Shown piece after piece: positions 1 through 64,000 of a stretch of 64,000 nucleotides of DNA (position 1 is the stretch's first letter; every line of letters starts with the position of its first letter). The notes under the pieces were generated by a model, which saw nothing but the letters and a program-made list of their open reading frames with translations, was not told the DNA's origin and did no database searches. The translations under genes and the position numbers were made by a program. The stretch comes from Cyclobacteriaceae bacterium (GTDB lineage: Bacteria; Bacteroidota; Bacteroidia; Cytophagales; Cyclobacteriaceae), in contig JABFRS010000002.1 in NCBI GenBank assembly GCA_013141055.1, forward strand, positions 124,001 through 188,000, read 5' to 3'.

Positions 1-2521
1 ATATTTCGGTTTGATTTGGTTTTTCTTCGTCTAGTGGTTTATCTCCCCCTTCTACCTGCTCTATTTTCTGAATCTTCTCAACAGAAGAGATCGCATCATC
101 CTCGTTCAATCGGATTACTCTTACTCCCTGCGTCGCGCGTCCCATGACCCGTAATTCTTCTACTGCAATTCTTATGCTAATGCCTGAACGATTGATAATC
201 ATCAACTCATCATTATCTCCAACCTGCTTAATTGCAACAAGCTTGCCAGTTTTATCCGTGATATTGATCGTTTTTACGCCCTTTCCACCACGGTGAGTGA
301 TTCTATAATCATCAATTGAAGAACGCTTGCCGAATCCCTTCTCAGAAACGACCAGCAAGTTAGCATCTTCATTTCTTATACAAACCATGCCGATAACCCT
401 GTCGTCGGCGCTTTCCAGCGTCACACCGCGTACTCCGGCAGCCGTGCGTCCCATAGGCCGAACGTCTGATTCATTAAAGTGAACCGCCTTACCCTCACTC
501 TTAGCAATGATAATATGATTCTTCCCGTTTGTCAGTGCTGCTTCCAGTAAGCGGTCTCCTTCATGAACTGTAATGGCCGTAATTCCATTAGCCCTCGGCC
601 GTGAGTATGCCTCAAGCGAGGTCTTCTTGATCACTCCTTGTTCTGTACAAAGAATGACAAAGTTTTCATTCAGATAAGCTTCGTCTTCAATGTTCTTAAC
701 ATTAAGAACGGCCCGTACTGAATCTCCCGGTTCAATGTTGAGAAGATTCTGAATGGCGCGCCCCTTTGAGGTCTTCGTTCCTTCCGGAATTTCATAAACT
801 TTCTTCCAGAAGACTTTCCCCGACGCGGTGAAAATCAAAAGGTAATGATGGGCATGTGCAATGAACAAATGCTCCGTGAAGTCATCCTCTTTGGTAGAAA
901 CTCCCTTCGACCCTACTCCACCTCTGCCCTGTGTTCTGTATTCAGACAACAACGTTCTCTTTACATATCCCTGGTTGGAAATGGTGATCACCATCTCTTC
1001 ATTCGGGATCATGTCTTCTACTGTAATATCATCTTCGCTGGCAACGACAAGCGTTCTGCGCTCATCACCATAGCGTTCCTTCATTTCAGCAAGCTCTCCC
1101 TTAATGATACCCATTCTCACAGGCTCACTTGCCAATATCTCATTCAGACGCTCAATCAATGCCTTCACTTCCTTATACTCATTCTGGATTTTTTCTCTTT
1201 CAAGACCTGTCAGTCTTTGCAATCTCATTTCGAGGATGGCCTTCGACTGGATCTCGGAAAGCTGGAACTTCTCCATCAAACCAATTTTCGCAATCTCAGG
1301 ATCTTTGGAATTACGGATCAAAGCGATCACCTCATCAAGATGATCCAACGCGATCAGATACCCTTCTAAAATGTGAGCACGCTTTTCTGCCTCTGCTAAT
1401 TCAAACTTTGTTCTGCGTACTACCACCTCGTGTCTGTGCTCAACAAAATGAACAATCAGATCCTTCAGGTTAAGTGTCTGCGGTCTTCCCTTTACCAGTG
1501 CAACGTTATTTACACCAAACGAAGACTGCAGCTGAGTGTATTTGAAAAGGTTATTGAGAACGATATTAGGGATCGCATCTTTCTTCAGATCATAAACAAC
1601 CCTGTATCCGTCACGATCAGACTCATCACGCAGATCGGTAATGCCTTCTATTTTCTTTTCGTTGATCAACGCAGCAGTCTTCTCAATCATCGTTGCCTTG
1701 TTCACCTGATAAGGTATTTCGGTAACAACGATCTGATCTTTTCCCTTTGCGTTGGTAACAATCTCTGTCTTGGCACGAACGACAATCCTTCCGCGACCGG
1801 TAAGGAATGCCTCTTGCACACCTGAAGTTCCGTAAATAATACCACCGGTTGGGAAATCAGGTGCAGTAACGATCTTCATCAATTCAGGAATGGTGATCTC
1901 CCGGTTATCGATGTAAGCAGTAATGCCATCCACAACTTCTGTAAGATTATGGGGCGCCATATTGGTCGCCATCCCTACCGCAATACCAGAAGATCCATTG
2001 ATCAGCAGGTTAGGGATCTTTCCGGGAAGCACCGTAGGCTCCGTAAGGGAGTCATCAAAGTTGGGTTGGAAGTCAACGGTTTCCTTGTTGATATCAGCGA
2101 GGAGCTCTTCTGCAATTCTTTTAAGCCTGGCTTCAGTATAACGCATCGCTGCCGGGAAATCCCCGTCAACTGAACCGAAGTTCCCCTGGCCGTCTACCAA
2201 TGTGTAGCGTAGTGACCAGTCCTGTGCCATACGCACCATCGTATCATAAACAGAAGCATCCCCGTGTGGGTGATACTTACCTAACACTTCCCCTACGATA
2301 CGGGCTGATTTCTTATACGATTTGTTATAGTTGACACCAAGTTCCTGCATTCCAAAAAGAACCCGGCGATGAACGGGTTTTAGTCCGTCACGAACATCCG
2401 GAAGAGCCCGGGAAACGATAACCGACATCGAATAATCGATGTACGCGCCACGCATTTCGTCTTCAATATTGATCGGGATGATGTTCTGCCTTGGGGGTAA
2501 AGCACTGGTCTCTTCTGCCAC
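1..2521 (-). CDS. gyrA: DNA gyrase subunit A (3' end cut by window edge)
   Basis: Breakage-reunion subunit of DNA gyrase, which introduces negative supercoils in the cytoplasm together with GyrB. The reading frame is open from 2521 to the left edge (about 840 codons). The N-terminal part has the gyrase landmarks DGLKPVHRR (about 46-54), [10 protein letters not shown] (84-93) and AAMRYTE with the catalytic Tyr at about 128. The C-terminal part shows repeated beta-pinwheel blades, including the GyrA-box-like [10 protein letters not shown], and runs into an acidic tail at the window edge. The start is GTG at 2521-2519: an in-frame TAA lies two codons upstream and no ATG fits the conserved N-terminus. 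The residue matching E. coli Ser83 is Ala (codon GCT). The gene stands alone, with about 200 bp before the next gene. Confidence 0.97.
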
Positions 2522-2719
2522 TGTATTTTAGTCGATTACTGAACAATAATTTAAAGGCCGAAGATAGCTAAAACGGATCGGATTTCGATACCCGGAATGG
2601 GTTAAAATGGGGGGAATTTGTGGGTTTTTTTGAAGGTTCTGACTACCTCAGATAGTCGGCCTTGAGGTTCCATCCTCGTCCTGTTTTTACCACTGGAAAT
2701 CTGGCCTGAAACCAGTACC

Positions 2720-3721
2720 TCAATAAGGGTTCATCTTCTTTTTATTCTTCCCCTTGTACTTGATCAGGTTGGGATGATTCTCCCCGTATTGAGGATTCTG
2801 TTTTTTATAGAAAGGATGAACCCGGCTCCTATACTCACGGTCACCGTGGGCATGGTTGATCTGAATTCTGCAATCAGCCATAAAGCATTTGGGAAGTTCA
2901 GGTATGCTGTAACTGATTCCCACGTTGACATACAATGCATTAATGTTGAGATCAATGCTCTTCTCACGTCCCGGTGTATGAAGCGTATAGTTCTTGATCT
3001 CGAAAGACGGTCTCACAAAAACCTTCAGGTATTCAGACAACTCGCGCTCAGCAGTAACGCCGACATTCACATAGATCCCTTTATCAATGAGATCGCTTTT
3101 AAAGTTGGAGCCCGGATTGTATCCTCCAATCTGCGCATCACCTGTGAAGAGATAGTTGCCAAGTCTGTAAAAGGAAACTCCTATCAACCCAAAGTATTTA
3201 TTCATCCAGCCCGAACTTGGTGCCGGTTGAAAGTTCAATATCCTGTCTCCATAAGAAATGGGATGAAGACTTCCAATATTCATAAGCTCATAGGAATACC
3301 CAATCCCAATCCGATACTTCTCCTTAAACTCATAATGGATCGTAAGCTTGAGAGGAATGTTCAATGCATTGCCTTTGAAACCCAGCTTGGTGGTATCCGA
3401 TGAAACCTGGAATGCAGGACTTAATCCTGGCACACTATCCGGCGAAAAGGTATTCACCCAGTTGTTATAGAGACCGCCAGATCCTACCGGAAAAATACGG
3501 GGGCCTGCACCATTATTTGATGGTTGATAAATCCCAAAGCCACCCAGCTCGTGACTCACGAAAGTATTCCCGTATCCTGTGCTGAAGCTGAACTTGACGT
3601 TCTTGAGAATTGACCGTGGCCGATGCTTGATCTTGGCGTAGAAGTTCTCGAGGGGAAAAGTGTTCTCTTTTTCCTCGTCCTGAGCCTGCAAATCCATCGC
3701 CAGAACGAATAATCCCGACAA
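2720..3721 (-). CDS. Outer-membrane beta-barrel protein, uncharacterised
   Basis: A protein of about 333 residues with alternating amphipathic strands (for example KVFVRPSFEIKNYTL and LYVNVGISYSI) typical of Bacteroidota outer-membrane barrels, ending in a basic KGKNKKKMNPY tail. I do not recognise a specific family. The start is uncertain. TTG at 3721 leaves a signal peptide with no basic n-region. The frame stays open upstream to a TAA at 3764-3766, and the translation from CTG at 3763 (KVLRRAVYILLLSLSG, then LQAQ) is a textbook signal peptide with a cleavage site after AQA/LQAQ. The true start may therefore be the CTG at 3763, or a base change may have destroyed a normal start codon. It lies 89 bp downstream of the COG3014-like lipoprotein on the same strand and may share its transcript. 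Confidence 0.7.
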   Translation of the reverse strand: MSGLFVLAMDLQAQDEEKENTFPLENFYAKIKHRPRSILKNVKFSFSTGYGNTFVSHELGGFGIYQPSNNGAGPRIFPVGSGGLYNNWVNTFSPDSVPGLSPAFQVSSDTTKLGFKGNALNIPLKLTIHYEFKEKYRIGIGYSYELMNIGSLHPISYGDRILNFQPAPSSGWMNKYFGLIGVSFYRLGNYLFTGDAQIGGYNPGSNFKSDLIDKGIYVNVGVTAERELSEYLKVFVRPSFEIKNYTLHTPGREKSIDLNINALYVNVGISYSIPELPKCFMADCRIQINHAHGDREYRSRVHPFYKKQNPQYGENHPNLIKYKGKNKKKMNPY

Positions 3722-3810
3722 GGAAAGAAGTAAAATGTAGACGGCTCTTCTCAGAACTTTCAGTTAAAAAGTTAATAATCCTTTAAATAAACTAATAAAA
3801 TTTACCTGAG

Positions 3811-5211
3811 TCAATAATATCCATGAGTGGGATAGTTGCTTTCAAGGCTGCTAAAGGTATGAAAAAGGGTCTGGCCCTTTGTTACCTGGTATGTAAAGTC
3901 ATGTTTTTGACTTTTCCCCTGCCCGTCAATGGTGGAGAATGTCAAAGCATTGGCGCCTTCTTTCAGGGAGATCCTAGAGTAGTAAATGCTGTGTGGGAGG
4001 GTTTGCCAGTTCCGGGTATCGGCCTTTTCTGTAATCGCATTCACCATCCCCAGCAATGACCCCAGTGCTTTGTCGTCTTTCTTCAGTTGATATTCAGAAG
4101 CCTTCTTCAAAGCCACCCGGATCAACGCCTTGCTGAGCTCCAGGGTCATGCGCTCGCTAAGGCACTTGAAAGCAACTTTATTGACATCTTCCAGCAACTC
4201 CAGCGGCCGCTCAACTCCATCAATCGTAACGGTGGAGCTTGAGAAATACACAGGTCGCTCAATGTACTTAGGGAATGCCACCCTAAAGAACTCGAGACTC
4301 GACAAGCCCTTCTTCTCTTTTTCATCATAACCACCAATGTTAAATGGAAATGTCAGACCAAGATTTGAATTACTGAAGATCAGATAATTATCGCGTCTTG
4401 CTACAGCAAAGTTGATGCTCCATTCCGCCTTGACGGGACTGAGTCCATTGTGCCAGAAGAAGATCAGGTCCGCTCCTTCACCCGGTGTGTATTGATAATC
4501 CGGCATCCCAAACTGGATCTTATAACTCTCAAATTCACTATCCATCCCACTCAACTTGGCAGTGCGTAGAAGATCATATTTAAGTTGCTCCGGAGGCCCG
4601 ACATTGAACAGCTTTTTGAAATCTTCATCATAGATTTCAATAGCATTCCGGTATGCAATGAAGGCATTGTTGTAGTCCTTGTCGGAATCATAGATAAGTC
4701 CCATGAGCGTATTGATAAGCGCGTCCTTCCGGTACTTATTATCGGAATCATAACGGTCTGTAAGCTGCTGGAGCCGGATATTAAGCCGTCTGCATTCAAC
4801 CAAAGCTTCATCAGGTTTGTTTAATTTGAGGTAGTTTAAAGCCTTGAAATACAGCAACATAAGGTGTTCGTGATCTTCTCCTTTGTAGGCTGTGAAATTG
4901 GGATTTGTAAGGTAGGAGCCTACTTCATTGAGATAGTTGATATGATAATCTTCTCCATAGAGGAATGCCTTTTCAAAGTACTCGTTGCTCTCCTCATATC
5001 TTCCCATCAGCGAAAGCAGAAGTCCATTGTTGACATCAAACAGGAATTGCCTCTTTCCTGAAGCCTCTGTCGGATGTGAGCGGAGTGTCGTGAGTGCCTT
5101 GTCAAGATCACCCTTTTCGAACTCCTGATTGAAAGAAATATTGGATTGATAATAAGTAGCGCACGAGCTCCAGAGCGAAATGATTGCCAGTATGAGTAGA
5201 ACCTTTCTCAT
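3811..5211 (-). CDS. TPR-containing lipoprotein, COG3014-like
   Basis: A 466-residue lipoprotein: the signal peptide ends in a lipobox around LWSSCATYY (Cys17). Residues about 30-210 form helical TPR-like repeats (KGDLDKALTTL, GRYEESNEYFEKAF, KDYNNAFIAYRNAIEIY). The C-terminal half is a mixed domain of the COG3014 type. In many bacteria COG3014 genes sit next to lpoB-like (COG3417) genes, as here, where the LpoB-like gene ends 24 bp upstream. From this context a periplasmic role linked to peptidoglycan synthase activation or envelope assembly is plausible, but the function is not known. The start ATG at 5211 gives a complete signal sequence directly. Confidence 0.75.
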   Translation of the reverse strand: MRKVLLILAIISLWSSCATYYQSNISFNQEFEKGDLDKALTTLRSHPTEASGKRQFLFDVNNGLLLSLMGRYEESNEYFEKAFLYGEDYHINYLNEVGSYLTNPNFTAYKGEDHEHLMLLYFKALNYLKLNKPDEALVECRRLNIRLQQLTDRYDSDNKYRKDALINTLMGLIYDSDKDYNNAFIAYRNAIEIYDEDFKKLFNVGPPEQLKYDLLRTAKLSGMDSEFESYKIQFGMPDYQYTPGEGADLIFFWHNGLSPVKAEWSINFAVARRDNYLIFSNSNLGLTFPFNIGGYDEKEKKGLSSLEFFRVAFPKYIERPVYFSSSTVTIDGVERPLELLEDVNKVAFKCLSERMTLELSKALIRVALKKASEYQLKKDDKALGSLLGMVNAITEKADTRNWQTLPHSIYYSRISLKEGANALTFSTIDGQGKSQKHDFTYQVTKGQTLFHTFSSLESNYPTHGYY

Positions 5212-5235
5212 AGATCGAGCGCCGGTATAGAGGGT

Positions 5236-5811
5236 CTAATTTTTAACGTACTTTTTGATCTCTTCCTGACCATACCAGACTCTCTTGTTAGTCTCCATGT
5301 CAGTCAGAAATAATGTTGTTACGTAATTGACCAGTCTCTTCTTTTGATACACGTCCGTTTCAGAAGTCATCTCACCAAACAGCATCAGGTTCGCTCCTAC
5401 TTCCATTCCCCATTTCGCCATGGTAGCAGGATCAGCAAAGTCAGCCTGCTGTGCACGTTCAGCGCGGAGCTTATCGCGGAATGAATCGGATTCCACCAAC
5501 TCAGCAACACCGGAATTGAAGATCGCGAGCTCCATCTTCTTCACATAATTATCTGCATCAATATGCTCGCTGGTCTTATTGCGGACAACGCCTACAATAA
5601 TAGCAGGCTTTCTTCCAAGCTGTTTGGAATACTCCTTGAACTTGTCGCTATTCAATAAGTTGGCAATCATCTTGTCAGCGATCTGCCGGGAGTCCGTATC
5701 ATTCCACCGGCCGCTCAGGTCCATCGATTGAGAAGGATCCAGACGCGTAACAGAACGTGAGCAGGAACCGGAAATAAACAGGACCAACAGTAAAAAGATG
5801 AGGGGCTTCAT
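5236..5811 (-). CDS. Penicillin-binding protein activator LpoB-like lipoprotein
   Basis: A lipoprotein of about 191 residues. It has signal peptide MKPLIFLLLVLFISGSC with the lipid-modified Cys near 17, then SMDLSGRWNDTDSRQIADKMI, which is the typical opening of the COG3417/LpoB family. LpoB proteins are outer-membrane lipoproteins that reach through the periplasm to activate PBP1B-type peptidoglycan synthases. The family core is visible as IIVGVVRNKTSEHID and GANLMLFGEM. The ATG at 5811 is preferred over a TTG at 5823 because it begins cleanly at the hydrophobic signal. It is the first gene of a three-gene minus-strand group followed by the COG3014-like lipoprotein and the barrel protein. 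The family assignment is good; the partner synthase is not in the window. Confidence 0.8.
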   Translation of the reverse strand: MKPLIFLLLVLFISGSCSRSVTRLDPSQSMDLSGRWNDTDSRQIADKMIANLLNSDKFKEYSKQLGRKPAIIVGVVRNKTSEHIDADNYVKKMELAIFNSGVAELVESDSFRDKLRAERAQQADFADPATMAKWGMEVGANLMLFGEMTSETDVYQKKRLVNYVTTLFLTDMETNKRVWYGQEEIKKYVKN

Positions 5812-5865
5812 GAATGTTTTCAATGACTTAGATCAAAATTTCTGCCAACATTCAAAAAGCACAAA

Positions 5866-6516
5866 TCAGACTTTCTTGAGCTGTTGGATGACTTCTTTTG
5901 GATTCGTTGCAGTGAAGATAAGGTTACCCGCTACCAGCACATCGGCTCCGGCATCCATTAACGGACGCGCGTTGGTAAGGTTGACTCCTCCGTCAATTTC
6001 AATTTTTGCAGATGACTTCTTAGCAAGCAAAAGTGCTTTCATATCCCTGATCTTCTGATAGGTATTCTCAATAAATTTCTGAGCACCGAAGCCAGGGTTT
6101 ACCGACATGATCAGAACAACATCCAGCATGTCAACGATATTCTCAAGATCCGCTACAGGCGTATGAGGATTGATAGCCACCCCTGCCTTTGCACCCAGAT
6201 TTTTGATCTGCTGGATATTTCTGTGAAGATGAGGACATGCCTCAATGTGAACTGTAATAGAGTCTGCACCCGCTGCATGAAAAGCTTCCACATACTTCTC
6301 TGGCTTGACAATCATAAGGTGAACATCCATCAGCTTTTTAGCATGACGTTTCACCGCTTCCACCACCGGAATGCCGAGTGATATGTTTGGAACGAAGACG
6401 CCATCCATGACATCAATGTGGATCCAGTCTGCTTCACTTTCATTGATCATCGTGATCGCCTGACCAAGATTTGAGAAATCAGCAGATAAAATGGAAGGGG
6501 CTACAATTGGTTTCAT
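5866..6516 (-). CDS. rpe: Ribulose-phosphate 3-epimerase
   Basis: Interconverts ribulose 5-phosphate and xylulose 5-phosphate in the non-oxidative pentose phosphate pathway and acts in the cytoplasm. The 216-residue length matches the family. Diagnostic motifs are APSILSADFSNLG at the N-terminus, DWIHIDVMDGVFVPN with metal-binding and catalytic Asp, LMDVHLMIVKPEKY with the metal-ligand His, MSVNPGFGAQKF, and the phosphate-binding EIDGGVN. The gene lies between the LpoB-like gene (54 bp downstream) and the T9SS subtilase. It is remote from the pentose phosphate operon at 57.9-64 kb, which it complements. Confidence 0.97.
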   Translation of the reverse strand: MKPIVAPSILSADFSNLGQAITMINESEADWIHIDVMDGVFVPNISLGIPVVEAVKRHAKKLMDVHLMIVKPEKYVEAFHAAGADSITVHIEACPHLHRNIQQIKNLGAKAGVAINPHTPVADLENIVDMLDVVLIMSVNPGFGAQKFIENTYQKIRDMKALLLAKKSSAKIEIDGGVNLTNARPLMDAGADVLVAGNLIFTATNPKEVIQQLKKV

Positions 6517-6539
6517 AATATGCTTTCAAAAATAGCATA

Positions 6540-8153
6540 TTATAGCTTCACAAAACGAAAGGTTTTGATAACTGTTGAGGTCCTTACTTTGAGGATATAG
6601 ACTCCCGCCGACAGGTTTGCAATCGAAATGGTTGTTGGGTTGTCAAGCCAGGTCGTGTACAGCACCGGGTTGGATAACAGCTTTCCCTGCTGATCATAAA
6701 AACTCAGCTCCACCGGACCAGAAGGCAGATCTTTAAAGGATAACCGCAGGCTGTCAGCGGCAGGATTGGGATAGATTGCCACGGCATCACCTGAAGCATT
6801 GGACTCCAGATAGTTCTTAACCGCTGTGTAATTAGGAAGTCCGTAGCCCAGGCGATTATCAGGATTGGCAGCCTTATCCGCAGATAATCTAATGGCCAGT
6901 ACAACTTCTGCTGGCTTCAACTGTGGATACGCCTGAAGCAATCCCGCAACAAGACTGGTAATAAGCGGTGCTGCCAGGGAAGTTCCGCTCTCCGATCCCA
7001 CTGCGCCACTCGGTAAAATTGTAGCGGTACTTAATCCCAATGCAACGACATCCGGTTTAATGCGTCCGTCAGCAGTAGGCCCAAACGAGCTGAAGTTTAC
7101 TTTGAGTCCCGCATTGTTTACAGCACCCGTTGCCAGGATACCATCTACGTCTGCCGGTGGCGTTACCAGGCTCCACTCCTTGGCTCCTTCATTACCGGCA
7201 CTGACAACGACAATAATAGCTCTGTCTCTTGCCATGGCTGCTGCTTTGGAGATCACTGCTGTCTTTCCGTCAAGATTGGCGATGGTATAATCCATGGTAG
7301 GATCATCAAACAGATTATATCCCAGCGATGATTGAATGATATCCGTGCCGGCACTATCTGCTTTCTCCGCAGCAAAGGTCCAGTTGTATTCTTCAATTCT
7401 GTATTCAGAAGATATGTCTTCCGTCAGGAATAAATTGTAGTTGCTTTTATACGCACCGCCTTCATAATTATCGGCGATGGCAGCAATGACAGAGAACACC
7501 TGTGTGCCATGCTTGTCGAACTGATAAACGTTGCTTGAGTTGGTAACAAAGTCTTTCACCAGCTTCATTCTTCCTTCAGCATAAATAGATTGAAAAGGCG
7601 CAGCAGTATTCACACCCTGAAAACCGCCATCGAAAATGCTGACCATTATTCCTTCCCCAAAGATGCCGTCGCTGTGCATTTTATCCAGCCCGATCATCTG
7701 CAGTTGAGTACGTGTTGCCTGAGCGGCGCCGGTACTGTTCTTCATCTTCAGCTGTTTGACTCTTCCACCGATCAGCTTGGTGCCGGGTGCCACCAGTTCA
7801 GCTCTTGCCACCATCGGAAGCGCTGTAATGGATGACAGTGAAGCAGGTGTAGTTTCGATCAGCAAGGCGTTCATCCATTTCGAAGTGAAAAAGACTTTTA
7901 CATCCGCAGGTGTTCCCGTAGCATTCTTGACTTGTGTTACATAAGATGGCGTGACGGGAAGATCTTCCTGGTTTACGGCGATAGCACTCTTGTTTCTCCT
8001 GGCAATCGCTTTCGCGGAAAGGAATGCCTCAGGTTGACTGATCGAAAATGGATTGCTGTTCTTGTCTTTAAAGAAAACAACATACCGGTTCCCTTGCGCA
8101 CAAAGCGTCGATGAAAAGAGCGTCAGAATGAATGCTATCCTACAGGCCGCCAT
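6540..8153 (-). CDS. Secreted S8 (subtilisin-like) peptidase with T9SS sorting domain
   Basis: A 537-residue secreted serine protease. A Sec signal peptide (MAACRIAFILTLFSSTLCAQ) is followed by a propeptide-like region to about 125. The S8 catalytic domain has the triad Asp175 (SIFDGGFQG), His215 (DKHGTQVF) and Ser392 (ESGTSLAAP), with SAGNEG around 320. The last 85 residues are a type A C-terminal sorting domain (YPNPAADSLRLSF, ending GVYILKVRTSTVIKTFRFVKL with spacing typical of T9SS cargo), so the enzyme should cross the outer membrane through the type IX machinery and be surface-attached or released. The Asp motif is DGG rather than the classical DSG/DTG. Its start overlaps the end of the upstream lipoprotein gene by 14 bp, so the two are probably co-translated. 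Confidence 0.93.
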   Translation of the reverse strand: MAACRIAFILTLFSSTLCAQGNRYVVFFKDKNSNPFSISQPEAFLSAKAIARRNKSAIAVNQEDLPVTPSYVTQVKNATGTPADVKVFFTSKWMNALLIETTPASLSSITALPMVARAELVAPGTKLIGGRVKQLKMKNSTGAAQATRTQLQMIGLDKMHSDGIFGEGIMVSIFDGGFQGVNTAAPFQSIYAEGRMKLVKDFVTNSSNVYQFDKHGTQVFSVIAAIADNYEGGAYKSNYNLFLTEDISSEYRIEEYNWTFAAEKADSAGTDIIQSSLGYNLFDDPTMDYTIANLDGKTAVISKAAAMARDRAIIVVVSAGNEGAKEWSLVTPPADVDGILATGAVNNAGLKVNFSSFGPTADGRIKPDVVALGLSTATILPSGAVGSESGTSLAAPLITSLVAGLLQAYPQLKPAEVVLAIRLSADKAANPDNRLGYGLPNYTAVKNYLESNASGDAVAIYPNPAADSLRLSFKDLPSGPVELSFYDQQGKLLSNPVLYTTWLDNPTTISIANLSAGVYILKVRTSTVIKTFRFVKL

Positions 8154-8859
8154 ATTCCTTTATGGTCTGTTTCAGAACACTTCCATTCTCTACAATTTGT
8201 TTGCCAATGCAGTTTCCAACAGTGCAATATTCCAGCACCGTTGCCTCACGATAGACCAACCCCACGGATTTTGCATAAACGGATCTTCTCACATCCTGAC
8301 GAACGATGGGATCGTTCTCATTATTTTCAAAGACGGTCACGGTATTTTCAAATGCGATACCAGTACTCTCAAATCTCTTCATCAAGTCGGAAGCTACGTA
8401 GTTGTCGCATTGAAGTGATCCATCCGTGCACCGGTCATTTCCACCTAATGTATTGAATGTATTTCCATTCCAGCTTTTGCCTTCGCTGATGGGAAACGCA
8501 ATTCTTAAATAGGATATGTTTCCTTCCTGGACAATCGCTTCAAAGTCGGTCTTGCGTGCTGACCAGCTGGTGATGGATGTCCAGGTCTGTGTTGCGTCGC
8601 TGCGCTGAGAGCGCTCAAGAATATAATCTACCCTGCCATTGGCGGAGATGGAATCCGTGATCTGAATCTTTAATTCAAAAGAAGAAGTCGTCTGACCTCC
8701 CAACTGAGTGATGGTGGTTTGCAGAACATCGTACGTCCAGAACGCACCTACCTTGAGTGGGAAGTACTGGGAACCACTGTCTTTCGGCTGGACCGATCTG
8801 GATTCACAGCCTAGCAGGAGCAACAAGAAAATAAAAGTGATTTGATTCCGCCTCAACAC
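8140..8859 (-). CDS. Uncharacterised lipoprotein upstream of the T9SS protease
   Basis: A 239-residue protein with a lipoprotein signal: MLRRNQITFIFLLLLLGCES, where the Cys at about 18 follows LLLG. The mature part is a beta-rich domain beginning FPLKVGAFWTYDV, a pattern common in Bacteroidota lipoproteins of unknown role, and holds three or four cysteines (RCTDGSLQCDN, EYCTVGNCIG) that could form disulfides. The start is GTG at 8859; TTG at 8856 is the next option. The 3' end overlaps the protease gene by 14 bp, which suggests co-expression and possibly a cell-surface partnership, but that is inference. Confidence 0.75.
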   Translation of the reverse strand: MLRRNQITFIFLLLLLGCESRSVQPKDSGSQYFPLKVGAFWTYDVLQTTITQLGGQTTSSFELKIQITDSISANGRVDYILERSQRSDATQTWTSITSWSARKTDFEAIVQEGNISYLRIAFPISEGKSWNGNTFNTLGGNDRCTDGSLQCDNYVASDLMKRFESTGIAFENTVTVFENNENDPIVRQDVRRSVYAKSVGLVYREATVLEYCTVGNCIGKQIVENGSVLKQTIKEYGGL

Positions 8860-8904
8860 ATCAAACTTATTTACAAAGTTATTTTTTCTTTTTGATATTT
8901 GACC

Positions 8905-9489
8905 ATGTTAGAAAAGCCTCTCATTTACGTTGGCCGGATCACGAACCTGAGCGATGCACGCTATTGTGCAGGCATGGGTGTGGATATGCTCGGCTTCTCC
9001 ATTGATCCCTCCAGTGAAGATTATGTAAGCCCAAAGACCTATCAGGAGATTATCGGCTGGGTATCTGGCCCAAAGCGCGTGATAGAAATTTCCGGTGAAC
9101 CCAATATCAAATGGGATGAAATCATGGAGCAATACAAGCCTGACCTGATTCATCTCTCCTACACTCGCAGCAATGACACCCTGCCGGATATTCCGGTTAT
9201 ACTTGAACTGACTTTTTCAGAATGGATGAGTGATCAGAATAAGTTATCCTCATTGCCTTTGTCAATACAACATGTTCTGGTAAAAGATGTTCCAGCTGAA
9301 TTCAACGACACGTTTGATAGTTCAGGGTTTACAATCCTCCTGGCATTGGATTCCACCACCACTGAGCCGCTCTCTCATTTTCTGAAGGCCGGTGTTGATG
9401 GATTTGCATTGCAGGGAACGAAGGAAGAAGCCCCCGGATTAAAGGACTATGATCATCTTTCGAGGATACTGGAAGAACTGGATGAGTAA
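8905..9489 (+). CDS. TrpF-like (beta/alpha)8 protein with degenerate active site
   Basis: A protein of 194 residues resembling phosphoribosylanthranilate isomerase (TrpF) over its whole length. The opening IYVGRITNLSDARYCAGMGVDMLGF matches the TrpF pattern V-K-I-C-G-I-T...A...GAD..GF, and the end APGLKDYDHLSRIL matches the phosphate-binding PG.KD..K. In the catalytic motif, however, Lys-Ile-Cys-Gly is Tyr-Val-Gly-Arg, so the general base Cys is gone. True TrpF enzymes need that Cys, so isomerase activity is unlikely. No other trp gene is nearby; the gene sits alone on the plus strand and converges on the glycosyltransferase gene 8 bp away. ATG at 8905 is chosen over an in-frame TTG at 8899. 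Annotating it simply as trpF would be misleading. Confidence 0.7.
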   Translation: MLEKPLIYVGRITNLSDARYCAGMGVDMLGFSIDPSSEDYVSPKTYQEIIGWVSGPKRVIEISGEPNIKWDEIMEQYKPDLIHLSYTRSNDTLPDIPVILELTFSEWMSDQNKLSSLPLSIQHVLVKDVPAEFNDTFDSSGFTILLALDSTTTEPLSHFLKAGVDGFALQGTKEEAPGLKDYDHLSRILEELDE

Positions 9490-9497
9490 ATGTAAGC

Positions 9498-10484
9498 TCA
9501 GCTGTACTTTTTCATTAATCTCTCCACCGCTTTGCCTGCCACTTCCGGATAATGGACATCAAGTCGCTGTTTGGTATCCAGCCACTTCTCAATCTTCTTT
9601 AAGCTTCTCTTTCTAACTTTTTTAAGAACGGGTACATCCATTTTCTTCAGCGCTACTGCATTGCACTTCTGTTCGTACTGACTTTTCATAGGAACGACCA
9701 GCAGCTTCTTGTTGAGATGCAACACTTCTGCAGGGGTTTCAAATCCTGCTCCGCAAAGAACACCCGTGCTGTTCACCACACTGGTGATAAAGTCTTCACC
9801 GCTTACCGGAAACACCGAAATCCTTCCAACATGGTAAGGCTGCTTGGTGTGCTTTGAAAAGATATGCCATTGAATAGCAGGGAATTTCATCAGGAGCTTT
9901 ACCAGTTTCTTATCATCATATGCAGGAAGATAAACCGTATAATGACCCTTGTCTTTCACCTTGGCTTCCGCAATTGCTTTGCGAACCACTGGCGTAAAGA
10001 TATTCTTGTCGTATTCCTGAAAATGAAATCCGATGTAATTATCAACCGGAGCATAGTTCCTCAACAGCCATTCACCAAAAGGATCATGAATTTTTGGCTT
10101 GGGAGTCTTTTTGGAAAGCAATGACGACTGATGACTCAGCCCAACGATCTTTATTTCTTTTTTCCTTGCAGCCCATGCAGTGATGGGTTCAAAGTCATTG
10201 ACGATCAGATCATACTTCTCAACAGGAAACTCATTGATCTCTTTCACAACCTCTTTTGAACTGTTCTTCTGGAAAGTCTTATAGAAATTAATTCCGCCGC
10301 TCTTGCCGAAATAAAAGCTCAGACCCTTTGACTTATACTTTACAGGATATGGCAGTTTGATCTCTGCCTGTGCCCCACTGACGAATAGATCCAGCTCGCC
10401 GTACTTCTGAAGCTCCGGGATAATATCTACCGCTCTGCTTAAATGACCATTACCGGTTCCCTGAATTGCATAGAGGATTTTCAT
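9498..10484 (-). CDS. Glycosyltransferase family protein (GT-B, COG1819/MurG-like)
   Basis: A 328-residue protein with the N-terminal MKILYAIQGTGNGHLSRAVDIIP, a Gly-rich GTGNGHLSR loop as in MurG/UGT-like GT-B glycosyltransferases and MJ1255-type proteins. The C-terminal domain carries LCGAGFETPAEVLHLNKKLLVVPMKSQYEQKCNA, where the Glu after Gly-Phe and the downstream Gln match the nucleotide-sugar site of this superfamily. Substrates are unknown; a lipid or cell-surface acceptor is usual. It ends 8 bp from the convergent TrpF-like gene and is followed upstream by trmB on the same strand with 7 bp between them, so folC-trmB-glycosyltransferase probably form one transcript. Confidence 0.8.
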   Translation of the reverse strand: MKILYAIQGTGNGHLSRAVDIIPELQKYGELDLFVSGAQAEIKLPYPVKYKSKGLSFYFGKSGGINFYKTFQKNSSKEVVKEINEFPVEKYDLIVNDFEPITAWAARKKEIKIVGLSHQSSLLSKKTPKPKIHDPFGEWLLRNYAPVDNYIGFHFQEYDKNIFTPVVRKAIAEAKVKDKGHYTVYLPAYDDKKLVKLLMKFPAIQWHIFSKHTKQPYHVGRISVFPVSGEDFITSVVNSTGVLCGAGFETPAEVLHLNKKLLVVPMKSQYEQKCNAVALKKMDVPVLKKVRKRSLKKIEKWLDTKQRLDVHYPEVAGKAVERLMKKYS

Positions 10485-10491
10485 AACGTTT

Positions 10492-11148
10492 TCATTTAAA
10501 GCGAAACCTAAGATACTTTATCTTTTCTCCCTGAGAGGCAAACATCTCTTCATATCGTGTTTTGATGTCAAAGCACTCGGGACGAAGAGAAGACTCATAA
10601 ACATTATCTGTGATCTGGAGATCGTCTATATCCGTGCGCGCCTTTAGCTCTTCAAGTGTGTACTCAAACAATCCTGTATTATCTGTCTTGAATCGGAGAT
10701 ATCCGCCGGGCTTCAGCACTTTCTTGTACAGATCCAGGAACCGTGAGTTGGTGAGACGCCTTTTGACATCTCTCTTCTTGGGTCTTGGATCGGGAAAGGT
10801 CAGCCAGATCTCATCCACTTCATGATCTTCAAAAAAGCTTTCAACATTCAATATGTTGGCGCGCAAAAATCCAATGTTGGAAATATTCTGTTCGACGGCG
10901 AGCGTGCTTCCTTTCCAGATGCGGTCTCCTTTTATATCCACGCCAACGTAATTGCGATCAGGGAAAAGTTTGGCAAGCGCAACAGAGTACTCCCCTTTGC
11001 CGCACGCGAGTTCAATGGTGATGGGATTTTTTGACGTAAAGTAAAGTTCGTTCCACTGGCCCTTGATCTTCGGATACAGTTCTTTGCCGGGTTCTATTAC
11101 ATTCGACCGCTCAGCAATAACAGCAAAACGGAAAAGCTTATTTTTCAA
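10492..11148 (-). CDS. trmB: tRNA (guanine-N7-)-methyltransferase
   Basis: Methylates N7 of G46 in the variable loop of tRNA using S-adenosylmethionine. The 218-residue protein has the Rossmann-fold SAM motif ITIELACGKGEYSVAL, NYVGVDIKGDRIWKG, and the TrmB signature DEIWLTFPDPRPKKRDVKRRL, followed by a C-terminal substrate-binding region. The start codon is TTG at 11148 (MKNKLFRFA); no ATG or GTG lies close in frame and the conserved N-terminus begins here. It is 12 bp downstream of folC and 7 bp upstream of the glycosyltransferase gene on the minus strand. Confidence 0.95.
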   Translation of the reverse strand: MKNKLFRFAVIAERSNVIEPGKELYPKIKGQWNELYFTSKNPITIELACGKGEYSVALAKLFPDRNYVGVDIKGDRIWKGSTLAVEQNISNIGFLRANILNVESFFEDHEVDEIWLTFPDPRPKKRDVKRRLTNSRFLDLYKKVLKPGGYLRFKTDNTGLFEYTLEELKARTDIDDLQITDNVYESSLRPECFDIKTRYEEMFASQGEKIKYLRFRFK

Positions 11149-11160
11149 ATGCTGTTCTTT

Positions 11161-12435
11161 TTAAAGTCCATTTATCTCTGCAACAACAAACGTGCTGCCT
11201 CCCACAAAAACCAGGTCATCTTGCTTTGCATTCTTCCATGCAGCATTCAATGCATCGTTGACATCCGGTATGATTTTTCCTGTGAGTCCGTATCGCTCTG
11301 CTTCCGTTGCCAGATCAGTTGCGTCCAGTGCTCTTGGAATTTTCGCCTGGCAAAAATAGTAAGTTGCGTCTTTCGGCAACAGGTTAAATACTCCTGAGAA
11401 GTCCTTTTCTTTCACCACTCCAAAGACAAAATGAAGATGATTATGTGCGGTGGATTTTATTTGTACAATTACTTCCTTGATGCCAGCCTGATTATGTCCG
11501 GTGTCACAGATGGTAAGCGGAACATCCCGAAGCTTTTGCCAGCGCCCTTTTAGTCCGGTAAGTAAAACTACATCTGCAATTCCTTTTTTTATTGCCTCGT
11601 CAGGAATGACGTATCCTTTCTTTCGGAGTTGTTGAACAGACTCCAGCACTCCTGTTATATTCTTCTTCTGGTAACTGCCTTTCAATCCGGGTTTGAGGAT
11701 CAGCCAAAGGTGGTTGTTCTCGACTGCAAGCATCCGATCACCTTCCGGCACGAGCGTAATTGAATCACTCGCGAAACGGATATCCGATTTCATTGAATGA
11801 GCTTTCTCAATAAACACCGATTCTGTTTCGGATTGTCGCTCGCTCACCACAACCGGCACTCCTTTTTTAATGATCCCGGCTTTTTCCCCGGCGATCTCTG
11901 TCAGCGTATTTCCCAACAGATTCTGATGATCAAAGCTGATGTTCGTGATGACTGAAAGTTCAGGTGTGATGACATTGGTGGAATCCAGTCTTCCGCCAAG
12001 GCCGACTTCAATTACTGCAATATCAACTTTCTGATCAGCGAAATACTGAAACGCCATGGCCACGGTCACTTCAAAAAAAGACGGTTCAATGTCCGTGATG
12101 GTGCCTTGCATTCTGTTGACAAAATCAACGACCGACTGCTGTTCGATTTCAATGCCGTTGATCTTGATCCGTTCGGTAAACTCTTTTAGATGGGGCGATG
12201 TGTAGAGCCCGGTCTTGTATCCTGCTGATTGCAGGATCGCGGCGAGCATGTGCGAGGTACTTCCTTTGCCATTGGTGCCGGCAACATGAATGGATTTGAA
12301 TTTATGCTGTGGATTGTCCAGTACTTCACACAGGCGTATGGTGTTGGTGAGGTCATTCTTGTAAGCAGCAGCCCCTACCCGTTGAAAGATGGGCAGGACC
12401 TTGTACAGATATTCTATCGATTCGGAGTAATTGAT
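11161..12435 (-). CDS. folC: Bifunctional folylpolyglutamate / dihydrofolate synthase, non-AUG start
   Basis: Adds glutamate to dihydropteroate and to folates (Mur-ligase fold, ATP-dependent). Sequence landmarks are FQRVGAAAYKNDL near the N-terminus, the P-loop VAGTNGKGSTS, YTSPHLKEFTERIKING, VIEVGLGGRLDSTN, NISFDHQNLLGNT and, in the C-terminal domain, DTGHNQAG. The nearest ATG (12249) lies inside the ATPase domain, just after the P-loop, and cannot be the start. The conserved N-terminus (NYSESIEYLYKVLPIFQR) continues to position 12435, where an ATC codon stands in the place of the initiator Met; from the next in-frame stop, a TAA at about 12490-12492, down to here no ATG, GTG or TTG exists. 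Either ATC is used or the sequence differs by one base from ATG. From 12435 the product is 424 residues, the normal family length. Confidence 0.9.
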   Translation of the reverse strand: MNYSESIEYLYKVLPIFQRVGAAAYKNDLTNTIRLCEVLDNPQHKFKSIHVAGTNGKGSTSHMLAAILQSAGYKTGLYTSPHLKEFTERIKINGIEIEQQSVVDFVNRMQGTITDIEPSFFEVTVAMAFQYFADQKVDIAVIEVGLGGRLDSTNVITPELSVITNISFDHQNLLGNTLTEIAGEKAGIIKKGVPVVVSERQSETESVFIEKAHSMKSDIRFASDSITLVPEGDRMLAVENNHLWLILKPGLKGSYQKKNITGVLESVQQLRKKGYVIPDEAIKKGIADVVLLTGLKGRWQKLRDVPLTICDTGHNQAGIKEVIVQIKSTAHNHLHFVFGVVKEKDFSGVFNLLPKDATYYFCQAKIPRALDATDLATEAERYGLTGKIIPDVNDALNAAWKNAKQDDLVFVGGSTFVVAEINGL

Positions 12436-12524
12436 AACGGTTAATTTAAGAAGGCCTGATGGAAATGTTCCGTTCTGATGATTATGTGAATGTTAATTAA
12501 TGACGATTCAAATTTACACAAACA

Positions 12525-12555
12525 AAAAAGCCGCCCCATTTCTGAGACGGCTTTT
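12525..12555 (-). terminator. Rho-independent terminator after the porin-family gene
   Basis: On the minus strand AAAAGCCG pairs with CGGCTTTT around a loop of about 14 nt, followed by a T-run. It starts 18 bp past the stop codon of the barrel gene at 12573. The A-rich other side could make it bidirectional, although folC transcription begins on its far side. Confidence 0.75.
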
Positions 12556-12572
12556 GTAAATATTTTCAAGAA

Positions 12573-13175
12573 TTACTTACCGAACTTAAGAAGCTTGAAT
12601 CCAGCAGATAACTGGAACACCTGGTTCTTTGCAGACCCGCCGGAATTCGCATTATCAGTAATACCGAGATTGTAACGTGCATCGATCGTTAAACCGAAAG
12701 GAAGATCCCAGCCTGCGCCAAGACCTATGCTTACGTCAGAACTTTTAACATTATCCTTAATGTCTTGAGTTATTTTATTACCATTTATATCAAATGTGTC
12801 TCCTTTTGCAGAAGTAAGAAATCCAAACTGTGGACCTGCCTGAAGGTTCACTCCACCCACCAGGTAAAGTTTCAATATGATTGGAATGTTTACATAACTA
12901 AAGTTATTCTCAAGGCTTCCACCATTGTACTTAATAGAAGTTCCCTGTTGAGAAAAAATAACTTCAGGCTGAAGACCTATCTTTCCAAATTTAGCGAGGA
13001 AGAATGCTCCTGCATGGTAGCCTGTACGACCGTCATAGGTTGTACCCGCATCTCCACTAATGTTCGCAAAATTTAATCCACCCTTAATACCCAGTGCAAG
13101 CTGAGCCTGACCTTGTGCCGTGTGCAATGCTGTTGCCGCAATAATTGTTAACAGTAGAATTTTTATTTTTTTCAT
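12573..13175 (-). CDS. Porin-family outer-membrane beta-barrel protein (OMP_b-brl_2 type)
   Basis: A 200-residue exported protein with signal peptide MKKIKILLLTIIAATALHTAQGQ. It is followed by an eight-strand-type barrel with the family pattern LGIKGGLNFANISGD near the N-terminus, LQPEVIFSQQG, SYVNIPIILKLYL, LQAGPQFGFLTSA and a closing strand that ends FQLSAGFKLLKFGK. This matches the small PF13568-like barrels that are abundant in Bacteroidota. Its role is unknown. It is a single-gene unit with a terminator 18 bp downstream, and the non-coding hairpin array lies upstream. Confidence 0.85.
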   Translation of the reverse strand: MKKIKILLLTIIAATALHTAQGQAQLALGIKGGLNFANISGDAGTTYDGRTGYHAGAFFLAKFGKIGLQPEVIFSQQGTSIKYNGGSLENNFSYVNIPIILKLYLVGGVNLQAGPQFGFLTSAKGDTFDINGNKITQDIKDNVKSSDVSIGLGAGWDLPFGLTIDARYNLGITDNANSGGSAKNQVFQLSAGFKLLKFGK

Positions 13176-13290
13176 AAAGTTTTGTTTTGAACTTCAGTAA
13201 CAAAAGTAATACCAGAAAACGAGTTGAGGAAATTTTAAAATGCTGTTTTGACTGTTTTTTATGCCGAATAACGTTGTTATCGATGTCATA

Positions 13291-13306
13291 TTGGTGTTAT
13301 CACCAA
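13291..13306. repeat. Palindrome bracketing the hairpin array, left copy
   Basis: TTGGTGTTATCACCAA is a near-perfect palindrome followed by CCTC. The same palindrome, extended by one base pair on each side, recurs at the far end of the tandem array (14562-14579). The pair suggests a target site or a terminal element of the array. A related GGTGGTATCACC stands at 24083-24094 beside the second repeat island. Confidence 0.7.
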
Positions 13307-13329
13307 CCTCAAACCATACTCCTTCATGC

Positions 13330-14560
13330 GACTACTTAATTGTTGCGATGTGATAGCCCCATTCGGGGTGTCCTGTTTGTAGTAAAATTTTATAGAGGAG
13401 GGATCTTAGCTCCGTAGGATCGGCCTGTTCTTTTTTGTCTTAAGCACTCGCATCCCAATCAGGAACAGGCCACTCCTACGGAGTTATGTCAATTAGATAA
13501 TGTACCATCTACAAACAGGTCGCCCCTAGCGGGGCTATTGTGATTGGGACGATCTTACTTATTACAAAGATTTGTTCTTTAGGCAAGTTCTGTCCCATAC
13601 TCTCCATGTGACTACTTAATTGTTGCGATGTGATAGCCCCATTCGGGGCGACCTGTTTGTAGAAGTGTCCATGATTGAGGTGGCAAGCTCCGTAGGATCG
13701 GCCTGTTCTTTTTTGTCTTAAGCACTCGCATCCCAATCAGGAACAGGCCACTCCTACGGAGTTATGTCAATTAGATAATGTACCATCTACAAACAGGTCG
13801 CCCCTGGCGAGGCTATTGTGATTGGGACGATCTTACTTATTACAAAGATTGTTCTTTAGGCAAGTTCTGTCCCATACTCTCCATGTGACTACTTAATTGT
13901 TGCGATGTGATAGCCCCATTCGGGGCGTCCTGTTTGTAGTAAAATTTTATAGATGAGGGATCTTAGCTCCGTAGGAGCGGCCTGTTCTTTTTGTCTTAAG
14001 CACTCGCATCCCAATCAGGAACAGGCCACTCCTACGGAGTTATGTCAATCAGATAATGTACCATCTACAAACAGGTCGCCCCTAGCGGAGCTATTGCGAT
14101 TTGAACGATCTTACTTATTATAAAGATTTGCTCTTTAGGCAAGTTCTGTCCTATACTCTCCATGTGACTACTTAATTGTTGCGATGTGATAGCCCCATTC
14201 GGGGCGACCTGTTTGTAGTAAAATTTTATAGAGGAGGGATCTTAGCTCCGTAGGATCGGCTTGTTCTTTTTTGTCTTAAGCACTCGCATCCCAATCAGGA
14301 ACAGGCCACTCCTACGGAGTTATGTCAATTAGATAATGTACCATCTACAAACAGGTCGCCCCTATCGGGGCTATTGTGATTGGGACGATCTTACTTATTA
14401 TAAAGATTTGCTCTTTAGGCAAGTTCTGTCCCATACTCTTCATGTGACTACTTATTTGTTGTGATGTGATAGCCCCATTCGGGGCGACCTGTTTGTAGAA
14501 GTGTTCATGATTGAGGTGGCAAGCTCCGTAGGAGCGGCCTGTTCTTATTTTTTTGCCCCA
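13330..14560. repeat. Tandem array of ~279-bp units made of nested inverted repeats (4 full + 1 truncated copy)
   Basis: Units begin at about 13330, 13610, 13888, 14166 and 14446 (spacings 280, 278, 278, 280); the fifth is cut after about 115 bp. Each unit carries a short dyad: arms CTCCGTAGGATCGGCCTGTTC (13410-13430) and GAACAGGCCACTCCTACGGAG (13463-13483), 19 of 21 pairs, 32-nt loop. At each unit junction lies a longer dyad, CTACAAACAGGTCGCCCC...ggggctat against its complement about 110 bp on. A spacer between them comes in two versions: AAAATTTTATAGAGGAGGG (units 1, 3, 4; unit 3 differs by a base or so) and AAGTGTTCATGATTGAGGTGG (units 2, 5, with small variation). Short reading frames inside are repeat-derived and have no coding features. 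The array fills the gap between the barrel gene and the acyltransferase gene. Units are over 90% alike, which suggests recent amplification or gene conversion. Confidence 0.9.
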
Positions 14561-14561
14561 T

Positions 14562-14579
14562 GTTGGTGTTATCACCAAC
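14562..14579. repeat. Palindrome bracketing the hairpin array, right copy
   Basis: GTTGGTGTTATCACCAAC, followed by CTTC, repeats the palindrome at 13291-13306. The array truncates a few bases before it. It is followed by a short CATCT/TCATC microsatellite and the 3' end of the acyltransferase gene. Confidence 0.7.
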
Positions 14580-14599
14580 CTTCATCTCATCTCATCTCT

Positions 14600-15145
14600 C
14601 TATTGAAACCCCAACTCCGGATTCTTTCCCGTGATCGTTCTGTAAAACGCTGTCAGCTTCTCAAGATCCTTTTCAATATCTCCCGAAGGAAAGATCGGAT
14701 CCGCTACCACTACCTTCTTATTTCCAAAGTCAAAGCCCACCGGAACAATCGGAACATTTGCACCTTTGGCGATGTAATAAAATCCTGTTCTCAGCTTCTC
14801 AACTTTCTTGCGCGTTCCTTCCGGTGCCATCGCAAGAATAAACTCCTTATGCTCATTAAAGATCTTGACCACCTGATCAACCATGTCTTCTTTCGTTGTG
14901 CGCTTCACTGGATGTCCTCCCAATGCACGGAAGAACCATCCAAACGGTGGCCTGAATAATTCACTCTTCCCCAGGAACTGCGCTTTGTAAATTCTCAGAA
15001 GACTTCTTGCCGCAACACCCACCAGAAAATCCCAGTTGCTTGTATGCGGTGCCACTGCAATGATAAACTTCTTATCCGGTGGCATCTGTCCTTCGACTTT
15101 CCAGCCAATAATTTTAAAGATCAATGAATAAAAAGGTCTGAACAT
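14600..15145 (-). CDS. PlsC-like 1-acylglycerol-3-phosphate acyltransferase family protein
   Basis: A 181-residue membrane-associated acyltransferase. The catalytic HX4D motif is His34-Thr-Ser-Asn-Trp-Asp39, with the later family blocks FLGKSELFRPPFGWFFRALGG and MAPEGTRKKVEKLRTGFYYIA, the latter carrying the EGTR phosphate-binding motif. It belongs to the short PlsC branch that often acts on lysophospholipids; the acceptor is unknown. Its ATG overlaps the stop codon of the urocanate hydratase gene (TAATG), which implies translational coupling. It is the last gene of the run MBL - patatin - hutU - acyltransferase, and the repeat array begins just past its 3' end. Confidence 0.88.
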   Translation of the reverse strand: MFRPFYSLIFKIIGWKVEGQMPPDKKFIIAVAPHTSNWDFLVGVAARSLLRIYKAQFLGKSELFRPPFGWFFRALGGHPVKRTTKEDMVDQVVKIFNEHKEFILAMAPEGTRKKVEKLRTGFYYIAKGANVPIVPVGFDFGNKKVVVADPIFPSGDIEKDLEKLTAFYRTITGKNPELGFQ

Positions 15146-17148
15146 TATACGATCTTGTTAATGAGAGCATCGTCCGCGATGTGCGGCACCGTAACCTTCA
15201 GGTCAGGATTAAGACTCAACGCACGCTGAATCGAATCCATCGCTCCTTCATTCCTTGCCCATGAACGCCGGGCAATGCCATTGTTGACATCAAAATATAA
15301 CATGCTCTGCAGCTTGCGATCTGCATCGCTGCTTCCGTCAAGCAATAAACCAAAACCTCCGTTGATCACCTCGCCCCATCCTACTCCACCGCCATTGTGC
15401 AGCGACACCCATGTGGCACCACGGAATGAATCACCAATCACATTATGAACCGCCATGTCCGCCGTAAAGCGTGATCCATCATAAATGTTGGAGGTCTCAC
15501 GGTACGGACTATCCGTTCCCGATACATCGTGATGATCACGACCTAAAACAACCGGACCAACTTTACCATCATGAATAGCTTTGTTAAATGCTGACGCGAT
15601 CTTCATGCGACCTTCCGCATCAGCGTAAAGAATACGTGCCTTCGATCCAACAACAAGATTGTTTGCTTTGGCAGACTTGATCCATGCAATATTATCTTTC
15701 AGCTGAGCGTGAATCTCTTTTGGTGCCGTCAATAATATTTCATCCAGGACTTCGCGTGCAAGCTCATCGGTGGCATCAAGATCTTCCTGACTTCCGGAAG
15801 TGCATACCCAACGAAACGGACCGAATCCATAATCGAAACACATCGGTCCCATGATATCCTGAACATACGATGGATACTTAAAGTTAATACCATCTGTTGC
15901 CATCACATCCGCACCTGCTCTTGATGCTTCCAGTAAAAATGCATTTCCATAATCAAAGAAATACGTTCCTCTTGAGGTATGATGCTTGATCGCGGTCGCC
16001 TGTCTTCTCAAAGAATCCTGAACTTGCTTTTTGAATTCTTCAGGATTGCGAACCATCAGTTCATTCGCATCTTCAAAGCTCAGTGACACCGGATAATATC
16101 CACCTGCCCACGGATTGTGAAGCGACGTCTGATCCGAACCCAGATCAACCGTGATCTCTTCAAAGGCAAAACGCTCCCACACGTCCACAATATTTCCCTT
16201 GTAGGCTATCGATACCGGTGCCTTGCTTCTCTTCGCTTCCGAAACTTTCTTCACAAGTTCGTCAAGACTATCCGTCAGCTCATCGACCCATCCCTGTTGA
16301 TGTCTCTTGTCTGCCGCTTTCGGATTTACTTCCGCTATGACTGAAATACATCCTGCAATCTTCCCGGCCTTTGCCTGAGCGCCACTCATTCCTCCTAAGC
16401 CTGATGAAAGAAATAACTTCCCTTCAAGGCTCTCTCCTCTTTTTGCAATCTTCCTTCCTGCATTCAGCAATGTGATGTTGGTGCCATGAACAATTCCCTG
16501 CGGACCAATGTACATGTAAGAGCCTGCAGTCATCTGTCCGTATTGAGTAACACCCAATGCGTTATACTTTTCCCAATCATCCGGCTTTGAATAATTAGGG
16601 ATCATCATGCCATTCGTAACCACTACTCTTGGTGCTTCTTTCGATGATGGAAACACTCCCATAGGATGCCCTGAATACATGTGAAGCGTTTGCTCATCGC
16701 TCATTGTGGCGAGATACTTCATCGTTAGGAGATATTGTGCCCAATTCTGGAACACAGCTCCATTGCCACCATAGGTAATTAGTTCATGAGGATGTTGCGC
16801 GACAGCAGGATCCAGATTATTCTGGATCATCATCATAATGGAACCTGCCTGCAATGACTTGTAAGGATAATCCCGAAGCGGACGGGCATGCATTTCATAT
16901 TCAGGACGAAAGCGATGCATGTAGATCCTTCCAAACTTCTGAAGCTCTTCATAGAACTCTTTGACGAGCTCTGCATGATGCTTAGGATGAAAGTAACGAA
17001 GCGCATTTCTCAACGCCAGCTTCTTCTCTTCTTTGGTAAGAATGTCCTTCCTCGCCGGTGCATGACTGACAGTCGTGTCATAAGCTTTCACTTCCGGTAA
17101 CTTATCCGGTATCCCTTGTAATATCACTTCCTGAAAAGTCAAACTCAT
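15145..17148 (-). CDS. hutU: Urocanate hydratase
   Basis: Converts urocanate to 4-imidazolone-5-propionate in histidine degradation, using tightly bound NAD+ in the cytoplasm. At 667 residues it belongs to the long urocanase form found in Bacteroidota; the classical enzyme has about 555. Diagnostic stretches are YGGNGAVFQNWAQYLLTMKY, YSGHPMGVFPSS, the NAD-binding LSSGLGGMSGAQAKAGKIAG, the conserved active-site Cys region YGFGPFRWVCTSG, and SLHNGGGVGWGEVINGG. No hutH, hutI or hutG is adjacent; the neighbours are lipid-type enzymes. It starts 22 bp after the patatin gene and ends in a TAATG overlap with the acyltransferase gene. Confidence 0.97.
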   Translation of the reverse strand: MSLTFQEVILQGIPDKLPEVKAYDTTVSHAPARKDILTKEEKKLALRNALRYFHPKHHAELVKEFYEELQKFGRIYMHRFRPEYEMHARPLRDYPYKSLQAGSIMMMIQNNLDPAVAQHPHELITYGGNGAVFQNWAQYLLTMKYLATMSDEQTLHMYSGHPMGVFPSSKEAPRVVVTNGMMIPNYSKPDDWEKYNALGVTQYGQMTAGSYMYIGPQGIVHGTNITLLNAGRKIAKRGESLEGKLFLSSGLGGMSGAQAKAGKIAGCISVIAEVNPKAADKRHQQGWVDELTDSLDELVKKVSEAKRSKAPVSIAYKGNIVDVWERFAFEEITVDLGSDQTSLHNPWAGGYYPVSLSFEDANELMVRNPEEFKKQVQDSLRRQATAIKHHTSRGTYFFDYGNAFLLEASRAGADVMATDGINFKYPSYVQDIMGPMCFDYGFGPFRWVCTSGSQEDLDATDELAREVLDEILLTAPKEIHAQLKDNIAWIKSAKANNLVVGSKARILYADAEGRMKIASAFNKAIHDGKVGPVVLGRDHHDVSGTDSPYRETSNIYDGSRFTADMAVHNVIGDSFRGATWVSLHNGGGVGWGEVINGGFGLLLDGSSDADRKLQSMLYFDVNNGIARRSWARNEGAMDSIQRALSLNPDLKVTVPHIADDALINKIV

Positions 17149-17170
17149 AGCTTATAACTGAAACCTGTTG

Positions 17171-17938
17171 TTAAGAAAGCATTTCTTCAAAGTGCTTCCC
17201 TTCAAAATTCTCTTTGGTAAACTTATACCCTACCTCAAATATCTCTTTTGCCCTGCCAATATCAAACACGGTATACTTGTCGAGTCCCGGTGGCTCGATC
17301 ACAACATCACACAGTTGTTTGCTGCTCCAGGTAATCGCTCCGATCGCCATCAGCAGACTTCGTTCCACTACCGCGCGTGTGCTATGTGCATCAAAGGTGG
17401 GTGTGACAAGATTACAATGAGATCCGACAACAAAGTCGCACGTTCTTGTGAGTGGCATGGACGGCAGATTGTCCAGTATTCCGCCATCGACATATAAACC
17501 ATCTTTCAATTGAAGCGGATAGAATATTCCTGGAATGCTGCACGATGCAAGGATGGCCGGGATCAGCTCACCCTCATTCAGATAATGGATCTCGCCCTTC
17601 TTGATCTCAGTAGCTGCAGCTGTAAAAGGAAGTTTTAGTTTCTTGAAATCATTTTCCGGAAGATACTTATGAAGGAGGTCACGCATTCCATCCATTCTCA
17701 ACCACCCGCCTGCTCCCCATGCCGGGCGAACAGACTTATAAAGAGAAACCTGCTGTACGATCTCAAAAATTTCTTTGGGTGAATACCCATGCGCATACAA
17801 TGCTCCGACGATAGATCCGGCACTCGTTCCCGCTATCTCGCAAAACTTGATTCCCAACTCTTCCAGTGCCTGAAGCACTCCTATGTGGGCTACTCCCCTT
17901 GCTCCACCACCTGATAACGCAAGTCCGATTTTCTTCAT
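17171..17938 (-). CDS. Patatin-like phospholipase (RssA family)
   Basis: A 255-residue serine hydrolase. It has the oxyanion-hole loop SGGGARGVAHIG (about 9-20), the nucleophile elbow GTSAGS with Ser39, and the second dyad residue in VDGGILDN (about 150), which is the Ser-Asp dyad of patatins. There is no signal peptide, so it is probably cytoplasmic or peripheral to the inner membrane, cleaving acyl esters of phospholipids or lysolipids. It lies 7 bp downstream of the MBL hydrolase gene and 22 bp upstream of hutU. A functional pairing with the acyltransferase at the operon end (deacylation and reacylation) is plausible. Confidence 0.92.
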   Translation of the reverse strand: MKKIGLALSGGGARGVAHIGVLQALEELGIKFCEIAGTSAGSIVGALYAHGYSPKEIFEIVQQVSLYKSVRPAWGAGGWLRMDGMRDLLHKYLPENDFKKLKLPFTAAATEIKKGEIHYLNEGELIPAILASCSIPGIFYPLQLKDGLYVDGGILDNLPSMPLTRTCDFVVGSHCNLVTPTFDAHSTRAVVERSLLMAIGAITWSSKQLCDVVIEPPGLDKYTVFDIGRAKEIFEVGYKFTKENFEGKHFEEMLS

Positions 17939-17945
17939 ATGTTGT

Positions 17946-18782
17946 TTATAGCTCGCTGAACTTAAAAGTGCGATCCAATCTAATTCCTTTCTCAGTGTTT
18001 TTCACCGTGGCACATTCATGGATCGGGTCATGCTCAAAGAAGAGCACATAATTTTTATCCGCTGCCTCTTTCAAGAATGCCTGCTTTTCCTCCATCGTTA
18101 TAAGCGGCCTTGTATCATAACCCATTACATATGGTAACGGAATGTGAGATGCCGATGGTATCAGGTCTGCCACAAAACAAATCGTCCGCCCTTTGTAGGA
18201 GATCATCGGGATCATCATCTTATCCGTATGACCGGAAGCATAAAAAATATCGAACTGTGAAAAAGGCGATGCTTCTTTGTGATGGACCATCTTCAGATGA
18301 CCACTCTCCTTCATGGGAAGGATATTCTCTTTCAGAAAGCTTGCCTTCTCACGTGAATTTGGTTCCGTTGCCCATTGCCAGTGATCAGGATTCGACCAGT
18401 AATTAGCGTTGGGATACGTGAGTTCAAGCTTGTCGCCCGACTTCTTTACACCGCCACCACAATGATCAAAGTGAAGATGGGTCAGAAACATATCGGTGAT
18501 ATCAGATTCTGAAAACCCGGCTTTGTGAATGGATTTGCTCAACGAATCATCACCGTGCAGATAATAATGCGATAGGAATTTCTCATCCTGCTTGTCGCCA
18601 ATGCCATTGTCAATAAGAATGAGTTGCTTTCCATCTTCAATGAGAAGACATCGCATCGCCCAGGTGCAAAGATTGTTTTCGTCGCCGGGGTTCGACTTGT
18701 TCCAGATGGATTTGGGAACCACGCCAAACATGGCGCCACCGTCCAGCTTAAAAAATCCGGTATTGATAACGTGAAGGGTCAT
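17946..18782 (-). CDS. MBL-fold metallo-hydrolase
   Basis: A 278-residue metallo-beta-lactamase-fold enzyme. The metal-binding motif is THLHFDHCGG (His102, His104, Asp106, His107). Further ligands are the His in YASGHTDKMM and the Asp in ICFVADLIPSASH, and FFEHDP supplies the last His. The layout resembles lactonase or N-acyl-homoserine-lactone-lactonase-like hydrolases, but the substrate cannot be called. It is the first gene of a four-gene minus-strand run (MBL - patatin - hutU - acyltransferase) and lies 87 bp downstream of accA. Confidence 0.88.
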   Translation of the reverse strand: MTLHVINTGFFKLDGGAMFGVVPKSIWNKSNPGDENNLCTWAMRCLLIEDGKQLILIDNGIGDKQDEKFLSHYYLHGDDSLSKSIHKAGFSESDITDMFLTHLHFDHCGGGVKKSGDKLELTYPNANYWSNPDHWQWATEPNSREKASFLKENILPMKESGHLKMVHHKEASPFSQFDIFYASGHTDKMMIPMISYKGRTICFVADLIPSASHIPLPYVMGYDTRPLITMEEKQAFLKEAADKNYVLFFEHDPIHECATVKNTEKGIRLDRTFKFSEL

Positions 18783-18869
18783 CGTCGACTTGAAGATTTA
18801 TAGATATTTGACTCGTTGATGCTTACGATCGTCACCAACGAATCAACGAATGACAACCCCGTATAAATT

Positions 18870-19820
18870 CTATTCTTTAACGACACCCATCGAGGTGAAC
18901 TTCTCAATCCGCTGATTGATCAAATCCTGAGCAGGTATCTTGCTGAGCTCTTTGTAAGACTTCATGATCGTCTTCTTCACTTCACTGGCCATCCACTTGA
19001 TGTCCGTGTGAGCTCCTCCCAGTGGTTCCTTGATGATTCCGTCGATGATCTTCAAAGCAAACATGTCTTTTGAAGTCAGCTTCAATAACTCTGCCGCCTG
19101 CTCTTTAAAGTCCCAGCTTCTCCAAAGGATAGCGGAGCAATTCTCAGGAGAGATAACAGAGTACCATGAGTTCTCCAGCATGAGCACGCGGTCACCAATG
19201 GCAATGCCCAATGCACCACCGGATGCACCTTCACCCACGATGATACAGATGACAGGTACCTTCAGCATGAACATCTCTTTAAGATTCCGTGCGATGGCCT
19301 CACCCTGTCCGCGCTCTTCTGCTTCGAGTCCTGGAAACGCTCCGGGAGTATCGATGAAAGTAACGATAGGCTTGTTGTATTTCTCTGCGATCTTCATCAG
19401 ACGCAATGCCTTGCGATAGCCTTCAGGGTTGGCCATTCCAAAGTTGCGCATCTGACGTTGCTTTGTATTTCTTCCTTTCTGCTGACCGATCAGCATGAAG
19501 GTCTGGCCATCAATGGTACCGAGTCCACCAACCATTGCTTTATCATCGCCGACGTTTCTGTCGCCATGAAGTTCAATGAAGTCGGTCGTGATTTCGTAGA
19601 TGTAGTCTAATGTGTAAGGACGATCGGGATGGCGGGATAAAATGACGCGCTGCCATCCGGTAAGGTTTTCAAAAGTCTCTTTCTTAAGGTCTAGTATTTT
19701 CTTCTCGAGGGCCTTGATCGCCTGGGTTACGGAGGTATCGCTGTCGTCAGCGAGTTGCTTCATATCCTGGAGTTTGGACTCCAGTTCGGCGATCGGTTTT
19801 TCAAAATCCAGCAAATTCAT
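18870..19820 (-). CDS. accA: Acetyl-CoA carboxylase carboxyltransferase subunit alpha
   Basis: Subunit of the carboxyltransferase that moves CO2 from biotin to acetyl-CoA to give malonyl-CoA, the first step of fatty acid synthesis. The 316-residue protein matches the family throughout: [95 protein letters not shown] and [15 protein letters not shown]. The partner accD is not in the window. A -7 box TACTTTTG stands 27 bp upstream of the start codon. Confidence 0.97.
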
Positions 19821-19846
19821 CTTCTCTACAGAGTGGTTATGGAGTG

Positions 19847-19854
19847 CAAAAGTA
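19847..19854 (-). promoter_or_regulatory. -7 box of a Bacteroidota promoter upstream of accA
   Basis: On the minus strand this reads TACTTTTGCACTCC, matching the TAnnTTTG -7 consensus. The following GCACTCC resembles the GCACCC after the boxes of the tRNA-Asp and ABC-F genes. No clear -33 TTTG is present at the normal distance. A start site about 7 bp downstream would leave a leader of roughly 20 nt before the accA ATG. Confidence 0.5.
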
Positions 19855-20058
19855 GCGTTTTTTTGAAATTCAGCGTCCCGGTTGGTAGTTGGGCTGGTTT
19901 TTCGGCAATACGCGGCATTCGCGAGTTACCGCAGGGGTAAATTCAGGCATAGAATAAGAGAATGAAGAAGGGAAATAAGGATCGTTTTGGTTGGCTGGCG
20001 GTTCGAAAAGGTCTCTTCTGTTCAGTTCTCCCTTTACCAAATTCTAAAACCAACAATT

Positions 20059-20505
20059 ATGAAAAAGCAACTTCTCATCATTCTGCTGACGGCGATCGTT
20101 TCGGTATCCTATTCGCAGACGAAAGACAATGGCCAGGAGCTCATCGACACCTTCTTTGACCTGTACAAGAACAAGGGTTATGATGCGGCATTGAAGTACA
20201 CGCTTACTACCAACAAGTGGATTCAAACAAGTGGTGGTGAGATGGATAACATTATCATACGCCTCGAGAAAGAGATCAAGACGATGGGCGAATACATTGG
20301 TTATGAGGAATTAAAGAGCAAGAATCTAGGCACCCGCCTGAGGTATGTGAGCTACCTGGTGTACTACCAGCGCGATCCCGTGAGATTCACCTTTGCTTTG
20401 TATAAGAATGGTACGGGCTGGGAGATCTCGGACTTCCAGTACGACTTTGGATTTGATAAGGAGATTGAGGCTTCGATGAAGCTGATGGTGAGTGAAGGGC
20501 ATTAA
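20059..20505 (+). CDS. Small secreted protein, unknown function
   Basis: A 148-residue protein with signal peptide MKKQLLIILLTAIVSVSYSQ (cleavage after YSQ or SYS). The mature part is predicted mixed alpha/beta: an ELIDTFFDLYKNKGYDAALKYTL helix hairpin, then TRLRYVSYLVYYQRDPVRFTFALYKNGTGW. This recalls NTF2/DUF4019-like periplasmic folds, but I cannot assign a family. ATG at 20059 is chosen because upstream in-frame codons lack a signal sequence. It stands alone, upstream of tRNA-Asp on the same strand. Confidence 0.65.
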   Translation: MKKQLLIILLTAIVSVSYSQTKDNGQELIDTFFDLYKNKGYDAALKYTLTTNKWIQTSGGEMDNIIIRLEKEIKTMGEYIGYEELKSKNLGTRLRYVSYLVYYQRDPVRFTFALYKNGTGWEISDFQYDFGFDKEIEASMKLMVSEGH

Positions 20506-20570
20506 AAGCGGCGTGCAAAAGCCTGACTACGAGAGTGCATTAAAGATATTTCCACTATTTGGATTCGCTT

Positions 20571-20601
20571 TTTGGATAAATAGCCCTGAAAGCTATCTTT
20601 G
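20571..20601 (+). promoter_or_regulatory. Primary-sigma promoter of tRNA-Asp
   Basis: TTTG (20571-20574), a 19-bp spacer, and TATCTTTG (20594-20601) fit the Bacteroidota primary sigma factor consensus TTTG-N19-TAnnTTTG exactly. Initiation would fall near 20608, about 20 nt before the tRNA. Confidence 0.85.
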
Positions 20602-20627
20602 CACCCTGTTTTGAAAGAAGCAGCAAC

Positions 20628-20701
20628 GGTCTGGTAGTTCAGCTGGTTAGAATGCCTGCCTGTCACGCAGGAGGTCGCGGGTTCGAGTCCCGTCCAGACC
20701 G
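20628..20701 (+). tRNA. tRNA-Asp (anticodon GTC)
   Basis: A 74-nt cloverleaf. The acceptor arms GGTCTGG and CCAGACC pair perfectly. The D-loop is AGCTGGTTAGA, the anticodon stem-loop CCTGTCACGCAGG has anticodon GTC, and the T-arm is GCGGGTTCGAGTCCCGT. The discriminator is G, the identity base for Asp, and the 3' CCA is not encoded. It is a single-gene transcription unit with its own consensus promoter and terminator. Confidence 0.97.
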
Positions 20702-20706
20702 CAGCT

Positions 20707-20742
20707 AAAAGCCTCAATTCTTAAAAGGATTGAGGCTTTTTT
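20707..20742 (+). terminator. Rho-independent terminator after tRNA-Asp
   Basis: AAAAGCCTCAAT and ATTGAGGCTTTTTT form a 12-bp stem with a 10-nt loop and a T-run, starting 6 nt after the tRNA. Confidence 0.9.
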
Positions 20743-20948
20743 ATTGTTGGTAATTGAGCAACTAAAGTGAAAGAAAATCGCTAGTCTTTCAAAGCATATC
20801 ACGCGTTTACCTATTTGTTCTGGTAAAATGGTGAACCAACTCCTCTAAATATTCTAACAAATTGAGTCCATGGTACAGGGCCAGAACCATTTCCGTCTTT
20901 CCGAAAACTTCTTTACGTTAGTACTTCGTATTTTCTTAAAGACCCCAA

Positions 20949-22070
20949 ATGACTACAGCACCTAAATTCTATGTTAACCTGTGGGGAAACCTCCAGGGAA
21001 ACCTCACCGCAGCGCTATGGCCCAACGTCACAAAAGCATGGGACGAAAAACGCTATCAGGATTCTTTCAACAGTCTCCTCGACTATATCAACCCCGCCCT
21101 GAGAAGCAAGTATGGTAACTCCTCCCAGACGCAATTCATTGTTCCTCATGGATCGGTCGTCGTGGATATCACCATCACGAATGATAAGGTCAACATCACC
21201 TGCCCTCTCGTCGATATCAAAGATGCCATGCGCATACCTTTGATGAGAAGGATCGCCGAACTCAACTTCTATCCTCTCACACTCTCGCAAATAAAGCTCT
21301 CTTCCAATCAACTGACTTTCCATTACAGCTCTACGCTCGATACCTGTGAGCCGTATAAAATGTATTACGTTCTGAAAGAGATCTGCTCTACTGCCGATCG
21401 CTATGACGATGAGCTTCGCGAAAAATTCAAAGCAAAGAATCTCGTAGAACCAAAAGTAATCTACCCCGCCGCAGATGTTGCATCTAAAGCATGGGACCAT
21501 GTCAACGAGATCATCAAAGAGACCGGTGAATACCAGACCTACTTCGATACCCAGCGTTGGTTCGGCAGCACGCTCGACTATCTCATGCTGGCATTAAAGA
21601 GAATTGACCTTTGTCTCCAGACACAGGGATTCCTTAAGACCGAGCTTGATCGCGTTGCCGGTGAACTTGCCAACGGTAATATCAATGTCAACGAACGCAT
21701 TCAGACAGCGAAGACATTCCTCGCAGGCATCCAGCAAAAAGGAAAAGATGCTTTTGTAAAACAGCTTTACCAGGCAGATACGTTCGTGCCTGAAAAGGCA
21801 AGCATCAGCGGCGATCGCGTCAAAGGAATGATCAAAGCTGCCTCTGCAAAGACCCAGGAGTTTCATGCAGGAAAGAATTACATAGGATCCTGCATTGAGT
21901 CGCACTACTGTATCTATGATCTGTTTTACAGAAACAACATGGACAACACCGTTAACATTATTCTGATCAATGCGCTGACCAATGCGTCAGGCAAAACATG
22001 GGCAGAAGCTTCGGGTATATTACTCACCGGACTTCAGACTATCGAAAACTATCCATTCCCTGCTAACTAA
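20949..22070 (+). CDS. Uncharacterised protein paired with the cytoplasmic HtrA-like protease
   Basis: A 373-residue soluble protein with no signal peptide or membrane segment. The N-terminal half (about 60-165) shows the strand-helix pattern of YbjN / type III secretion-chaperone-like domains: VVVDITITNDKVNITCPLVDI, then MRIPLMRRIAELNFYPLTLSQIKL and LTFHYSSTL, then a long helix. The C-terminal half is helical (ERIQTAKTFLAGIQQKGKDAF) and ends at YPFPAN. I do not recognise a named family. It lies 7 bp upstream of the protease gene, whose own C-terminal region has the same strand-helix layout, so the two proteins may bind each other. The first 250 bp upstream contain the tRNA-Asp terminator and no other gene. 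Confidence 0.75.
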   Translation: MTTAPKFYVNLWGNLQGNLTAALWPNVTKAWDEKRYQDSFNSLLDYINPALRSKYGNSSQTQFIVPHGSVVVDITITNDKVNITCPLVDIKDAMRIPLMRRIAELNFYPLTLSQIKLSSNQLTFHYSSTLDTCEPYKMYYVLKEICSTADRYDDELREKFKAKNLVEPKVIYPAADVASKAWDHVNEIIKETGEYQTYFDTQRWFGSTLDYLMLALKRIDLCLQTQGFLKTELDRVAGELANGNINVNERIQTAKTFLAGIQQKGKDAFVKQLYQADTFVPEKASISGDRVKGMIKAASAKTQEFHAGKNYIGSCIESHYCIYDLFYRNNMDNTVNIILINALTNASGKTWAEASGILLTGLQTIENYPFPAN

Positions 22071-22077
22071 TTATACC

Positions 22078-23154
22078 ATGGCTCACGCATTCGAACAATC
22101 GATCTATAAGGTGATGACCGCAAGCGGATCAGGTACCAGCTTCTATCTTAAAGACAAGAATATTTTTGTTACCAACTATCACGTGGTTGGTAATTCCAAA
22201 ACAGTTTCACTACAGGACAAGGAAGGCAACCGTCACCTCGCGAAAGTAGTGCTGGTCAATCCCCAGGAAGATGTTGCATTCCTCAGTGTTGACAAGAAAT
22301 TCGATATCCCACAGCTTGAACTTCACGATGACTCCGCTCTTCAGCAGGGTGATAAAGTATTTGTAGCGGGATATCCTTTCGGTATGCCATTCACGGTGAC
22401 AGAAGGAACTGTCAGTGCACCAAGTCAGCTCATGAGCGGACGTAAGTTCATTCAGACCGACGCAGCCGTTAATCCTGGCAATAGTGGTGGTCCTATGATC
22501 AATGCTCATGGAAAGGTGATCGGTATCACTACCAGCAAATTCAACAACGCGGACAACATGGGTTTTGCGGTTCCCATCTCCACGCTTACGGAAGAGTTCA
22601 ACGCACTCAGCAAAGTATCAGGAACAACATTCAATCTTGTATGTGATTCATGCGCGGCATTGATCAATGAACGATCTGAGTTCTGCCTCAGCTGTGGCCA
22701 GAACATCGACGTCAAATATTTTGATGAACCCGTCCTGTCGGATATCAGCAACTTCTGTGAACGTGCTATCGCCGGACTCGGAGTGAATCCGGTGCTTGCG
22801 CGCCAGGGCACAGAGTTCTGGGAGTTCCATGTCGACTCAGCAATGGTGAGATTGTTTGTTTACAACAACAGCTATCTGTATGCTACTTCCCCGATCAATC
22901 AGTTGCCGATGCAAAACATGGGACCGCTGCTGGAGGAATTGCTCTCTGCAGATGTAGGAGTTTATCAATTAGGAGTTCATGACAAGGAAGTGTTTATCTC
23001 CTATCGGGTTTATATCACCGATATATTCTCGTCGCGTCAGAATGAGATCAATGCCAATATCACGGGCTTATTCAAGAAGGCGAATGAGATTGATGATGAA
23101 TTTGTGAAGAAGTTTGGGTGCAAGTATTCGGTGCATTCGCTGAAGAATAAGTGA
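22078..23154 (+). CDS. Cytoplasmic trypsin-like (HtrA/S1C-type) serine protease with zinc ribbon and YbjN-like C-terminal domain
   Basis: A 358-residue protein. Residues 1-175 are a trypsin-fold protease with triad His35 (VTNYHVVG), Asp65 (PQEDVAFL) and Ser136 (NPGNSGGP). Residues 189-206 are a zinc ribbon CxxC...CxxC (Cys189, 192, 203, 206). Residues 215-350 have the fold pattern of YbjN / secretion-chaperone-like domains (MVRLFVYNNSYLYATSPINQ, then helices and a strand VFISYRVYI). HtrA family members normally carry a signal peptide and PDZ domains; this one has neither, so it should act in the cytoplasm. ATG at 22078 begins the protease domain directly, 7 bp after the upstream gene. The pair looks like one operon, with an adaptor-type partner first. 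Confidence 0.85.
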   Translation: MAHAFEQSIYKVMTASGSGTSFYLKDKNIFVTNYHVVGNSKTVSLQDKEGNRHLAKVVLVNPQEDVAFLSVDKKFDIPQLELHDDSALQQGDKVFVAGYPFGMPFTVTEGTVSAPSQLMSGRKFIQTDAAVNPGNSGGPMINAHGKVIGITTSKFNNADNMGFAVPISTLTEEFNALSKVSGTTFNLVCDSCAALINERSEFCLSCGQNIDVKYFDEPVLSDISNFCERAIAGLGVNPVLARQGTEFWEFHVDSAMVRLFVYNNSYLYATSPINQLPMQNMGPLLEELLSADVGVYQLGVHDKEVFISYRVYITDIFSSRQNEINANITGLFKKANEIDDEFVKKFGCKYSVHSLKNK

Positions 23155-23254
23155 TGAACAAAAAAGGGGCACATTAGAAAGCCATCTAAAAAAGACAAAA
23201 GAGAGAACAATAGGCTATCCACATAATGCCTGGCTATATCCTTTATAAAATGTT

Positions 23255-23470
23255 GCGTACCTACGGCACGCCGGTGCAAATTCCGGACTTCATTAACTAC
23301 AAAGATTAGGTCCCTCCGGGACCTTTGAAAAACCGTAATGAGGTGGCAGAGTTGAGTGCTGATAAAACATTATCAATAACAATGTAATATGTAGGTAGAT
23401 ACTGGTCCCAGCGGGACCAAATCTTTGTAGAAATGTATGATTAAGTTCTTTCAGCGTGCCGTAGGTACGC
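23255..23470. repeat. Composite nested inverted repeat (216 bp)
   Basis: The outer arms GCGTACCTACGGCACGC (23255-23271) and GCGTGCCGTAGGTACGC (23454-23470) are perfect 17-bp inverted copies. Inside them CTACAAAGATT (23297-23307) pairs with AATCTTTGTAG (23420-23430). Next to each lie palindromes GGTCCCtccGGGACC (left) and GGTCCCagcGGGACC (right). The layout, with a TTTGTAG-bounded hairpin and a C-rich palindrome, parallels the CTACAAACAGG dyads of the array at 13.3-14.6 kb without sharing sequence, so both probably belong to one class of dispersed hairpin element. No transposase is nearby. Confidence 0.85.
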
Positions 23471-23588
23471 TACAATATTATGAACGATTACATTTTGAAA
23501 GTATTCGTTATTGCTAATGGGATAGAAAAGGATACCCATTGGGACATCATCCGATACTAATCGGGTATTAGCCTATGAAGAGGGTATT

Positions 23589-23731
23589 GAGAACCTGGGG
23601 TGAACCTAGGGTGAACCTAGCCTGAACCTAGCTTGAACCTAGCTTGAACCTAGGCAGAACCTAGCCTGAACCTAGGCAGAACCTAGCTTGAACCTAGCCT
23701 GAACCTAGGTAGAACCTAGGTAAAACCTATG
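23589..23731. repeat. 11-bp minisatellite, 13 tandem units
   Basis: Thirteen consecutive units of exactly 11 bp with consensus NTGAACCTAGS, for example GTGAACCTAGG, CTGAACCTAGC, TTGAACCTAGC and CAGAACCTAGG. Edge units are more degenerate (gagaacctggg first, taaaacctatg last). Positions 1, 2 and 11 vary while GAACCTAG is almost invariant. 11 bp is close to one helical turn, so all cores face the same side of the DNA. There is no reading frame of interest and it sits between genes, inside the repeat island. Confidence 0.9.
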
Positions 23732-23904
23732 GTCGAGGGTCATTTTGCCGGGCTATCAACCTGAATTAAGGCTTACGGCTAACCGCACATCTGCCTCTTA
23801 AAACCCCGGCGCATAGAAATCCATGCTATGCAGAATGACAACAAAAAGATACGTTCAAAGATTTCAGATGTTACGGATTGGAGGGAATTTTTTTTGGTGA
23901 ATGA

Positions 23905-24050
23905 AGCCCATGGTTTTAACCGTGGGTCTTGTGACGGATATCTCACCACAACCATTTTAAATGGTTTCAAAATTAATTGGGTTTGGGAAACCATTGAAAT
24001 GGTTAAGGATGCAGACATCAATTTATAACCCACGGTTAAAACCGCGGGCT
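23905..24050. repeat. Long inverted repeat with self-complementary 23-bp arms
   Basis: The left arm (23905-23927) AGCCCATGGTTTTAACCGTG and the right arm (24028-24050) ending AAAACCGCGGGCT are inverted copies with 2 mismatches in 23. Each arm is itself a near-palindrome (CCACGGTTAAAACCGCGG). This resembles REP-type elements mobilised by tyrosine-type (RAYT) transposases, but no such enzyme is in the window. A short reading frame spanning it (23828-24028) is repeat-derived. Confidence 0.8.
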
Positions 24051-24205
24051 ATCCGAATCAACCTTAAATGTTGCCATATGATGGTGGTATCACCGACATG
24101 ATGCTTTGCTCCTGCGCAAGCGTAAGGGGCGGGATTATGGTTTGATAATTCACCATCAAACACTCATCATCATAAGCGTCGATTCCAATTGGTAATACGC
24201 AACTA

Positions 24206-24300
24206 ACAATCTCGCCCCTTCAGGGCTTAAATGCACGTTTGCATCGTAAAACCCTGGCCTGCGGCCAGGGCTAATAAATCTCGGCCCTTCAGGCCTTTTA
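24206..24300. repeat. REP-like palindromes with TCGCCCCTTCAGGGC / TCGGCCCTTCAGGCC motifs
   Basis: Three small palindromes occur in a row: CGCCCCTTCAGGGC (24212-24225), CCCTGGCCtgcGGCCAGGG (24252-24270) and GGCCCTTCAGGCC. The first and last share a CCCTTCAGG core and flank the central hairpin. Spacers are unrelated sequence. The rest of the stretch 24300-24472 shows nothing recognisable. Confidence 0.65.
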
Positions 24301-24472
24301 AGCTTGTAGCTATCGATGATGCATGCCTTCAAATAAACCGTGCTCTTAAATATCAGCTTGCTGATGAGTACACTTCAAGCTACCTGCTTCCGTGTTAATC
24401 CATTAACTAAAGCAAAGGCTGCATTACTATTTATCTGTGTGTGTCCGGGGACTGAACTCCTTTTAATGAGTG

Positions 24473-24715
24473 CTACAGTTTTTCAAACTGTATGATCATC
24501 GCCAGCACTTTGTCCAGCAATCTCTTCGGCAGGTGATTCATGCCATTCATGTGAACTCTCCTTCCCTCTCCCACTTTCAAAACATTGATCTGGTTGTCGG
24601 GCGTCTGCTTAAAAGTTGCAAGCTTATCCTGATCGGGAAACTCGTTGATGAGATTGTTGAGCTTCAGTTTGAAGTCGAGTTCATTCGGAGCAGATGCTTT
24701 TGCTTTCTTCGCCAT
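24473..24715 (-). CDS. Small conserved-looking basic protein, unknown
   Basis: An 80-residue cytoplasmic protein opening MAKKAKASAPNELDFKLKLNNLINEFP and ending HLPKRLLDKVLAMIIQFEKL. It has a Lys-rich start, one or two helices, and no recognised domain. The amino-acid composition and lack of low-complexity sequence make it a likely real gene. It is divergent from the membrane protein at 24822, with 106 bp between the starts. Confidence 0.5.
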   Translation of the reverse strand: MAKKAKASAPNELDFKLKLNNLINEFPDQDKLATFKQTPDNQINVLKVGEGRRVHMNGMNHLPKRLLDKVLAMIIQFEKL

Positions 24716-24821
24716 AGATTAAAAATACACGACTTTATTTTGAATTCAATATCGGCGGCAAGCCTCATGGCATGATATTTTGATACTAAGTGGAAAATAA
24801 AATCTAACCCAACTCAAAATC

Positions 24822-25046
24822 ATGAACAATCTATTTAAAGGTCTTCTTGCCGGCTGGGGAGCATCCAAGATCGGTGGCGGATGTCTCGGAACAATCCTGG
24901 CCTTTGCTGTAATCTGGTGGCTTTTAGGCACCTGTGACGGCAGCAATCAACGTGCAGGCATTCAGGAAAAGAAATCCATTCAACAGGAACAGACAGCACG
25001 CAGAAGAGGCGACGCTTCGCACCAACCTGTTTTGGTGAAGCTCTAA
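24822..25046 (+). CDS. Small single-pass membrane protein, unknown
   Basis: A 74-residue protein. Residues 10-37 (GWGASKIGGGCLGTILAFAVIWWLLG) form one Gly-rich membrane helix, followed by a charged tail rich in Gln, Glu and Arg (QEKKSIQQEQTARRR). There is no family match I can name. It precedes the first SMI1/KNR4 gene by 78 bp on the same strand and could share its transcript. Confidence 0.45.
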   Translation: MNNLFKGLLAGWGASKIGGGCLGTILAFAVIWWLLGTCDGSNQRAGIQEKKSIQQEQTARRRGDASHQPVLVKL

Positions 25047-25124
25047 GATTTCCTGCAAATATTTATAAAACCAGTGTTGGATTCGTCCGGCATTGGTATT
25101 TTTATGCCTACCCCATTCCTCATC

Positions 25125-25757
25125 ATGAAAATTTCTGATCGGATTCAACTACTCAAAACCAAACTCGAAGCTCAAAGGAAAAAGGACACCAAACTGGAAG
25201 TATTCGGCGCCGGAGACAATCCATACTATCGAATGGAAGGTCACCATTATAAATTGAACAAACCCTTAACCGAAAAAGAGATTGAGGCCACCGAAAAACT
25301 TATCGGCGTAGTGTTACCGGAAGAGTATCGTGAGTTTCTCAAGCTTGCCGGTGATGGCGGTGCAGGTCCGGCCTGGGGAATATTTGAATTGAAGGATGCT
25401 CATCCCGACAAGGCTTTCCTGAAGGAATACCCTGACTTCTGCAGCATGGAATTTCCGTATGACAATGTCTATGCGGATGCGATCATGGAAGACATAAAAG
25501 ATGATCTTTCTCTTCGTGGTCCTTTCGACGATCCGTTCGGTGGGTTTATCAAGCTCGCAAACTACGGCCATGATCTGTCGGCCATCTTAATAACTTCCGG
25601 TGAACAATACGGCAAGATGTGGATGCTGGATGAGAATCAATCCATCACTCCATTCTATCAGAATATAAAAGACCGCGAAGCCAGCGTCGGCTTCCTGGAT
25701 TGGTATGAGAACTGGCTCGACGAAACTTTACCAGACGCACCTCAGCCTCAGTTTTGA
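25125..25757 (+). CDS. SMI1/KNR4 family protein (first paralogue)
   Basis: A 210-residue cytoplasmic protein of the SMI1/KNR4 (SUKH) superfamily: LTEKEIEATEKLIGVVLPEEYREFLKLAGDGGAGPAWGIFEL is the hallmark helix-strand entry, and FLDWYENWLDETLPD closes the domain. SUKH proteins often serve as immunity proteins to secreted toxins in bacterial competition systems, but many are stand-alone. ATG at 25125 is chosen; a longer start at 25103 would add a few hydrophobic residues. It is clearly paralogous to the gene at 30586 (shared openings RIQLLKTKLEAQ / RIKTKLEKL and shared FLDWYE.WLDE endings). It ends 28 bp before the ion channel gene. Confidence 0.85.
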   Translation: MKISDRIQLLKTKLEAQRKKDTKLEVFGAGDNPYYRMEGHHYKLNKPLTEKEIEATEKLIGVVLPEEYREFLKLAGDGGAGPAWGIFELKDAHPDKAFLKEYPDFCSMEFPYDNVYADAIMEDIKDDLSLRGPFDDPFGGFIKLANYGHDLSAILITSGEQYGKMWMLDENQSITPFYQNIKDREASVGFLDWYENWLDETLPDAPQPQF

Positions 25758-25785
25758 AATCTTTCATTCCCTCACTCCCCCCGCA

Positions 25786-26694
25786 ATGACCCTCCTGAAA
25801 ACTACCTTTAAAACAATTGTTGACAGCAAGATATTTCACGAGCTCGTCAGCATCGTCATCATTCTATGCTCATTTACTCTTGGACTGGAAACGTTCTATC
25901 CTGAGCACAAGGATGTATTTGATATGCTCGACTTTGCCTTCACGTTCTTCTTCGTCTGTGAGATCATCTTCCGTATCCTGGGAGAAACAAATCCACTGCA
26001 CTTCTTCAAGCTCTTCTCCATTAAGAATGGCCGTGTAGATGTTGATGAAAAAGGTTTCTGGAATCTGTTCGACTTCACCATTGTTGCCGTGAGCGCCGCA
26101 AGCTTGTTCGGTCACTTCTTTGAGCACCCTGAATTCCTTGCCGTAAGCAGATTGTTCCGTGTGCTGCGGGTATTGCGCTTACTGGAGATCAGTTCCGAGT
26201 TGAAATCAGTAGAACAGAAGATCGTGTCCATCATCCCCACGATATTCTCCTTTGCCCTGTTGCTAGGCATTTTACTTTACATCTATTCCATCATTGGAAT
26301 CTATTTGTTCAGCCATCATCAGTTTGACCACGCCGACTTCACAACGCTAGGTCATGCCTTCATCACTCTTTTCCAGCTCATGACACTGGACGGCTGGAGC
26401 GACATGATGTATGCGGCCAGTGCCAACTACAATGACAGCTGGCTGATCAAGAGTTATTTCGTGAGCTTCGTCGTCCTCACAGCCATCATCAGCTTCAATG
26501 TCTTTGTGGCGGTCTTAACCTCACAGGTACATGAGAAAGTTGTACTGGATCAGAAGTTCAATAAAAAGAAGATCACTGAGATCCAGGGTGACCTCCAGGA
26601 GACTGAACAAGAGGTTCACCAGGGATTTGAAGCCGTGATGAAAGAGTTGAAATTACTGAGAGCAGAAGTTGAAGCGCTGAAGAAAAACAAGTAA
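25786..26694 (+). CDS. NaChBac-type voltage-gated cation channel, calcium-channel-like filter
   Basis: A 302-residue single-domain six-helix channel. S1-S3 span about 15-115. S4 (about 120-133) has the sensor arginines Arg122, 125, 128 and 131 in SRLFRVLRVLRLLEIS. S5, pore helix and S6 follow, and the C-terminus (about 266-300) is a Lys/Glu-rich coiled coil that would assemble the tetramer. The filter (200-206) is Thr-Leu-Asp-Gly-Trp-Ser-Asp. Sodium-selective relatives have TLESWSM/TLESWAS. The Gly after the first acid and the Asp at the last position match calcium-selective filters (the engineered CavAb TLDDWSD, and TMEGWTD-type eukaryotic repeats). I infer possible Ca2+ permeation. Start ATG 25786, directly after the SMI1 gene. 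Confidence 0.92.
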   Translation: MTLLKTTFKTIVDSKIFHELVSIVIILCSFTLGLETFYPEHKDVFDMLDFAFTFFFVCEIIFRILGETNPLHFFKLFSIKNGRVDVDEKGFWNLFDFTIVAVSAASLFGHFFEHPEFLAVSRLFRVLRVLRLLEISSELKSVEQKIVSIIPTIFSFALLLGILLYIYSIIGIYLFSHHQFDHADFTTLGHAFITLFQLMTLDGWSDMMYAASANYNDSWLIKSYFVSFVVLTAIISFNVFVAVLTSQVHEKVVLDQKFNKKKITEIQGDLQETEQEVHQGFEAVMKELKLLRAEVEALKKNK

Positions 26695-26699
26695 TGTGA

Positions 26700-27332
26700 T
26701 CAGAAGGTTACTCCGCCATCATATTGCAACGTCCACGGTTCAAATGACTTCAGCATAGGCTGTGGATCTTTCTTTACAACTCTGGTTTCATTGATGTTCT
26801 TCTTTGGGTTGCTTTTGTATTTTTTGACTACGATCATTTTTCCTGTATTCACATTGAAGTCAAAGTTATAGCTGTCAATCCCGTTACCTCCTTTGTTCGT
26901 TGCTCCGATCATATAAAAGTCTCCGTTCTGATATCGGTAGCGATACGTCAGATCCCATTGATCGCGGCTACCACCCGCAAAGTTCAGGATGATGACTCCC
27001 TTTACAATCTTCATTTCGTTAAAGCCATCTCCCATCGTGCCGCCACTCTCGCTTCCCATCACAGCCTTTTCACCCTTACAGGCCAGCGAGTATTTACCAT
27101 CTTTCGCTCTGAAAAGAATCATGATGTTTCGAAGCTTACCAAAATCTCCACTGCCCACTCTTTCCTCAATGATAATAGCAACATCATCAATTGAATCCTT
27201 GTTCAGGTCACCGGAAGCAGCGGCAAGCAGTTCCCACCCGGCAGGAATAAAACTCCTGAACGCATCGCCTGAGGGTTGAGCCTTCAGCAAAGCAGGACAA
27301 ACAAACATGAAAGCAAGTATGATCTTTTTCAT
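26700..27332 (-). CDS. Secreted protein with FG-GAP-like calcium loop, unknown
   Basis: A 210-residue exported protein: signal peptide MKKIILAFMFVCPALLKAQ, then an N-terminal ASGDLNKDSIDDVAIIIE stretch that matches the Asp-rich Ca2+-binding loop of FG-GAP/integrin-like repeats and similar VCBS proteins. The rest is beta-rich (YSLACKGEK, KGVIILNFAGGSRDQWDLTYRYRYQNGDF), resembling a periplasmic sandwich. I chose the start at 27332 because an in-frame upstream extension would place 18 residues before the signal peptide. It converges on the channel gene (6 bp between stops) and is unlikely to be co-transcribed with it. Confidence 0.65.
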   Translation of the reverse strand: MKKIILAFMFVCPALLKAQPSGDAFRSFIPAGWELLAAASGDLNKDSIDDVAIIIEERVGSGDFGKLRNIMILFRAKDGKYSLACKGEKAVMGSESGGTMGDGFNEMKIVKGVIILNFAGGSRDQWDLTYRYRYQNGDFYMIGATNKGGNGIDSYNFDFNVNTGKMIVVKKYKSNPKKNINETRVVKKDPQPMLKSFEPWTLQYDGGVTF

Positions 27333-27366
27333 CGTTGGTATGAAAATAAAGTTTATTGATTTTAAG

Positions 27367-28056
27367 CTATATAATCTTTTCTCCATTCAGGTCGGTCGTC
27401 AACACTTCACTCATGTAATTGAAGAAAGGTCGTATGACTTTGAACGTTTTGTTCACGTTATTCAGAAAGTCCGGTGACAGAACTTCCTTATCGGTATAGG
27501 CATGCACAAACCAGAATTGCTTGTATCGAAGCAACTCAATTGCCGGATGGTCTTTAGCAAATCCCTGCGGTGCCGTCTTCACCTTATCTCCCATCATCGA
27601 TCCAAAGCTGGACTTCAATGATTTTGATTTCAGAAGCTTGTTCCAATCCTCATAATTACCCGCAATGTCCAGCCGTATTCTTTTTAAGTCTTCGGGATTG
27701 GGATAGGCAAAGCCACACGCTATCTGGGTGCTGCCTGGCTTAATTCGAAAATAATATCCGCCTCTGAGCTGAGGTTTCATTCTCTTTAAGTAGCCGGAGA
27801 ATTTTGCCGTATACGGTACTTTCTCCTTTGAGAATCGTACGTCGTTATAAATGCGGTATAAACTTTTCTTACCGGAAGGTGTAGAGATATCATCATGGTT
27901 GTTCATTTTGCTGATGAGCGCATCCACGAACGACTCCACATTCTCTTTGGCTGACAGGTATTGATCCTTACGCGCATTGAACCAGTCACGATTGTTATTC
28001 CTGGACAGGTTCTTAAGGAAATCGTATGTTGATTTTTCTATTACGGCAGATGACAT
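27367..28056 (-). CDS. DUF2461 family protein
   Basis: A 229-residue cytoplasmic protein opening with TYDFLKNLSRNNNRDWFNARKDQYL, which is the family's LxxNNxRdWFxxnkdxY signature, followed by SLYRIYNDVRFSKEKVPYTAKFSG, GGYYFRIKPGSTQIACG and the closing helices. DUF2461 proteins are widespread and of unknown function. ATG at 28056 gives the conserved N-terminus; a longer in-frame start at 28191 would run into the DUF3037 gene. It is 26 bp downstream of the DUF3037 gene in the group kinase - DUF3037 - DUF2461. Confidence 0.85.
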   Translation of the reverse strand: MSSAVIEKSTYDFLKNLSRNNNRDWFNARKDQYLSAKENVESFVDALISKMNNHDDISTPSGKKSLYRIYNDVRFSKEKVPYTAKFSGYLKRMKPQLRGGYYFRIKPGSTQIACGFAYPNPEDLKRIRLDIAGNYEDWNKLLKSKSLKSSFGSMMGDKVKTAPQGFAKDHPAIELLRYKQFWFVHAYTDKEVLSPDFLNNVNKTFKVIRPFFNYMSEVLTTDLNGEKII

Positions 28057-28082
28057 ATCATTCTTAAAGTTCTGAACCTTGC

Positions 28083-28463
28083 TTATACCATCTGGCTGAA
28101 TAATCTCTCCATCATCTCCCCTGCATTGGTGCACAGTCCTGGGTGAACCTTGGAAGTCTGAATGATCGTGCTCCTGGTTGCTGTGAGCCACCGGAACCTT
28201 TCCGGCATGGTGAGCTTGCCGATAGTGCCGCCTTCATTTCCTCCGGCACAGATCTGTTCAAAGGCAACGAGCTGTTCTCTTAGTTCGGAGATCTCAACTT
28301 TACTCCACAGTGATTTTAATCTGGCTTCATCAAGCTTGAATTTCATTTTAAGAAACTTCTCATCCTTGCAATAGAGGATCACACCAACGTTGAGGAATTC
28401 CTCACGCTCTACCTGCGGTACTACCCGGATCACGGCTGATTCAAATAAGTGCTGCTCTTGCAT
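28083..28463 (-). CDS. DUF3037 family protein, partner of the HipA-like kinase
   Basis: A 126-residue protein: MQEQHLFESAVIRVVPQVEREEFLNVGVILYCKD is a near-exact DUF3037 opening, followed by a Lys-rich middle and FRWLTATRSTIIQTSKVHPG. DUF3037 genes are usually found right after a HipA-like kinase gene, as here: it overlaps the kinase gene by 23 bp. Two reading starts exist; ATG at 28463 fits best. It could be a regulator or target of the kinase, but no experimental function is known to me. Confidence 0.85.
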   Translation of the reverse strand: MQEQHLFESAVIRVVPQVEREEFLNVGVILYCKDEKFLKMKFKLDEARLKSLWSKVEISELREQLVAFEQICAGGNEGGTIGKLTMPERFRWLTATRSTIIQTSKVHPGLCTNAGEMMERLFSQMV

Positions 28464-29238
28464 CTTGGGCTTCTTTAACAAAGATATCAGAATGAGAAAT
28501 CCGTGAGTTCAAAAAATCGATATAGGCGTTGCGATGCTCTTCGGTGCTGGCGAAGTGCGGTTCATTTCCAAGCCATTCATCCGGTACCAATGAAACAATG
28601 GCCCGGATCTTTTCAGGAGTCAGGATGGCCTTAAATGAAGCGTCCACATGTTCCAGCTGACTCGCCCCTGCAAGCATAACATGATCTTTCACCTGGGCAA
28701 ATGGCTTTTGAATGTCTTTGTTGAAATCATTCCAGTTGTGATGAATGTATAATGATGCACCGTGATCAATCAGCCAGAGCTCTCCATGCCAGATGAGCAT
28801 GTTGGTATTGCGTGCAGTCCGGTCGACGTTCAGCAGCAAGCTATCAAGCCAAACAATCTGGGATGCCAGTACCGTGTTTACTTTTCTTACAATCGCATCA
28901 AAGGTGATGGCACCTGACAGATAATGAACAGCAAGATTCAATCCTGTGCTTGCTTTGAGAAGATCCTGGATCTCTTCATCCCCCTCCATCCTGCCGAAGG
29001 AACTGTCGAGGTTGGCAAAGACTATTTCAGGTACTTTGAATCCAAGAGTTCGTGCAATTTCTCCTCCAATGAGTTCGGCAATCAACGCCCTTGAACCCTG
29101 TCCCGCTCCCCTGAATTTCAAAACATAGAAGAACTGGTCATCTGCTTCAATGATCGCCGGCAATGAACCGCCTTCACGAAGGGGCATTACATATCGCGTG
29201 ACGTTAACAATGCGCAATGAAGGTGATTGAATGCTCAT
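28441..29238 (-). CDS. HipA-like kinase (HipA_2 type)
   Basis: A 265-residue protein with a HipA-like small kinase fold. Lys41 (FYVLKFRG) is the likely ATP-binding lysine. The catalytic loop reads LLLNVDRTARNTNMLIWHG (Asp139, Asn144, Asn146), and LIDHGASL contains the metal-binding Asp158 in place of DFG. HipA proteins phosphorylate glutamyl-tRNA synthetase or other targets and act as toxins when paired with HipB. Here there is no HipB-type DNA-binding gene; instead a DUF3037 gene overlaps the 3' end by 23 bp, the usual neighbour of this short HipA form. Target and physiological role are unknown. Confidence 0.85.
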   Translation of the reverse strand: MSIQSPSLRIVNVTRYVMPLREGGSLPAIIEADDQFFYVLKFRGAGQGSRALIAELIGGEIARTLGFKVPEIVFANLDSSFGRMEGDEEIQDLLKASTGLNLAVHYLSGAITFDAIVRKVNTVLASQIVWLDSLLLNVDRTARNTNMLIWHGELWLIDHGASLYIHHNWNDFNKDIQKPFAQVKDHVMLAGASQLEHVDASFKAILTPEKIRAIVSLVPDEWLGNEPHFASTEEHRNAYIDFLNSRISHSDIFVKEAQDARAALI

Positions 29239-29351
29239 GAACTTTTAAAATTACCATAAAATCCTTTTGATGCCATATTCACCCGTGATTGATGAATCAC
29301 CTCAGATGGCACAGTATTTTAAGACATATGCTGATTAAACAGACATGACTC

Positions 29352-29936
29352 ATGAGCAAAATCATACATAAGACAACAGATTCAAAGAATCCAAAAAACG
29401 GTAATAAAAGCGGTGGTTTATCCTCCAAACAGCCATTACAAAAGCGCCAGACGGTTACGCCACAGCGTCCGGTAACCCGCAAAAATGTACCTCACAGTAC
29501 TGAATCACATGTGGTGAAGAAGAGCATTGATATCAAGGGTCTTCCCAGTGAAGTGTGGGATGCGCTCACCAATCCTGCAAAAACGAAGAAATATTTCTTC
29601 AATTGTGAAGTGCATTCTGACTGGAAGCCAGGAAGTCCTATCACATTTAAAGGAAGAATGTTCTGGATCATCCCGATTGAAATGAAGGGTGAGATCATTA
29701 AGGTTGAAAAGGACAAGCTATTGAAGTACAGCCTTCACAATAAAGCCAAAGGAAGTAATGAAGCCACGACTTCCACCGTCACAGATTCCATGACCTATCA
29801 CAATGGTATCACAACACTTTCTGTTTCCGATGATGTGGGCAATGGCGAGGGTGCTCAGGAACGATACGATAAATCGGTTAAAGGCTGGGATAAAGTTCTT
29901 CATGGATTGAAGAAACTGGTAGAGAGCGGTAAGTAA
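29352..29936 (+). CDS. SRPBCC / AHSA1-like domain protein with basic N-terminal tail
   Basis: A 194-residue protein. The first 50 residues are a basic, Ser/Thr/Lys/Asn-rich tail (KIIHKTTDSKNPKNGNKSG), probably disordered. The rest is a START-like AHSA1 (SRPBCC) domain: KSIDIKGLPSEVWDALTNPAKTKKYFFNCEVHSDWKPGSPITF is the canonical start, and KVLHGLKKLVES the closing helix. AHSA1 domains bind hydrophobic ligands or Hsp90-like partners; no ligand can be named. It precedes the NTF2-like gene by 6 bp and may be translated with it. Confidence 0.8.
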   Translation: MSKIIHKTTDSKNPKNGNKSGGLSSKQPLQKRQTVTPQRPVTRKNVPHSTESHVVKKSIDIKGLPSEVWDALTNPAKTKKYFFNCEVHSDWKPGSPITFKGRMFWIIPIEMKGEIIKVEKDKLLKYSLHNKAKGSNEATTSTVTDSMTYHNGITTLSVSDDVGNGEGAQERYDKSVKGWDKVLHGLKKLVESGK

Positions 29937-29942
29937 TTTAAG

Positions 29943-30281
29943 ATGGAACAATCGCACTTAAATCCTAAAGAAGTCGTATTGACATTAATAAAGGATCTCA
30001 ATACTGAGAATTTTGAAGATGCACAAAGCAGGGTTGCTGATGATTTCTCTTTTGAGGGTGTCATGGGTTCACGCAATGGTGCTGAAGCCTACTTTTCCGA
30101 TATGAAAAAGATGAAGCTTAAGTATGATATTAAAAACGTCTTTGCTGAAGGTGATGACATATGCATTTTGTATGATCTGGAAATGCAGGGTAAAAAGATC
30201 TTTTGCTGTGGACTTTACCATGTCAAAGACGCAAAAGTAAATTCCCTTAAAGTAGTGTTTGATCCGAGGCCCGTTCTGTAA
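29943..30281 (+). CDS. NTF2-like (SnoaL-type) protein
   Basis: A 112-residue cone-fold protein. The opening PKEVVLTLIKDLNTENFEDAQSRVADDFSFEGVMGSRNGAEAYF, with two helices followed by strands, is the SnoaL/NTF2-like pattern, and the end VNSLKVVFDPRPVL matches its last strand. Such proteins include small isomerases and polyketide cyclases; the substrate is unknown. It follows the SRPBCC gene by 6 bp. Confidence 0.75.
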   Translation: MEQSHLNPKEVVLTLIKDLNTENFEDAQSRVADDFSFEGVMGSRNGAEAYFSDMKKMKLKYDIKNVFAEGDDICILYDLEMQGKKIFCCGLYHVKDAKVNSLKVVFDPRPVL

Positions 30282-30336
30282 TATCTTGTTGACTATTGAT
30301 CAGCAGTTTTTTATCTTGGTTGATCAATCAAGCAGC

Positions 30337-30582
30337 ATGGGATACGCTCCTAAAAGTCAGATCAAAAAGAATCTTGTTAAAGACTCGGAGGTTTTGCTGA
30401 CCTGCAAGGGACCTCATACTTTCAAAAAACAACGTGGACTGATTCTCGAGGTGACGGAAGAATCTTTCGACTTTGATATCCTTACCAATCCTTACGAGCA
30501 TTTCAGCAACATCAGTGCGGGTGCTGATCATAAGGTATTAAATATCCTTATTAAGAATGTCATCGCAGTCGATCCTGTTTAA
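30337..30582 (+). CDS. Small hypothetical protein, unknown
   Basis: An 81-residue basic then acidic protein (MGYAPKSQIKKNLVKDSEVLLTCKG...HFSNISAGADHKVLNILIKNV). It shows a beta-sheet pattern and no recognised domain. ATG at 30337 fits a ribosome-accessible start; an upstream in-frame start at 30259 would overlap the NTF2-like gene and add a hydrophobic run. It ends 3 bp before the second SMI1/KNR4 gene and is likely co-transcribed with it. Confidence 0.5.
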   Translation: MGYAPKSQIKKNLVKDSEVLLTCKGPHTFKKQRGLILEVTEESFDFDILTNPYEHFSNISAGADHKVLNILIKNVIAVDPV

Positions 30583-30585
30583 GAT

Positions 30586-31185
30586 ATGAAGTTCGACGAA
30601 CAGCTTTCCCGCATTAAGACCAAGCTTGAGAAATTAAAAAGCAAGGACAAAGATCTTCAGGTCTTTGGTGCGGATAGTCATCAGTATGAAATTGATTCTC
30701 CTGCCACCCTGGATGATATCCTTGAATTTGAGAACAAGTACGACGTCAGACTTCCGGAAGAGTATATCGCCTTCATTACCAATATCGGGAATGGTGGCTT
30801 ATCATACGATGGTGGTGGTGCCGGGCCTTATTATGGGATCTATCCGTTAGGCGAATTCGGATATATGCAGATCGACAAAGAATCAATGTCCTCTCCCAGT
30901 GTCATCAATTCAGGACTGACACAGAATAATTGGGAAGACATGACTGCTTTTTCTCAAGGTGGAGTTGAAAGCATTGAGAATGATCGGAAATACAAAGAGC
31001 TGTTCAATGGCATGATGTCATTAGGAACCCGCGGCTGTTCAGGGCAAACAATGCTGATCGTCAAAGGCGATGACTATGGACGCGTGGCCTATATTGATCA
31101 GGATCTGTATTTACCGAGTCTGCCGGCTGCCAATAATTTTCTTGATTGGTATGAGCAGTGGCTCGATGAAAATCTGAAAGCGTAA
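30586..31185 (+). CDS. SMI1/KNR4 family protein (second paralogue)
   Basis: A 199-residue SMI1/KNR4 (SUKH) domain protein: TLDDILEFENKYDVRLPEEYIAFITNIGNGGLSYDGGGAGPYYGIYPL is the domain core, with FLDWYEQWLDENLKA at the end. It shares its opening (RIKTKLEKLKSKDKDLQVFGA versus RIQLLKTKLEAQRKKDTKLEVFGA, similar rather than identical) and its ending with the gene at 25125, so the two are paralogues separated by about 5 kb of accessory genes. It converges on the sensor kinase gene with 3 bp between stops. Immunity-type function is possible, but no toxin gene is visible. Confidence 0.85.
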   Translation: MKFDEQLSRIKTKLEKLKSKDKDLQVFGADSHQYEIDSPATLDDILEFENKYDVRLPEEYIAFITNIGNGGLSYDGGGAGPYYGIYPLGEFGYMQIDKESMSSPSVINSGLTQNNWEDMTAFSQGGVESIENDRKYKELFNGMMSLGTRGCSGQTMLIVKGDDYGRVAYIDQDLYLPSLPAANNFLDWYEQWLDENLKA

Positions 31186-31188
31186 TCG

Positions 31189-32538
31189 TTAGTTTGCTGA
31201 AATACTCACCGTAAAGGTTGACCCTTCCCCGTAAACAGATTCTACAGTGACTTCTCCATTCAATCGTTGAAGAGTTTCTTTTACGATGTAAAGTCCAAGA
31301 CCCGTTCCCTGTGCCCGGTCGTGAGCCTTATAGAACATTTCAAAGATTCTGCCCTGATGTTCCGGAGGGATTCCGATGCCATTATCGCGGATGATCGTTA
31401 TCCATTTTCCATCCTTAATAAATGACTCGATATCAACGGAAGGTCGTTTGATAATGTCACGATAGTAAATGGCATTGCCGATGATATTGGTAAGGATAAC
31501 TTTTACCCGCTCCTTATCAGTCCTTACATTTAAAGAAGCATCTGCATGAACATGAATGCTTACTTCTTCTGCACCCTGAATGAAAAGGATCTCACGAATG
31601 ACATCATCCAGTATCTCTTTTACTTTGACCGGAAGTATTCTGAGTTCAACGCGGGTGTTCTTTGAATAGTCGAGCACCTCACGAATGAAGTTATCAAGCG
31701 TCTGAGCCCGTTCCTGCATCATCCTGACCATGGATGCTCTTTCAGTATCGTCTTTTGCCAGTTCGTAAACATTTGTCAGGCCAAGAATGGAGCTGAGCGG
31801 TGCTCTCAGATCATGTGAAACACTATAGACGAAATGGTCAAGTTCCTTATTCGTCTTTTCAAGCAATTCATTTTGTTCGCGCAGCGATTCTTCAGATTCT
31901 TTGTTCCTGTTTAATAAGAACTGCAGCATGAAGACCGTTGACAGCAATGCAATGGTAAAATTGGCGATGAAATTTACGGCAACCATCCCGGGTCCATAAA
32001 CGGGCGACGGTGCAAGATGTGCATCAAAGAAGAATGCAAGATATCCTATGGGTACCGGAAAGAATGCAAAGAGAAGTCCGGCTTTTGAATTGTAATAACT
32101 CAATAAGATCAGTCCTGCCATGGACGATGTCATAAAGTAAAAGAAGACACCTCCGTCAGGATGATCTACATCAGCAAAAATGTAAACCAGGAAATTGATG
32201 ATGAACAGGATGATCACCGTGGACGAGGTGTAGTGCTTTCTCCTGTTGAGAACGATGGCCGCGGCCGACATGGCAATCATCAATGAATACCAGGGGATGA
32301 AGACAAAGACTCCGTTAACAGAATCAAGAAAGGAATAGAATACGCCTACCATAAGAATGATGATGGCGAACTCCCCTCTCAGCATCGCGTACTTGAATTC
32401 ATGTCTGGATACTATGGGCCTGCTTCCCCAAAAAAGTTTTTGTGCCAGGCTCATGAATCGATCGGAGTATGATTTTTTTTGAAGGCGCGAAGTACGGTAA
32501 AAGGTCGCCGTATTGAAAGTGTCGGTTTGCCAATCCAT
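31189..32538 (-). CDS. Membrane-bound sensor histidine kinase
   Basis: A 449-residue kinase. Six membrane helices occupy about 50-215 (FAIIILMVGVFYSFL, then VIILFIINFLVYIFA and others); a coiled-coil linker follows (ESEESLREQNELLEKTNKEL). The dimerisation H-box is YSVSHDLRAPLSSILGL with the phosphorylated His. The ATPase domain carries the N box (TNIIGNAIYYRD), G1 (IRDNGIGIP), F box and G2 (GTGLGLYIVKETL). No response regulator is adjacent, so it is an orphan kinase. It is divergent from mqo, with 75 bp between starts; ATG at 32538 is preferred over a further upstream in-frame start. Confidence 0.9.
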   Translation of the reverse strand: MDWQTDTFNTATFYRTSRLQKKSYSDRFMSLAQKLFWGSRPIVSRHEFKYAMLRGEFAIIILMVGVFYSFLDSVNGVFVFIPWYSLMIAMSAAAIVLNRRKHYTSSTVIILFIINFLVYIFADVDHPDGGVFFYFMTSSMAGLILLSYYNSKAGLLFAFFPVPIGYLAFFFDAHLAPSPVYGPGMVAVNFIANFTIALLSTVFMLQFLLNRNKESEESLREQNELLEKTNKELDHFVYSVSHDLRAPLSSILGLTNVYELAKDDTERASMVRMMQERAQTLDNFIREVLDYSKNTRVELRILPVKVKEILDDVIREILFIQGAEEVSIHVHADASLNVRTDKERVKVILTNIIGNAIYYRDIIKRPSVDIESFIKDGKWITIIRDNGIGIPPEHQGRIFEMFYKAHDRAQGTGLGLYIVKETLQRLNGEVTVESVYGEGSTFTVSISAN

Positions 32539-32613
32539 GACGGAAAAGGTTAAAACTTGCTTCGTTCTGTGCCAGGATTTGCACCATCCTCTCATTCATG
32601 CTTAATTCGCATT

Positions 32614-34125
32614 ATGGCTAAAATCACCCCCCCTAAATCCGGACCTGATGTTGTTTTAATTGGCGCTGGCATCATGAGTGCCACGCTCGGCGTGCTGTTG
32701 AAAGAGCTCAAGCCCGACCTGACCATAGAGATATTTGAGCGTCTGGATGTAGCAGGATCAGAAAGCTCTGATGCCTGGAACAATGCCGGCACCGGACACT
32801 CTGCCTTTTGTGAATTGAATTATACTCCCCAGAACTCAAAGGGTTCGATCGATATATTAAAGGCAACCAAGATTGCCGAGTCATTTGAAGGTTCCAAAGA
32901 ATTCTGGACCTACCTGATGGAACAGAAGTTCATGTCAAATGCGTCTGACTTCATAACCCGTGTTCCACACTTCAGCCTTGTCTGGGGAGATGACAACGTT
33001 GCTTTCCTCAAGAAAAGATATCAGCTCATGCAGAATACTCCTCTCTTCAGGGGAATGGAATATTCAGAAGATCCTGAAAAATTAACAGAGTGGTTTCCGG
33101 TTGCCATGCGTGGCCGCAAAAAGAATCAGTCGGTCGCTGCTACACGCATGGAGATTGGAACCGATGTGAACTTCGGTGCATTGACAAGAGGCATGCTTGA
33201 CTACCTGAAAAGCAAACCAGGGGTATCGGTTCATTATGAACATGAAGTCACAGACCTTGATCAGCAAAAAGATAACACCTGGGAAGTAAAGGTAGAAGAC
33301 CTGAAGACTGACAAGAAGAGAAAGGTAACGGCCACGTTTGTGTTCATCGGTGCGGGTGGAGCTTCACTTCATCTTCTTGAAAAATCAGACATCCGTGAAG
33401 GAAAAGGTTTTGGTGGTTTCCCGGTTGGTGGCCAATGGCTTAAATGTGTAAATCCGGAACTGATCGAGAAGCATTTTGCTAAAGTATATGGCAAAGCTTC
33501 TGTTGGCTCCCCTCCTATGTCAGTGCCTCACGTTGATTCACGATGGATCAATGGTAAGAAGGAATTACTGTTTGGACCATTTGCTGGATTCTCAACGAAG
33601 TTCTTAAAGAATGGATCGTTCATGGATCTTCCTAAATCGATTCAGCTTGATAACGTATTGCCAATGGTTTATGCCGGCCTTAGAAATGTTGACCTTACCA
33701 AATATCTTATCCAACAGGTAAGGCAAACACCGGAAGACAGGTTGACTGCCTTGCGTGAATACGTTCCTTATGCCAAGATGGAAGACTGGGAACTGCTGGA
33801 TGCTGGTCAGCGGGTTCAGGTAATCAAGAAAGATGCAGACCAGGGTGGCGTGCTTGAGTTTGGAACAGAGGTAGTTGTTGCAGAAGATGGAAGCATCGCG
33901 GCATTGCTGGGCGCTTCTCCTGGTGCATCAACAGCAGTATCAATTATGCTGGGATTGATTCCGAAATGTTTTAAAGGTGATTCACAACAGGCATCCTGGA
34001 AGAACAAGCTGAAAGAGATGGTGCCGTCTTATCGTCGCTTTTTACGCGACAGCGATGAAATGGTGAAGGAATCACGTGAGCGTACCCATAAAGCTTTGGG
34101 AATTTCTGTAAAAACCCCTGCCTGA
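32614..34125 (+). CDS. mqo: Malate:quinone oxidoreductase
   Basis: Oxidises malate to oxaloacetate with electrons to the quinone pool, a membrane-peripheral TCA-cycle step. The 503-residue protein matches MQO: PDVVLIGAGIMSATLGVLLKEL is the FAD-binding GxGxxS/A loop, followed by the family motifs EIFERLDVAGSESSDAWNNAGTGHSAFCELNY, GFGGFPVGGQWLKC and LEFGTEVV..DGSIAALLGASPGAST. ATG at 32614 begins a 12-residue prefix before the FAD motif. The glycosidase gene follows 34 bp later on the same strand, possibly as one unit. Confidence 0.97.
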   Translation: MAKITPPKSGPDVVLIGAGIMSATLGVLLKELKPDLTIEIFERLDVAGSESSDAWNNAGTGHSAFCELNYTPQNSKGSIDILKATKIAESFEGSKEFWTYLMEQKFMSNASDFITRVPHFSLVWGDDNVAFLKKRYQLMQNTPLFRGMEYSEDPEKLTEWFPVAMRGRKKNQSVAATRMEIGTDVNFGALTRGMLDYLKSKPGVSVHYEHEVTDLDQQKDNTWEVKVEDLKTDKKRKVTATFVFIGAGGASLHLLEKSDIREGKGFGGFPVGGQWLKCVNPELIEKHFAKVYGKASVGSPPMSVPHVDSRWINGKKELLFGPFAGFSTKFLKNGSFMDLPKSIQLDNVLPMVYAGLRNVDLTKYLIQQVRQTPEDRLTALREYVPYAKMEDWELLDAGQRVQVIKKDADQGGVLEFGTEVVVAEDGSIAALLGASPGASTAVSIMLGLIPKCFKGDSQQASWKNKLKEMVPSYRRFLRDSDEMVKESRERTHKALGISVKTPA

Positions 34126-34159
34126 ATTATTACATTTAATTAACGATTACCAACCTCCT

Positions 34160-35521
34160 ATGAACAAGTACATTATTGTCCTGTGTGTCTTTGCAGCCTG
34201 TCTCTACTCATGTCAGACTAAAACTTCGAATGATGTTCCGTCATCAACGTCGAAAGGAATTACATTCCCTGAGAAAGTAGCGGATGGCACCATTTATGAA
34301 GTCAATATCCGTCAGCATACAAAAGAAGGAACGATCAATGCTTTTGCAAAGGATCTTCCACGCTTAAAAGATCTTGGCGTAAAGATGCTCTGGATCATGC
34401 CTGTCCAACCGATCGGCGTGCTGAAGCGCAAAGAACCTCTTGGAAGCTATTACTCCATCAGTGATTACAAAAAGGTAAATCCTGAGTTTGGTACAGATGA
34501 AGATTTCAAGAATCTTGTTACGAAGACTCATGAGCTCGGCATGTACCTGATCCTTGACTGGGTACCGAATCACACTGCATGGGATCATCCATGGATCACA
34601 GAGCATCCGGATTACTATGCTCATGATGAAAAGGGAAACATCGCTCACGAATCAGACTGGGATGATATCGCATTACTGGATCACACCAATCCGGGAGCAC
34701 GATCATTGATGATCAGCGATATGAAGTATTGGGTAACGAATTTCGATATTGATGGATTCCGTTGTGACCACGCAGGTCATGAGATCCCATTGTATTTCTG
34801 GGAAGAAGCAAGGACTGCCATTGATCCTGAGAAAGATATTTTCTGGCTGGCAGAATGGGACGGTGCCCGCATGCATCTTCAGTTTGACGCAACGTATGCA
34901 TGGCCATTGCTGACCATTCAGGACAAAGTGGGTAAAGGAGAAGCCAACGCAAATGATCTGGCAAAATGGATTGCCGATGATCTTAAGGAATATGGTCAGA
35001 AACCATTCAGAATGACGATGATCACCAATCATGATGAAAACTCATGGCATGGAACAGAGTTTGAACGTTATGGTGATGGAGCAAAGACATTCGCGACATT
35101 TATCTTCACAGCGTATGGTGTGCCGATGCTTTACAGCGGTCAGGATGCCGGCCTCGATAAGCGTTTGAAATTCTTCTCCAAAGACTCCATTGACTGGAGT
35201 GATCCTAAACAATTCCAACCGTTTTATAAAAAGCTTATTTCGCTGCACAAGGATAACAAGGCTTTGTGGGCTGGTGAATACGGTGCGATGCCTGTAAGAA
35301 TCAACGATGCGGATCCTAATGTTTATGCATTCCAGAGGACAAAAGAAAACAACAGCGTGATCAGTGTATTGAACTTCTCCGGTAAGCCACAGGAACTTCG
35401 TATCAAAGATGAGAAGGCAGCCGGAACGTATAAAGATTATTTCACGGGAGAGAGTTTTGAACTTTCCGCAGCAAAGCCATTGAAGTTAACTCCATGGCAG
35501 TATCTGGTATTCGTTCGCTAG
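34160..35521 (+). CDS. Lipoprotein alpha-amylase family (GH13) glycosidase
   Basis: A 453-residue GH13 enzyme anchored as a lipoprotein: the signal peptide ends at a lipobox with Cys18 (CLYSC). The (beta/alpha)8 core has conserved regions LDWVPNHT (133-140), GFRCDHAG with nucleophile Asp203, WLAEWD with acid/base Glu232, and TNHDENSW with the transition-state Asp292. The position in the periplasm or outer membrane suggests a role in trimming maltodextrin-type oligosaccharides; the substrate is not determined. No SusC/SusD pair is adjacent. The gene ends just before a strong bidirectional terminator at 35540-35571. Confidence 0.92.
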   Translation: MNKYIIVLCVFAACLYSCQTKTSNDVPSSTSKGITFPEKVADGTIYEVNIRQHTKEGTINAFAKDLPRLKDLGVKMLWIMPVQPIGVLKRKEPLGSYYSISDYKKVNPEFGTDEDFKNLVTKTHELGMYLILDWVPNHTAWDHPWITEHPDYYAHDEKGNIAHESDWDDIALLDHTNPGARSLMISDMKYWVTNFDIDGFRCDHAGHEIPLYFWEEARTAIDPEKDIFWLAEWDGARMHLQFDATYAWPLLTIQDKVGKGEANANDLAKWIADDLKEYGQKPFRMTMITNHDENSWHGTEFERYGDGAKTFATFIFTAYGVPMLYSGQDAGLDKRLKFFSKDSIDWSDPKQFQPFYKKLISLHKDNKALWAGEYGAMPVRINDADPNVYAFQRTKENNSVISVLNFSGKPQELRIKDEKAAGTYKDYFTGESFELSAAKPLKLTPWQYLVFVR

Positions 35522-35539
35522 TTTAAAATATTGACGAAT

Positions 35540-35571
35540 AAAAAAAGCCCTTCAATCAAGGGCTTTTTTTA
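35540..35571 (+). terminator. Bidirectional Rho-independent terminator
   Basis: AAAAAAAGCCCTT and AAGGGCTTTTTTT form a 12-bp stem with a five-base loop and A/T runs on both sides. It terminates the glycosidase transcript on the plus strand and the FtsX permease on the minus strand. Confidence 0.9.
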
Positions 35572-35597
35572 TGTTCTTTAAAATGAAAACTATTGTT

Positions 35598-37982
35598 CTA
35601 TTGTTCTTTCAATGAGTTAACAGGATTTGTAGTAGCTGCTTTCAATGAGTGATAGCTCACGGTAGCAAACGCTACAAAGAGTCCAACGAAAGCGGCATAG
35701 ACGAATACAATCCAGGCAAACCCGACATTATAAGAGAATCCCTGAAGCCAGCGATCCGTTGCGTAATAAGCAAGAGGTGCAGCGATGAGCATTCCCATCA
35801 ATACAAGCTTCAGAAAATCCTTGGACATCATAAAGAGAATTCCGGGAACTGATGCACCGAGCACTTTGCGAACGGCTACCGACTTACGGCTTTGCTCCAT
35901 GGTAAACGAGGCAAGACCAAATAATCCAAGACAGGAGATCAGGATTGCCATCCCTGAAAATACTCCAAACAGCTGGCCGAGCTTTTTCTCCTGATCAAAC
36001 AGCTTGTCGAATGTTTCATCCAGGAACTGATATTCAAATTCATAGGATGGAAGAACGGCCTTCCATTCTTTCTCGATCGCGGCAACCATTTCACTCATGT
36101 TGGTTGATTTCACTTTTATAGCCATAAATCTTCCTTCATAGGCAGGTTCAAGATACATAGCCAGTGGATCGATGGCATCATGGAGATGTTTGAAGTGAAA
36201 ATCTTCAATGACACCAATCACGCGACCCGGAATGGAATCCCTGCCACCAAAGTCCATCATCTTTCCAACAGCTTCATCGAGCTTCCAGCCAAAATGCTTT
36301 AATGCAGTTTCATTGATGACAAATTCCTTATAGAACTGTTTTGATTCCGGCTGAAAATAAGTGCCTGCTTTCATCTTCATGCCAAGTGTGTTAAGCAGAT
36401 CAGGATCCCCACTGAAATTATAAAGATTAGCAGCGATGTTGTCCGGGGCACCTTCATACCAGAACGTGCTGGTTCTTACCATTTGCCCCGGCATCTCATT
36501 GAATCGTGTCACACTTTGAACTCCTGCTACTCTGGAGAGCTCGTTCTTTACGGTGAGATCCCCTACGCTATCGCGTGGCATTTTGAGAACCAGTACTTCC
36601 TCTCTTTCAAATCCAATATCCTTCTGCAGCATATAGTCCAATTGAGAATACACTACATAGGTTCCAACCATAATGATAAATGCAATGGCGAATTGAAATA
36701 CCACCAGCCCTTTGCGAAGGATTTGTCCGCTGACATTACCAATGAACTTTCCTTTCAGTACTGTTACAGGCTTGAAGCTCGAAAGGAAGAATGCAGGATA
36801 TAATCCAGCTACAAGGCCAGCAAACAATGTTATTCCCATGAATACCATGACAATGGTTCCATTCTGCAGTGGATTAATGACCAGGAGCTTGCCGGATGCG
36901 TCATTGAATGATGGAACTACGATACCTAACAAGACAATAGATATGGCAAGTGCAATGAAACTGATGATAACGGATTCACTGAGGAATTGAAAGATCAGCT
37001 GCCTCTTTTGACTTCCCACTACTTTACGGATACCCACTTCCCTGGCCCTCTTCAATGACTGAGCCGTGGTAAGATTCATAAAGTTGATGCAGGCAATGAT
37101 GAGAATAAAGAATGCAATGGCAGAAAGAATATAAACGGTGCCAACATTTCCGTTTGCTTCGATCTCGAGTCCGCGGTTAGAGTAAAGATGGATAGAAGTC
37201 AGCGGTTGAAGTCTCAGGATGTTCCTTCTGTCTTCAGGTCTGCGCTGCTGATAGGTATCGAGGAACTCTGATATCTTTTTCTCAAAGCTTATGTAGTCAA
37301 GATCGTTGGGAAGCACGAGGTAAGTATAGTGGCTGGTAAGAGAGTTCCAGCCGGTCTTTGAATCAGGACGCATCTGTTCGTAGTTGTCTGATGAAGCCAT
37401 GATGTCCATGTGTACATGGGAATTCGAAGGCAATGCTTTAAAGACTCCGGTGATGACAAATTCCTTTTTACCGGTCACCATAGTAAGGGTCTTGCCTATC
37501 GGGTCTTCTTCACCGAAATAAGTCCGGGCTCTCTCTTCTGAAAGCACCATTGAATTGATGTTAGCCAAAGCGGTTGTTGGATCTCCCTTTACTAATGCGA
37601 TGTCCATTACATCAAAGACGGATGAATCGGCATAAAACACTTTCTCTTTGTTCTTGATGAGAGAGCCTGAACCGGAATTCAGCATGAAGACCTCAACAGG
37701 TTTGATGCGGGTAAAGGCTGTTACCTCTGCGAAATTGTCTTTCAGCAACTGGCCCAAAGGGAAAGCAGAGATGGCCCATTTATTTGCCTCAAGATCTACC
37801 ACCACCCTGTAAATTCTATCAGCTCTTTTATTCTGACGATCATACCCAAGCTCAAATTGAACGAACAAGGCGATCAGAATGCAGCAGGTCATACCAATTG
37901 CAAGTCCGATGATATTGATGGAGGCATGAAGCTTATTTCTTGACAAACTGCGGAGGGCAACCAGGAAGTAACTTTTGAGCAT
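35598..37982 (-). CDS. FtsX/MacB-like ABC transporter permease
   Basis: A 794-residue permease with the duplicated FtsX architecture: N-terminal MLKSYFLVALRSLSRNKLHASINIIGLAIGM, a large periplasmic MacB_PCD-type domain, three helices carrying AREVGIRKVVGSQKRQLI, then a second half ending KSVAVRKVLGASVPGILFMMSKDFLKLVL. Bacteroidota encode many such proteins without an adjacent ATPase gene, as here; they form MacB-type systems for export or for mechanotransmission across the envelope. No partner ATP-binding subunit lies nearby. Confidence 0.93.
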   Translation of the reverse strand: MLKSYFLVALRSLSRNKLHASINIIGLAIGMTCCILIALFVQFELGYDRQNKRADRIYRVVVDLEANKWAISAFPLGQLLKDNFAEVTAFTRIKPVEVFMLNSGSGSLIKNKEKVFYADSSVFDVMDIALVKGDPTTALANINSMVLSEERARTYFGEEDPIGKTLTMVTGKKEFVITGVFKALPSNSHVHMDIMASSDNYEQMRPDSKTGWNSLTSHYTYLVLPNDLDYISFEKKISEFLDTYQQRRPEDRRNILRLQPLTSIHLYSNRGLEIEANGNVGTVYILSAIAFFILIIACINFMNLTTAQSLKRAREVGIRKVVGSQKRQLIFQFLSESVIISFIALAISIVLLGIVVPSFNDASGKLLVINPLQNGTIVMVFMGITLFAGLVAGLYPAFFLSSFKPVTVLKGKFIGNVSGQILRKGLVVFQFAIAFIIMVGTYVVYSQLDYMLQKDIGFEREEVLVLKMPRDSVGDLTVKNELSRVAGVQSVTRFNEMPGQMVRTSTFWYEGAPDNIAANLYNFSGDPDLLNTLGMKMKAGTYFQPESKQFYKEFVINETALKHFGWKLDEAVGKMMDFGGRDSIPGRVIGVIEDFHFKHLHDAIDPLAMYLEPAYEGRFMAIKVKSTNMSEMVAAIEKEWKAVLPSYEFEYQFLDETFDKLFDQEKKLGQLFGVFSGMAILISCLGLFGLASFTMEQSRKSVAVRKVLGASVPGILFMMSKDFLKLVLMGMLIAAPLAYYATDRWLQGFSYNVGFAWIVFVYAAFVGLFVAFATVSYHSLKAATTNPVNSLKEQ

Positions 37983-38286
37983 GAAGGGTTTGTTAGGTGG
38001 TTGAGAAGATTAAAAAAGGGTTTTATTCCATTATTCAGGCCAGATTAAATTACTGGTTTTCAATTCAGAATCTGTTCCTGCATTTGATTTCATGTACGCA
38101 TACGGGCGCTATATGTTCGGAAACGGGATTAAATTTTCATTCATTTGTAACTGGCTTTCTGTCGCGCTTACCCCCGTAGAATGCCGCACAGACACCGTGG
38201 CGGGAACTTTGAAGGTTGATAAGTTTGTACCCATAAGATGCATCATCAACACATATAGTTTTAACCCTTATTAAAAATCAAACCCT
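37983..38286. other. Intergenic region between the permease and DoxX genes
   Basis: 304 bp without a supported gene. A TAAGTTTG at 38220-38227 resembles a -7 box upstream of doxX, but no -33 TTTG stands at the right spacing. Short reading frames here lack coding features. No repeat or RNA structure was recognised. Confidence 0.5.
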
Positions 38287-38670
38287 ATGAAAAAGACAAA
38301 CATCATCTATTGGATCTTCACTGGCTTAATGACTGCCATGATTGGAATTGGCGGGATATTCGATGCCTTCGCAGCGAAGGAAGCTGTTGAACACATCACA
38401 AGGATTGGTTATCCCGAATACCTCGTTCCCTTTCTTGGTGTGGCTAAGGTTCTGGGATTGATCGCCATTCTTGTTCCCGGCTTTCCAAGACTAAAAGAGT
38501 GGGCGTATGCCGGTATCGTTTATGATCTTGCCGGTGCTATGTACTCTCATATTGCTTTTGGAGATGGTCCTTCCGAGTGGGCTGGATTCTTCATTATGTT
38601 TGGAATCATCGCTGGCTCCTACATCTATCATCACAAACGTCTGCGCGAAAAAGCTGCTGTTCTGGCGTAA
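38287..38670 (+). CDS. DoxX family membrane protein
   Basis: A 127-residue four-helix membrane protein: IYWIFTGLMTAMIGIGGIFDAFAAKEAVEHITRIGYPEYLVPFLGVAKVLGLIAIL, with the typical G-x-P-x-x-L and KxxG pattern. DoxX/SURF4 family proteins are linked to thiol and redox or detoxification systems in bacteria, but the exact role is unknown. It is a single-gene unit with its own terminator at 38685-38724. Convergent with the AraC-type regulator, it could belong to that regulator's regulon. Confidence 0.82.
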   Translation: MKKTNIIYWIFTGLMTAMIGIGGIFDAFAAKEAVEHITRIGYPEYLVPFLGVAKVLGLIAILVPGFPRLKEWAYAGIVYDLAGAMYSHIAFGDGPSEWAGFFIMFGIIAGSYIYHHKRLREKAAVLA

Positions 38671-38684
38671 GTGAAGTCCATTAT

Positions 38685-38724
38685 AAAAAAACGCACTGGC
38701 AATAATTCTGCCAGTGCGTTTTTT
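38685..38724 (+). terminator. Bidirectional terminator between doxX-type gene and AraC regulator
   Basis: AAAAAACGCACTGGCA and TGCCAGTGCGTTTTTT form a 16-bp perfect stem with an eight-base loop. The A/T-rich sides serve both converging genes. Confidence 0.9.
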
Positions 38725-38738
38725 GTTGTTCACTCAGC

Positions 38739-39725
38739 CTAAGCGCTCATCAGCATTTCCTTATTATACTTGTTTCTGTATTCTACCGGTGACAACCCTG
38801 TGGTTCTTTTAAAGATCGTGCGGAATGCTTTTGTATCTGAATATCCTACCGTGTCCATGATCTCGTTGATATTCTTTCTGCTGGTTTCAAAGCTCTTCTT
38901 TGCAGCTTCCATCTTTACTCTTTGAATGTATTCCGAAACGGTGTTGCAGGTTGCTTTCTTGAAACGTCGTTCCAGGCTTCTACGACCTACAGCAAACATA
39001 TTGGCCAGGGCATCCACTGTGATCTTGTCCTGAAAGTTGTTCTCAATAAACTCCTGAGCCTTTCTTACCGGTTCATCATCATGTTCTTTTTGTCCCATGA
39101 AGATTGAAAAAGGAGATTGACTGCCCCGGTCTATTTCGATCTCATACATCTTAGCACAAAGGATCGCTACTTCCCTTCCTGCATGCTTTTCGATGAGGTA
39201 GATGATCAGGTTCCAGAATGAATTTGCGCCGCCGCTGGTATAAATGCCATGCTCATCAGTAATGATCTTCTCAGATATCAATGTCACATCCGGGAACATC
39301 TTTCTGAAGTCGTTGGTAGCCATCCAGTGTGTAGCGCATTTCTTTCCACTCAGTAGTCCGGTAGACGCAAGCAGGAAGGTTCCTACACAAAGACTTGCAA
39401 CCTCTGCCCCATCTTTGTATTGCTTGTTGATCCAGGGGAAAAATTCTTTGTTCATATCAATGACTTTCTCCATGTCTCCGTTTACTGCGGGGATGATGAT
39501 CATGTCAGTCTTCTTTACATTGGTGATGCTTCTCTCCGGAGTAATGGAGAACAACCGATCATATACCTGCGGTGACTGATCTATTCCCACCAATTGAACT
39601 TCGAACATGGGTGCTTTTCCGAGGCTTACTAAAAAGTCATTGGCCTTGTTGAAAGCAATAAAGGATCCTTCAATACAGCTTACTGCTGTTGCTCCGCGTG
39701 TAACCAGAATTGAAATGTGTTTCAT
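38739..39725 (-). CDS. GlxA-type AraC family transcriptional regulator
   Basis: A 328-residue regulator. The N-terminal part (about 1-190) is a DJ-1/PfpI-like sensor domain: ISILVTRGATAVSCIEGSF, and the segment EVASLCVGTFLLASTGLLSGKKCATHW holds the Cys of the nucleophile-elbow-like position. The C-terminus is an AraC double HTH: KITVDALANMFAVGRRSLERRFKKATCNTVSEYIQRVKMEAAKKSFE. GlxA-type proteins control genes for small-molecule or nitrogen metabolism. The Met at 39725 starts the DJ-1 domain exactly. Divergent from it, 326 bp away, lies the VOC protein gene. Confidence 0.88.
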   Translation of the reverse strand: MKHISILVTRGATAVSCIEGSFIAFNKANDFLVSLGKAPMFEVQLVGIDQSPQVYDRLFSITPERSITNVKKTDMIIIPAVNGDMEKVIDMNKEFFPWINKQYKDGAEVASLCVGTFLLASTGLLSGKKCATHWMATNDFRKMFPDVTLISEKIITDEHGIYTSGGANSFWNLIIYLIEKHAGREVAILCAKMYEIEIDRGSQSPFSIFMGQKEHDDEPVRKAQEFIENNFQDKITVDALANMFAVGRRSLERRFKKATCNTVSEYIQRVKMEAAKKSFETSRKNINEIMDTVGYSDTKAFRTIFKRTTGLSPVEYRNKYNKEMLMSA

Positions 39726-40050
39726 AGTTGTGTTTTTTTGATCGGTTGCTGAGTGACTATGAATCAAAACTAGAATATTGATTTGTCGCAATCAACCCCT
39801 CTAAGTGGCGTATTTACACCTCACTTTGCGTAAAACCCTCAAATTATTGCAGAATAGCCGATTTTGGCTTCAGGAAATTGCCATATCCGACTGATTTTTT
39901 TTAAAGAATGCATTGCCTGACATCGAAGGTGCTCATCCTATAAATTCAACAGATAACGAATGTCGTGATTGGCCCCTCAGATTGCCGCAATGATCCCCGC
40001 ACAGTATCTATCAATCAAGGTAGTTTTGAGCTATAATTCGATTCGATCAG
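39726..40050. other. Divergent intergenic region between AraC regulator and VOC gene
   Basis: 325 bp with no supported gene, AT-rich. A short dyad TTTACacctcactttgcGTAAA occurs at about 39811-39832 and could be an operator, but I cannot confirm it. No strict promoter consensus was seen. Regulation of the VOC gene by the divergent AraC regulator is plausible but unproven. Confidence 0.4.
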
Positions 40051-40464
40051 ATGTCTCAGATCAATGCTTATCTAACTTTCAATGGAAATTGTCGCGAGGC
40101 AATGACCTTTTATAAGGAATGTCTGGGAGGTGAGCTGACTCTTCAACCGGTAGAGGGTTCACCGATGGAAAATCAATTTCCTCCATCGGCAAGAAATACG
40201 ATCTTGCATGCGAGTCTGGTCAATGGAGAACTTGTGTTGTTGGGATCGGATGTCTCCGGATCGGCTGGAGTCATTACCGGGAATTCAATTTCATTGTCGC
40301 TTAATTGCGGGAGTGAAAAAGAAATAAAAACATACTTTAAAAAGCTTTCTTCAGAAGGACAAGTCGTTCATCCTCTCCATGATTTCTTTGCAGGAATGAT
40401 GGGAACCGTTACCGACAAGTTTGGAAGAGACTGGCTGTTGTATTTTGAAAAACAAACTATCTAA
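40051..40464 (+). CDS. VOC (PhnB/glyoxalase-like) family protein
   Basis: A 137-residue vicinal-oxygen-chelate fold protein of the PhnB/YjdN type: MSQINAYLTFNGNCREAMTFYKECLGGEL is the standard opening, followed by NTILHASLVNGELVLLGSDV, and MMGTVTDKFGRDWLLYFEK supplies the late metal-ligand region. The substrate is unknown; many such proteins are dimers binding small electrophiles. It is 10 bp upstream of the SRPBCC gene and probably co-transcribed with it. Confidence 0.85.
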   Translation: MSQINAYLTFNGNCREAMTFYKECLGGELTLQPVEGSPMENQFPPSARNTILHASLVNGELVLLGSDVSGSAGVITGNSISLSLNCGSEKEIKTYFKKLSSEGQVVHPLHDFFAGMMGTVTDKFGRDWLLYFEKQTI

Positions 40465-40474
40465 AACCTGACTC

Positions 40475-41014
40475 ATGACCATTATAATCTGGATTATTTC
40501 TGTGATAGCCATCATCATAGGCCTGTTTCTCCTGATCGCGCTCTTTATCAGGAAGGAATACGCTATTGAAAAGGATATCATTATCTCAAGACCGCTATCA
40601 GATGTATTTGCTTATGTACGCCTGATTAAAAATCAGGATCAGTATAATAAGTGGTGGCAGCTCGATATGAATTCAAAAAGAGAGTACACTGGGACTGATG
40701 GTCAGGTAGGCTTTATCGCAGCCTGGAACAGTACCAATAATCAGGCAGGTGAAGGAGCTCAGGAGATTACCAGCATTAAGGAAGGCGAATCCATTGATTG
40801 CGAGATACGATTCGTCAGACCGTTTGCAGGAGTCTCTCAAACAACAATGACCACCACTCCCCTGGATGCTCAGCATACAAAAGTAAAATGGACATTTAAT
40901 GGAAGCAGCAAGTATCCCATGAATGCAATGTTTGCTATGTTGAAACTTGATCAGGTACTGGGAAAGGATCTGGCATTGAGTCTTGAAAATCTCAAGAAGA
41001 AACTTGAGAACTAG
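40475..41014 (+). CDS. Membrane-anchored SRPBCC family protein
   Basis: A 179-residue protein. Residues 1-26 form one membrane helix (IIIWIISVIAIIIGLFLLIALF), then a polyketide-cyclase/START-like (SRPBCC) domain: IEKDIIISRPLSDVFAYVRLIKNQDQYNKWWQLD is its canonical opening, with a final helix DLALSLENLKKKLE. The hydrophobic ligand is unknown. It follows the VOC gene by 10 bp. Confidence 0.8.
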   Translation: MTIIIWIISVIAIIIGLFLLIALFIRKEYAIEKDIIISRPLSDVFAYVRLIKNQDQYNKWWQLDMNSKREYTGTDGQVGFIAAWNSTNNQAGEGAQEITSIKEGESIDCEIRFVRPFAGVSQTTMTTTPLDAQHTKVKWTFNGSSKYPMNAMFAMLKLDQVLGKDLALSLENLKKKLEN

Positions 41015-41072
41015 AGCAGGTGGAATAGTTATTGCAGAGAAAGAACATCTTAAGAACAGAAGTTAATCATAC

Positions 41073-41309
41073 ATGGTCGAGATTTTCAAAACCAACGTGA
41101 ATGAAACTGATCAGGCGGAATTGCTGATGGATCGGATGAATCTTGTCTTTCCTGATTATAAGATCAATTTTGACCTGGATGACTGTGACAGGATCTTAAG
41201 AGTGAAAAACCCGGAGGGTCCAGTTCAATCAGAACAGATCATCGTGATCATGGAGGCATTCGGGCACTGGAGTGAGATATTGGAAGATGAAATACTCGTT
41301 GCCGGGTAA
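41073..41309 (+). CDS. Small HMA-fold-like protein, unknown
   Basis: A 78-residue acidic cytoplasmic protein (MVEIFKTNVNETDQAELLMDRMNLVFPDYKINFDLDDCDRILRV). The strand-helix-strand pattern resembles ferredoxin-like/heavy-metal-associated folds, but the CxxC copper motif is missing (one Cys only). Such proteins recur in Bacteroidota. A weak stem (ATGaccTCCGtttcCGGAagccAT) follows the stop and may act as a terminator. Confidence 0.55.
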   Translation: MVEIFKTNVNETDQAELLMDRMNLVFPDYKINFDLDDCDRILRVKNPEGPVQSEQIIVIMEAFGHWSEILEDEILVAG

Positions 41310-41361
41310 AAAAAATGACCTCCGTTTCCGGAAGCCATTTATCATTTGAAAAAGATCCTTT

Positions 41362-41796
41362 TTAATTGCAGGTGCCAACACCGGTAATATAAACATCAAT
41401 GGTTACTGCTGAACCTGATGTATCTGCCTGGGCACTGAGAGTTGTATGATAGACGCCCCCGCTTAGATTAGCATTAAACTCTTCACAGCCTCCGGGAGGT
41501 GCGAACAGAAAATAGCTCCCCTGGATGCTGATGGTGGCATCATAGTATGTTGTTGTAGAATAACCTGCTCCGATCGTCCAGAGATAACTGCTGGCATTAT
41601 TTACACAGTTGGTTCTGAAAAGTACAGTCTGCGATTGAGTCATCGTAATGCTTGCAATATTCGGTCCGTTGTCGGCGGACATATTTACTGAAGAACTAAG
41701 GCAATGGAAAGGAACTACCGGCGCCTCCTTCTTAAATGAAAACAGTAGCAATGAAAGCCCAACCAGAGCTGCAGGTAAAAGACTGATCTTTCTCAT
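41362..41796 (-). CDS. Secreted protein, unknown
   Basis: A 144-residue exported protein: signal peptide MRKISLLPAALVGLSLLLFSF, then a beta-rich domain with four conserved-looking cysteines in FHCLSSSV, FRTNCVNN, PPGGCEEF and the C-terminal GVGTCN, which may form disulfides. The many Thr/Ser/Ile strands (SVNMSADNGPNIASITM, AQADTSGSAVTIDVYI) suggest a sandwich fold of the adhesin or DUF type. The function is unknown. No T9SS sorting domain was seen. Confidence 0.6.
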   Translation of the reverse strand: MRKISLLPAALVGLSLLLFSFKKEAPVVPFHCLSSSVNMSADNGPNIASITMTQSQTVLFRTNCVNNASSYLWTIGAGYSTTTYYDATISIQGSYFLFAPPGGCEEFNANLSGGVYHTTLSAQADTSGSAVTIDVYITGVGTCN

Positions 41797-42031
41797 AAGG
41801 TTTAGATTTTGTTTGAAGTTTATTATAGGACCTTATTAAATCTAGAAGTTTACCCGTGAAGAGGCAAGACTAAATCGTCGAATGACATGATAAAATTGTT
41901 ATTAATTCAAGGCATTTCAGATCAGTAAGCCTGACTCTATAGGATCCTTTAGATTATGTATAGGATTCTTTAGATAACAAGAGAATTGTTGATCATAATT
42001 TATAATTTCGATCTTCTAATCTATCATAACA

Positions 42032-42403
42032 ATGCAACAACAAACTCTCGTTCTTCTTTTTTTCTATGGTGTATTTCTGATTTTATGTGGAATTACCTCT
42101 GTCATTTTCATTGGCATGAAAGCAAAGACAGCCTTGATTTCCGGTGGAATCTCAGGACTCGCTTCTATCGGCATTGGTCACATGATCTCAACAAACAGTC
42201 CGCCTTTTGAACTTGCTGGTGTTTTATTGCCATTACTTTTGTTCATCGTTTTTTCCTGGAGATCCACCAAGACACTTTTCAAAATATTCGAATTGATTCC
42301 CTCCAATCATGAGGACCTGAAGGGTAAAGGTGTGGCCTTTCTTATTATCAGCCTGATGGCGGTAGTTTCTCTGGTGGTTTTTATTCTTCAGATTATCAAT
42401 TAA
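42032..42403 (+). CDS. Small multi-pass membrane protein (TMEM14-like pattern)
   Basis: A 123-residue membrane protein with about four helices: FFYGVFLILCGITSVIFIGM, then KTALISGGISGLASIGIGHM with the Gly/Ser-rich second helix known from TMEM14-type proteins, then LLPLLLFIVFSW, and a final helix GVAFLIISLMAVVSLVVFIL. The assignment to TMEM14 is tentative. Its stop overlaps the ABC ATPase gene stop by 4 bp in convergent orientation. Confidence 0.55.
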   Translation: MQQQTLVLLFFYGVFLILCGITSVIFIGMKAKTALISGGISGLASIGIGHMISTNSPPFELAGVLLPLLLFIVFSWRSTKTLFKIFELIPSNHEDLKGKGVAFLIISLMAVVSLVVFILQIIN

Positions 42404-43383
42404 TCCAGGAACCAGACTTCCTTGTCAGAAATAGAGATGCTCACCCGTGCTCCTTCCTGAAAATGGCTATCCATAGATCGGACTGTTACCAAAGTATCCG
42501 CTATTGCCATCTCAACTTCATAGTGACTTCCGAAATAATGGACCCCTGTAACCGTTCCGGACATGGAATTATTTTCGGCTGGCATCACTCTTATCTTTTC
42601 TGGTCGCAGGAAAATATTCTTCTTCACAATGTTTGAAGGCAAGCTTAGACTGTCACCGAACTTATCGACCGGCAGAAGATTAAATTTTCCAAAGAGTCCT
42701 GCTGTATATCGATCAACTGGTTGATTATATATCTGAGCAGGTATCCCCTTCTGAATTATTCTTCCATTCTTCATGACAAGGATTTCATCTGCCCATGAAA
42801 GAGTATCCAGCGGATCATGAGAAACGAGAATGCTGGTGATCTTTAACTGATCACCAATATCATAAATCACCTCTTTTAAAATATTCTTATGGGTTATATC
42901 AAGATTGGAGAACGGTTCATCCAGTAATAAAAGTTTTGGTGATCGCACCAATGCTCTTGCTAAAGCAACACGCTGCCGTTCACCTCCGGAGAGCTCTTCT
43001 GTTCTACGCTTAAGAAATTCTGTGATCTGACATAGTTCATAAACCAGATGGGCATCCTCACCTGCAAGTTCGTTTGAATAACCCAGTGCCTGCTCTACCC
43101 TTAACGACCTGGGCATGTCATACTGTTGTGACAGATAGGCAATCTCAGAATGTCCTGGCACTAATTGTTCTTCGGGTCCATTTACGTGCTGGTCGTCAAA
43201 GAGAACCTCTCCATTATCCGGTTGTACAAGTCCTGAAATGATTTTTAGTAGCGTCGTTTTTCCTGAACCGGTTTCTCCAGCAATGGCGATTTTGTAGAAA
43301 CGCTCCTGAGAGAAATCAATATCGGAGAGCACAAAGCCATCATCGCTTTTCTTACTGATTCCTGAAACTTTCAATAAAGGCAT
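42400..43383 (-). CDS. ABC transporter ATP-binding protein with TOBE domain (PotA/ModC/CysA-like)
   Basis: A 327-residue importer-type ATPase: Walker A GETGSGKTT, Q-loop YLSQQYDM, signature LSGGERQRVALARALV, Walker B LLLLDEPFSNLD, then SHDPLDTLSWADEILVMKNG and a C-terminal TOBE-like domain (about 240-327). This architecture is that of PotA/CysA/ModC/FbpC subunits. No permease or binding-protein gene is adjacent, so the substrate is open. The conserved VLRPEKIRVMP region is present as NIFLRPEKIRVMP. Confidence 0.9.
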   Translation of the reverse strand: MPLLKVSGISKKSDDGFVLSDIDFSQERFYKIAIAGETGSGKTTLLKIISGLVQPDNGEVLFDDQHVNGPEEQLVPGHSEIAYLSQQYDMPRSLRVEQALGYSNELAGEDAHLVYELCQITEFLKRRTEELSGGERQRVALARALVRSPKLLLLDEPFSNLDITHKNILKEVIYDIGDQLKITSILVSHDPLDTLSWADEILVMKNGRIIQKGIPAQIYNQPVDRYTAGLFGKFNLLPVDKFGDSLSLPSNIVKKNIFLRPEKIRVMPAENNSMSGTVTGVHYFGSHYEVEMAIADTLVTVRSMDSHFQEGARVSISISDKEVWFLD

Positions 43384-43494
43384 TCTGATCCTGGCTTGTG
43401 GCGGAAAATATACGACTAGATATGGTAAGCCAGAAACGTGGGCAGATATGAAACGGATTCCAATTTTATGGCTTTAATCTTTCAGCTTTCCCAG

Positions 43495-43502
43495 TATCTT
43501 TG
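43495..43502 (+). promoter_or_regulatory. -7 box upstream of the ABC-F gene
   Basis: TATCTTTG, followed by GCACCC, is identical to the box and downstream bases of the tRNA-Asp promoter at 20594. It lies 19 bp upstream of the ABC-F start codon. No strict -33 TTTG is present. Confidence 0.6.
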
Positions 43503-43521
43503 CACCCTTATTTTATAATCA

Positions 43522-45159
43522 ATGATTTCTGTAGACGCAGTCACGGTAGAGTTTAACGGTTCAGCTCTTTTCAGCAACATTTCTTTTAATATTAACGACA
43601 ACGACCGGATTGCCTTAATGGGCAAAAACGGCGCTGGAAAGTCGACCTTGCTGAAGATCATAGCAGGTTATAGCAAACCTACCCGCGGTAAAGTATCGGC
43701 TCCTAAGGATGCGATCATTGCCTATCTGCCCCAGCATTTGCTGACAGAGGATAATGCAACGGTTTTTGAAGAAGCCTCCAAGGCTTTTGGGAAGATCCTT
43801 GACATGAAAAAGCAGATGGATCATCTCAATCATCAGCTTGAAACCCGTACGGATTATGAATCCGATGATTACGCAAAGATCATTGAACAAGTATCGGAAC
43901 TAAGTGAAAAATACTATTCTGTAGAAGAAATAAATTTTGATGCAGAAGTAGAGAAGACTCTTATGGGTCTTGGCTTTTTAAGATCTGATTTCAGCAGGCC
44001 AACAAAGGAATTCAGTGGTGGATGGCGCATGCGGATTGAGCTGGCGAAGATCCTCCTGCAAAAGCCTGATCTGGTTTTGCTTGATGAGCCTACAAATCAT
44101 ATGGATATTGATTCCATTCAATGGCTGGAAGATTTCCTGATCAACAATGCGAAGGCGGTAATTGTTATCAGTCACGATAAGACATTCGTTGATAACATTA
44201 CGAACCGTACGATTGAAGTTACCATGGGCCGTATCTACGACTACAAGGCAAAGTATACACACTATCTTCAGCTTCGTAAAGAGCGTCGTGAGCAGCAGCA
44301 GAAGCAATTTGAAGATCAGAGAAAGCAGATTGCCGACATTCAGGAATTCATTGATCGTTTTAAAGGAACATATTCTAAAACCCTTCAGGTACAATCCCGT
44401 GTGAAGACACTTGAAAAGATCGAGATCATTGAGGTGGATGAAGTGGATTCCTCAGCGTTGAATCTGAAGTTCCCTCCTGCTCCCCGTTCTGGTAATTATC
44501 CTGTCATCATTGAAGGGATGACAAAGAAGTATGGTGATCATACAGTTTTAAAGGATGTATCTCTTACGATTTCACGTGGAGAACGAATTGCCTTTATTGG
44601 AAAGAACGGTGAGGGTAAATCGACGCTTGTAAAGGCGATCATGAGTGAGATTGAGTTTGAAGGAAAAGTTCAGCTTGGACATGGATCCCTGATCGGATAC
44701 TTTGCACAGAATCAGGCGTCTCTTCTGGATGAAAGCCTTACCGTATTTCAGACGATCGATCAGATTGCTGTTGGAGATATCAGAACAAAGATCAAGGACA
44801 TCCTCGGCGCTTTTATGTTCAGTGGTGAATCCATTGACAAAAAAGTGAAGATGCTTTCAGGAGGAGAGAAAACACGTCTCGCGATGATCAAGCTTCTTCT
44901 TCAGCCTGTCAACCTTCTTATTCTTGATGAGCCTACCAATCATCTTGACATCAAGACCAAGGATATTCTGAAAGAAGCTTTGATTGCATTCGATGGCACA
45001 ATGATCCTCGTATCTCACGACCGCGACTTCCTGGATGGCCTTGCAACAAAGGTTTTTGAATTTGGAAACAAGCGGGTGAAAGAGCATTTTGAAGATATCA
45101 CAGGATTCCTGAGAAATAAGAAGATCGAGAATCTGAGAGAGGTAGAGAGGAAGTCTTAA
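43522..45159 (+). CDS. ABC-F family ATPase (ribosome-associated type)
   Basis: A 545-residue soluble protein with two ABC cassettes and no membrane domain. Cassette 1 has GKNGAGKST, FSGGWRMR and LVLLDEPTNHMD; cassette 2 has GKNGEGKST, LSGGEKTR and LLILDEPTNHLD. Between them lies the P-site tRNA interaction motif region, with a charged linker RKERREQQQKQFEDQRKQI. ABC-F proteins act on the ribosome; subtypes such as EttA, Uup and YbiT regulate or rescue translation, and some give antibiotic resistance. The subtype cannot be called. The two Walker B Glu residues are intact. Confidence 0.95.
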   Translation: MISVDAVTVEFNGSALFSNISFNINDNDRIALMGKNGAGKSTLLKIIAGYSKPTRGKVSAPKDAIIAYLPQHLLTEDNATVFEEASKAFGKILDMKKQMDHLNHQLETRTDYESDDYAKIIEQVSELSEKYYSVEEINFDAEVEKTLMGLGFLRSDFSRPTKEFSGGWRMRIELAKILLQKPDLVLLDEPTNHMDIDSIQWLEDFLINNAKAVIVISHDKTFVDNITNRTIEVTMGRIYDYKAKYTHYLQLRKERREQQQKQFEDQRKQIADIQEFIDRFKGTYSKTLQVQSRVKTLEKIEIIEVDEVDSSALNLKFPPAPRSGNYPVIIEGMTKKYGDHTVLKDVSLTISRGERIAFIGKNGEGKSTLVKAIMSEIEFEGKVQLGHGSLIGYFAQNQASLLDESLTVFQTIDQIAVGDIRTKIKDILGAFMFSGESIDKKVKMLSGGEKTRLAMIKLLLQPVNLLILDEPTNHLDIKTKDILKEALIAFDGTMILVSHDRDFLDGLATKVFEFGNKRVKEHFEDITGFLRNKKIENLREVERKS

Positions 45160-45168
45160 ATATTACTC

Positions 45169-45846
45169 TTACACAAAATCTCCCATTCCATTCCACAGTT
45201 TCTCAAACTGTTCTTTGAACTCACGTACCAAACCACCTTCTGTGGTTACGATGATGTTCTCATGATTGTACATGGCGGCACTGCGTGTCCAGTTGTAGCT
45301 TCCTGTAATTAAAGACTCATCATCAATGATCATGAATTTATGATGCATGTGATTCGGGGTGTTATCAATCCTGATAGAGATCCCTGCCTTTGAAAGTGTT
45401 GTGATGTCCGAACCAATATCCAAAAGCTTGTCGTTGTCTGTGAGAATGCGGATTGCTACATTTCGTTTATGCGCTGCGAGAATTGCAGACGTGATGACGT
45501 CATCACTGATGGTGAACACACATATCTTAAGATTACCCGTGGCAGAGTTAATATGATTGATGATGGAATTCCGGCAAGTCTCGCCGGGACTGAAATAGGC
45601 TTCTGATTTTTCGCTGGATCTGGAATTTAATGTGCTGTTGATGTTCTTCACCCATTCAAGGATGAACTTGTAATTCTCCGGCGTTATTTTCTCGTTGGCA
45701 ATTTCAAACATCTTGCTTCTGAGAAAATTGATCTTGTCCTGATCAGGTGCCTGTTCCACCACCAGTTTTCTGAGAGCATCTTTTTCCTGTTTGGAGATCA
45801 TCCCATCGGCGATACTCTTCTGAAACTGACTGATTATTTCTTCCAT
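45169..45846 (-). CDS. PLD-like (HKD) domain protein
   Basis: A 225-residue cytoplasmic protein with no signal peptide. The N-terminus (1-70) is helical and acidic. The C-terminal part is one phospholipase D / nuclease domain: the HxK(x)4D motif (His168, Lys170, Asp175, MHHKFMIIDD) is followed by LITGSYNWT. A single HKD motif means it must dimerise to make an active site, as in Nuc-type nucleases and mitoPLD. The substrate could be DNA, RNA or phospholipid. It lies between the convergent ABC-F gene and iorB. Confidence 0.85.
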   Translation of the reverse strand: MEEIISQFQKSIADGMISKQEKDALRKLVVEQAPDQDKINFLRSKMFEIANEKITPENYKFILEWVKNINSTLNSRSSEKSEAYFSPGETCRNSIINHINSATGNLKICVFTISDDVITSAILAAHKRNVAIRILTDNDKLLDIGSDITTLSKAGISIRIDNTPNHMHHKFMIIDDESLITGSYNWTRSAAMYNHENIIVTTEGGLVREFKEQFEKLWNGMGDFV

Positions 45847-45854
45847 AGGAAACG

Positions 45855-48014
45855 TTAAATCTTATCTCCTATGCTTATCCCTTCCAGACCTTCCTGTTTG
45901 GTAAACGGCTGATGATACAATCTCTTTCCTGTTGCTTTCGCCAGTGCATTGCCTACTGCTCCTCCTGTTGGAGGTAAGGCAGGTTCTCCGAGGCCAGTAG
46001 GATCTATTCCGTTATCAATAAAATGTATGTCAATCTGAGGAACTTCCTTCATTCGGATCAGTCGATAGCTGTTGAAGTTCTTTTGCTCTACAGCGCCATC
46101 TTTGAAAGTCAGATTTCCGTAAAGGGCATGACCCAGACCATCCACCACCCCACCTCTTACCTGTTGATTTGCACCAATAAGATTTATGACAATTCCACAA
46201 TCCACGGCGGCATGGATCTTTTCCAGAACCGGATTGCCTTTCGCCATACTTACCTCAGCTACCTGCGCAACATACGATCGATGTGAGAAGTAAACACTAA
46301 ATCCCTGAGCCACATCTTTCTTTTTGCCCCATCCCGACTTTTCAGCGGCTGTCTCAATGACTTTCTTCATCCGGTCGATGTCATACTTGATTGCTCCTAC
46401 TGGTGCCTTCTTTGCCTTCTCCAGGAGTGCAAGGCGGAACTGGATCGGATCCTGCTTGGCAACAGCAGCAACTTCGTCAATGAATGATTGTTCCGCGAAA
46501 GCGAGAAAATTAGTGATCGGTGCACGCCATGCCCCGGTAGTGATCGGTGATTTATGCTCTACTGATTCTATCAATAGATTATCAACAGCGCCAGAGGGAA
46601 AATTATCCTCACGGGTAGAGTTTCCTGAATTGATACCAGCCCCCCTCAATTTATATCCGATCAGATTACCATTGATATCCAATGCTGCTTCAAAGCGGTA
46701 GCGTACTGCAGGCCGATAGCTTCCACCTGACATGTCATCTTCCCGCGTCCAGATAACTTTTACAGGCGATTTAATGATGGATGATAATTCGGCTGCTTCA
46801 ATTGCATAATCTGCCTTCAATCTTCGACCAAATCCGCCACCGAGTCTTGTGATCTCGACTGTTATTTTATCCGGAGCAATTCCTAAAAGCTTTGCGACTT
46901 CATTTCTGGCAAGATCAGGAGTTTGCGTAGGTCCTATCAGCTCCACTCCATCCGCTTTTACATTTGCAAAGAAGTTCATCGGTTCCATCGGACTATGCGA
47001 CAGAAACGGACATTGGTACTCACGTGAAATGACCTTAGCGGCAGATTTGAATGCCGCCTCTACATCTCCATCCTTACGTCTTTGCGTTGCATCCTTACCA
47101 TCCAGGAGTTCTTTGAAAATCCGATCGTGATCCGTTGAGCTTTCAATTTTTCCATCGGCTTCATACTCAATCCTCAATAGCTTCCGAGCCTTGTTAACCT
47201 GCCAGGTAGATTTGCCTACAACCGCGACATTGTTCTTGAAGGTCACGACATCCACGATGCCTGTCATCGCCTTAGCAGCAGCACTGTCCACGGATTTAAT
47301 CTTCATTCCAAATGCTGTTGGCCGCTGGATCATGGCAAACAGCATTCCTTCACGATAGACATCCAATCCGAATAGTGGTTTACCAGTGAACAACTCCTTG
47401 TTGTCAACATTGTGAATAGCCTGACCTATTATCTTGAAATCCTTTTTATCTTTTAGTTTAACCTCTGTTGGCAATGCAATGGCAGAAGCTTCTGTTGCCA
47501 GCTCACCATATGTAATTTTCCGGCCATCGGAATGAAGTACCATGCCGTTTGCGGCAGTGAGGGTATTGGAAGCAACTCCCCATCGTTTCGCAGCAGCCTC
47601 TGTCAGTAAATACTTTGCAGTAGCTCCTGCCTTTCTAAGCCGCTCCCATGAATGAGGAATCGCTCCGCTTCCACCGGTCAATTGACGTTCAAACTTCTTT
47701 GTATCGAGCGCCGCCTGAACCACTTTTACTTTTGACCAGTCGGCCTCAAGTTCTTCCGCGACGATCATCGGGAAAGAAGTTTTGATGTTCTGCCCTAATT
47801 CCGGATTGGGAGAATAAATGGTAATGATATTATCCGGTGATATGGAGAGAAAAGCATTGAAGTCAATGTTTCCGGAAGCAACATCCGATGGATTTAATAC
47901 TTCCATGGGTGATGCAGCTGATTCATTCCAATGAAATCCCAGGAACAAGCCACCACCTGCTGTTGCAGCAAGCTTAATAAAATCGCGACGATTCGTTTTG
48001 AGTTCGATAGACAT
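45855..48014 (-). CDS. Molybdopterin-binding oxidoreductase large subunit (IorB-like, xanthine oxidase family)
   Basis: A 719-residue subunit of the xanthine-dehydrogenase / isoquinoline-1-oxidoreductase family. It starts with a twin-arginine signal (NRRDFIKLAATAGGG). The molybdenum-cofactor regions include LGGGFGRRLKADYAIEAAELS, and GLGEPALPPTGGAVGNALAKATG carries the catalytic Glu pattern. Such enzymes hydroxylate N-heterocycles or aldehydes outside the cytoplasm. It follows the [2Fe-2S] subunit gene by 2 bp. Substrate unknown; cofactor maturation genes are not in the window. Confidence 0.92.
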   Translation of the reverse strand: MSIELKTNRRDFIKLAATAGGGLFLGFHWNESAASPMEVLNPSDVASGNIDFNAFLSISPDNIITIYSPNPELGQNIKTSFPMIVAEELEADWSKVKVVQAALDTKKFERQLTGGSGAIPHSWERLRKAGATAKYLLTEAAAKRWGVASNTLTAANGMVLHSDGRKITYGELATEASAIALPTEVKLKDKKDFKIIGQAIHNVDNKELFTGKPLFGLDVYREGMLFAMIQRPTAFGMKIKSVDSAAAKAMTGIVDVVTFKNNVAVVGKSTWQVNKARKLLRIEYEADGKIESSTDHDRIFKELLDGKDATQRRKDGDVEAAFKSAAKVISREYQCPFLSHSPMEPMNFFANVKADGVELIGPTQTPDLARNEVAKLLGIAPDKITVEITRLGGGFGRRLKADYAIEAAELSSIIKSPVKVIWTREDDMSGGSYRPAVRYRFEAALDINGNLIGYKLRGAGINSGNSTREDNFPSGAVDNLLIESVEHKSPITTGAWRAPITNFLAFAEQSFIDEVAAVAKQDPIQFRLALLEKAKKAPVGAIKYDIDRMKKVIETAAEKSGWGKKKDVAQGFSVYFSHRSYVAQVAEVSMAKGNPVLEKIHAAVDCGIVINLIGANQQVRGGVVDGLGHALYGNLTFKDGAVEQKNFNSYRLIRMKEVPQIDIHFIDNGIDPTGLGEPALPPTGGAVGNALAKATGKRLYHQPFTKQEGLEGISIGDKI

Positions 48015-48016
48015 AC

Positions 48017-48478
48017 TTATTTCATTTTGGAAGACGCCAGTGTTACTGCTTCATGAATACGATGATAGGTTCCGCAGCGGCATATGTTGCCATTCATTGC
48101 ATCATCAATATCCTTTGAACTTGGCCTGGGATTCTTTCCCAGCAATGCTGAAGCGGTCATGATCTGACCAGCCTGACAATAGCCGCACTGAGCGACATCT
48201 ACTTCTTCCCAGGCTTTTTGCACTGGGTGGTCTCCATTTTCAGAAAGACCTTCGATTGTTATAACTTTCTTTGAACCTATGGAGGAGATCGGCAGTGAAC
48301 AGGATCTTACGGCTGTTCCATTCAGATGCACAGTGCATGCTCCGCATTGAGCAATCCCACATCCATATTTAGTGCCAACCAATCCGAGATTATCCCTAAG
48401 CACCCAGAGTAAAGGTGTATCAGCGTCAGCATCGGTCTCGTAACTGCGACCGTTGATCTGTAAATTGTAATGTGCCAT
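48017..48478 (-). CDS. (2Fe-2S)-binding small subunit of the IorAB-type oxidoreductase
   Basis: A 153-residue electron-transfer subunit. The N-terminal plant-type [2Fe-2S] cluster is held by [18 protein letters not shown] with the downstream Cys in SCSLP; the second cluster uses QCGYCQAGQ and [10 protein letters not shown]. It has no signal peptide; the large subunit carries the Tat signal, so the complex is probably exported as an assembled pair. It precedes the large subunit gene by 2 bp. Confidence 0.93.
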
Positions 48479-48594
48479 ATAAAAAAGTTATATGGCTAAG
48501 GTAATGAATTTAAACCTTGCTTTAGACGACTTTACAAAGGCGAAATGACCCGTTGATAGAAGGCAGAATCCTTCCACCTAAGGCTGTTAATCCC

Positions 48595-49089
48595 TTATTT
48601 ACCCTTATTCTCTTCCAGATCATTATGATCATCCCCTCCAATGCTATAACCATTATTCTCTTCATCTTCTGATCCTACTGATTCGGCGGCATCATCCAAC
48701 TCGCTTCCAGGAACATCAAGGTCCTTTCCGGTGAAATCAACGGGCCTTGAACGATGCTTCAATTCCTCATCAGCACCCATGTCTAGACTCAGGTCTTCAG
48801 GGCCCAAGGCTTCAAGGTCTTCACTTGTCACAGCAAATTGATCTTTGGCAATCAGTTCTTCCTCTTCTTCTGTATCAATGGATGGGACGATATCTTCACT
48901 TTTTATTGCTTTAGTCTTTGCATGTGGATTGGCCTTCATATCCTCAACGTCCCCTTCCACTCTTTTGCCCGCCAACATGATATCCTCCTGTGGTGCATAC
49001 AATGGATAGCCTGGAAAATCTTTCTGAACTTTCTTAGCAGAACGCGCTGCAGTCTTTGTCTTATTGGGTGTCTTGGCTTTTGTTTTCAT
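48595..49089 (-). CDS. Charged hypothetical protein, basic N-terminus and acidic tail
   Basis: A 164-residue protein with strong charge segregation: Lys/Thr/Ala-rich MKTKAKTPNKTKTAARSAKK, then a block FPGYPLYAPQEDIMLAGKRVEGDVEDM, then a long Glu/Asp-rich tail including TEEEEELIAKDQF and ending DDHNDLEENKGK. It has no hydrophobic core and is likely disordered. I recognise no family. The central YPLYPxxEDI block is a recurring feature of small Bacteroidota proteins, but I cannot assign a role. Confidence 0.55.
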   Translation of the reverse strand: MKTKAKTPNKTKTAARSAKKVQKDFPGYPLYAPQEDIMLAGKRVEGDVEDMKANPHAKTKAIKSEDIVPSIDTEEEEELIAKDQFAVTSEDLEALGPEDLSLDMGADEELKHRSRPVDFTGKDLDVPGSELDDAAESVGSEDEENNGYSIGGDDHNDLEENKGK

Positions 49090-49254
49090 GATATGTATAT
49101 AGTGTGTGGTTTAACATTTACTGAAAATAGTATGCCATTTTAGTGTTGAGTTGGTTCGTGGGTTTTACAATTGATTCAGCGGTTCGTGGGAATTCTTTTC
49201 CACAATCAATGATCCATTTCTCTTTTAGTAATTTTGAACTTTAAGGATTCTGAA

Positions 49255-50004
49255 ATGACTTTTGAACTGCTTCCCACCATCGATATCATGTCTTCCTTGT
49301 ATCAGCAGCCTCTGTCGATAGACCGTTTTCAGAATTACCTGAAAACTCTGGAGGGCGGAGTAAAGGGAGACCTCACGATGCCTATTAGCGGCTTTAATCC
49401 TATGGCCAAGGAAGGATTGATCCAAAAACTGAAAGAACTTAAAGACCTCGGTGCTGAGGAGATCATGCGGGAGACCCTTTCAGAGATTAATCAAAAGTCT
49501 TACCATAACACATCAAACTCTATATTCAAGGTCGCTTTGAATTTATCCGATGATGTGAAGGGTGGCTGGACCAACCGCTTTACCAGCGATTACGACAGCA
49601 AGTTCAAATTGCATGCTCTCCTGAAAAGAAAGTTCTGCACACCAGTTTTTTGGGCAAGTGAAACTTTTACGCCTGAAATGATAAAGCTTCGAACCCTGGA
49701 ATATATAAACCGGTCGATCTATAACTGGAGTGCCTTAAAGCCTGTATCATTGCGTGATCACGTCTATCAGGAACGATTTGTTTCAAGAGAAAGTGGGATT
49801 AATATTCTGAAATCTGATATTGACTTTGAATCTTTGGATGCCCTTTATCAGAAGCACAAGGATAGCTTTGTGTACCAGGCTATTTTTAACTTTTTCTATG
49901 GTGATGACGCGTCTGCCTCCCTTGGATTTAAAGCCTATGGCATGAAAATGGAAATGGGTGGTTATCAATATTCCCGTATCGGCCTTGAATCTAAACTTCG
50001 TTAA
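49255..50004 (+). CDS. Uncharacterised protein upstream of a lipoprotein
   Basis: A 249-residue soluble protein (MTFELLPTIDIMSSLYQQPLSIDRFQNYLKTLEGG...). It is mixed alpha/beta with conserved-looking aromatics (GGWTNRFTSDYDSKFKLHALLKRKFCTPVFWASE) and no signal peptide, and I recognise no family. The ATG at 49255 is preferred over a TTG 21 bp upstream. It is 2 bp upstream of the lipoprotein gene and almost certainly co-translated with it. Confidence 0.6.
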   Translation: MTFELLPTIDIMSSLYQQPLSIDRFQNYLKTLEGGVKGDLTMPISGFNPMAKEGLIQKLKELKDLGAEEIMRETLSEINQKSYHNTSNSIFKVALNLSDDVKGGWTNRFTSDYDSKFKLHALLKRKFCTPVFWASETFTPEMIKLRTLEYINRSIYNWSALKPVSLRDHVYQERFVSRESGINILKSDIDFESLDALYQKHKDSFVYQAIFNFFYGDDASASLGFKAYGMKMEMGGYQYSRIGLESKLR

Positions 50005-50006
50005 TT

Positions 50007-50522
50007 ATGAAAATAGCATCCTGTATTTTTATTTTCTTCTTTCTAACATCATGTGCCAGGAAAAATGAGACAAGGGAGATATCCGATGCAGATATTATTG
50101 ATGGTTTGACCCTTGAGGGTGATTCTATCAGGCTTCCCTCCTTTGATATTGAGATCAGCCTTTCTGACAAAGCAGAGAAAAAATTATCCAATGCAAATGA
50201 AACAATCATTGTTCAGGCCTACCTGTCAGGTACACCTAAAGATTCTGTTGTCAGTAATTTGATTGATGAGATGGGTGAGGTTAATCTGGGCTCTTCTAGA
50301 GTGGAATTGAATAAACCGGGCAATGCTCATTTCGAAGGCGCAAAGATTTCCACTAAGGCTTACAGCATTTTAAAAGAAAAGGATTTTCAGGTTCTCATTA
50401 ATGTGTTCAGTGGTCGGAGATCTTCAGAATCCAATCTGATTGAATGTGAAATTCTTCAGGAGACCATCACGAATATAAAAGCAAAGAAGCACACGCTTAA
50501 GGGGAAACTTATTGGAGAATGA
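50007..50522 (+). CDS. Uncharacterised lipoprotein
   Basis: A 171-residue lipoprotein: MKIASCIFIFFFLTSCARKN with a lipobox TSC (Cys16), then a beta-rich domain (DIEISLSDKAEKKLSNANETIIVQAYLSG) that may be a small sandwich. It follows the preceding gene with 2 bp spacing. No known family. It converges on the adenine deaminase gene, with 9 bp between the stop codons. Confidence 0.6.
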   Translation: MKIASCIFIFFFLTSCARKNETREISDADIIDGLTLEGDSIRLPSFDIEISLSDKAEKKLSNANETIIVQAYLSGTPKDSVVSNLIDEMGEVNLGSSRVELNKPGNAHFEGAKISTKAYSILKEKDFQVLINVFSGRRSSESNLIECEILQETITNIKAKKHTLKGKLIGE

Positions 50523-50531
50523 TCGTGGCGC

Positions 50532-52151
50532 TCAGCACTGAGTTTCTACAAATTCAAATCTGTCTCCATCAAACAATCCCTTGTCACTTATCTTCAGACT
50601 TGGGATGACTAATAATGCCATAAACGACAGCGTCATAAATGGTGCACTTAACGGACTACCCATATCCTTCGCAAAGGCATCTATCTTTTTATATTGTTCG
50701 CTTACACTATAACCATCTTCATTTGACATAATCCCTGCAACACGTAATGGAAGCAACATTTCAGAATTGCCATCATATGCTGCCACTCCACCTTTCGCGG
50801 ATATTATCATATTAACAACTCTATTGATCGATTCGTCATCAACACCTACCGCAAGGATATTATGTGAATCATGCCCAACCGAAGATGCTATGGCACCTTG
50901 CTGAAATCCGAAGTTCTTTATAAACCCAATAGAAGGCTTTGCATCTGAATAACGGTTTACTACAGCAATTTTCAGAATGTCACGATATGGATCGGAAACA
51001 ACATTTCCATTTTCCTTTTTACCTGCTACGATCAGAGTATTGGTGATTAGCTGGCCATCCAATGCTTCAATGACCCTGATCCTGTCTCCCTGAGATTTAA
51101 CAACAAAGTCGTGCGCAGATGTATGACTGACAGAAAAATTGTTAATAATATCATTCTTTACCCTGGAAATTCTCGTCTTCCCATTTTCTGCTACCAATTC
51201 TCCATCAATGTATGTCTGCCTGATAGCAAAATCCGTAAGGTTGTTAACGACAATGAAATCGGCAGCATCACCAACTCTCAATTGTCCAACCTCCAGCTTG
51301 TAATGACCGATTGGATTGATACAGGCGGCCGACAATACTTTGTAAATATCAATCCCTTTTGCAAGAGCACGCTTCACCAGCAAATTGATATGGCCATCTT
51401 CAAGGCTATCAGGGTGCTTATCGTCAGAGCAGAACATCATATTATCATGGTGGTCGTGCAGCAGATCTGCCAGTGCTTCAAAATTTTTGGCAGCACTTCC
51501 TTCACGGATAAGAATCTTCATACTGTGCGAAAGCTTATGAGAAGCCTCCTCACAAGTGAAACACTCATGATCTGTGCTAATGCCCGCTGCGATATAACTC
51601 CTGGCTTCTTCTCCCAGAAGTCCCGGCGCATGACCATCCACAACCTTTCCGTACTTTCTGGCAAGATCAATTTTAGCTTTAACCTTTGTATCTCCCGATA
51701 AAACTCCTGGCCAGTTCATCATCTCTGCCAGATACTTTATCTCTGGTCTTTTCAAAAGTTCTTCAACACCATCAAGATCGATGGAGGCACCCGCGGTTTC
51801 AAAGGTAGTGGCAGGTACACAACTCGGTGCTCCAAAATAGAATTTGAAAGGAACTTGCTTTCCATTTTCAATCATATAGTTGACACCCTGAATACCCATG
51901 ACATTTCCTATCTCATGCGGATCGGAAATGGTCGCTACCGTCCCATGAACAACAGCCATCCTTGCGAACTCGGAAGGCACCACCATAGAACTTTCAATAT
52001 GAACGTGGGAATCAATAAAGCCAGGAAGCAGGAATTGATCTTCGACAGATTCCTTTTCCGTAATGGATGAGATGATACCTCCCAGAACTTCTATTTCCCC
52101 TTTGTATGTGCGGCGATTAGGAATATCGATTATGTGTCCTGAAAGTTTCAT
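50532..52151 (-). CDS. ade: Adenine deaminase
   Basis: Deaminates adenine to hypoxanthine in purine salvage; a manganese- or iron-dependent amidohydrolase-fold enzyme of 539 residues. Family motifs are [21 protein letters not shown] near the N-terminus, then [53 protein letters not shown] and, near the C-terminus, [15 protein letters not shown]. All metal-ligand stretches are intact. Single-gene transcription unit on the minus strand. Confidence 0.96.
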
Positions 52152-52244
52152 AAAACAGAAGTGCCATGTGATTTCTGATCACAACTATCTTACAAAATAG
52201 TATTTTTCGGTGAGGTGACAATCTTATCTTATAAAAGTATAGTC

Positions 52245-52275
52245 AAAAAAAATGTCCGGTAACCACTCCGGACAT
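52245..52275 (-). terminator. Rho-independent terminator after the VWA gene
   Basis: On the minus strand TGTCCGG...CCGGACA (7-bp stem, about eight-base loop) is followed by a T-run. It starts about 22 bp past the stop codon of the VWA gene at 52297. Confidence 0.8.
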
Positions 52276-52296
52276 TCTCCATCATCACTCACCCTC

Positions 52297-53466
52297 CTAC
52301 TTCCAAACCATGTTCTTAGTCTTCGCACGTACCTTAATTGCCTTGATCAATGCTCCATCCAATGTTGATTCCATACTTTCCTTTGGTGTGTTGGCGGCTA
52401 TGTACTCCTGTCTCTTCACATTAAGGCTTTGAATCTCTTCCTGGATCTTCTTGCGCTCAGCTGATTTTTTAGCAACATAATCTTTACGCTGCTGTGCATT
52501 CATGCCCTGCATTTGTTTTGGCAGATCGCTATCAGCAGCTTCGGTAACGGCCTTCTCATTCTCCTTCATTGCATCTACAAGATCCCATGACGAATTCTGG
52601 TAGGCATGTGAGCTTTTGGAAACTGCCCTTTCAACTTTATTGGATTGTCCGTAGCTCTGAGCATTTCTATCCTGAGCTGATTGCAGATCTTTCTTAGCCA
52701 CACCTGATTTTCCGTAATACACATAGGTGTCATTCAATCTGTCATTCATCGCTTCGATCTTCTCATCAAAAGGAGTTGGAACATATACTGTTTTGGTATT
52801 TTGTTCAATGCTCATATAAGTTCCACCTGTGATGTCGGCTCCGTTCTTCCATTCTGTACGCAAGCCTTCATTGAAATCTCCACAAAAGATTGTATTGACT
52901 ACCACATCTTTATCTCTTGCGATTCCACAAGCTTTATGAAATGATACTCCACCCTGATTGAAAGGTTCATTACCAGCAATGAAGATCATCTTGAGGTCGG
53001 CTTCTGATGCTGACCATGCAAGCTGACTCAAAGACGTTTGAATAACATGTCCACAGTATTCATCACCACCACTTGTAGTGAGGGAGAAAAGCTTCTCCGA
53101 AATCACATCAAGATCTGTAGTCAAAGCACTCACCTGACGGATATAACCAGTCTCTTCAGATAATCTGTTATTCCCATACTCATAGAGTGAAATTTTAATG
53201 TTCGGTCTGGTACCGTCACTGCATTTTGCAGCAGCAAGTTCATTAACGATTTTCCAGAGCTGCGACTTTGCCTGGTCAATCAATCCATCCATACTATTGC
53301 TGGTGTCCAGTAGCAATGCCAGCATGATGGTTTGCTCTTTGACCGGTGGTGGCGTTTCACAAGGAGTCTCCTTTGCGGATGCCGTGTTTGAAAGTAAGGT
53401 ACTCATCGCGATCATCATCATGAGGAAGGCGGCTTTGAATCGATTTACTAATCTGTGGGTTTTCAT
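52297..53466 (-). CDS. Secreted VWA-domain protein
   Basis: A 389-residue exported protein: signal peptide to about 30 (MMMIAMSTLLSNTASA), then a von Willebrand A domain with the MIDAS motif Asp54-Thr-Ser-Asn-Ser58 (LLLDTSNSMD), where Mg2+ would bind, and the conserved second part DEYCGHVIQTSLSQLAWS, with FIAGNEPF. The C-terminal 120 residues are Lys/Gln/Glu-rich (RKDYVAKKSAERKKIQEEI), likely helical. Such proteins act in surface or periplasmic protein interactions. No TonB or MoxR-type ATPase gene is adjacent. Confidence 0.82.
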   Translation of the reverse strand: MKTHRLVNRFKAAFLMMMIAMSTLLSNTASAKETPCETPPPVKEQTIMLALLLDTSNSMDGLIDQAKSQLWKIVNELAAAKCSDGTRPNIKISLYEYGNNRLSEETGYIRQVSALTTDLDVISEKLFSLTTSGGDEYCGHVIQTSLSQLAWSASEADLKMIFIAGNEPFNQGGVSFHKACGIARDKDVVVNTIFCGDFNEGLRTEWKNGADITGGTYMSIEQNTKTVYVPTPFDEKIEAMNDRLNDTYVYYGKSGVAKKDLQSAQDRNAQSYGQSNKVERAVSKSSHAYQNSSWDLVDAMKENEKAVTEAADSDLPKQMQGMNAQQRKDYVAKKSAERKKIQEEIQSLNVKRQEYIAANTPKESMESTLDGALIKAIKVRAKTKNMVWK

Positions 53467-53644
53467 AAATGTTGCTGTTTTTGAGTAAATTTTACGGTAA
53501 AAAAGTTCTTAGGGTACCTCAACTCCGTCAGACCTCCAGTCCACTGAGTGAATCTGTCAATCCACTGAGCAAGCATTATGATTCCATCCTTTTTGGTGAA
53601 AATGCGTAATAATTAATGTGCTAACTTTCCCGCATTAAGTAATT

Positions 53645-55618
53645 ATGATTCGAAAAGCAGTCGTCATTCTATGTCTTCTTATGGGTGTGATCTCGTATGA
53701 AGAATGCTATGGTCAGGAAAATGATAAGAGGAGAGATAAGAGCAGCAGTAATTACAAGACCTATAAGTCCAGGTCAGTTGCGAATGATGCAAAAAGTCTT
53801 TTAGACGAAGCCTCTGCCCTTCGTCAATCAAATCCTGATCAGGCCCTTGATAAAGTAAAGGAGGCACTTGGCGTCAGCCTTGCGCAACAGGACGAGTTAA
53901 CAGAAGCTAAGTGCTATGTTCTCTTGGGTGAAATAAACGAGAGCATTCTTGAGTGGAAGCTGGCCCTGGAAAACTATTTACAGGCTTATGATAAATTTGA
54001 AAAAGGGAATACAGGCTCACGGGAATACAGGCGTATGCTTCAGGGATTGGGTACTGCCAATCTGATGCTTGAAAAGTATGATGATGCCCTTACTTATTTA
54101 CAGGAAGCGGTGCAGATCAGTGGGAGTCGATCAAAAATTTCTGATAGCTATTATTCAGAGAGATTGCTCGACATATCAGAAGTTTACTATCGAAAGGGAC
54201 AATACAAAGAAGCACTCACAACACTCGATGATATTATATCAGATAATGATAAGAATTCTTCATTAGGTCTACGTGCGGAAAATCAGAAGGCAAAGATCTA
54301 TACCAAGACAAACGATCTTGAAAAATCGAAGGACCTTTATCAGAATTCTGTCAATCAGGTGCGTTCAGGAAATAAAGCGGACATTCAGCAATCACAATCC
54401 ATGCAGGCGACAAAGACCGAGATTGCCACTGCTCTTCGTGGCCAGAATCGCTTTGAAGAAGAGATCAAACTGCGTAATGAAGCTATTGAATATAATCTCG
54501 AATCAAAAAATATGGCCGAGGTGACAAAAGACAAGATTGAAATCGGAAAGACCCTTGAAGCCAGCGGTGATAACAAGGCAGCAATCCGGGAAATGGAGGA
54601 AGCCGCCGCCATCGCAGATACTCTTGATAATCCCAAAGAACAAGCAAGTGCATTCCTTGCTCTTGCCCTTCTATATGAAAAGAACAATAAAAATTTGCTG
54701 GCCCTGAGCGCTTATAAGAAGTATAGTATCGCCGTTGAAAAACGTGAGGTTCAGCAGGATCTTGTTCAAAGTGAGAAATCAGATCTTATCAAAAAGCAAA
54801 AAGATATTGATGAGTTTTCAAAAAGCATTTCCATTGGGCAGCGGGAGGACACAATTGAACGAGATACTTTCTTCCGGCAGCAGATCATTATTTACGGCTT
54901 GATGGGAATGATGCTGATCCTGTCGACTACCTCATTCTTTATTTACAGAAATGCCCAGGCGAGTAAAGTTGCCAATCAATTGCTGGCACTGAAGTCCTTA
55001 CGAGGTCAGATGAATCCTCACTTTATTTTTAATGCTCTGAATTCTGTCAATCATTTTGTAGCGCAACAGGATGAACGTACCGCTAACAGGTTTTTATCAG
55101 AGTTTTCGCAACTCATGCGCCTTGTGTTGGAGAATTCACAACAAGACTTTATCACACTTCACAAGGAACAGGAAATATTGTCATTGTATTTGAAACTTGA
55201 GCACTATCGGTTCAGGGACAAATTCGATTATGAGATCATCTTAGACGAAAGTCTCAATGAAGATTTGATTGAGATCCCACCAATGCTCATACAACCCTAT
55301 TTGGAAAATGCTGTCTGGCATGGATTGCGATACAGGGAATCAAAGGGCAAGCTGACCCTGCAGATGAAGCAGGAGTCAAATGATCTGGTAGTAGAGATAC
55401 TTGACAACGGGATTGGCCGTAAGAAATCCACTGAGCTGAAAACAGAAAATCAGCGCAAGCATAATTCGACAGGGTTAAAAAATATCCAGGAGCGGCTTGC
55501 AATCCTGAATAAAGTCTACAAAGCAAATTACCGTGTGACGATTGAGGATTTACCAGAAGGCACTGGTACGCGTGTAAAGATATTTCTACCGATCAATACA
55601 AAACCGAAAGCCGTATGA
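53645..55618 (+). CDS. LytS-type sensor histidine kinase with N-terminal TPR repeats
   Basis: A 657-residue protein: signal-like segment (1-20), then periplasmic TPR repeats (about 60-380; AKCYVLLGEINESILEWKLALENYL and others), one membrane helix at about 415-440 (IIIYGLMGMMLILSTTSFFIY), and a cytoplasmic His_kinase domain: LRGQMNPHFIFNALNSVNHF with the phosphorylated His, then IEIPPMLIQPYLENAVWHGLRY (N-box) and LDNGIGRK (G-box). This is the LytS/YehU-type with TPR sensing. The stop overlaps the response-regulator start by 4 bp (ATGA), typical of such pairs. Confidence 0.93.
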   Translation: MIRKAVVILCLLMGVISYEECYGQENDKRRDKSSSNYKTYKSRSVANDAKSLLDEASALRQSNPDQALDKVKEALGVSLAQQDELTEAKCYVLLGEINESILEWKLALENYLQAYDKFEKGNTGSREYRRMLQGLGTANLMLEKYDDALTYLQEAVQISGSRSKISDSYYSERLLDISEVYYRKGQYKEALTTLDDIISDNDKNSSLGLRAENQKAKIYTKTNDLEKSKDLYQNSVNQVRSGNKADIQQSQSMQATKTEIATALRGQNRFEEEIKLRNEAIEYNLESKNMAEVTKDKIEIGKTLEASGDNKAAIREMEEAAAIADTLDNPKEQASAFLALALLYEKNNKNLLALSAYKKYSIAVEKREVQQDLVQSEKSDLIKKQKDIDEFSKSISIGQREDTIERDTFFRQQIIIYGLMGMMLILSTTSFFIYRNAQASKVANQLLALKSLRGQMNPHFIFNALNSVNHFVAQQDERTANRFLSEFSQLMRLVLENSQQDFITLHKEQEILSLYLKLEHYRFRDKFDYEIILDESLNEDLIEIPPMLIQPYLENAVWHGLRYRESKGKLTLQMKQESNDLVVEILDNGIGRKKSTELKTENQRKHNSTGLKNIQERLAILNKVYKANYRVTIEDLPEGTGTRVKIFLPINTKPKAV

Positions 55619-56352
55619 AAGTAGTGATCATCGATGATGAAAGGGATAGTCGCGAGATACTGGCAGGATATCTTGGAAAGTATTGCTCCGATATCACCGT
55701 CAGCGGCTTTGGGGAATCGGTATCCACGGGACTGGAAGCCATTCAAAAGCATCATCCTGACATTGTATTTCTTGACATAGAGATGCCCTATGGCAATGGA
55801 TTTGATCTTCTGAACAAGATCACCAACATTACTTTCGAAACGGTCTTCGTAACTGCATTCGACAACTATGCCATTCAGGCACTGAATCAAAGTGCTGCCT
55901 ATTACCTGCTCAAGCCTATTGATATCGATGAGTTGATCAAAGCCGTTGAGAAGATTAGAAAAGAGCGAAAGGAAACAGACTACACGCAACATGCAAAGGT
56001 GCTGGTAGATAATCTCCGAAGCAGCGGCACACAAAAGATCATGCTTCCTACTATGGAAGGTTTTGAGATCAGAAATATCAACACGATCCTTTATTGCGAG
56101 GCAGTTGATAACTTCACACGCTTCTATTTTGAAACCGGTCAGCCTCTTTTGATCTGCAGGACGCTTAAATATTTTGAAGAAGTATTGCACGAGCATCGCT
56201 TCCTGAGGATTCATCGCTCCTATGTGGCAAATCCGGAATTTGTTATCCGGTATTCAAAAGGAAAGGGCGGCTCTGTTACGATGAAGAATAACCAGGAGCT
56301 TGAGATTTCTCCTAACAAGAAGAAAGAGTTCCTTGAATTGTTTGAGCGATAG
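55615..56352 (+). CDS. LytTR-domain response regulator
   Basis: A 245-residue regulator. The receiver domain has the acidic pocket Asp7/Asp8 (IDDE), phosphoacceptor Asp54 (VFLDIEMPYG), Thr in FVTAFD, and Lys in LKPIDID. The C-terminal part is a LytTR DNA-binding domain: GFEIRNINTILYCEAVDNFTRFYF...RIHRSYVAN. It is the cognate partner of the LytS-type kinase whose gene overlaps by 4 bp. The target promoters are unknown; the EamA gene follows 6 bp later and may be in the same unit. Confidence 0.95.
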   Translation: MKVVIIDDERDSREILAGYLGKYCSDITVSGFGESVSTGLEAIQKHHPDIVFLDIEMPYGNGFDLLNKITNITFETVFVTAFDNYAIQALNQSAAYYLLKPIDIDELIKAVEKIRKERKETDYTQHAKVLVDNLRSSGTQKIMLPTMEGFEIRNINTILYCEAVDNFTRFYFETGQPLLICRTLKYFEEVLHEHRFLRIHRSYVANPEFVIRYSKGKGGSVTMKNNQELEISPNKKKEFLELFER

Positions 56353-56358
56353 CATCTC

Positions 56359-57294
56359 ATGTCGCAGCTCAGATCAAATTCTTATTTTATAAAGGGAGTT
56401 CTTATTGCCCTGGCGGGAGCAATTTGCTTTTCCACGAAAGCGATTTTTGTAAAGCTGGCCTATCGTGATACAGAAGTGGATGCAATCACACTGCTGGCGC
56501 TCAGAATGATATTTTCTCTTCCTTTCTTTGTCATCTCTGCCTTCGTCTCGTCAAGTAAAAGCAGCAACGTTCGATTTACAGCAGGGCAATGGATTCAAAT
56601 AGCGATTATAGGATGTCTTGGTTATTATGTCAGCAGTCTGCTCGACTTCCTTGGTTTGCAATATGTAACGGCAGGAATTGAGCGTCTGATTCTGTTCATA
56701 TATCCAACACTCGTATTGCTGATGTCCGCAGCAATCTTCAAAGTAAAAATTAACAGGTTACAGTGGATAGCTCTGATCATCACCTACGCAGGGCTGATGA
56801 TCTCATTCTTTGGTGAAATAAATTTCCACTCTTCTCACAACAGTAATTTTATGCTGGGGTCGCTCCTCATTTTCATCTGCGCTTTTACCTATGCAGCATA
56901 TATTGTTGGAAGTGGAAGATTGATACCTATAGTTGGTGCTTCAAAGTTTAACAGCTATGCAATGAGCTTTGCAGCGGCGGGAGTACTACTTCATTTTTTC
57001 TTTACAAGCGAAACATCACTCCTGCATTTAAGTGGAATGACATACGGCTATAGCTTTTTGATGGCGGTGCTTTCTACGGTGATTCCCTCCTATCTGGTGG
57101 CGGAAAGCATTAAGAGAATCGGATCAGACAACGCCGCCATTGTTGGCAGCGTTGGACCGGTATCTACGATATTGATGGCTTATTTCTTTTTACAGGAGCC
57201 TGTATTTCTGACTCAGTTAATTGGAACAGGACTCATCTTAACGGGAGTACTGCTAATCAGTCGTCAGAAATCAAAATCTCAGACTCTTATTTGA
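56359..57294 (+). CDS. EamA-type (DMT superfamily) transporter
   Basis: A 311-residue inner-membrane protein with ten predicted helices in two EamA repeats: KGVLIALAGAICFSTKAIFVKLAYR, then LLALRMIFSLPFFVISAFV in the first; MLGSLLIFICAFTYAAYIVGSGRLI and SVGPVSTILMAYFFLQEPVF, with the conserved Pro/Glu signature, in the second. DMT transporters export amino acids or metabolites; the substrate is unknown. Its gene follows the LytTR regulator by 6 bp, and its 3' end overlaps the convergent cold-shock gene by 8 bp. Confidence 0.9.
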   Translation: MSQLRSNSYFIKGVLIALAGAICFSTKAIFVKLAYRDTEVDAITLLALRMIFSLPFFVISAFVSSSKSSNVRFTAGQWIQIAIIGCLGYYVSSLLDFLGLQYVTAGIERLILFIYPTLVLLMSAAIFKVKINRLQWIALIITYAGLMISFFGEINFHSSHNSNFMLGSLLIFICAFTYAAYIVGSGRLIPIVGASKFNSYAMSFAAAGVLLHFFFTSETSLLHLSGMTYGYSFLMAVLSTVIPSYLVAESIKRIGSDNAAIVGSVGPVSTILMAYFFLQEPVFLTQLIGTGLILTGVLLISRQKSKSQTLI

Positions 57295-57742
57295 TGAGCT
57301 TTACCGCAACGGCATTAGGGCCCTTCTGACCTTGCTCTACTCGGAAGGTAACGCGATCGTTTTCACGAATGGCATCCTGATGATCCTTGATGTGTGTAAA
57401 GATGCTTTCACCGTTGTCAGTGTCTTTGATAAAACCAAAACCTTTGGATTCATTGAAGAAGGTAACAATGCCTTTTCGGCCTGCTTCAACCTCGTCACTT
57501 GCTTTTCTACGGGGAACCCCAACTTCGATGCTGGATGCATTTACGACCACCTTTCTCTTCATTGGATCTGGTGGTGTTGATGAGAAATTGCCGTATTCAT
57601 CCACATAGGCAATCATATTTTCGAAACCACCGCCTGATGCGTTGGCCTTTCTTTCGTCTTTGCGTTGCGCCTTATCTTCCTTCTTCTTCTGTTTTTTCTT
57701 CTCTTTTTCCTTCTTATTCCACGTTTCTTGTGATTTTGGCAT
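57287..57742 (-). CDS. Cold-shock-domain protein with basic N-terminal extension
   Basis: A 151-residue RNA/DNA-binding protein. Residues about 88-151 are a cold-shock domain: KGIVTFFNESKGFGFIKDTDNGESIFTHIKDHQ (RNP1 KGFGFI, RNP2 IFTHI) and the closing PNAVAVKLI. The first 40 residues are Lys/Glu-rich (KKEKEKKKQKKKEDKAQRKDERKA), an extension absent from typical 65-residue CspA proteins. The linker includes GGGFENMIAYVDEYGNF, a block known in some Bacteroidota cold-shock proteins. Its 3' end overlaps that of the EamA gene by 8 bp in convergent orientation. Confidence 0.9.
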   Translation of the reverse strand: MPKSQETWNKKEKEKKKQKKKEDKAQRKDERKANASGGGFENMIAYVDEYGNFSSTPPDPMKRKVVVNASSIEVGVPRRKASDEVEAGRKGIVTFFNESKGFGFIKDTDNGESIFTHIKDHQDAIRENDRVTFRVEQGQKGPNAVAVKLIK

Positions 57743-57894
57743 TGGCTGAATTTGGTTGTTTGTTGTAAAGTTAAAGAATAAATAGACTACTTCTTCATGG
57801 GGAAATAAGTTCCATCTGAAGCTCAGATTTGGTGAAATTTTGGTGAGTCAGCCGAAGTTGCGCCAAAGATCCTAAGATCAAGCGCTCTTCAATT

Positions 57895-58623
57895 TTAATT
57901 TCCCCGTATTTTTGCAGCTGCTCCCTTATCCAAAAACCAAACAACCTCTCCCTGTTTTGCCTTAATAAGCTGTGCCGGATACTCGTCAATGTTGGTGGGA
58001 TCTTCCAGGATGTGTTTTACAGCTTCAGCCTTCCCTGCTCCATAAACCAGGAACAAAATCTTGTGGCCGAGATTGATTAACGGCGCTGTAAATGTGATCC
58101 GGTTCATCTTTACCTCTTCAACATATATCTCCTTTACCAATGCCGTTTTCTCATGCAACACTGTTGTGTGGGGAAAGAGTGATGCTGTATGGGAATTGTC
58201 TCCAAGGCCGAGTAAGATCACATCAAAGATGCATTCGCTCCCTTTAAAATGTTCCTTAATCGTTTGTTCGTATGCTATCGCAGCGTTTTCAGGACTTAAT
58301 GAGGTATCAATTCCAAAAATATGATCTTTCGGTATTCTCAGGGGATCAAACAAAGCCAATGTCGCCATGAGGAAATTACTGTCCTTGTGGTTATGTGGCA
58401 CATAGCGATCATCCCCAAAAAAGAAGTAAACGTTATTCCATTGAATTTTGTAGAGATAGCTATCTGAAGCCAGTAGCTCATAGAGTTTTTTAGGAGAGCT
58501 TCCACCCGAAAGCACAAGATTAAACCTTCCCCTCTTTTCAATTGCTTCCTTCGCCTCAACCATGATATAGTCGGCAAGCGCCGGCAACAATAATTCAGGT
58601 GTATCAAAAACCTTTATCACCAT
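57895..58623 (-). CDS. pgl: 6-phosphogluconolactonase
   Basis: Hydrolyses 6-phosphogluconolactone to 6-phosphogluconate in the oxidative pentose phosphate pathway. The 242-residue protein has the SugIso/DevB pattern: LVLSGGSSPKKLYELLA is the sugar-phosphate-binding loop, FFFGDDRYVPHNHKDSNFLMA is the family signature, and DVILLGLGDNSHTASLFP carries the catalytic residue region. The ATG at 58623 is used; an upstream in-frame start would lie inside zwf. Only one base separates it from the zwf stop codon, so it is translated directly after zwf. It is the last gene of the pentose phosphate operon. Confidence 0.95.
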   Translation of the reverse strand: MVIKVFDTPELLLPALADYIMVEAKEAIEKRGRFNLVLSGGSSPKKLYELLASDSYLYKIQWNNVYFFFGDDRYVPHNHKDSNFLMATLALFDPLRIPKDHIFGIDTSLSPENAAIAYEQTIKEHFKGSECIFDVILLGLGDNSHTASLFPHTTVLHEKTALVKEIYVEEVKMNRITFTAPLINLGHKILFLVYGAGKAEAVKHILEDPTNIDEYPAQLIKAKQGEVVWFLDKGAAAKIRGN

Positions 58624-58624
58624 A

Positions 58625-60148
58625 CTAGCTTTTAGTTTTCTTCGGCAGCGTAAACCAATGGAAGCCATCTTTTGCAATCAATGCATCCGCTGCCTCTGGT
58701 CCCCATGAGTCCGCTGAGTAATTAGGGAAACTGGTGCTCTTCTTCTTTGCCCATGAGTTCAGAATAGGCATCAATAGATCCCATGCCGCCTCTACCTGAT
58801 CACCACGCATGAACAATGTCTGGTCACCCATCATCGTGTCAAGCAGCAATGTCTCATACGCTTCCGGTGTTTCACCTTTGTATGTTCCGCTATAGTCAAA
58901 TATCAAATCAACAGGATTAAGGATCATATCCAGCCCTGGTCTCTTTGCCTGTACCTGGAGGCGTATACTCATCTCAGGCTGAATGCTGATGATCAGCTTA
59001 TTTTGCTGCCAGCCTTCCACTGCTTCTGTTGGGAAGATCATGTGAGGAACATCCTTGAATTGTATCGTGATCATGGAAGAAGCTTCCGGCATTCGTTTTC
59101 CTGTCCGCAGATAGAATGGAACGCCATGCCATCTCCAGTTGTCAACGAAGAACTTAATCGCTGCAAAGGTCTCTGTATTTGATTCAGGGTTTACACCTTT
59201 TTCTTCACGATATCCCGGAACTTCTTTTCCTTCTACCCAGCCCTTTCGATACTGGCCACGAACGGTGTTTTTCTGAATGTCTTCTGCATCAAACTTACGC
59301 ATGGCAAGAAGTACATCCACCTTTCGATTACGCACTTCATCTGCCTGAAAACTTACCGGTGGCTCCATTGCTACAAGGCAAAGTAATTGCAAGATGTGGT
59401 TCTGAACCATATCGCGCAAAGCACCTGCTTCATCATAATAACCACCACGATCGCCTACTCCCAGTTGTTCTGAAACTGATATCTGAACATGGTCGATATA
59501 GTTACGATTCCAAAGCGGTTCAAGGATAGAGTTCGCAAATCGGAATGCAAGAATGTTCTGAACGGTCTCTTTTCCAAGGTAATGATCAATGCGATAGATC
59601 TGCTTTTCCGAGAAAATGCTGTTCAGTAGTTTATTTAATTGCTTGCCGGATTCAAGATCGTGTCCAAATGGTTTTTCAATGACTACGCGACTCTTTTCAG
59701 GATCGGATGCAAGTTTATGCTTGGCAAGATTCTCTGCGATGGGTGTAAAGAATCTTGGAGCAACTGCCAAATAATAGATTACGCATGGTTCTGTTTTCCA
59801 CTCTGCTCCCAGCTTCTTAATTCTTTCACCTTGCTCAATATATGTTTTTTCTTCAGCGATATCTGACACCTGGAAATACACATTTGCAGAGAACTTCTTC
59901 CATTTCTCTGCATCAGCCTTTCCGCTACGGGAGAACTTATTGATGTCATCCAGCAGCAATCCTCTGAATTGATCGTCGGTTTGCTGAGTACGCCCCATCC
60001 CAACGATTGCAAAGTTATCCGGGAGCCATCCATCAATGAAGAGATTGTACAATGCAGGAACAAGCTTTCGCGAAGTAAGATCTCCTGTTCCACCAAAAAT
60101 AAAGAAGATGGTTGGCTGAGACTGAACGGGGCTATTTTTTTGATTCAT
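58625..60148 (-). CDS. zwf: Glucose-6-phosphate dehydrogenase
   Basis: Oxidises glucose 6-phosphate with NADP+ (or NAD+) to the lactone, the first oxidative pentose phosphate step. The 507-residue protein shows the nucleotide-binding FGGTGDLTSRKLVPALYNL, the active-site RIDHYLGKETVQNI with the conserved Lys-Glu-Thr, the substrate site VIEKPFGHD, and YLRTGKRM. The length matches the family. It is followed by pgl with one base between stop and start, and it follows gnd (21 bp) on the same strand. Confidence 0.97.
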   Translation of the reverse strand: MNQKNSPVQSQPTIFFIFGGTGDLTSRKLVPALYNLFIDGWLPDNFAIVGMGRTQQTDDQFRGLLLDDINKFSRSGKADAEKWKKFSANVYFQVSDIAEEKTYIEQGERIKKLGAEWKTEPCVIYYLAVAPRFFTPIAENLAKHKLASDPEKSRVVIEKPFGHDLESGKQLNKLLNSIFSEKQIYRIDHYLGKETVQNILAFRFANSILEPLWNRNYIDHVQISVSEQLGVGDRGGYYDEAGALRDMVQNHILQLLCLVAMEPPVSFQADEVRNRKVDVLLAMRKFDAEDIQKNTVRGQYRKGWVEGKEVPGYREEKGVNPESNTETFAAIKFFVDNWRWHGVPFYLRTGKRMPEASSMITIQFKDVPHMIFPTEAVEGWQQNKLIISIQPEMSIRLQVQAKRPGLDMILNPVDLIFDYSGTYKGETPEAYETLLLDTMMGDQTLFMRGDQVEAAWDLLMPILNSWAKKKSTSFPNYSADSWGPEAADALIAKDGFHWFTLPKKTKS

Positions 60149-60169
60149 TTTCTAAGTTGTCGTATGAAA

Positions 60170-61585
60170 TTATTTAACAAACCATTGCGTATGGAACGTA
60201 CCTTCTTTACCAATTAATTCATAGGTATGAGCACCAAAAAAATCACGCTGTGCCTGAATAACATTCGAAGGCATGCGCTCGCTTTTGAATGCATCGAAGT
60301 AACTTAATGCTGCCGTGAATGCTGGCATAGCAATTCCTGAATTAATGGCCGAAGAAATAACGGCACGGGTTGGAGCCAGCAGTGTACTCACTTTCTTTTG
60401 AATAGCAGGATCCAGCAGCAAATGCTGAAGTGTATTGTCATTTTTGTATGCCTGATGAATGTCTTCGAGGAACGTTGAGCGAATGATACATCCACCGCGC
60501 CAGATCAATGCGATCTTATCCATTTTAAGGTCATACTTGAATTCTGTTGATGCCTGAGTAAGCAGATGCATGCCTTGTGCGTAGGCAAGAATGGTTGAGA
60601 AATATAATGCAGCTTCCAATGATTTTACAAGTTCTTCCGGTGTCCCTTGCAGTTTGACGGGTTCTGCCCCATACATTGCTGCTGCTTTTGTGCGCAACGC
60701 TTTGTATTTGGAAAGATCACGCATAGATACAGCAGTATCAATTACAGTTAGAGCTGTTTGCAAATCCATAGCTACCTGAGATGTCCACTTGCCGGTTCCT
60801 TTTGAGCGAGCTTCATCTTTGATATCATTTAAAAGTAAATGATCAGATCCTTTTTCCTTGAAAGCAAGAATATCTCGGGTAATGTCCATCAGGAATGACT
60901 GAAGGCGACCATTACTCCATTCCCTGAAGCTTGCGTGGATCTTGTCGTCAGAAAGTTTCAATCCCTTCTTCATAAATTCATAGGTTTCAGCAATCAGTTG
61001 CATGATACCATACTCGATTCCGTTGTGTACCATCTTGGTGAAGTGACCTGATGCACCTGGCCCGATATACGTTACGCATGGGTCGCCATTCACTTTAGCA
61101 GCTACCGATTCAAATATCTTCTGAACTACTTTATAAGCTTCAGGATCACCTCCAGGCATCATGCTCGGACCTTTTCTTGCGCCTTCTTCTCCTCCCGAAA
61201 TACCCATTCCGAAAAAGTGAATATTCTTTTGCTTTAATAATTCAACACGGCGATTTGTATCTGTGAAATGAGAATTTCCACCATCTATAATAAGATCTCC
61301 CGCATCCAGCAAAGGTGTCAGCTCTTCAATAACATTGTCAACTATCTTACCCGCTGGCACCAGCATCATGATGGCGCGTGGTGATTGCAGGCTGTCAATA
61401 AACTCCTTTGCGGAACTGAATCCTTTTACATTTGGCTTACCTGATTCGGTGCTCAGGGCTTGCACTTTCTTTTCATCTTTGTCGTGGCCCGCCACTTTGT
61501 AGCCGTGGTCAGCCATATTCAATAAAAGATTGCGACCCATGGTTCCGAGTCCGATCATTCCAAAAACATAATTATCGCCTTTCAT
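60170..61585 (-). CDS. gnd: 6-phosphogluconate dehydrogenase, decarboxylating
   Basis: Converts 6-phosphogluconate to ribulose 5-phosphate and CO2 with NADP+. The 471-residue protein has the Rossmann loop GLGTMGRNLLLNMADHG, substrate-binding SGGEEGARKGPSMMPGG, the catalytic Lys-His-Asn-Gly in TKMVHNGIEYG, and a family-typical tail. The length and motifs fit the E. coli-type (long) enzyme. It lies between the HAD gene (19 bp upstream) and zwf. Confidence 0.97.
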   Translation of the reverse strand: MKGDNYVFGMIGLGTMGRNLLLNMADHGYKVAGHDKDEKKVQALSTESGKPNVKGFSSAKEFIDSLQSPRAIMMLVPAGKIVDNVIEELTPLLDAGDLIIDGGNSHFTDTNRRVELLKQKNIHFFGMGISGGEEGARKGPSMMPGGDPEAYKVVQKIFESVAAKVNGDPCVTYIGPGASGHFTKMVHNGIEYGIMQLIAETYEFMKKGLKLSDDKIHASFREWSNGRLQSFLMDITRDILAFKEKGSDHLLLNDIKDEARSKGTGKWTSQVAMDLQTALTVIDTAVSMRDLSKYKALRTKAAAMYGAEPVKLQGTPEELVKSLEAALYFSTILAYAQGMHLLTQASTEFKYDLKMDKIALIWRGGCIIRSTFLEDIHQAYKNDNTLQHLLLDPAIQKKVSTLLAPTRAVISSAINSGIAMPAFTAALSYFDAFKSERMPSNVIQAQRDFFGAHTYELIGKEGTFHTQWFVK

Positions 61586-61604
61586 TTCTTTGGGGATTAA
61601 AGTC

Positions 61605-62207
61605 TTACAGGTTTTCTAAAATTGTTTTAGTCTTTTCAAAAGTGTCGTGCTTATAGGATGGAATGCCCAACGTTGTAGCAGCATCCACAAGCATCTGACG
61701 GTCATCAAAATAAATGCAGTCGGTGGTTTTAGTCTGGGCAATGCCCAATGCCAACTGAAATATTCCGGGATCTGGTTTTCTCATGCCTACTTCACAGGAA
61801 GAAACAAACGCATCGAAGCAATCTCTCAGTCCAAATTTCTGAATGCGGTACTCGTTCATTTCCCTTCCTTCATTATTTATCGCGATGATCCTGCGATGAT
61901 TCTCTTTTTTCCATTTACTGAGCCATGGAATTATTCCTGGCAATTCTTCAGATTGAGCATACATAAAATCGGCAAACTCTTTCTTAGTGAATTTTCTTGG
62001 CTTTCCAAAGATCACAGTATCCAGATATTGATCGAGGCTTATTTTTCCAATCTCGTAGATGTTAAAAATAAATGAATGAAGTTTATCCATTGCGATGATA
62101 TCCAGCTCAAAATGCTTTGCTGCTTTCTCACGCGCGGGATAGTCCCATCCATTCGTTAGTAACACTCCTCCTATATCCAGAAATATTGTTTTAGATCCTT
62201 TTGACAC
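61605..62207 (-). CDS. HAD-superfamily (YihX-like) phosphatase inside the pentose phosphate operon
   Basis: A 200-residue HAD hydrolase. Motif I is FLDIGGVLL (Asp11; the second Asp of the usual DxD is Gly, as in YihX-type enzymes), motif II IAINNEGR, motif III RKPDPGIF with the Lys, motif IV IYFDDRQMLVDAA. YihX of E. coli is an alpha-glucose-1-phosphate phosphatase; here the substrate is unknown. The location between rpiB and gnd suggests a sugar phosphate, perhaps a toxic side product of the pathway. The start codon is GTG at 62207, 8 bp after the rpiB stop. Confidence 0.85.
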   Translation of the reverse strand: MSKGSKTIFLDIGGVLLTNGWDYPAREKAAKHFELDIIAMDKLHSFIFNIYEIGKISLDQYLDTVIFGKPRKFTKKEFADFMYAQSEELPGIIPWLSKWKKENHRRIIAINNEGREMNEYRIQKFGLRDCFDAFVSSCEVGMRKPDPGIFQLALGIAQTKTTDCIYFDDRQMLVDAATTLGIPSYKHDTFEKTKTILENL

Positions 62208-62215
62208 GATAATTT

Positions 62216-62665
62216 TTATTTACCGGTCTCAAGTTTCAAAACCTTATCAAGTCTCCTCTGATACCTTCCACCACCAATGTACTTTGCATTGATGAACGCA
62301 GAAATAAATTCCTCTGCTGCTTTCGTCCCCAACACTCTTCCACCCAGACAGATCAGATTCATATCATCATCTTCTACTCCCTGGTGCGCAGAGAAATTCT
62401 CATGGATCAAGGCAGCTCTCACCCCTGCAACTTTATTCGCTGCCACCGAAGCCCCTACACCACTTCCGCAAATTGCAATGCCGCGCTCCACTTCCTTTGA
62501 TGATACTGCTTTTGCGAGCGGCACCACGAAATCAGGATAGTCATCCGTTGAAACCAGTTCATGAGCACCAAAGTCCCTGACATCATGGCCCTGTGAAGTA
62601 AGCCACGCCTTGATATCTGTCTTCAACAAAAAACCTCCGTGGTCTGCCGCTATTCCAATCCTCAT
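62216..62665 (-). CDS. rpiB: Ribose 5-phosphate isomerase B
   Basis: Interconverts ribose 5-phosphate and ribulose 5-phosphate (also able to isomerise allose 6-phosphate in some bacteria). The 149-residue protein matches the RpiB/LacAB family: GIAADHGGFLLK at the N-terminus, CGSGVGASVAANKVAGVRAAL with the catalytic Cys, and DDMNLICLGGRVLG. RpiA-type genes are not in the window. It starts 8 bp after tkt on the minus strand. Confidence 0.96.
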   Translation of the reverse strand: MRIGIAADHGGFLLKTDIKAWLTSQGHDVRDFGAHELVSTDDYPDFVVPLAKAVSSKEVERGIAICGSGVGASVAANKVAGVRAALIHENFSAHQGVEDDDMNLICLGGRVLGTKAAEEFISAFINAKYIGGGRYQRRLDKVLKLETGK

Positions 62666-62673
62666 CGCAATGA

Positions 62674-64000
62674 CTATTTACCCAGCAACGCTTTTGCTTT
62701 TGTCACCACATTATCTACAGTGAATCCAAAGAACTTCATCAGATCATTGATGGCGCCGGATTCTCCAAATGAATTCATGGTAATCATATCACCTTCATCA
62801 GTAACATATTTATGCCATCCCATTGGAGATCCTGTCTCAACAGCAAGTCTCTTACGGATCGAAGGTGGAAACACTTTTTCCTTATAAGCCTTATCCTGTT
62901 TCTCAAACAATTCCCACGATGGCATGCTTACAACGCGTGCAGGAATTCCCTGCTCTTTCAATTTAGCCTGAGCTTCCATGATCAATGAAACCTCAGAACC
63001 GGTGGCAATCAGAATGACCTTAGGTGTTTCTTCAGAATCTGATAGGATGTAAGCACCCTTCTCAAGCTCTGTTGCTTTACCATACTTTGCCTGATCAATC
63101 ACAGGTAATCCCTGGCGGGTCAATGCGATGATGACAGGACCTGTTGTATGCTCAATCGCCACTCTCCAGGCCTGTGCTGTTTCATTAGCATCCGCCGGAC
63201 GAATCACGACAATATTAGGTATCGATCTTAGGGAAGCCAATTGTTCGATCGGCTGGTGAGTAGTTCCATCCTCACCTAATCCAATGCTATCATGTGTGTA
63301 AACATAGATCGCTCTTACTTTCATGATCGCTGACAGACGGATTGGAGGTCGCATGTATTCAGAGAAGATCAGGAAGGTTGCGCCATAAGGAATAATTCCT
63401 TTTGTCAACACCATTCCATTAAGTATAGAGCCCATTGCATGTTCGCGGATTCCAAAATGGAAATTACGTCCACCGTAATTGGCAGGCGTAAACGCTTCGT
63501 ATTTCTTTAACCATGTTTCAGTAGACGGAGCAAGATCGGCAGCGCCCCCTATCAGGTTTGGAAGCACATCAGCAATTGCATTCAATACTTTTCCGGATGC
63601 CTGGCGGGTAGCAAGTTTTCCATCTTCAGCTTTGAATGAAGGAATTTTATCTTTCCATCCTTGCGGCAATTGACCGCTGCTAAGCAATTCATACTCTTTT
63701 GCTAATTCCGGATGTGCTTTCTTGTAAGATTGGAATAATTCATTCCACTTCTGTTCTTTGGCAATACCTTTCTTGCCACATTCACTATAGAAGTTGGATA
63801 CTTCATCCGAAACAAAGAATGATTGCTCAGGATCAAAGCCAAGATTCTGCTTGGTAAGTTTTAATTCTGCTTCACCAAGCGGTGAACCGTGTGCATGTGC
63901 GGTGTCAACTTTATTAGGACTTCCGAAAGCAATGTGTGTTCTGATCTTGATAATGGATGGCTTATCGGTAACTGCTTTTGCTTTCTTAATAGCATCGGCA
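62674..64000 (-). CDS. tkt: Transketolase (5' end cut by window edge)
   Basis: Thiamine-diphosphate enzyme that transfers two-carbon units in the pentose phosphate and other pathways. The frame is open to the right edge of the window, so the N-terminal part is missing; what remains begins in the middle of the pyrophosphate domain (ADAIKKAKAVTDKPSIIKIRTHIAFGSPNK) and includes RNFHFGIREHAMGSILNGM, GEDGTTHQPIEQLASLRSIPN and IALTRQGLP. The C-terminus ends in VTKAKALLGK. It is the first gene of the pentose phosphate operon in this window; upstream genes cannot be seen. Confidence 0.96.
   Translation of the reverse strand, partial: ADAIKKAKAVTDKPSIIKIRTHIAFGSPNKVDTAHAHGSPLGEAELKLTKQNLGFDPEQSFFVSDEVSNFYSECGKKGIAKEQKWNELFQSYKKAHPELAKEYELLSSGQLPQGWKDKIPSFKAEDGKLATRQASGKVLNAIADVLPNLIGGAADLAPSTETWLKKYEAFTPANYGGRNFHFGIREHAMGSILNGMVLTKGIIPYGATFLIFSEYMRPPIRLSAIMKVRAIYVYTHDSIGLGEDGTTHQPIEQLASLRSIPNIVVIRPADANETAQAWRVAIEHTTGPVIIALTRQGLPVIDQAKYGKATELEKGAYILSDSEETPKVILIATGSEVSLIMEAQAKLKEQGIPARVVSMPSWELFEKQDKAYKEKVFPPSIRKRLAVETGSPMGWHKYVTDEGDMITMNSFGESGAINDLMKFFGFTVDNVVTKAKALLGK

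Follow-up and report, generated by a model that had tools for sequence, protein, structure and literature searches.

CavMr of Meiothermus ruber, a single-repeat channel with Gly at position 4 and Asp at position 7 of its selectivity filter (PMC7041947), was still named in February 2026 as the sole identified prokaryotic Cav (PMC12919392). Its filter, TLEGWVD, is also that of repeat I of Cav3.1 (PMC7041947; solved chain), and the channel, in its G240A form, has a PCa/PNa of 218. Table 1 of the same paper gives PCa/PNa values of 40, 12, 7.7 and 144 for the CavMr mutants V6T, G4S, G4D and D7M, of 0.31 for NavPp (T232A form) and of 41 for NavPp-D4G, together with PK/PNa values of 0.69 for CavMr-V6T and 0.81 for NavPp-D4G (PMC7041947), which implies that in these channels Gly4 favours Ca2+, Asp7 is dispensable and residue 6 matters. 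According to a review, one-domain channels with Gly at position 4 are Ca2+ selective whichever high-field acid they carry (PMC10120453); its Glu and Asp examples look interchanged for CavMr. In NavAb, the substitution that places Gly at position 4 (S178G) leaves PCa/PNa below 0.01 and raises Li+ selectivity, and M181A mutants reach about 10-fold Ca2+ selectivity (PMC12919392), so that Gly4 does not act alone and its effect depends on its surroundings, position 7 included. NsvBa of Bacillus alcalophilus (filter TLDSWGSG) is non-selective, D186E alone brings back its Na+ selectivity, and its G189A mutant, with the filter TLDSWASG, still conducts Ca2+; the same paper cites from Finol-Urdaneta et al. 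that NaChBac becomes less Na+-selective upon E192D (PMC4225499).

The channel gene and its neighbourhood

The locus described here lies in a stretch of 64,000 nucleotides, hereafter the window, from the genome (4.65 Mb, two contigs) of a member of the Cyclobacteriaceae, a family that the NCBI taxonomy places within the Cytophagales, Bacteroidota. Its features, in window coordinates, are the following:

25074..25757, + strand: upstream neighbour, ORF of the SMI1/KNR4 (SUKH) family (Pfam match; piece 25119-25757 scanned)
25786..26694, + strand: gene of the single-repeat voltage-gated cation channel (ORF, ATG to TAA, 302 aa)
25828..25983, + strand: voltage-sensor helices S1-S2, residues 15-66 (F56 and E59 invariant; ends of the helices taken from a low-confidence model)
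25990..26058, + strand: S2-S3 stretch at residues 69-91, whose added length marks the lineage (alignment spans)
26149..26178, + strand: S4 gating charges R122, R125, R128 and R131, invariant in 21/21 lineage members
26344..26379, + strand: pore helix P1, residues 187-198 (low-confidence model and profile alignments)
26383..26403, + strand: selectivity filter TLDGWSD, residues 200-206, with Gly203 at position 4 (profile alignments)
26440..26541, + strand: S6 helix, approximately residues 219-252, N238 invariant (alignment and low-confidence model)
26548..26685, + strand: C-terminal tail with heptads, coiled-coil-like (sequence; helix 219-301 predicted by the low-confidence model)
30586-31185: second ORF of the SMI1/KNR4 family, 3.9 kb downstream of the channel (Pfam match)

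The protein matches Ion_trans (PF00520) over residues 15-249 (Pfam scan; E 5.4e-39, 134 bits), and none of four channels tried had a match in NCBIfam. A second in-frame ATG occurs at 25705, but the starts of relatives align near 25786. AlphaFold2, run on seven proteins (that of the window and its relatives from six named MAGs), gave a poor model (mean pLDDT 52.2, pTM 0.36) of which only the helix order was used: six helices with P1, filter and P2 between S5 and S6, as in the BacNav superfamily. The arginine at every third residue of S4 and the counter-charges in S2 and S3 are those of the same superfamily; F56 and E59 (S2), D96 (S3) and the four S4 arginines are invariant in all 21 aligned lineage members. 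Sequence comparison thus shows both the family and the gating-charge layout. Heptads can be followed by eye along the tail (F281-V284-L288-L291-V295-L298). Against four close relatives, pS is saturated (0.82-0.96) whereas pN is low (0.17-0.18; 0.28 and 0.36 against two more distant relatives), which means that the protein is under purifying selection and, together with the homologues that carry the same filter in six MAGs, that the ORF is real and not a chance one. Promoter- and terminator-like sites occur at a frequency expected by chance.

The original prediction located the gene in an accessory cluster beside SMI1/KNR4 genes. The adjacency is real, the upstream ORF (whose true start lies probably inside it) ending 28 bases before the channel, and carriage is patchy, as detailed below. 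Nevertheless, no neighbour travels with the channel in the 23 loci compared (window included, class-sample loci left out; ten neighbours scanned with Pfam), where the genes shared were limited to those of close species, isolated pairs and members of generic families, and no counterpart of the upstream SMI1/KNR4 ORF lay beside the relatives compared. A protease-type gene (21982-23154) and the gene at 31189-32595 are the only ones common to the window and some other loci. The channel gene seems to stand on its own, and a functional link with SMI1/KNR4 is not supported. Elsewhere in the window (28083-29238, - strand), a DUF3037 gene and one for a HipA-like kinase (HipA_2) lie side by side and together resemble a small module of two genes. 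In two other genomes, similar 500-residue genes follow the channel (L095:6918-8420 and L096:479-1984), the one in L095 being a zinc-type alcohol dehydrogenase/MaoC fusion according to Pfam.

The filter and its variation at position 4

Read directly from the DNA at 26383-26403, the filter is Thr-Leu-Asp-Gly-Trp-Ser-Asp at residues 200-206, as originally predicted; it departs from the sodium-type TLESW by its TLDGW and has an acid, Asp206, at position 7. In profile-profile alignments of 21 lineage members with 19 TLESW-type and 18 TLEDW/TLEGW-type channels, TLDGWSD falls over TLESWSS (E 1.9e-37) and TLEDWTD (E 7.6e-43), in both cases without any gap in the filter, which places Gly203 at position 4 and, at the level of sequence, fixes the register that the prediction had assumed.

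A search for other channels with Gly4 found that this residue prevails in the lineage without being constant. On the 28-row lineage part of the tree, position 4 is Gly in 21 rows, Asn in five and Ser in two, with three changes of residue. The Asn4 rows all read TLDNWSD (L095:5986-6915, L096:2038-2970, L097:206-1141, L098:5989-6909 and L100:5983-6903) and the Ser4 rows TLDSWAE (L099:1325-2239) and TLDSWTE (L116:1498-2412); the five Asn4 rows and L099 come from the window's own genus. Counted among the 21 Gly rows are two distant members on long branches (L117:1477-2364 and L118:1498-2223), the filters of which are one residue shorter (MT-NGWAD and MT-NGVAG) and lack the acid at position 3; these two should not be relied upon as Ca2+ channels. 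Four lineage members (L039, L041, L113 and L115) have TLEGWVD, a filter identical to that of CavMr (PMC7041947), and another (L114) has TLEGWTD.

In a broader set of 84 rows, Gly4 is found in 28 (17/23 of the lineage, 11/61 outside it) and Gly4 combined with Asp or Glu at position 7 in 26 (16/23 and 10/61). Gly4 is the rule in the lineage, yet it is neither fixed there nor unique to it. The set leaves out 16 duplicates and seven loci that are short or below 60 bits, namely L032 and L062 (both TLEGWNE), L038, L060 (TLEGWPD), L083, L089 (TGDGWSD) and L101; L002 and L033-L037 were without a tblastn match. L002 is the second Ion_trans match in the window's genome, a weak one (36 bits, G000:C1:1559718-1559990).

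Several other filters deserve mention in their own right. Two channels outside the lineage (L067:1483-2346 and L068:1462-2325) have TLEGWTD, as in the measured mutants CavMr-V6T and NavPp-D4G. Within the TLESW group of the 81-row tree described below, L073 (TLEGWAE) and L081 (TLEGWAD) have Gly4, and their placement suggests separate gains of this residue. Gly occupies both positions 2 and 4 in L064 (TGDGWSD), L066 (TGDGWSE) and L070 (TGDGWGD).

Placement and distribution of the lineage

In a quick 81-row tree (NavMs included, filter columns and tail removed, and L013, L045 and L091 further dropped from the 84-row set), a branch with an SH-aLRT of 100 sets the 21 lineage rows off from all others. 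The same holds for 28 lineage rows in a careful tree of 46 rows (support 100/100), and 23 lineage rows stay apart (100/99) after the addition of four human Cav/Nav repeats, with the filter columns kept. The separating branch measures approximately 3.3, 4.1 and 3.3 changes per site in the 81-row, 46-row and human-repeat trees, rough lengths that sum both sides of a root drawn at the midpoint and not inferred. The 81-row tree came with a warning of long branches joining next to the lineage (L075), a row absent from both later trees. Grouping of the lineage with NavMs and TLESW channels was seen in none of the three trees, in which NavMs itself is the only one present of the named sodium channels NaChBac, NavAb and NavMs. 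The TLEDW-type rows form their own group apart from the lineage (98/98 in the tree with human repeats); judging from filter and loop, with the CavMr and NavPp sequences outside the trees, our guess is that this group corresponds to the published AnclNavs. We also considered the eukaryotic Cav repeats as nearest kin of the lineage and rejected the idea: the human repeats Cav3.1 II, Cav3.1 III, Cav3.2 II and Nav1.3 II joined other bacterial channels, on long branches, and did not group with the window lineage.

Anatomical marks accompany this separation. From E59 to W92 (S2-S3), the 84-row alignment shows 33-45 residues in all 23 lineage rows and 17-28 in the remaining 61, and this region is at least 15 residues shorter in NavMs and TLESW rows than in the window channel. 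Between filter end and S6, the lineage rows that reach S6 have 19-21 residues (19 separate residue 206 from residue 225 in the window channel) as against 29-43 in 20 TLEDW/TLEGW-type rows; the TLESW-type rows, with 17, have a short loop too. Two cysteines are found in this loop in 6/10 TLEDW/TLEGW-type rows checked; the window protein has cysteines at 28 and 58 only, none beyond residue 58, and is without the long disulfide-bearing L6 loop of CavMr (PMC10120453). The window channel has the Ion_trans fold, S4 arginines, P1-filter-P2 layout and helical tail of NaChBac, NavAb and NavMs, but differs from them by their TLESW filter and separate tree group. The NaChBac layout originally proposed is thus retained for a single-repeat voltage-gated channel (Ion_trans) with four S4 arginines, although the tree puts it in a lineage that, on this sequence evidence, is separate and deeply divided within the BacNav superfamily.

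Six MAGs titled Cyclobacteriaceae or Flammeovirgaceae have a homologue at 71-74% identity, with TLDGWSD in all six, and at least two of them belong to the window's genus (identical protein in L003 and G965, and in L005 and G966). Counting the window's own genome each time, lineage members occur in 11/58 genomes of the genus (besides the own one, three with 72-74% identity, six with 44-47% and one with a 56% piece cut by a contig end; a twelfth genome, matching at 28%, was left out), 5/196 of the family (31 more genomes matched, none above 38% identity, and were left out), 9/390 of the order (limit 1e-10; 16 further genomes with weaker matches), 7/395 of the class and 1/395 of the phylum, which is the own genome (profile searches, limit 1e-40). 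A protein search of the phylum sample matched 31/395 genomes, all but the own one with 38% identity or less. Some genomes recur between samples, and scoring in the larger samples was limited to the few best candidates per genome. Carriage of the lineage is patchy and, as sampled, confined to the window's class, other phyla being covered only by a single-sequence scan, which detects close relatives alone. Smaller samples had suggested a genus without the gene (0/4 and 0/5 other genomes), a view overturned by the 11/58. No relative was confirmed in viral contigs or found in phage records, and plasmids gave two partial matches at 31% identity.

Ion preference and significance

Compared by published filter and description, CavMr differs from the window channel at the positions where the latter has Asp3 and Ser6 (PMC7041947). 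The engineered CavAb/CaChBac filter TLDDW(S/A)D has Asp3 and Asp7 in common with that of the window, which is natural, not engineered, and has Gly rather than Asp at position 4 (PMC7041947). Among eukaryotic channels, repeats I and III of Cav3.1 read TLEGWVDIMY and SKDGWVDIMY (solved chain) against TLDGWSDMMY in the window, and CatSper3 reads TVDGWTD (PMC7041947), Cav3.1 repeat III and CatSper3 both pairing Asp3 with Gly4; Cav3.1 is a eukaryotic four-repeat chain and CatSper3 a hetero-tetramer, whereas the window channel has a single repeat.

By analogy with these systems, we consider it reasonably probable that the gene encodes a voltage-gated homotetramer in which Ca2+ permeates no less readily than Na+, that is, a Ca2+-preferring cation channel of the BacNav superfamily in a lineage apart from the NavAb-like (TLESW) and TLEDW-type ones. 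Depolarisation would move S4 with its four arginines, upon which S6 would open; in the open pore, a ring of four Asp202 (position 3) would act as high-field site, Gly203 would keep the outer mouth wide and flexible, and a ring of four Asp206 (position 7) would gather divalent ions. Tetrameric assembly, voltage gating, the role of each residue and the Ca2+ preference are all transposed here from better-known channels, a transfer of filter rules that is risky because all the characterised channels compared are distant from the lineage. Calcium permeability is itself likely; with Asp3, Gly4 and Asp7 combined, the filter is expected to let Ca2+ in without a preference for Na+, but Ser6 and Asp3 may make it permeable to K+ and Na+ as well. 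Gly4 in most lineage rows and the presence of TLEGWVD and TLEGWTD among the lineage filters speak for Ca2+; against it stand Ser6, where the full selectivity of CavMr depends on Val6 (PMC7041947), the lack of an L6 loop like that of CavMr, and a position 4 other than Gly in 7/28 lineage rows. The original argument from the filter to Ca2+ can therefore be kept in part: Gly4 and Asp7 are present, but Gly4 was not sufficient in NavAb S178G (PMC12919392), CavMr can dispense with Asp7 (PMC7041947), and Asp3 weakens the case because Asp at this position accompanies a loss of Na+ selectivity in NsvBa and NaChBac (PMC4225499).

This last observation is also what lends substance to a channel that would conduct Na+, K+ and Ca2+ alike, its filter relaxed by Asp3 and by Ser6 instead of Val6, as might the PK/PNa of 0.69 and 0.81 in CavMr-V6T and NavPp-D4G (PMC7041947). 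Such a non-selective channel seems to us rather unlikely: NsvBa shares Asp3 with the window channel but has Gly6, the Bacillus filters have Ser4 and Ser7 where the window has Gly4 and Asp7 (PMC4225499), both mutants still have a PCa/PNa of about 40 (PMC7041947), and Asp3 also accompanies Gly4 in CatSper3 and Cav3.1 repeat III. A preference for Na+ (or Li+) in spite of Gly4, for which NavAb S178G with its low PCa/PNa and raised Li+ selectivity sets the precedent, is improbable, as that pore keeps Glu3 and Met181 at position 7, whereas the window channel has Asp at both, and M181A mutants do select Ca2+ (PMC12919392). The patchy carriage, in which one of the 11/58 genomes of the genus holds only a piece cut by a contig end, could be taken to mean a gene under weak or no selection, non-functional, or a channel that is not voltage-gated; with pS saturated against such low pN among close relatives, and S4 arginines and S2/S3 counter-charges invariant in 21/21, we regard this as very improbable indeed.

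More tentatively than the Ca2+-preferring channel itself, the lineage may represent a native Ca2+ channel class of the window's class of Bacteroidota, independent of CavMr, with naturally varied position 4 and with Ca2+-selective and less selective channels side by side in one genus. Its filters would have Gly4 mostly, Asn4 or Ser4 in a sub-branch, and Asp or Glu at positions 3 and 7. In a text search of open-licence papers we found no mention of TLDGWSD, no paper linking BacNav filters with Bacteroidetes or voltage-gated sodium channels with Cytophagales, and neither a studied member of the lineage nor a measurement of its TLDGWSD, TLDNWSD, TLDSWAE or TLEGWVD channels. Among the matches listed for prokaryotic calcium channels, only the CavMr paper names a native prokaryotic Cav by title, and Bacteroidota are absent among the matches listed by a looser search on the topic. 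That paper describes AnclNavs from several phyla, its main text naming neither Bacteroidetes nor Cytophaga (PMC7041947), and its sequence table may include the lineage unlabelled.

The lineage amounts to a set of naturally occurring mutants at position 4, the proposed determinant of calcium selectivity. It carries the TLEGWVD of CavMr in a different backbone, beside TLDGWSD, TLDNWSD and TLDSWAE, the channels with the latter two being kin in the window's genus. With such a set, what position 4 contributes could be told apart from what the backbone contributes, and thereby the share of Gly4 in Ca2+ selectivity from that of its surroundings, the question raised by NavAb S178G (PMC12919392). It also bears on whether voltage-driven Ca2+ entry is commoner in bacteria.
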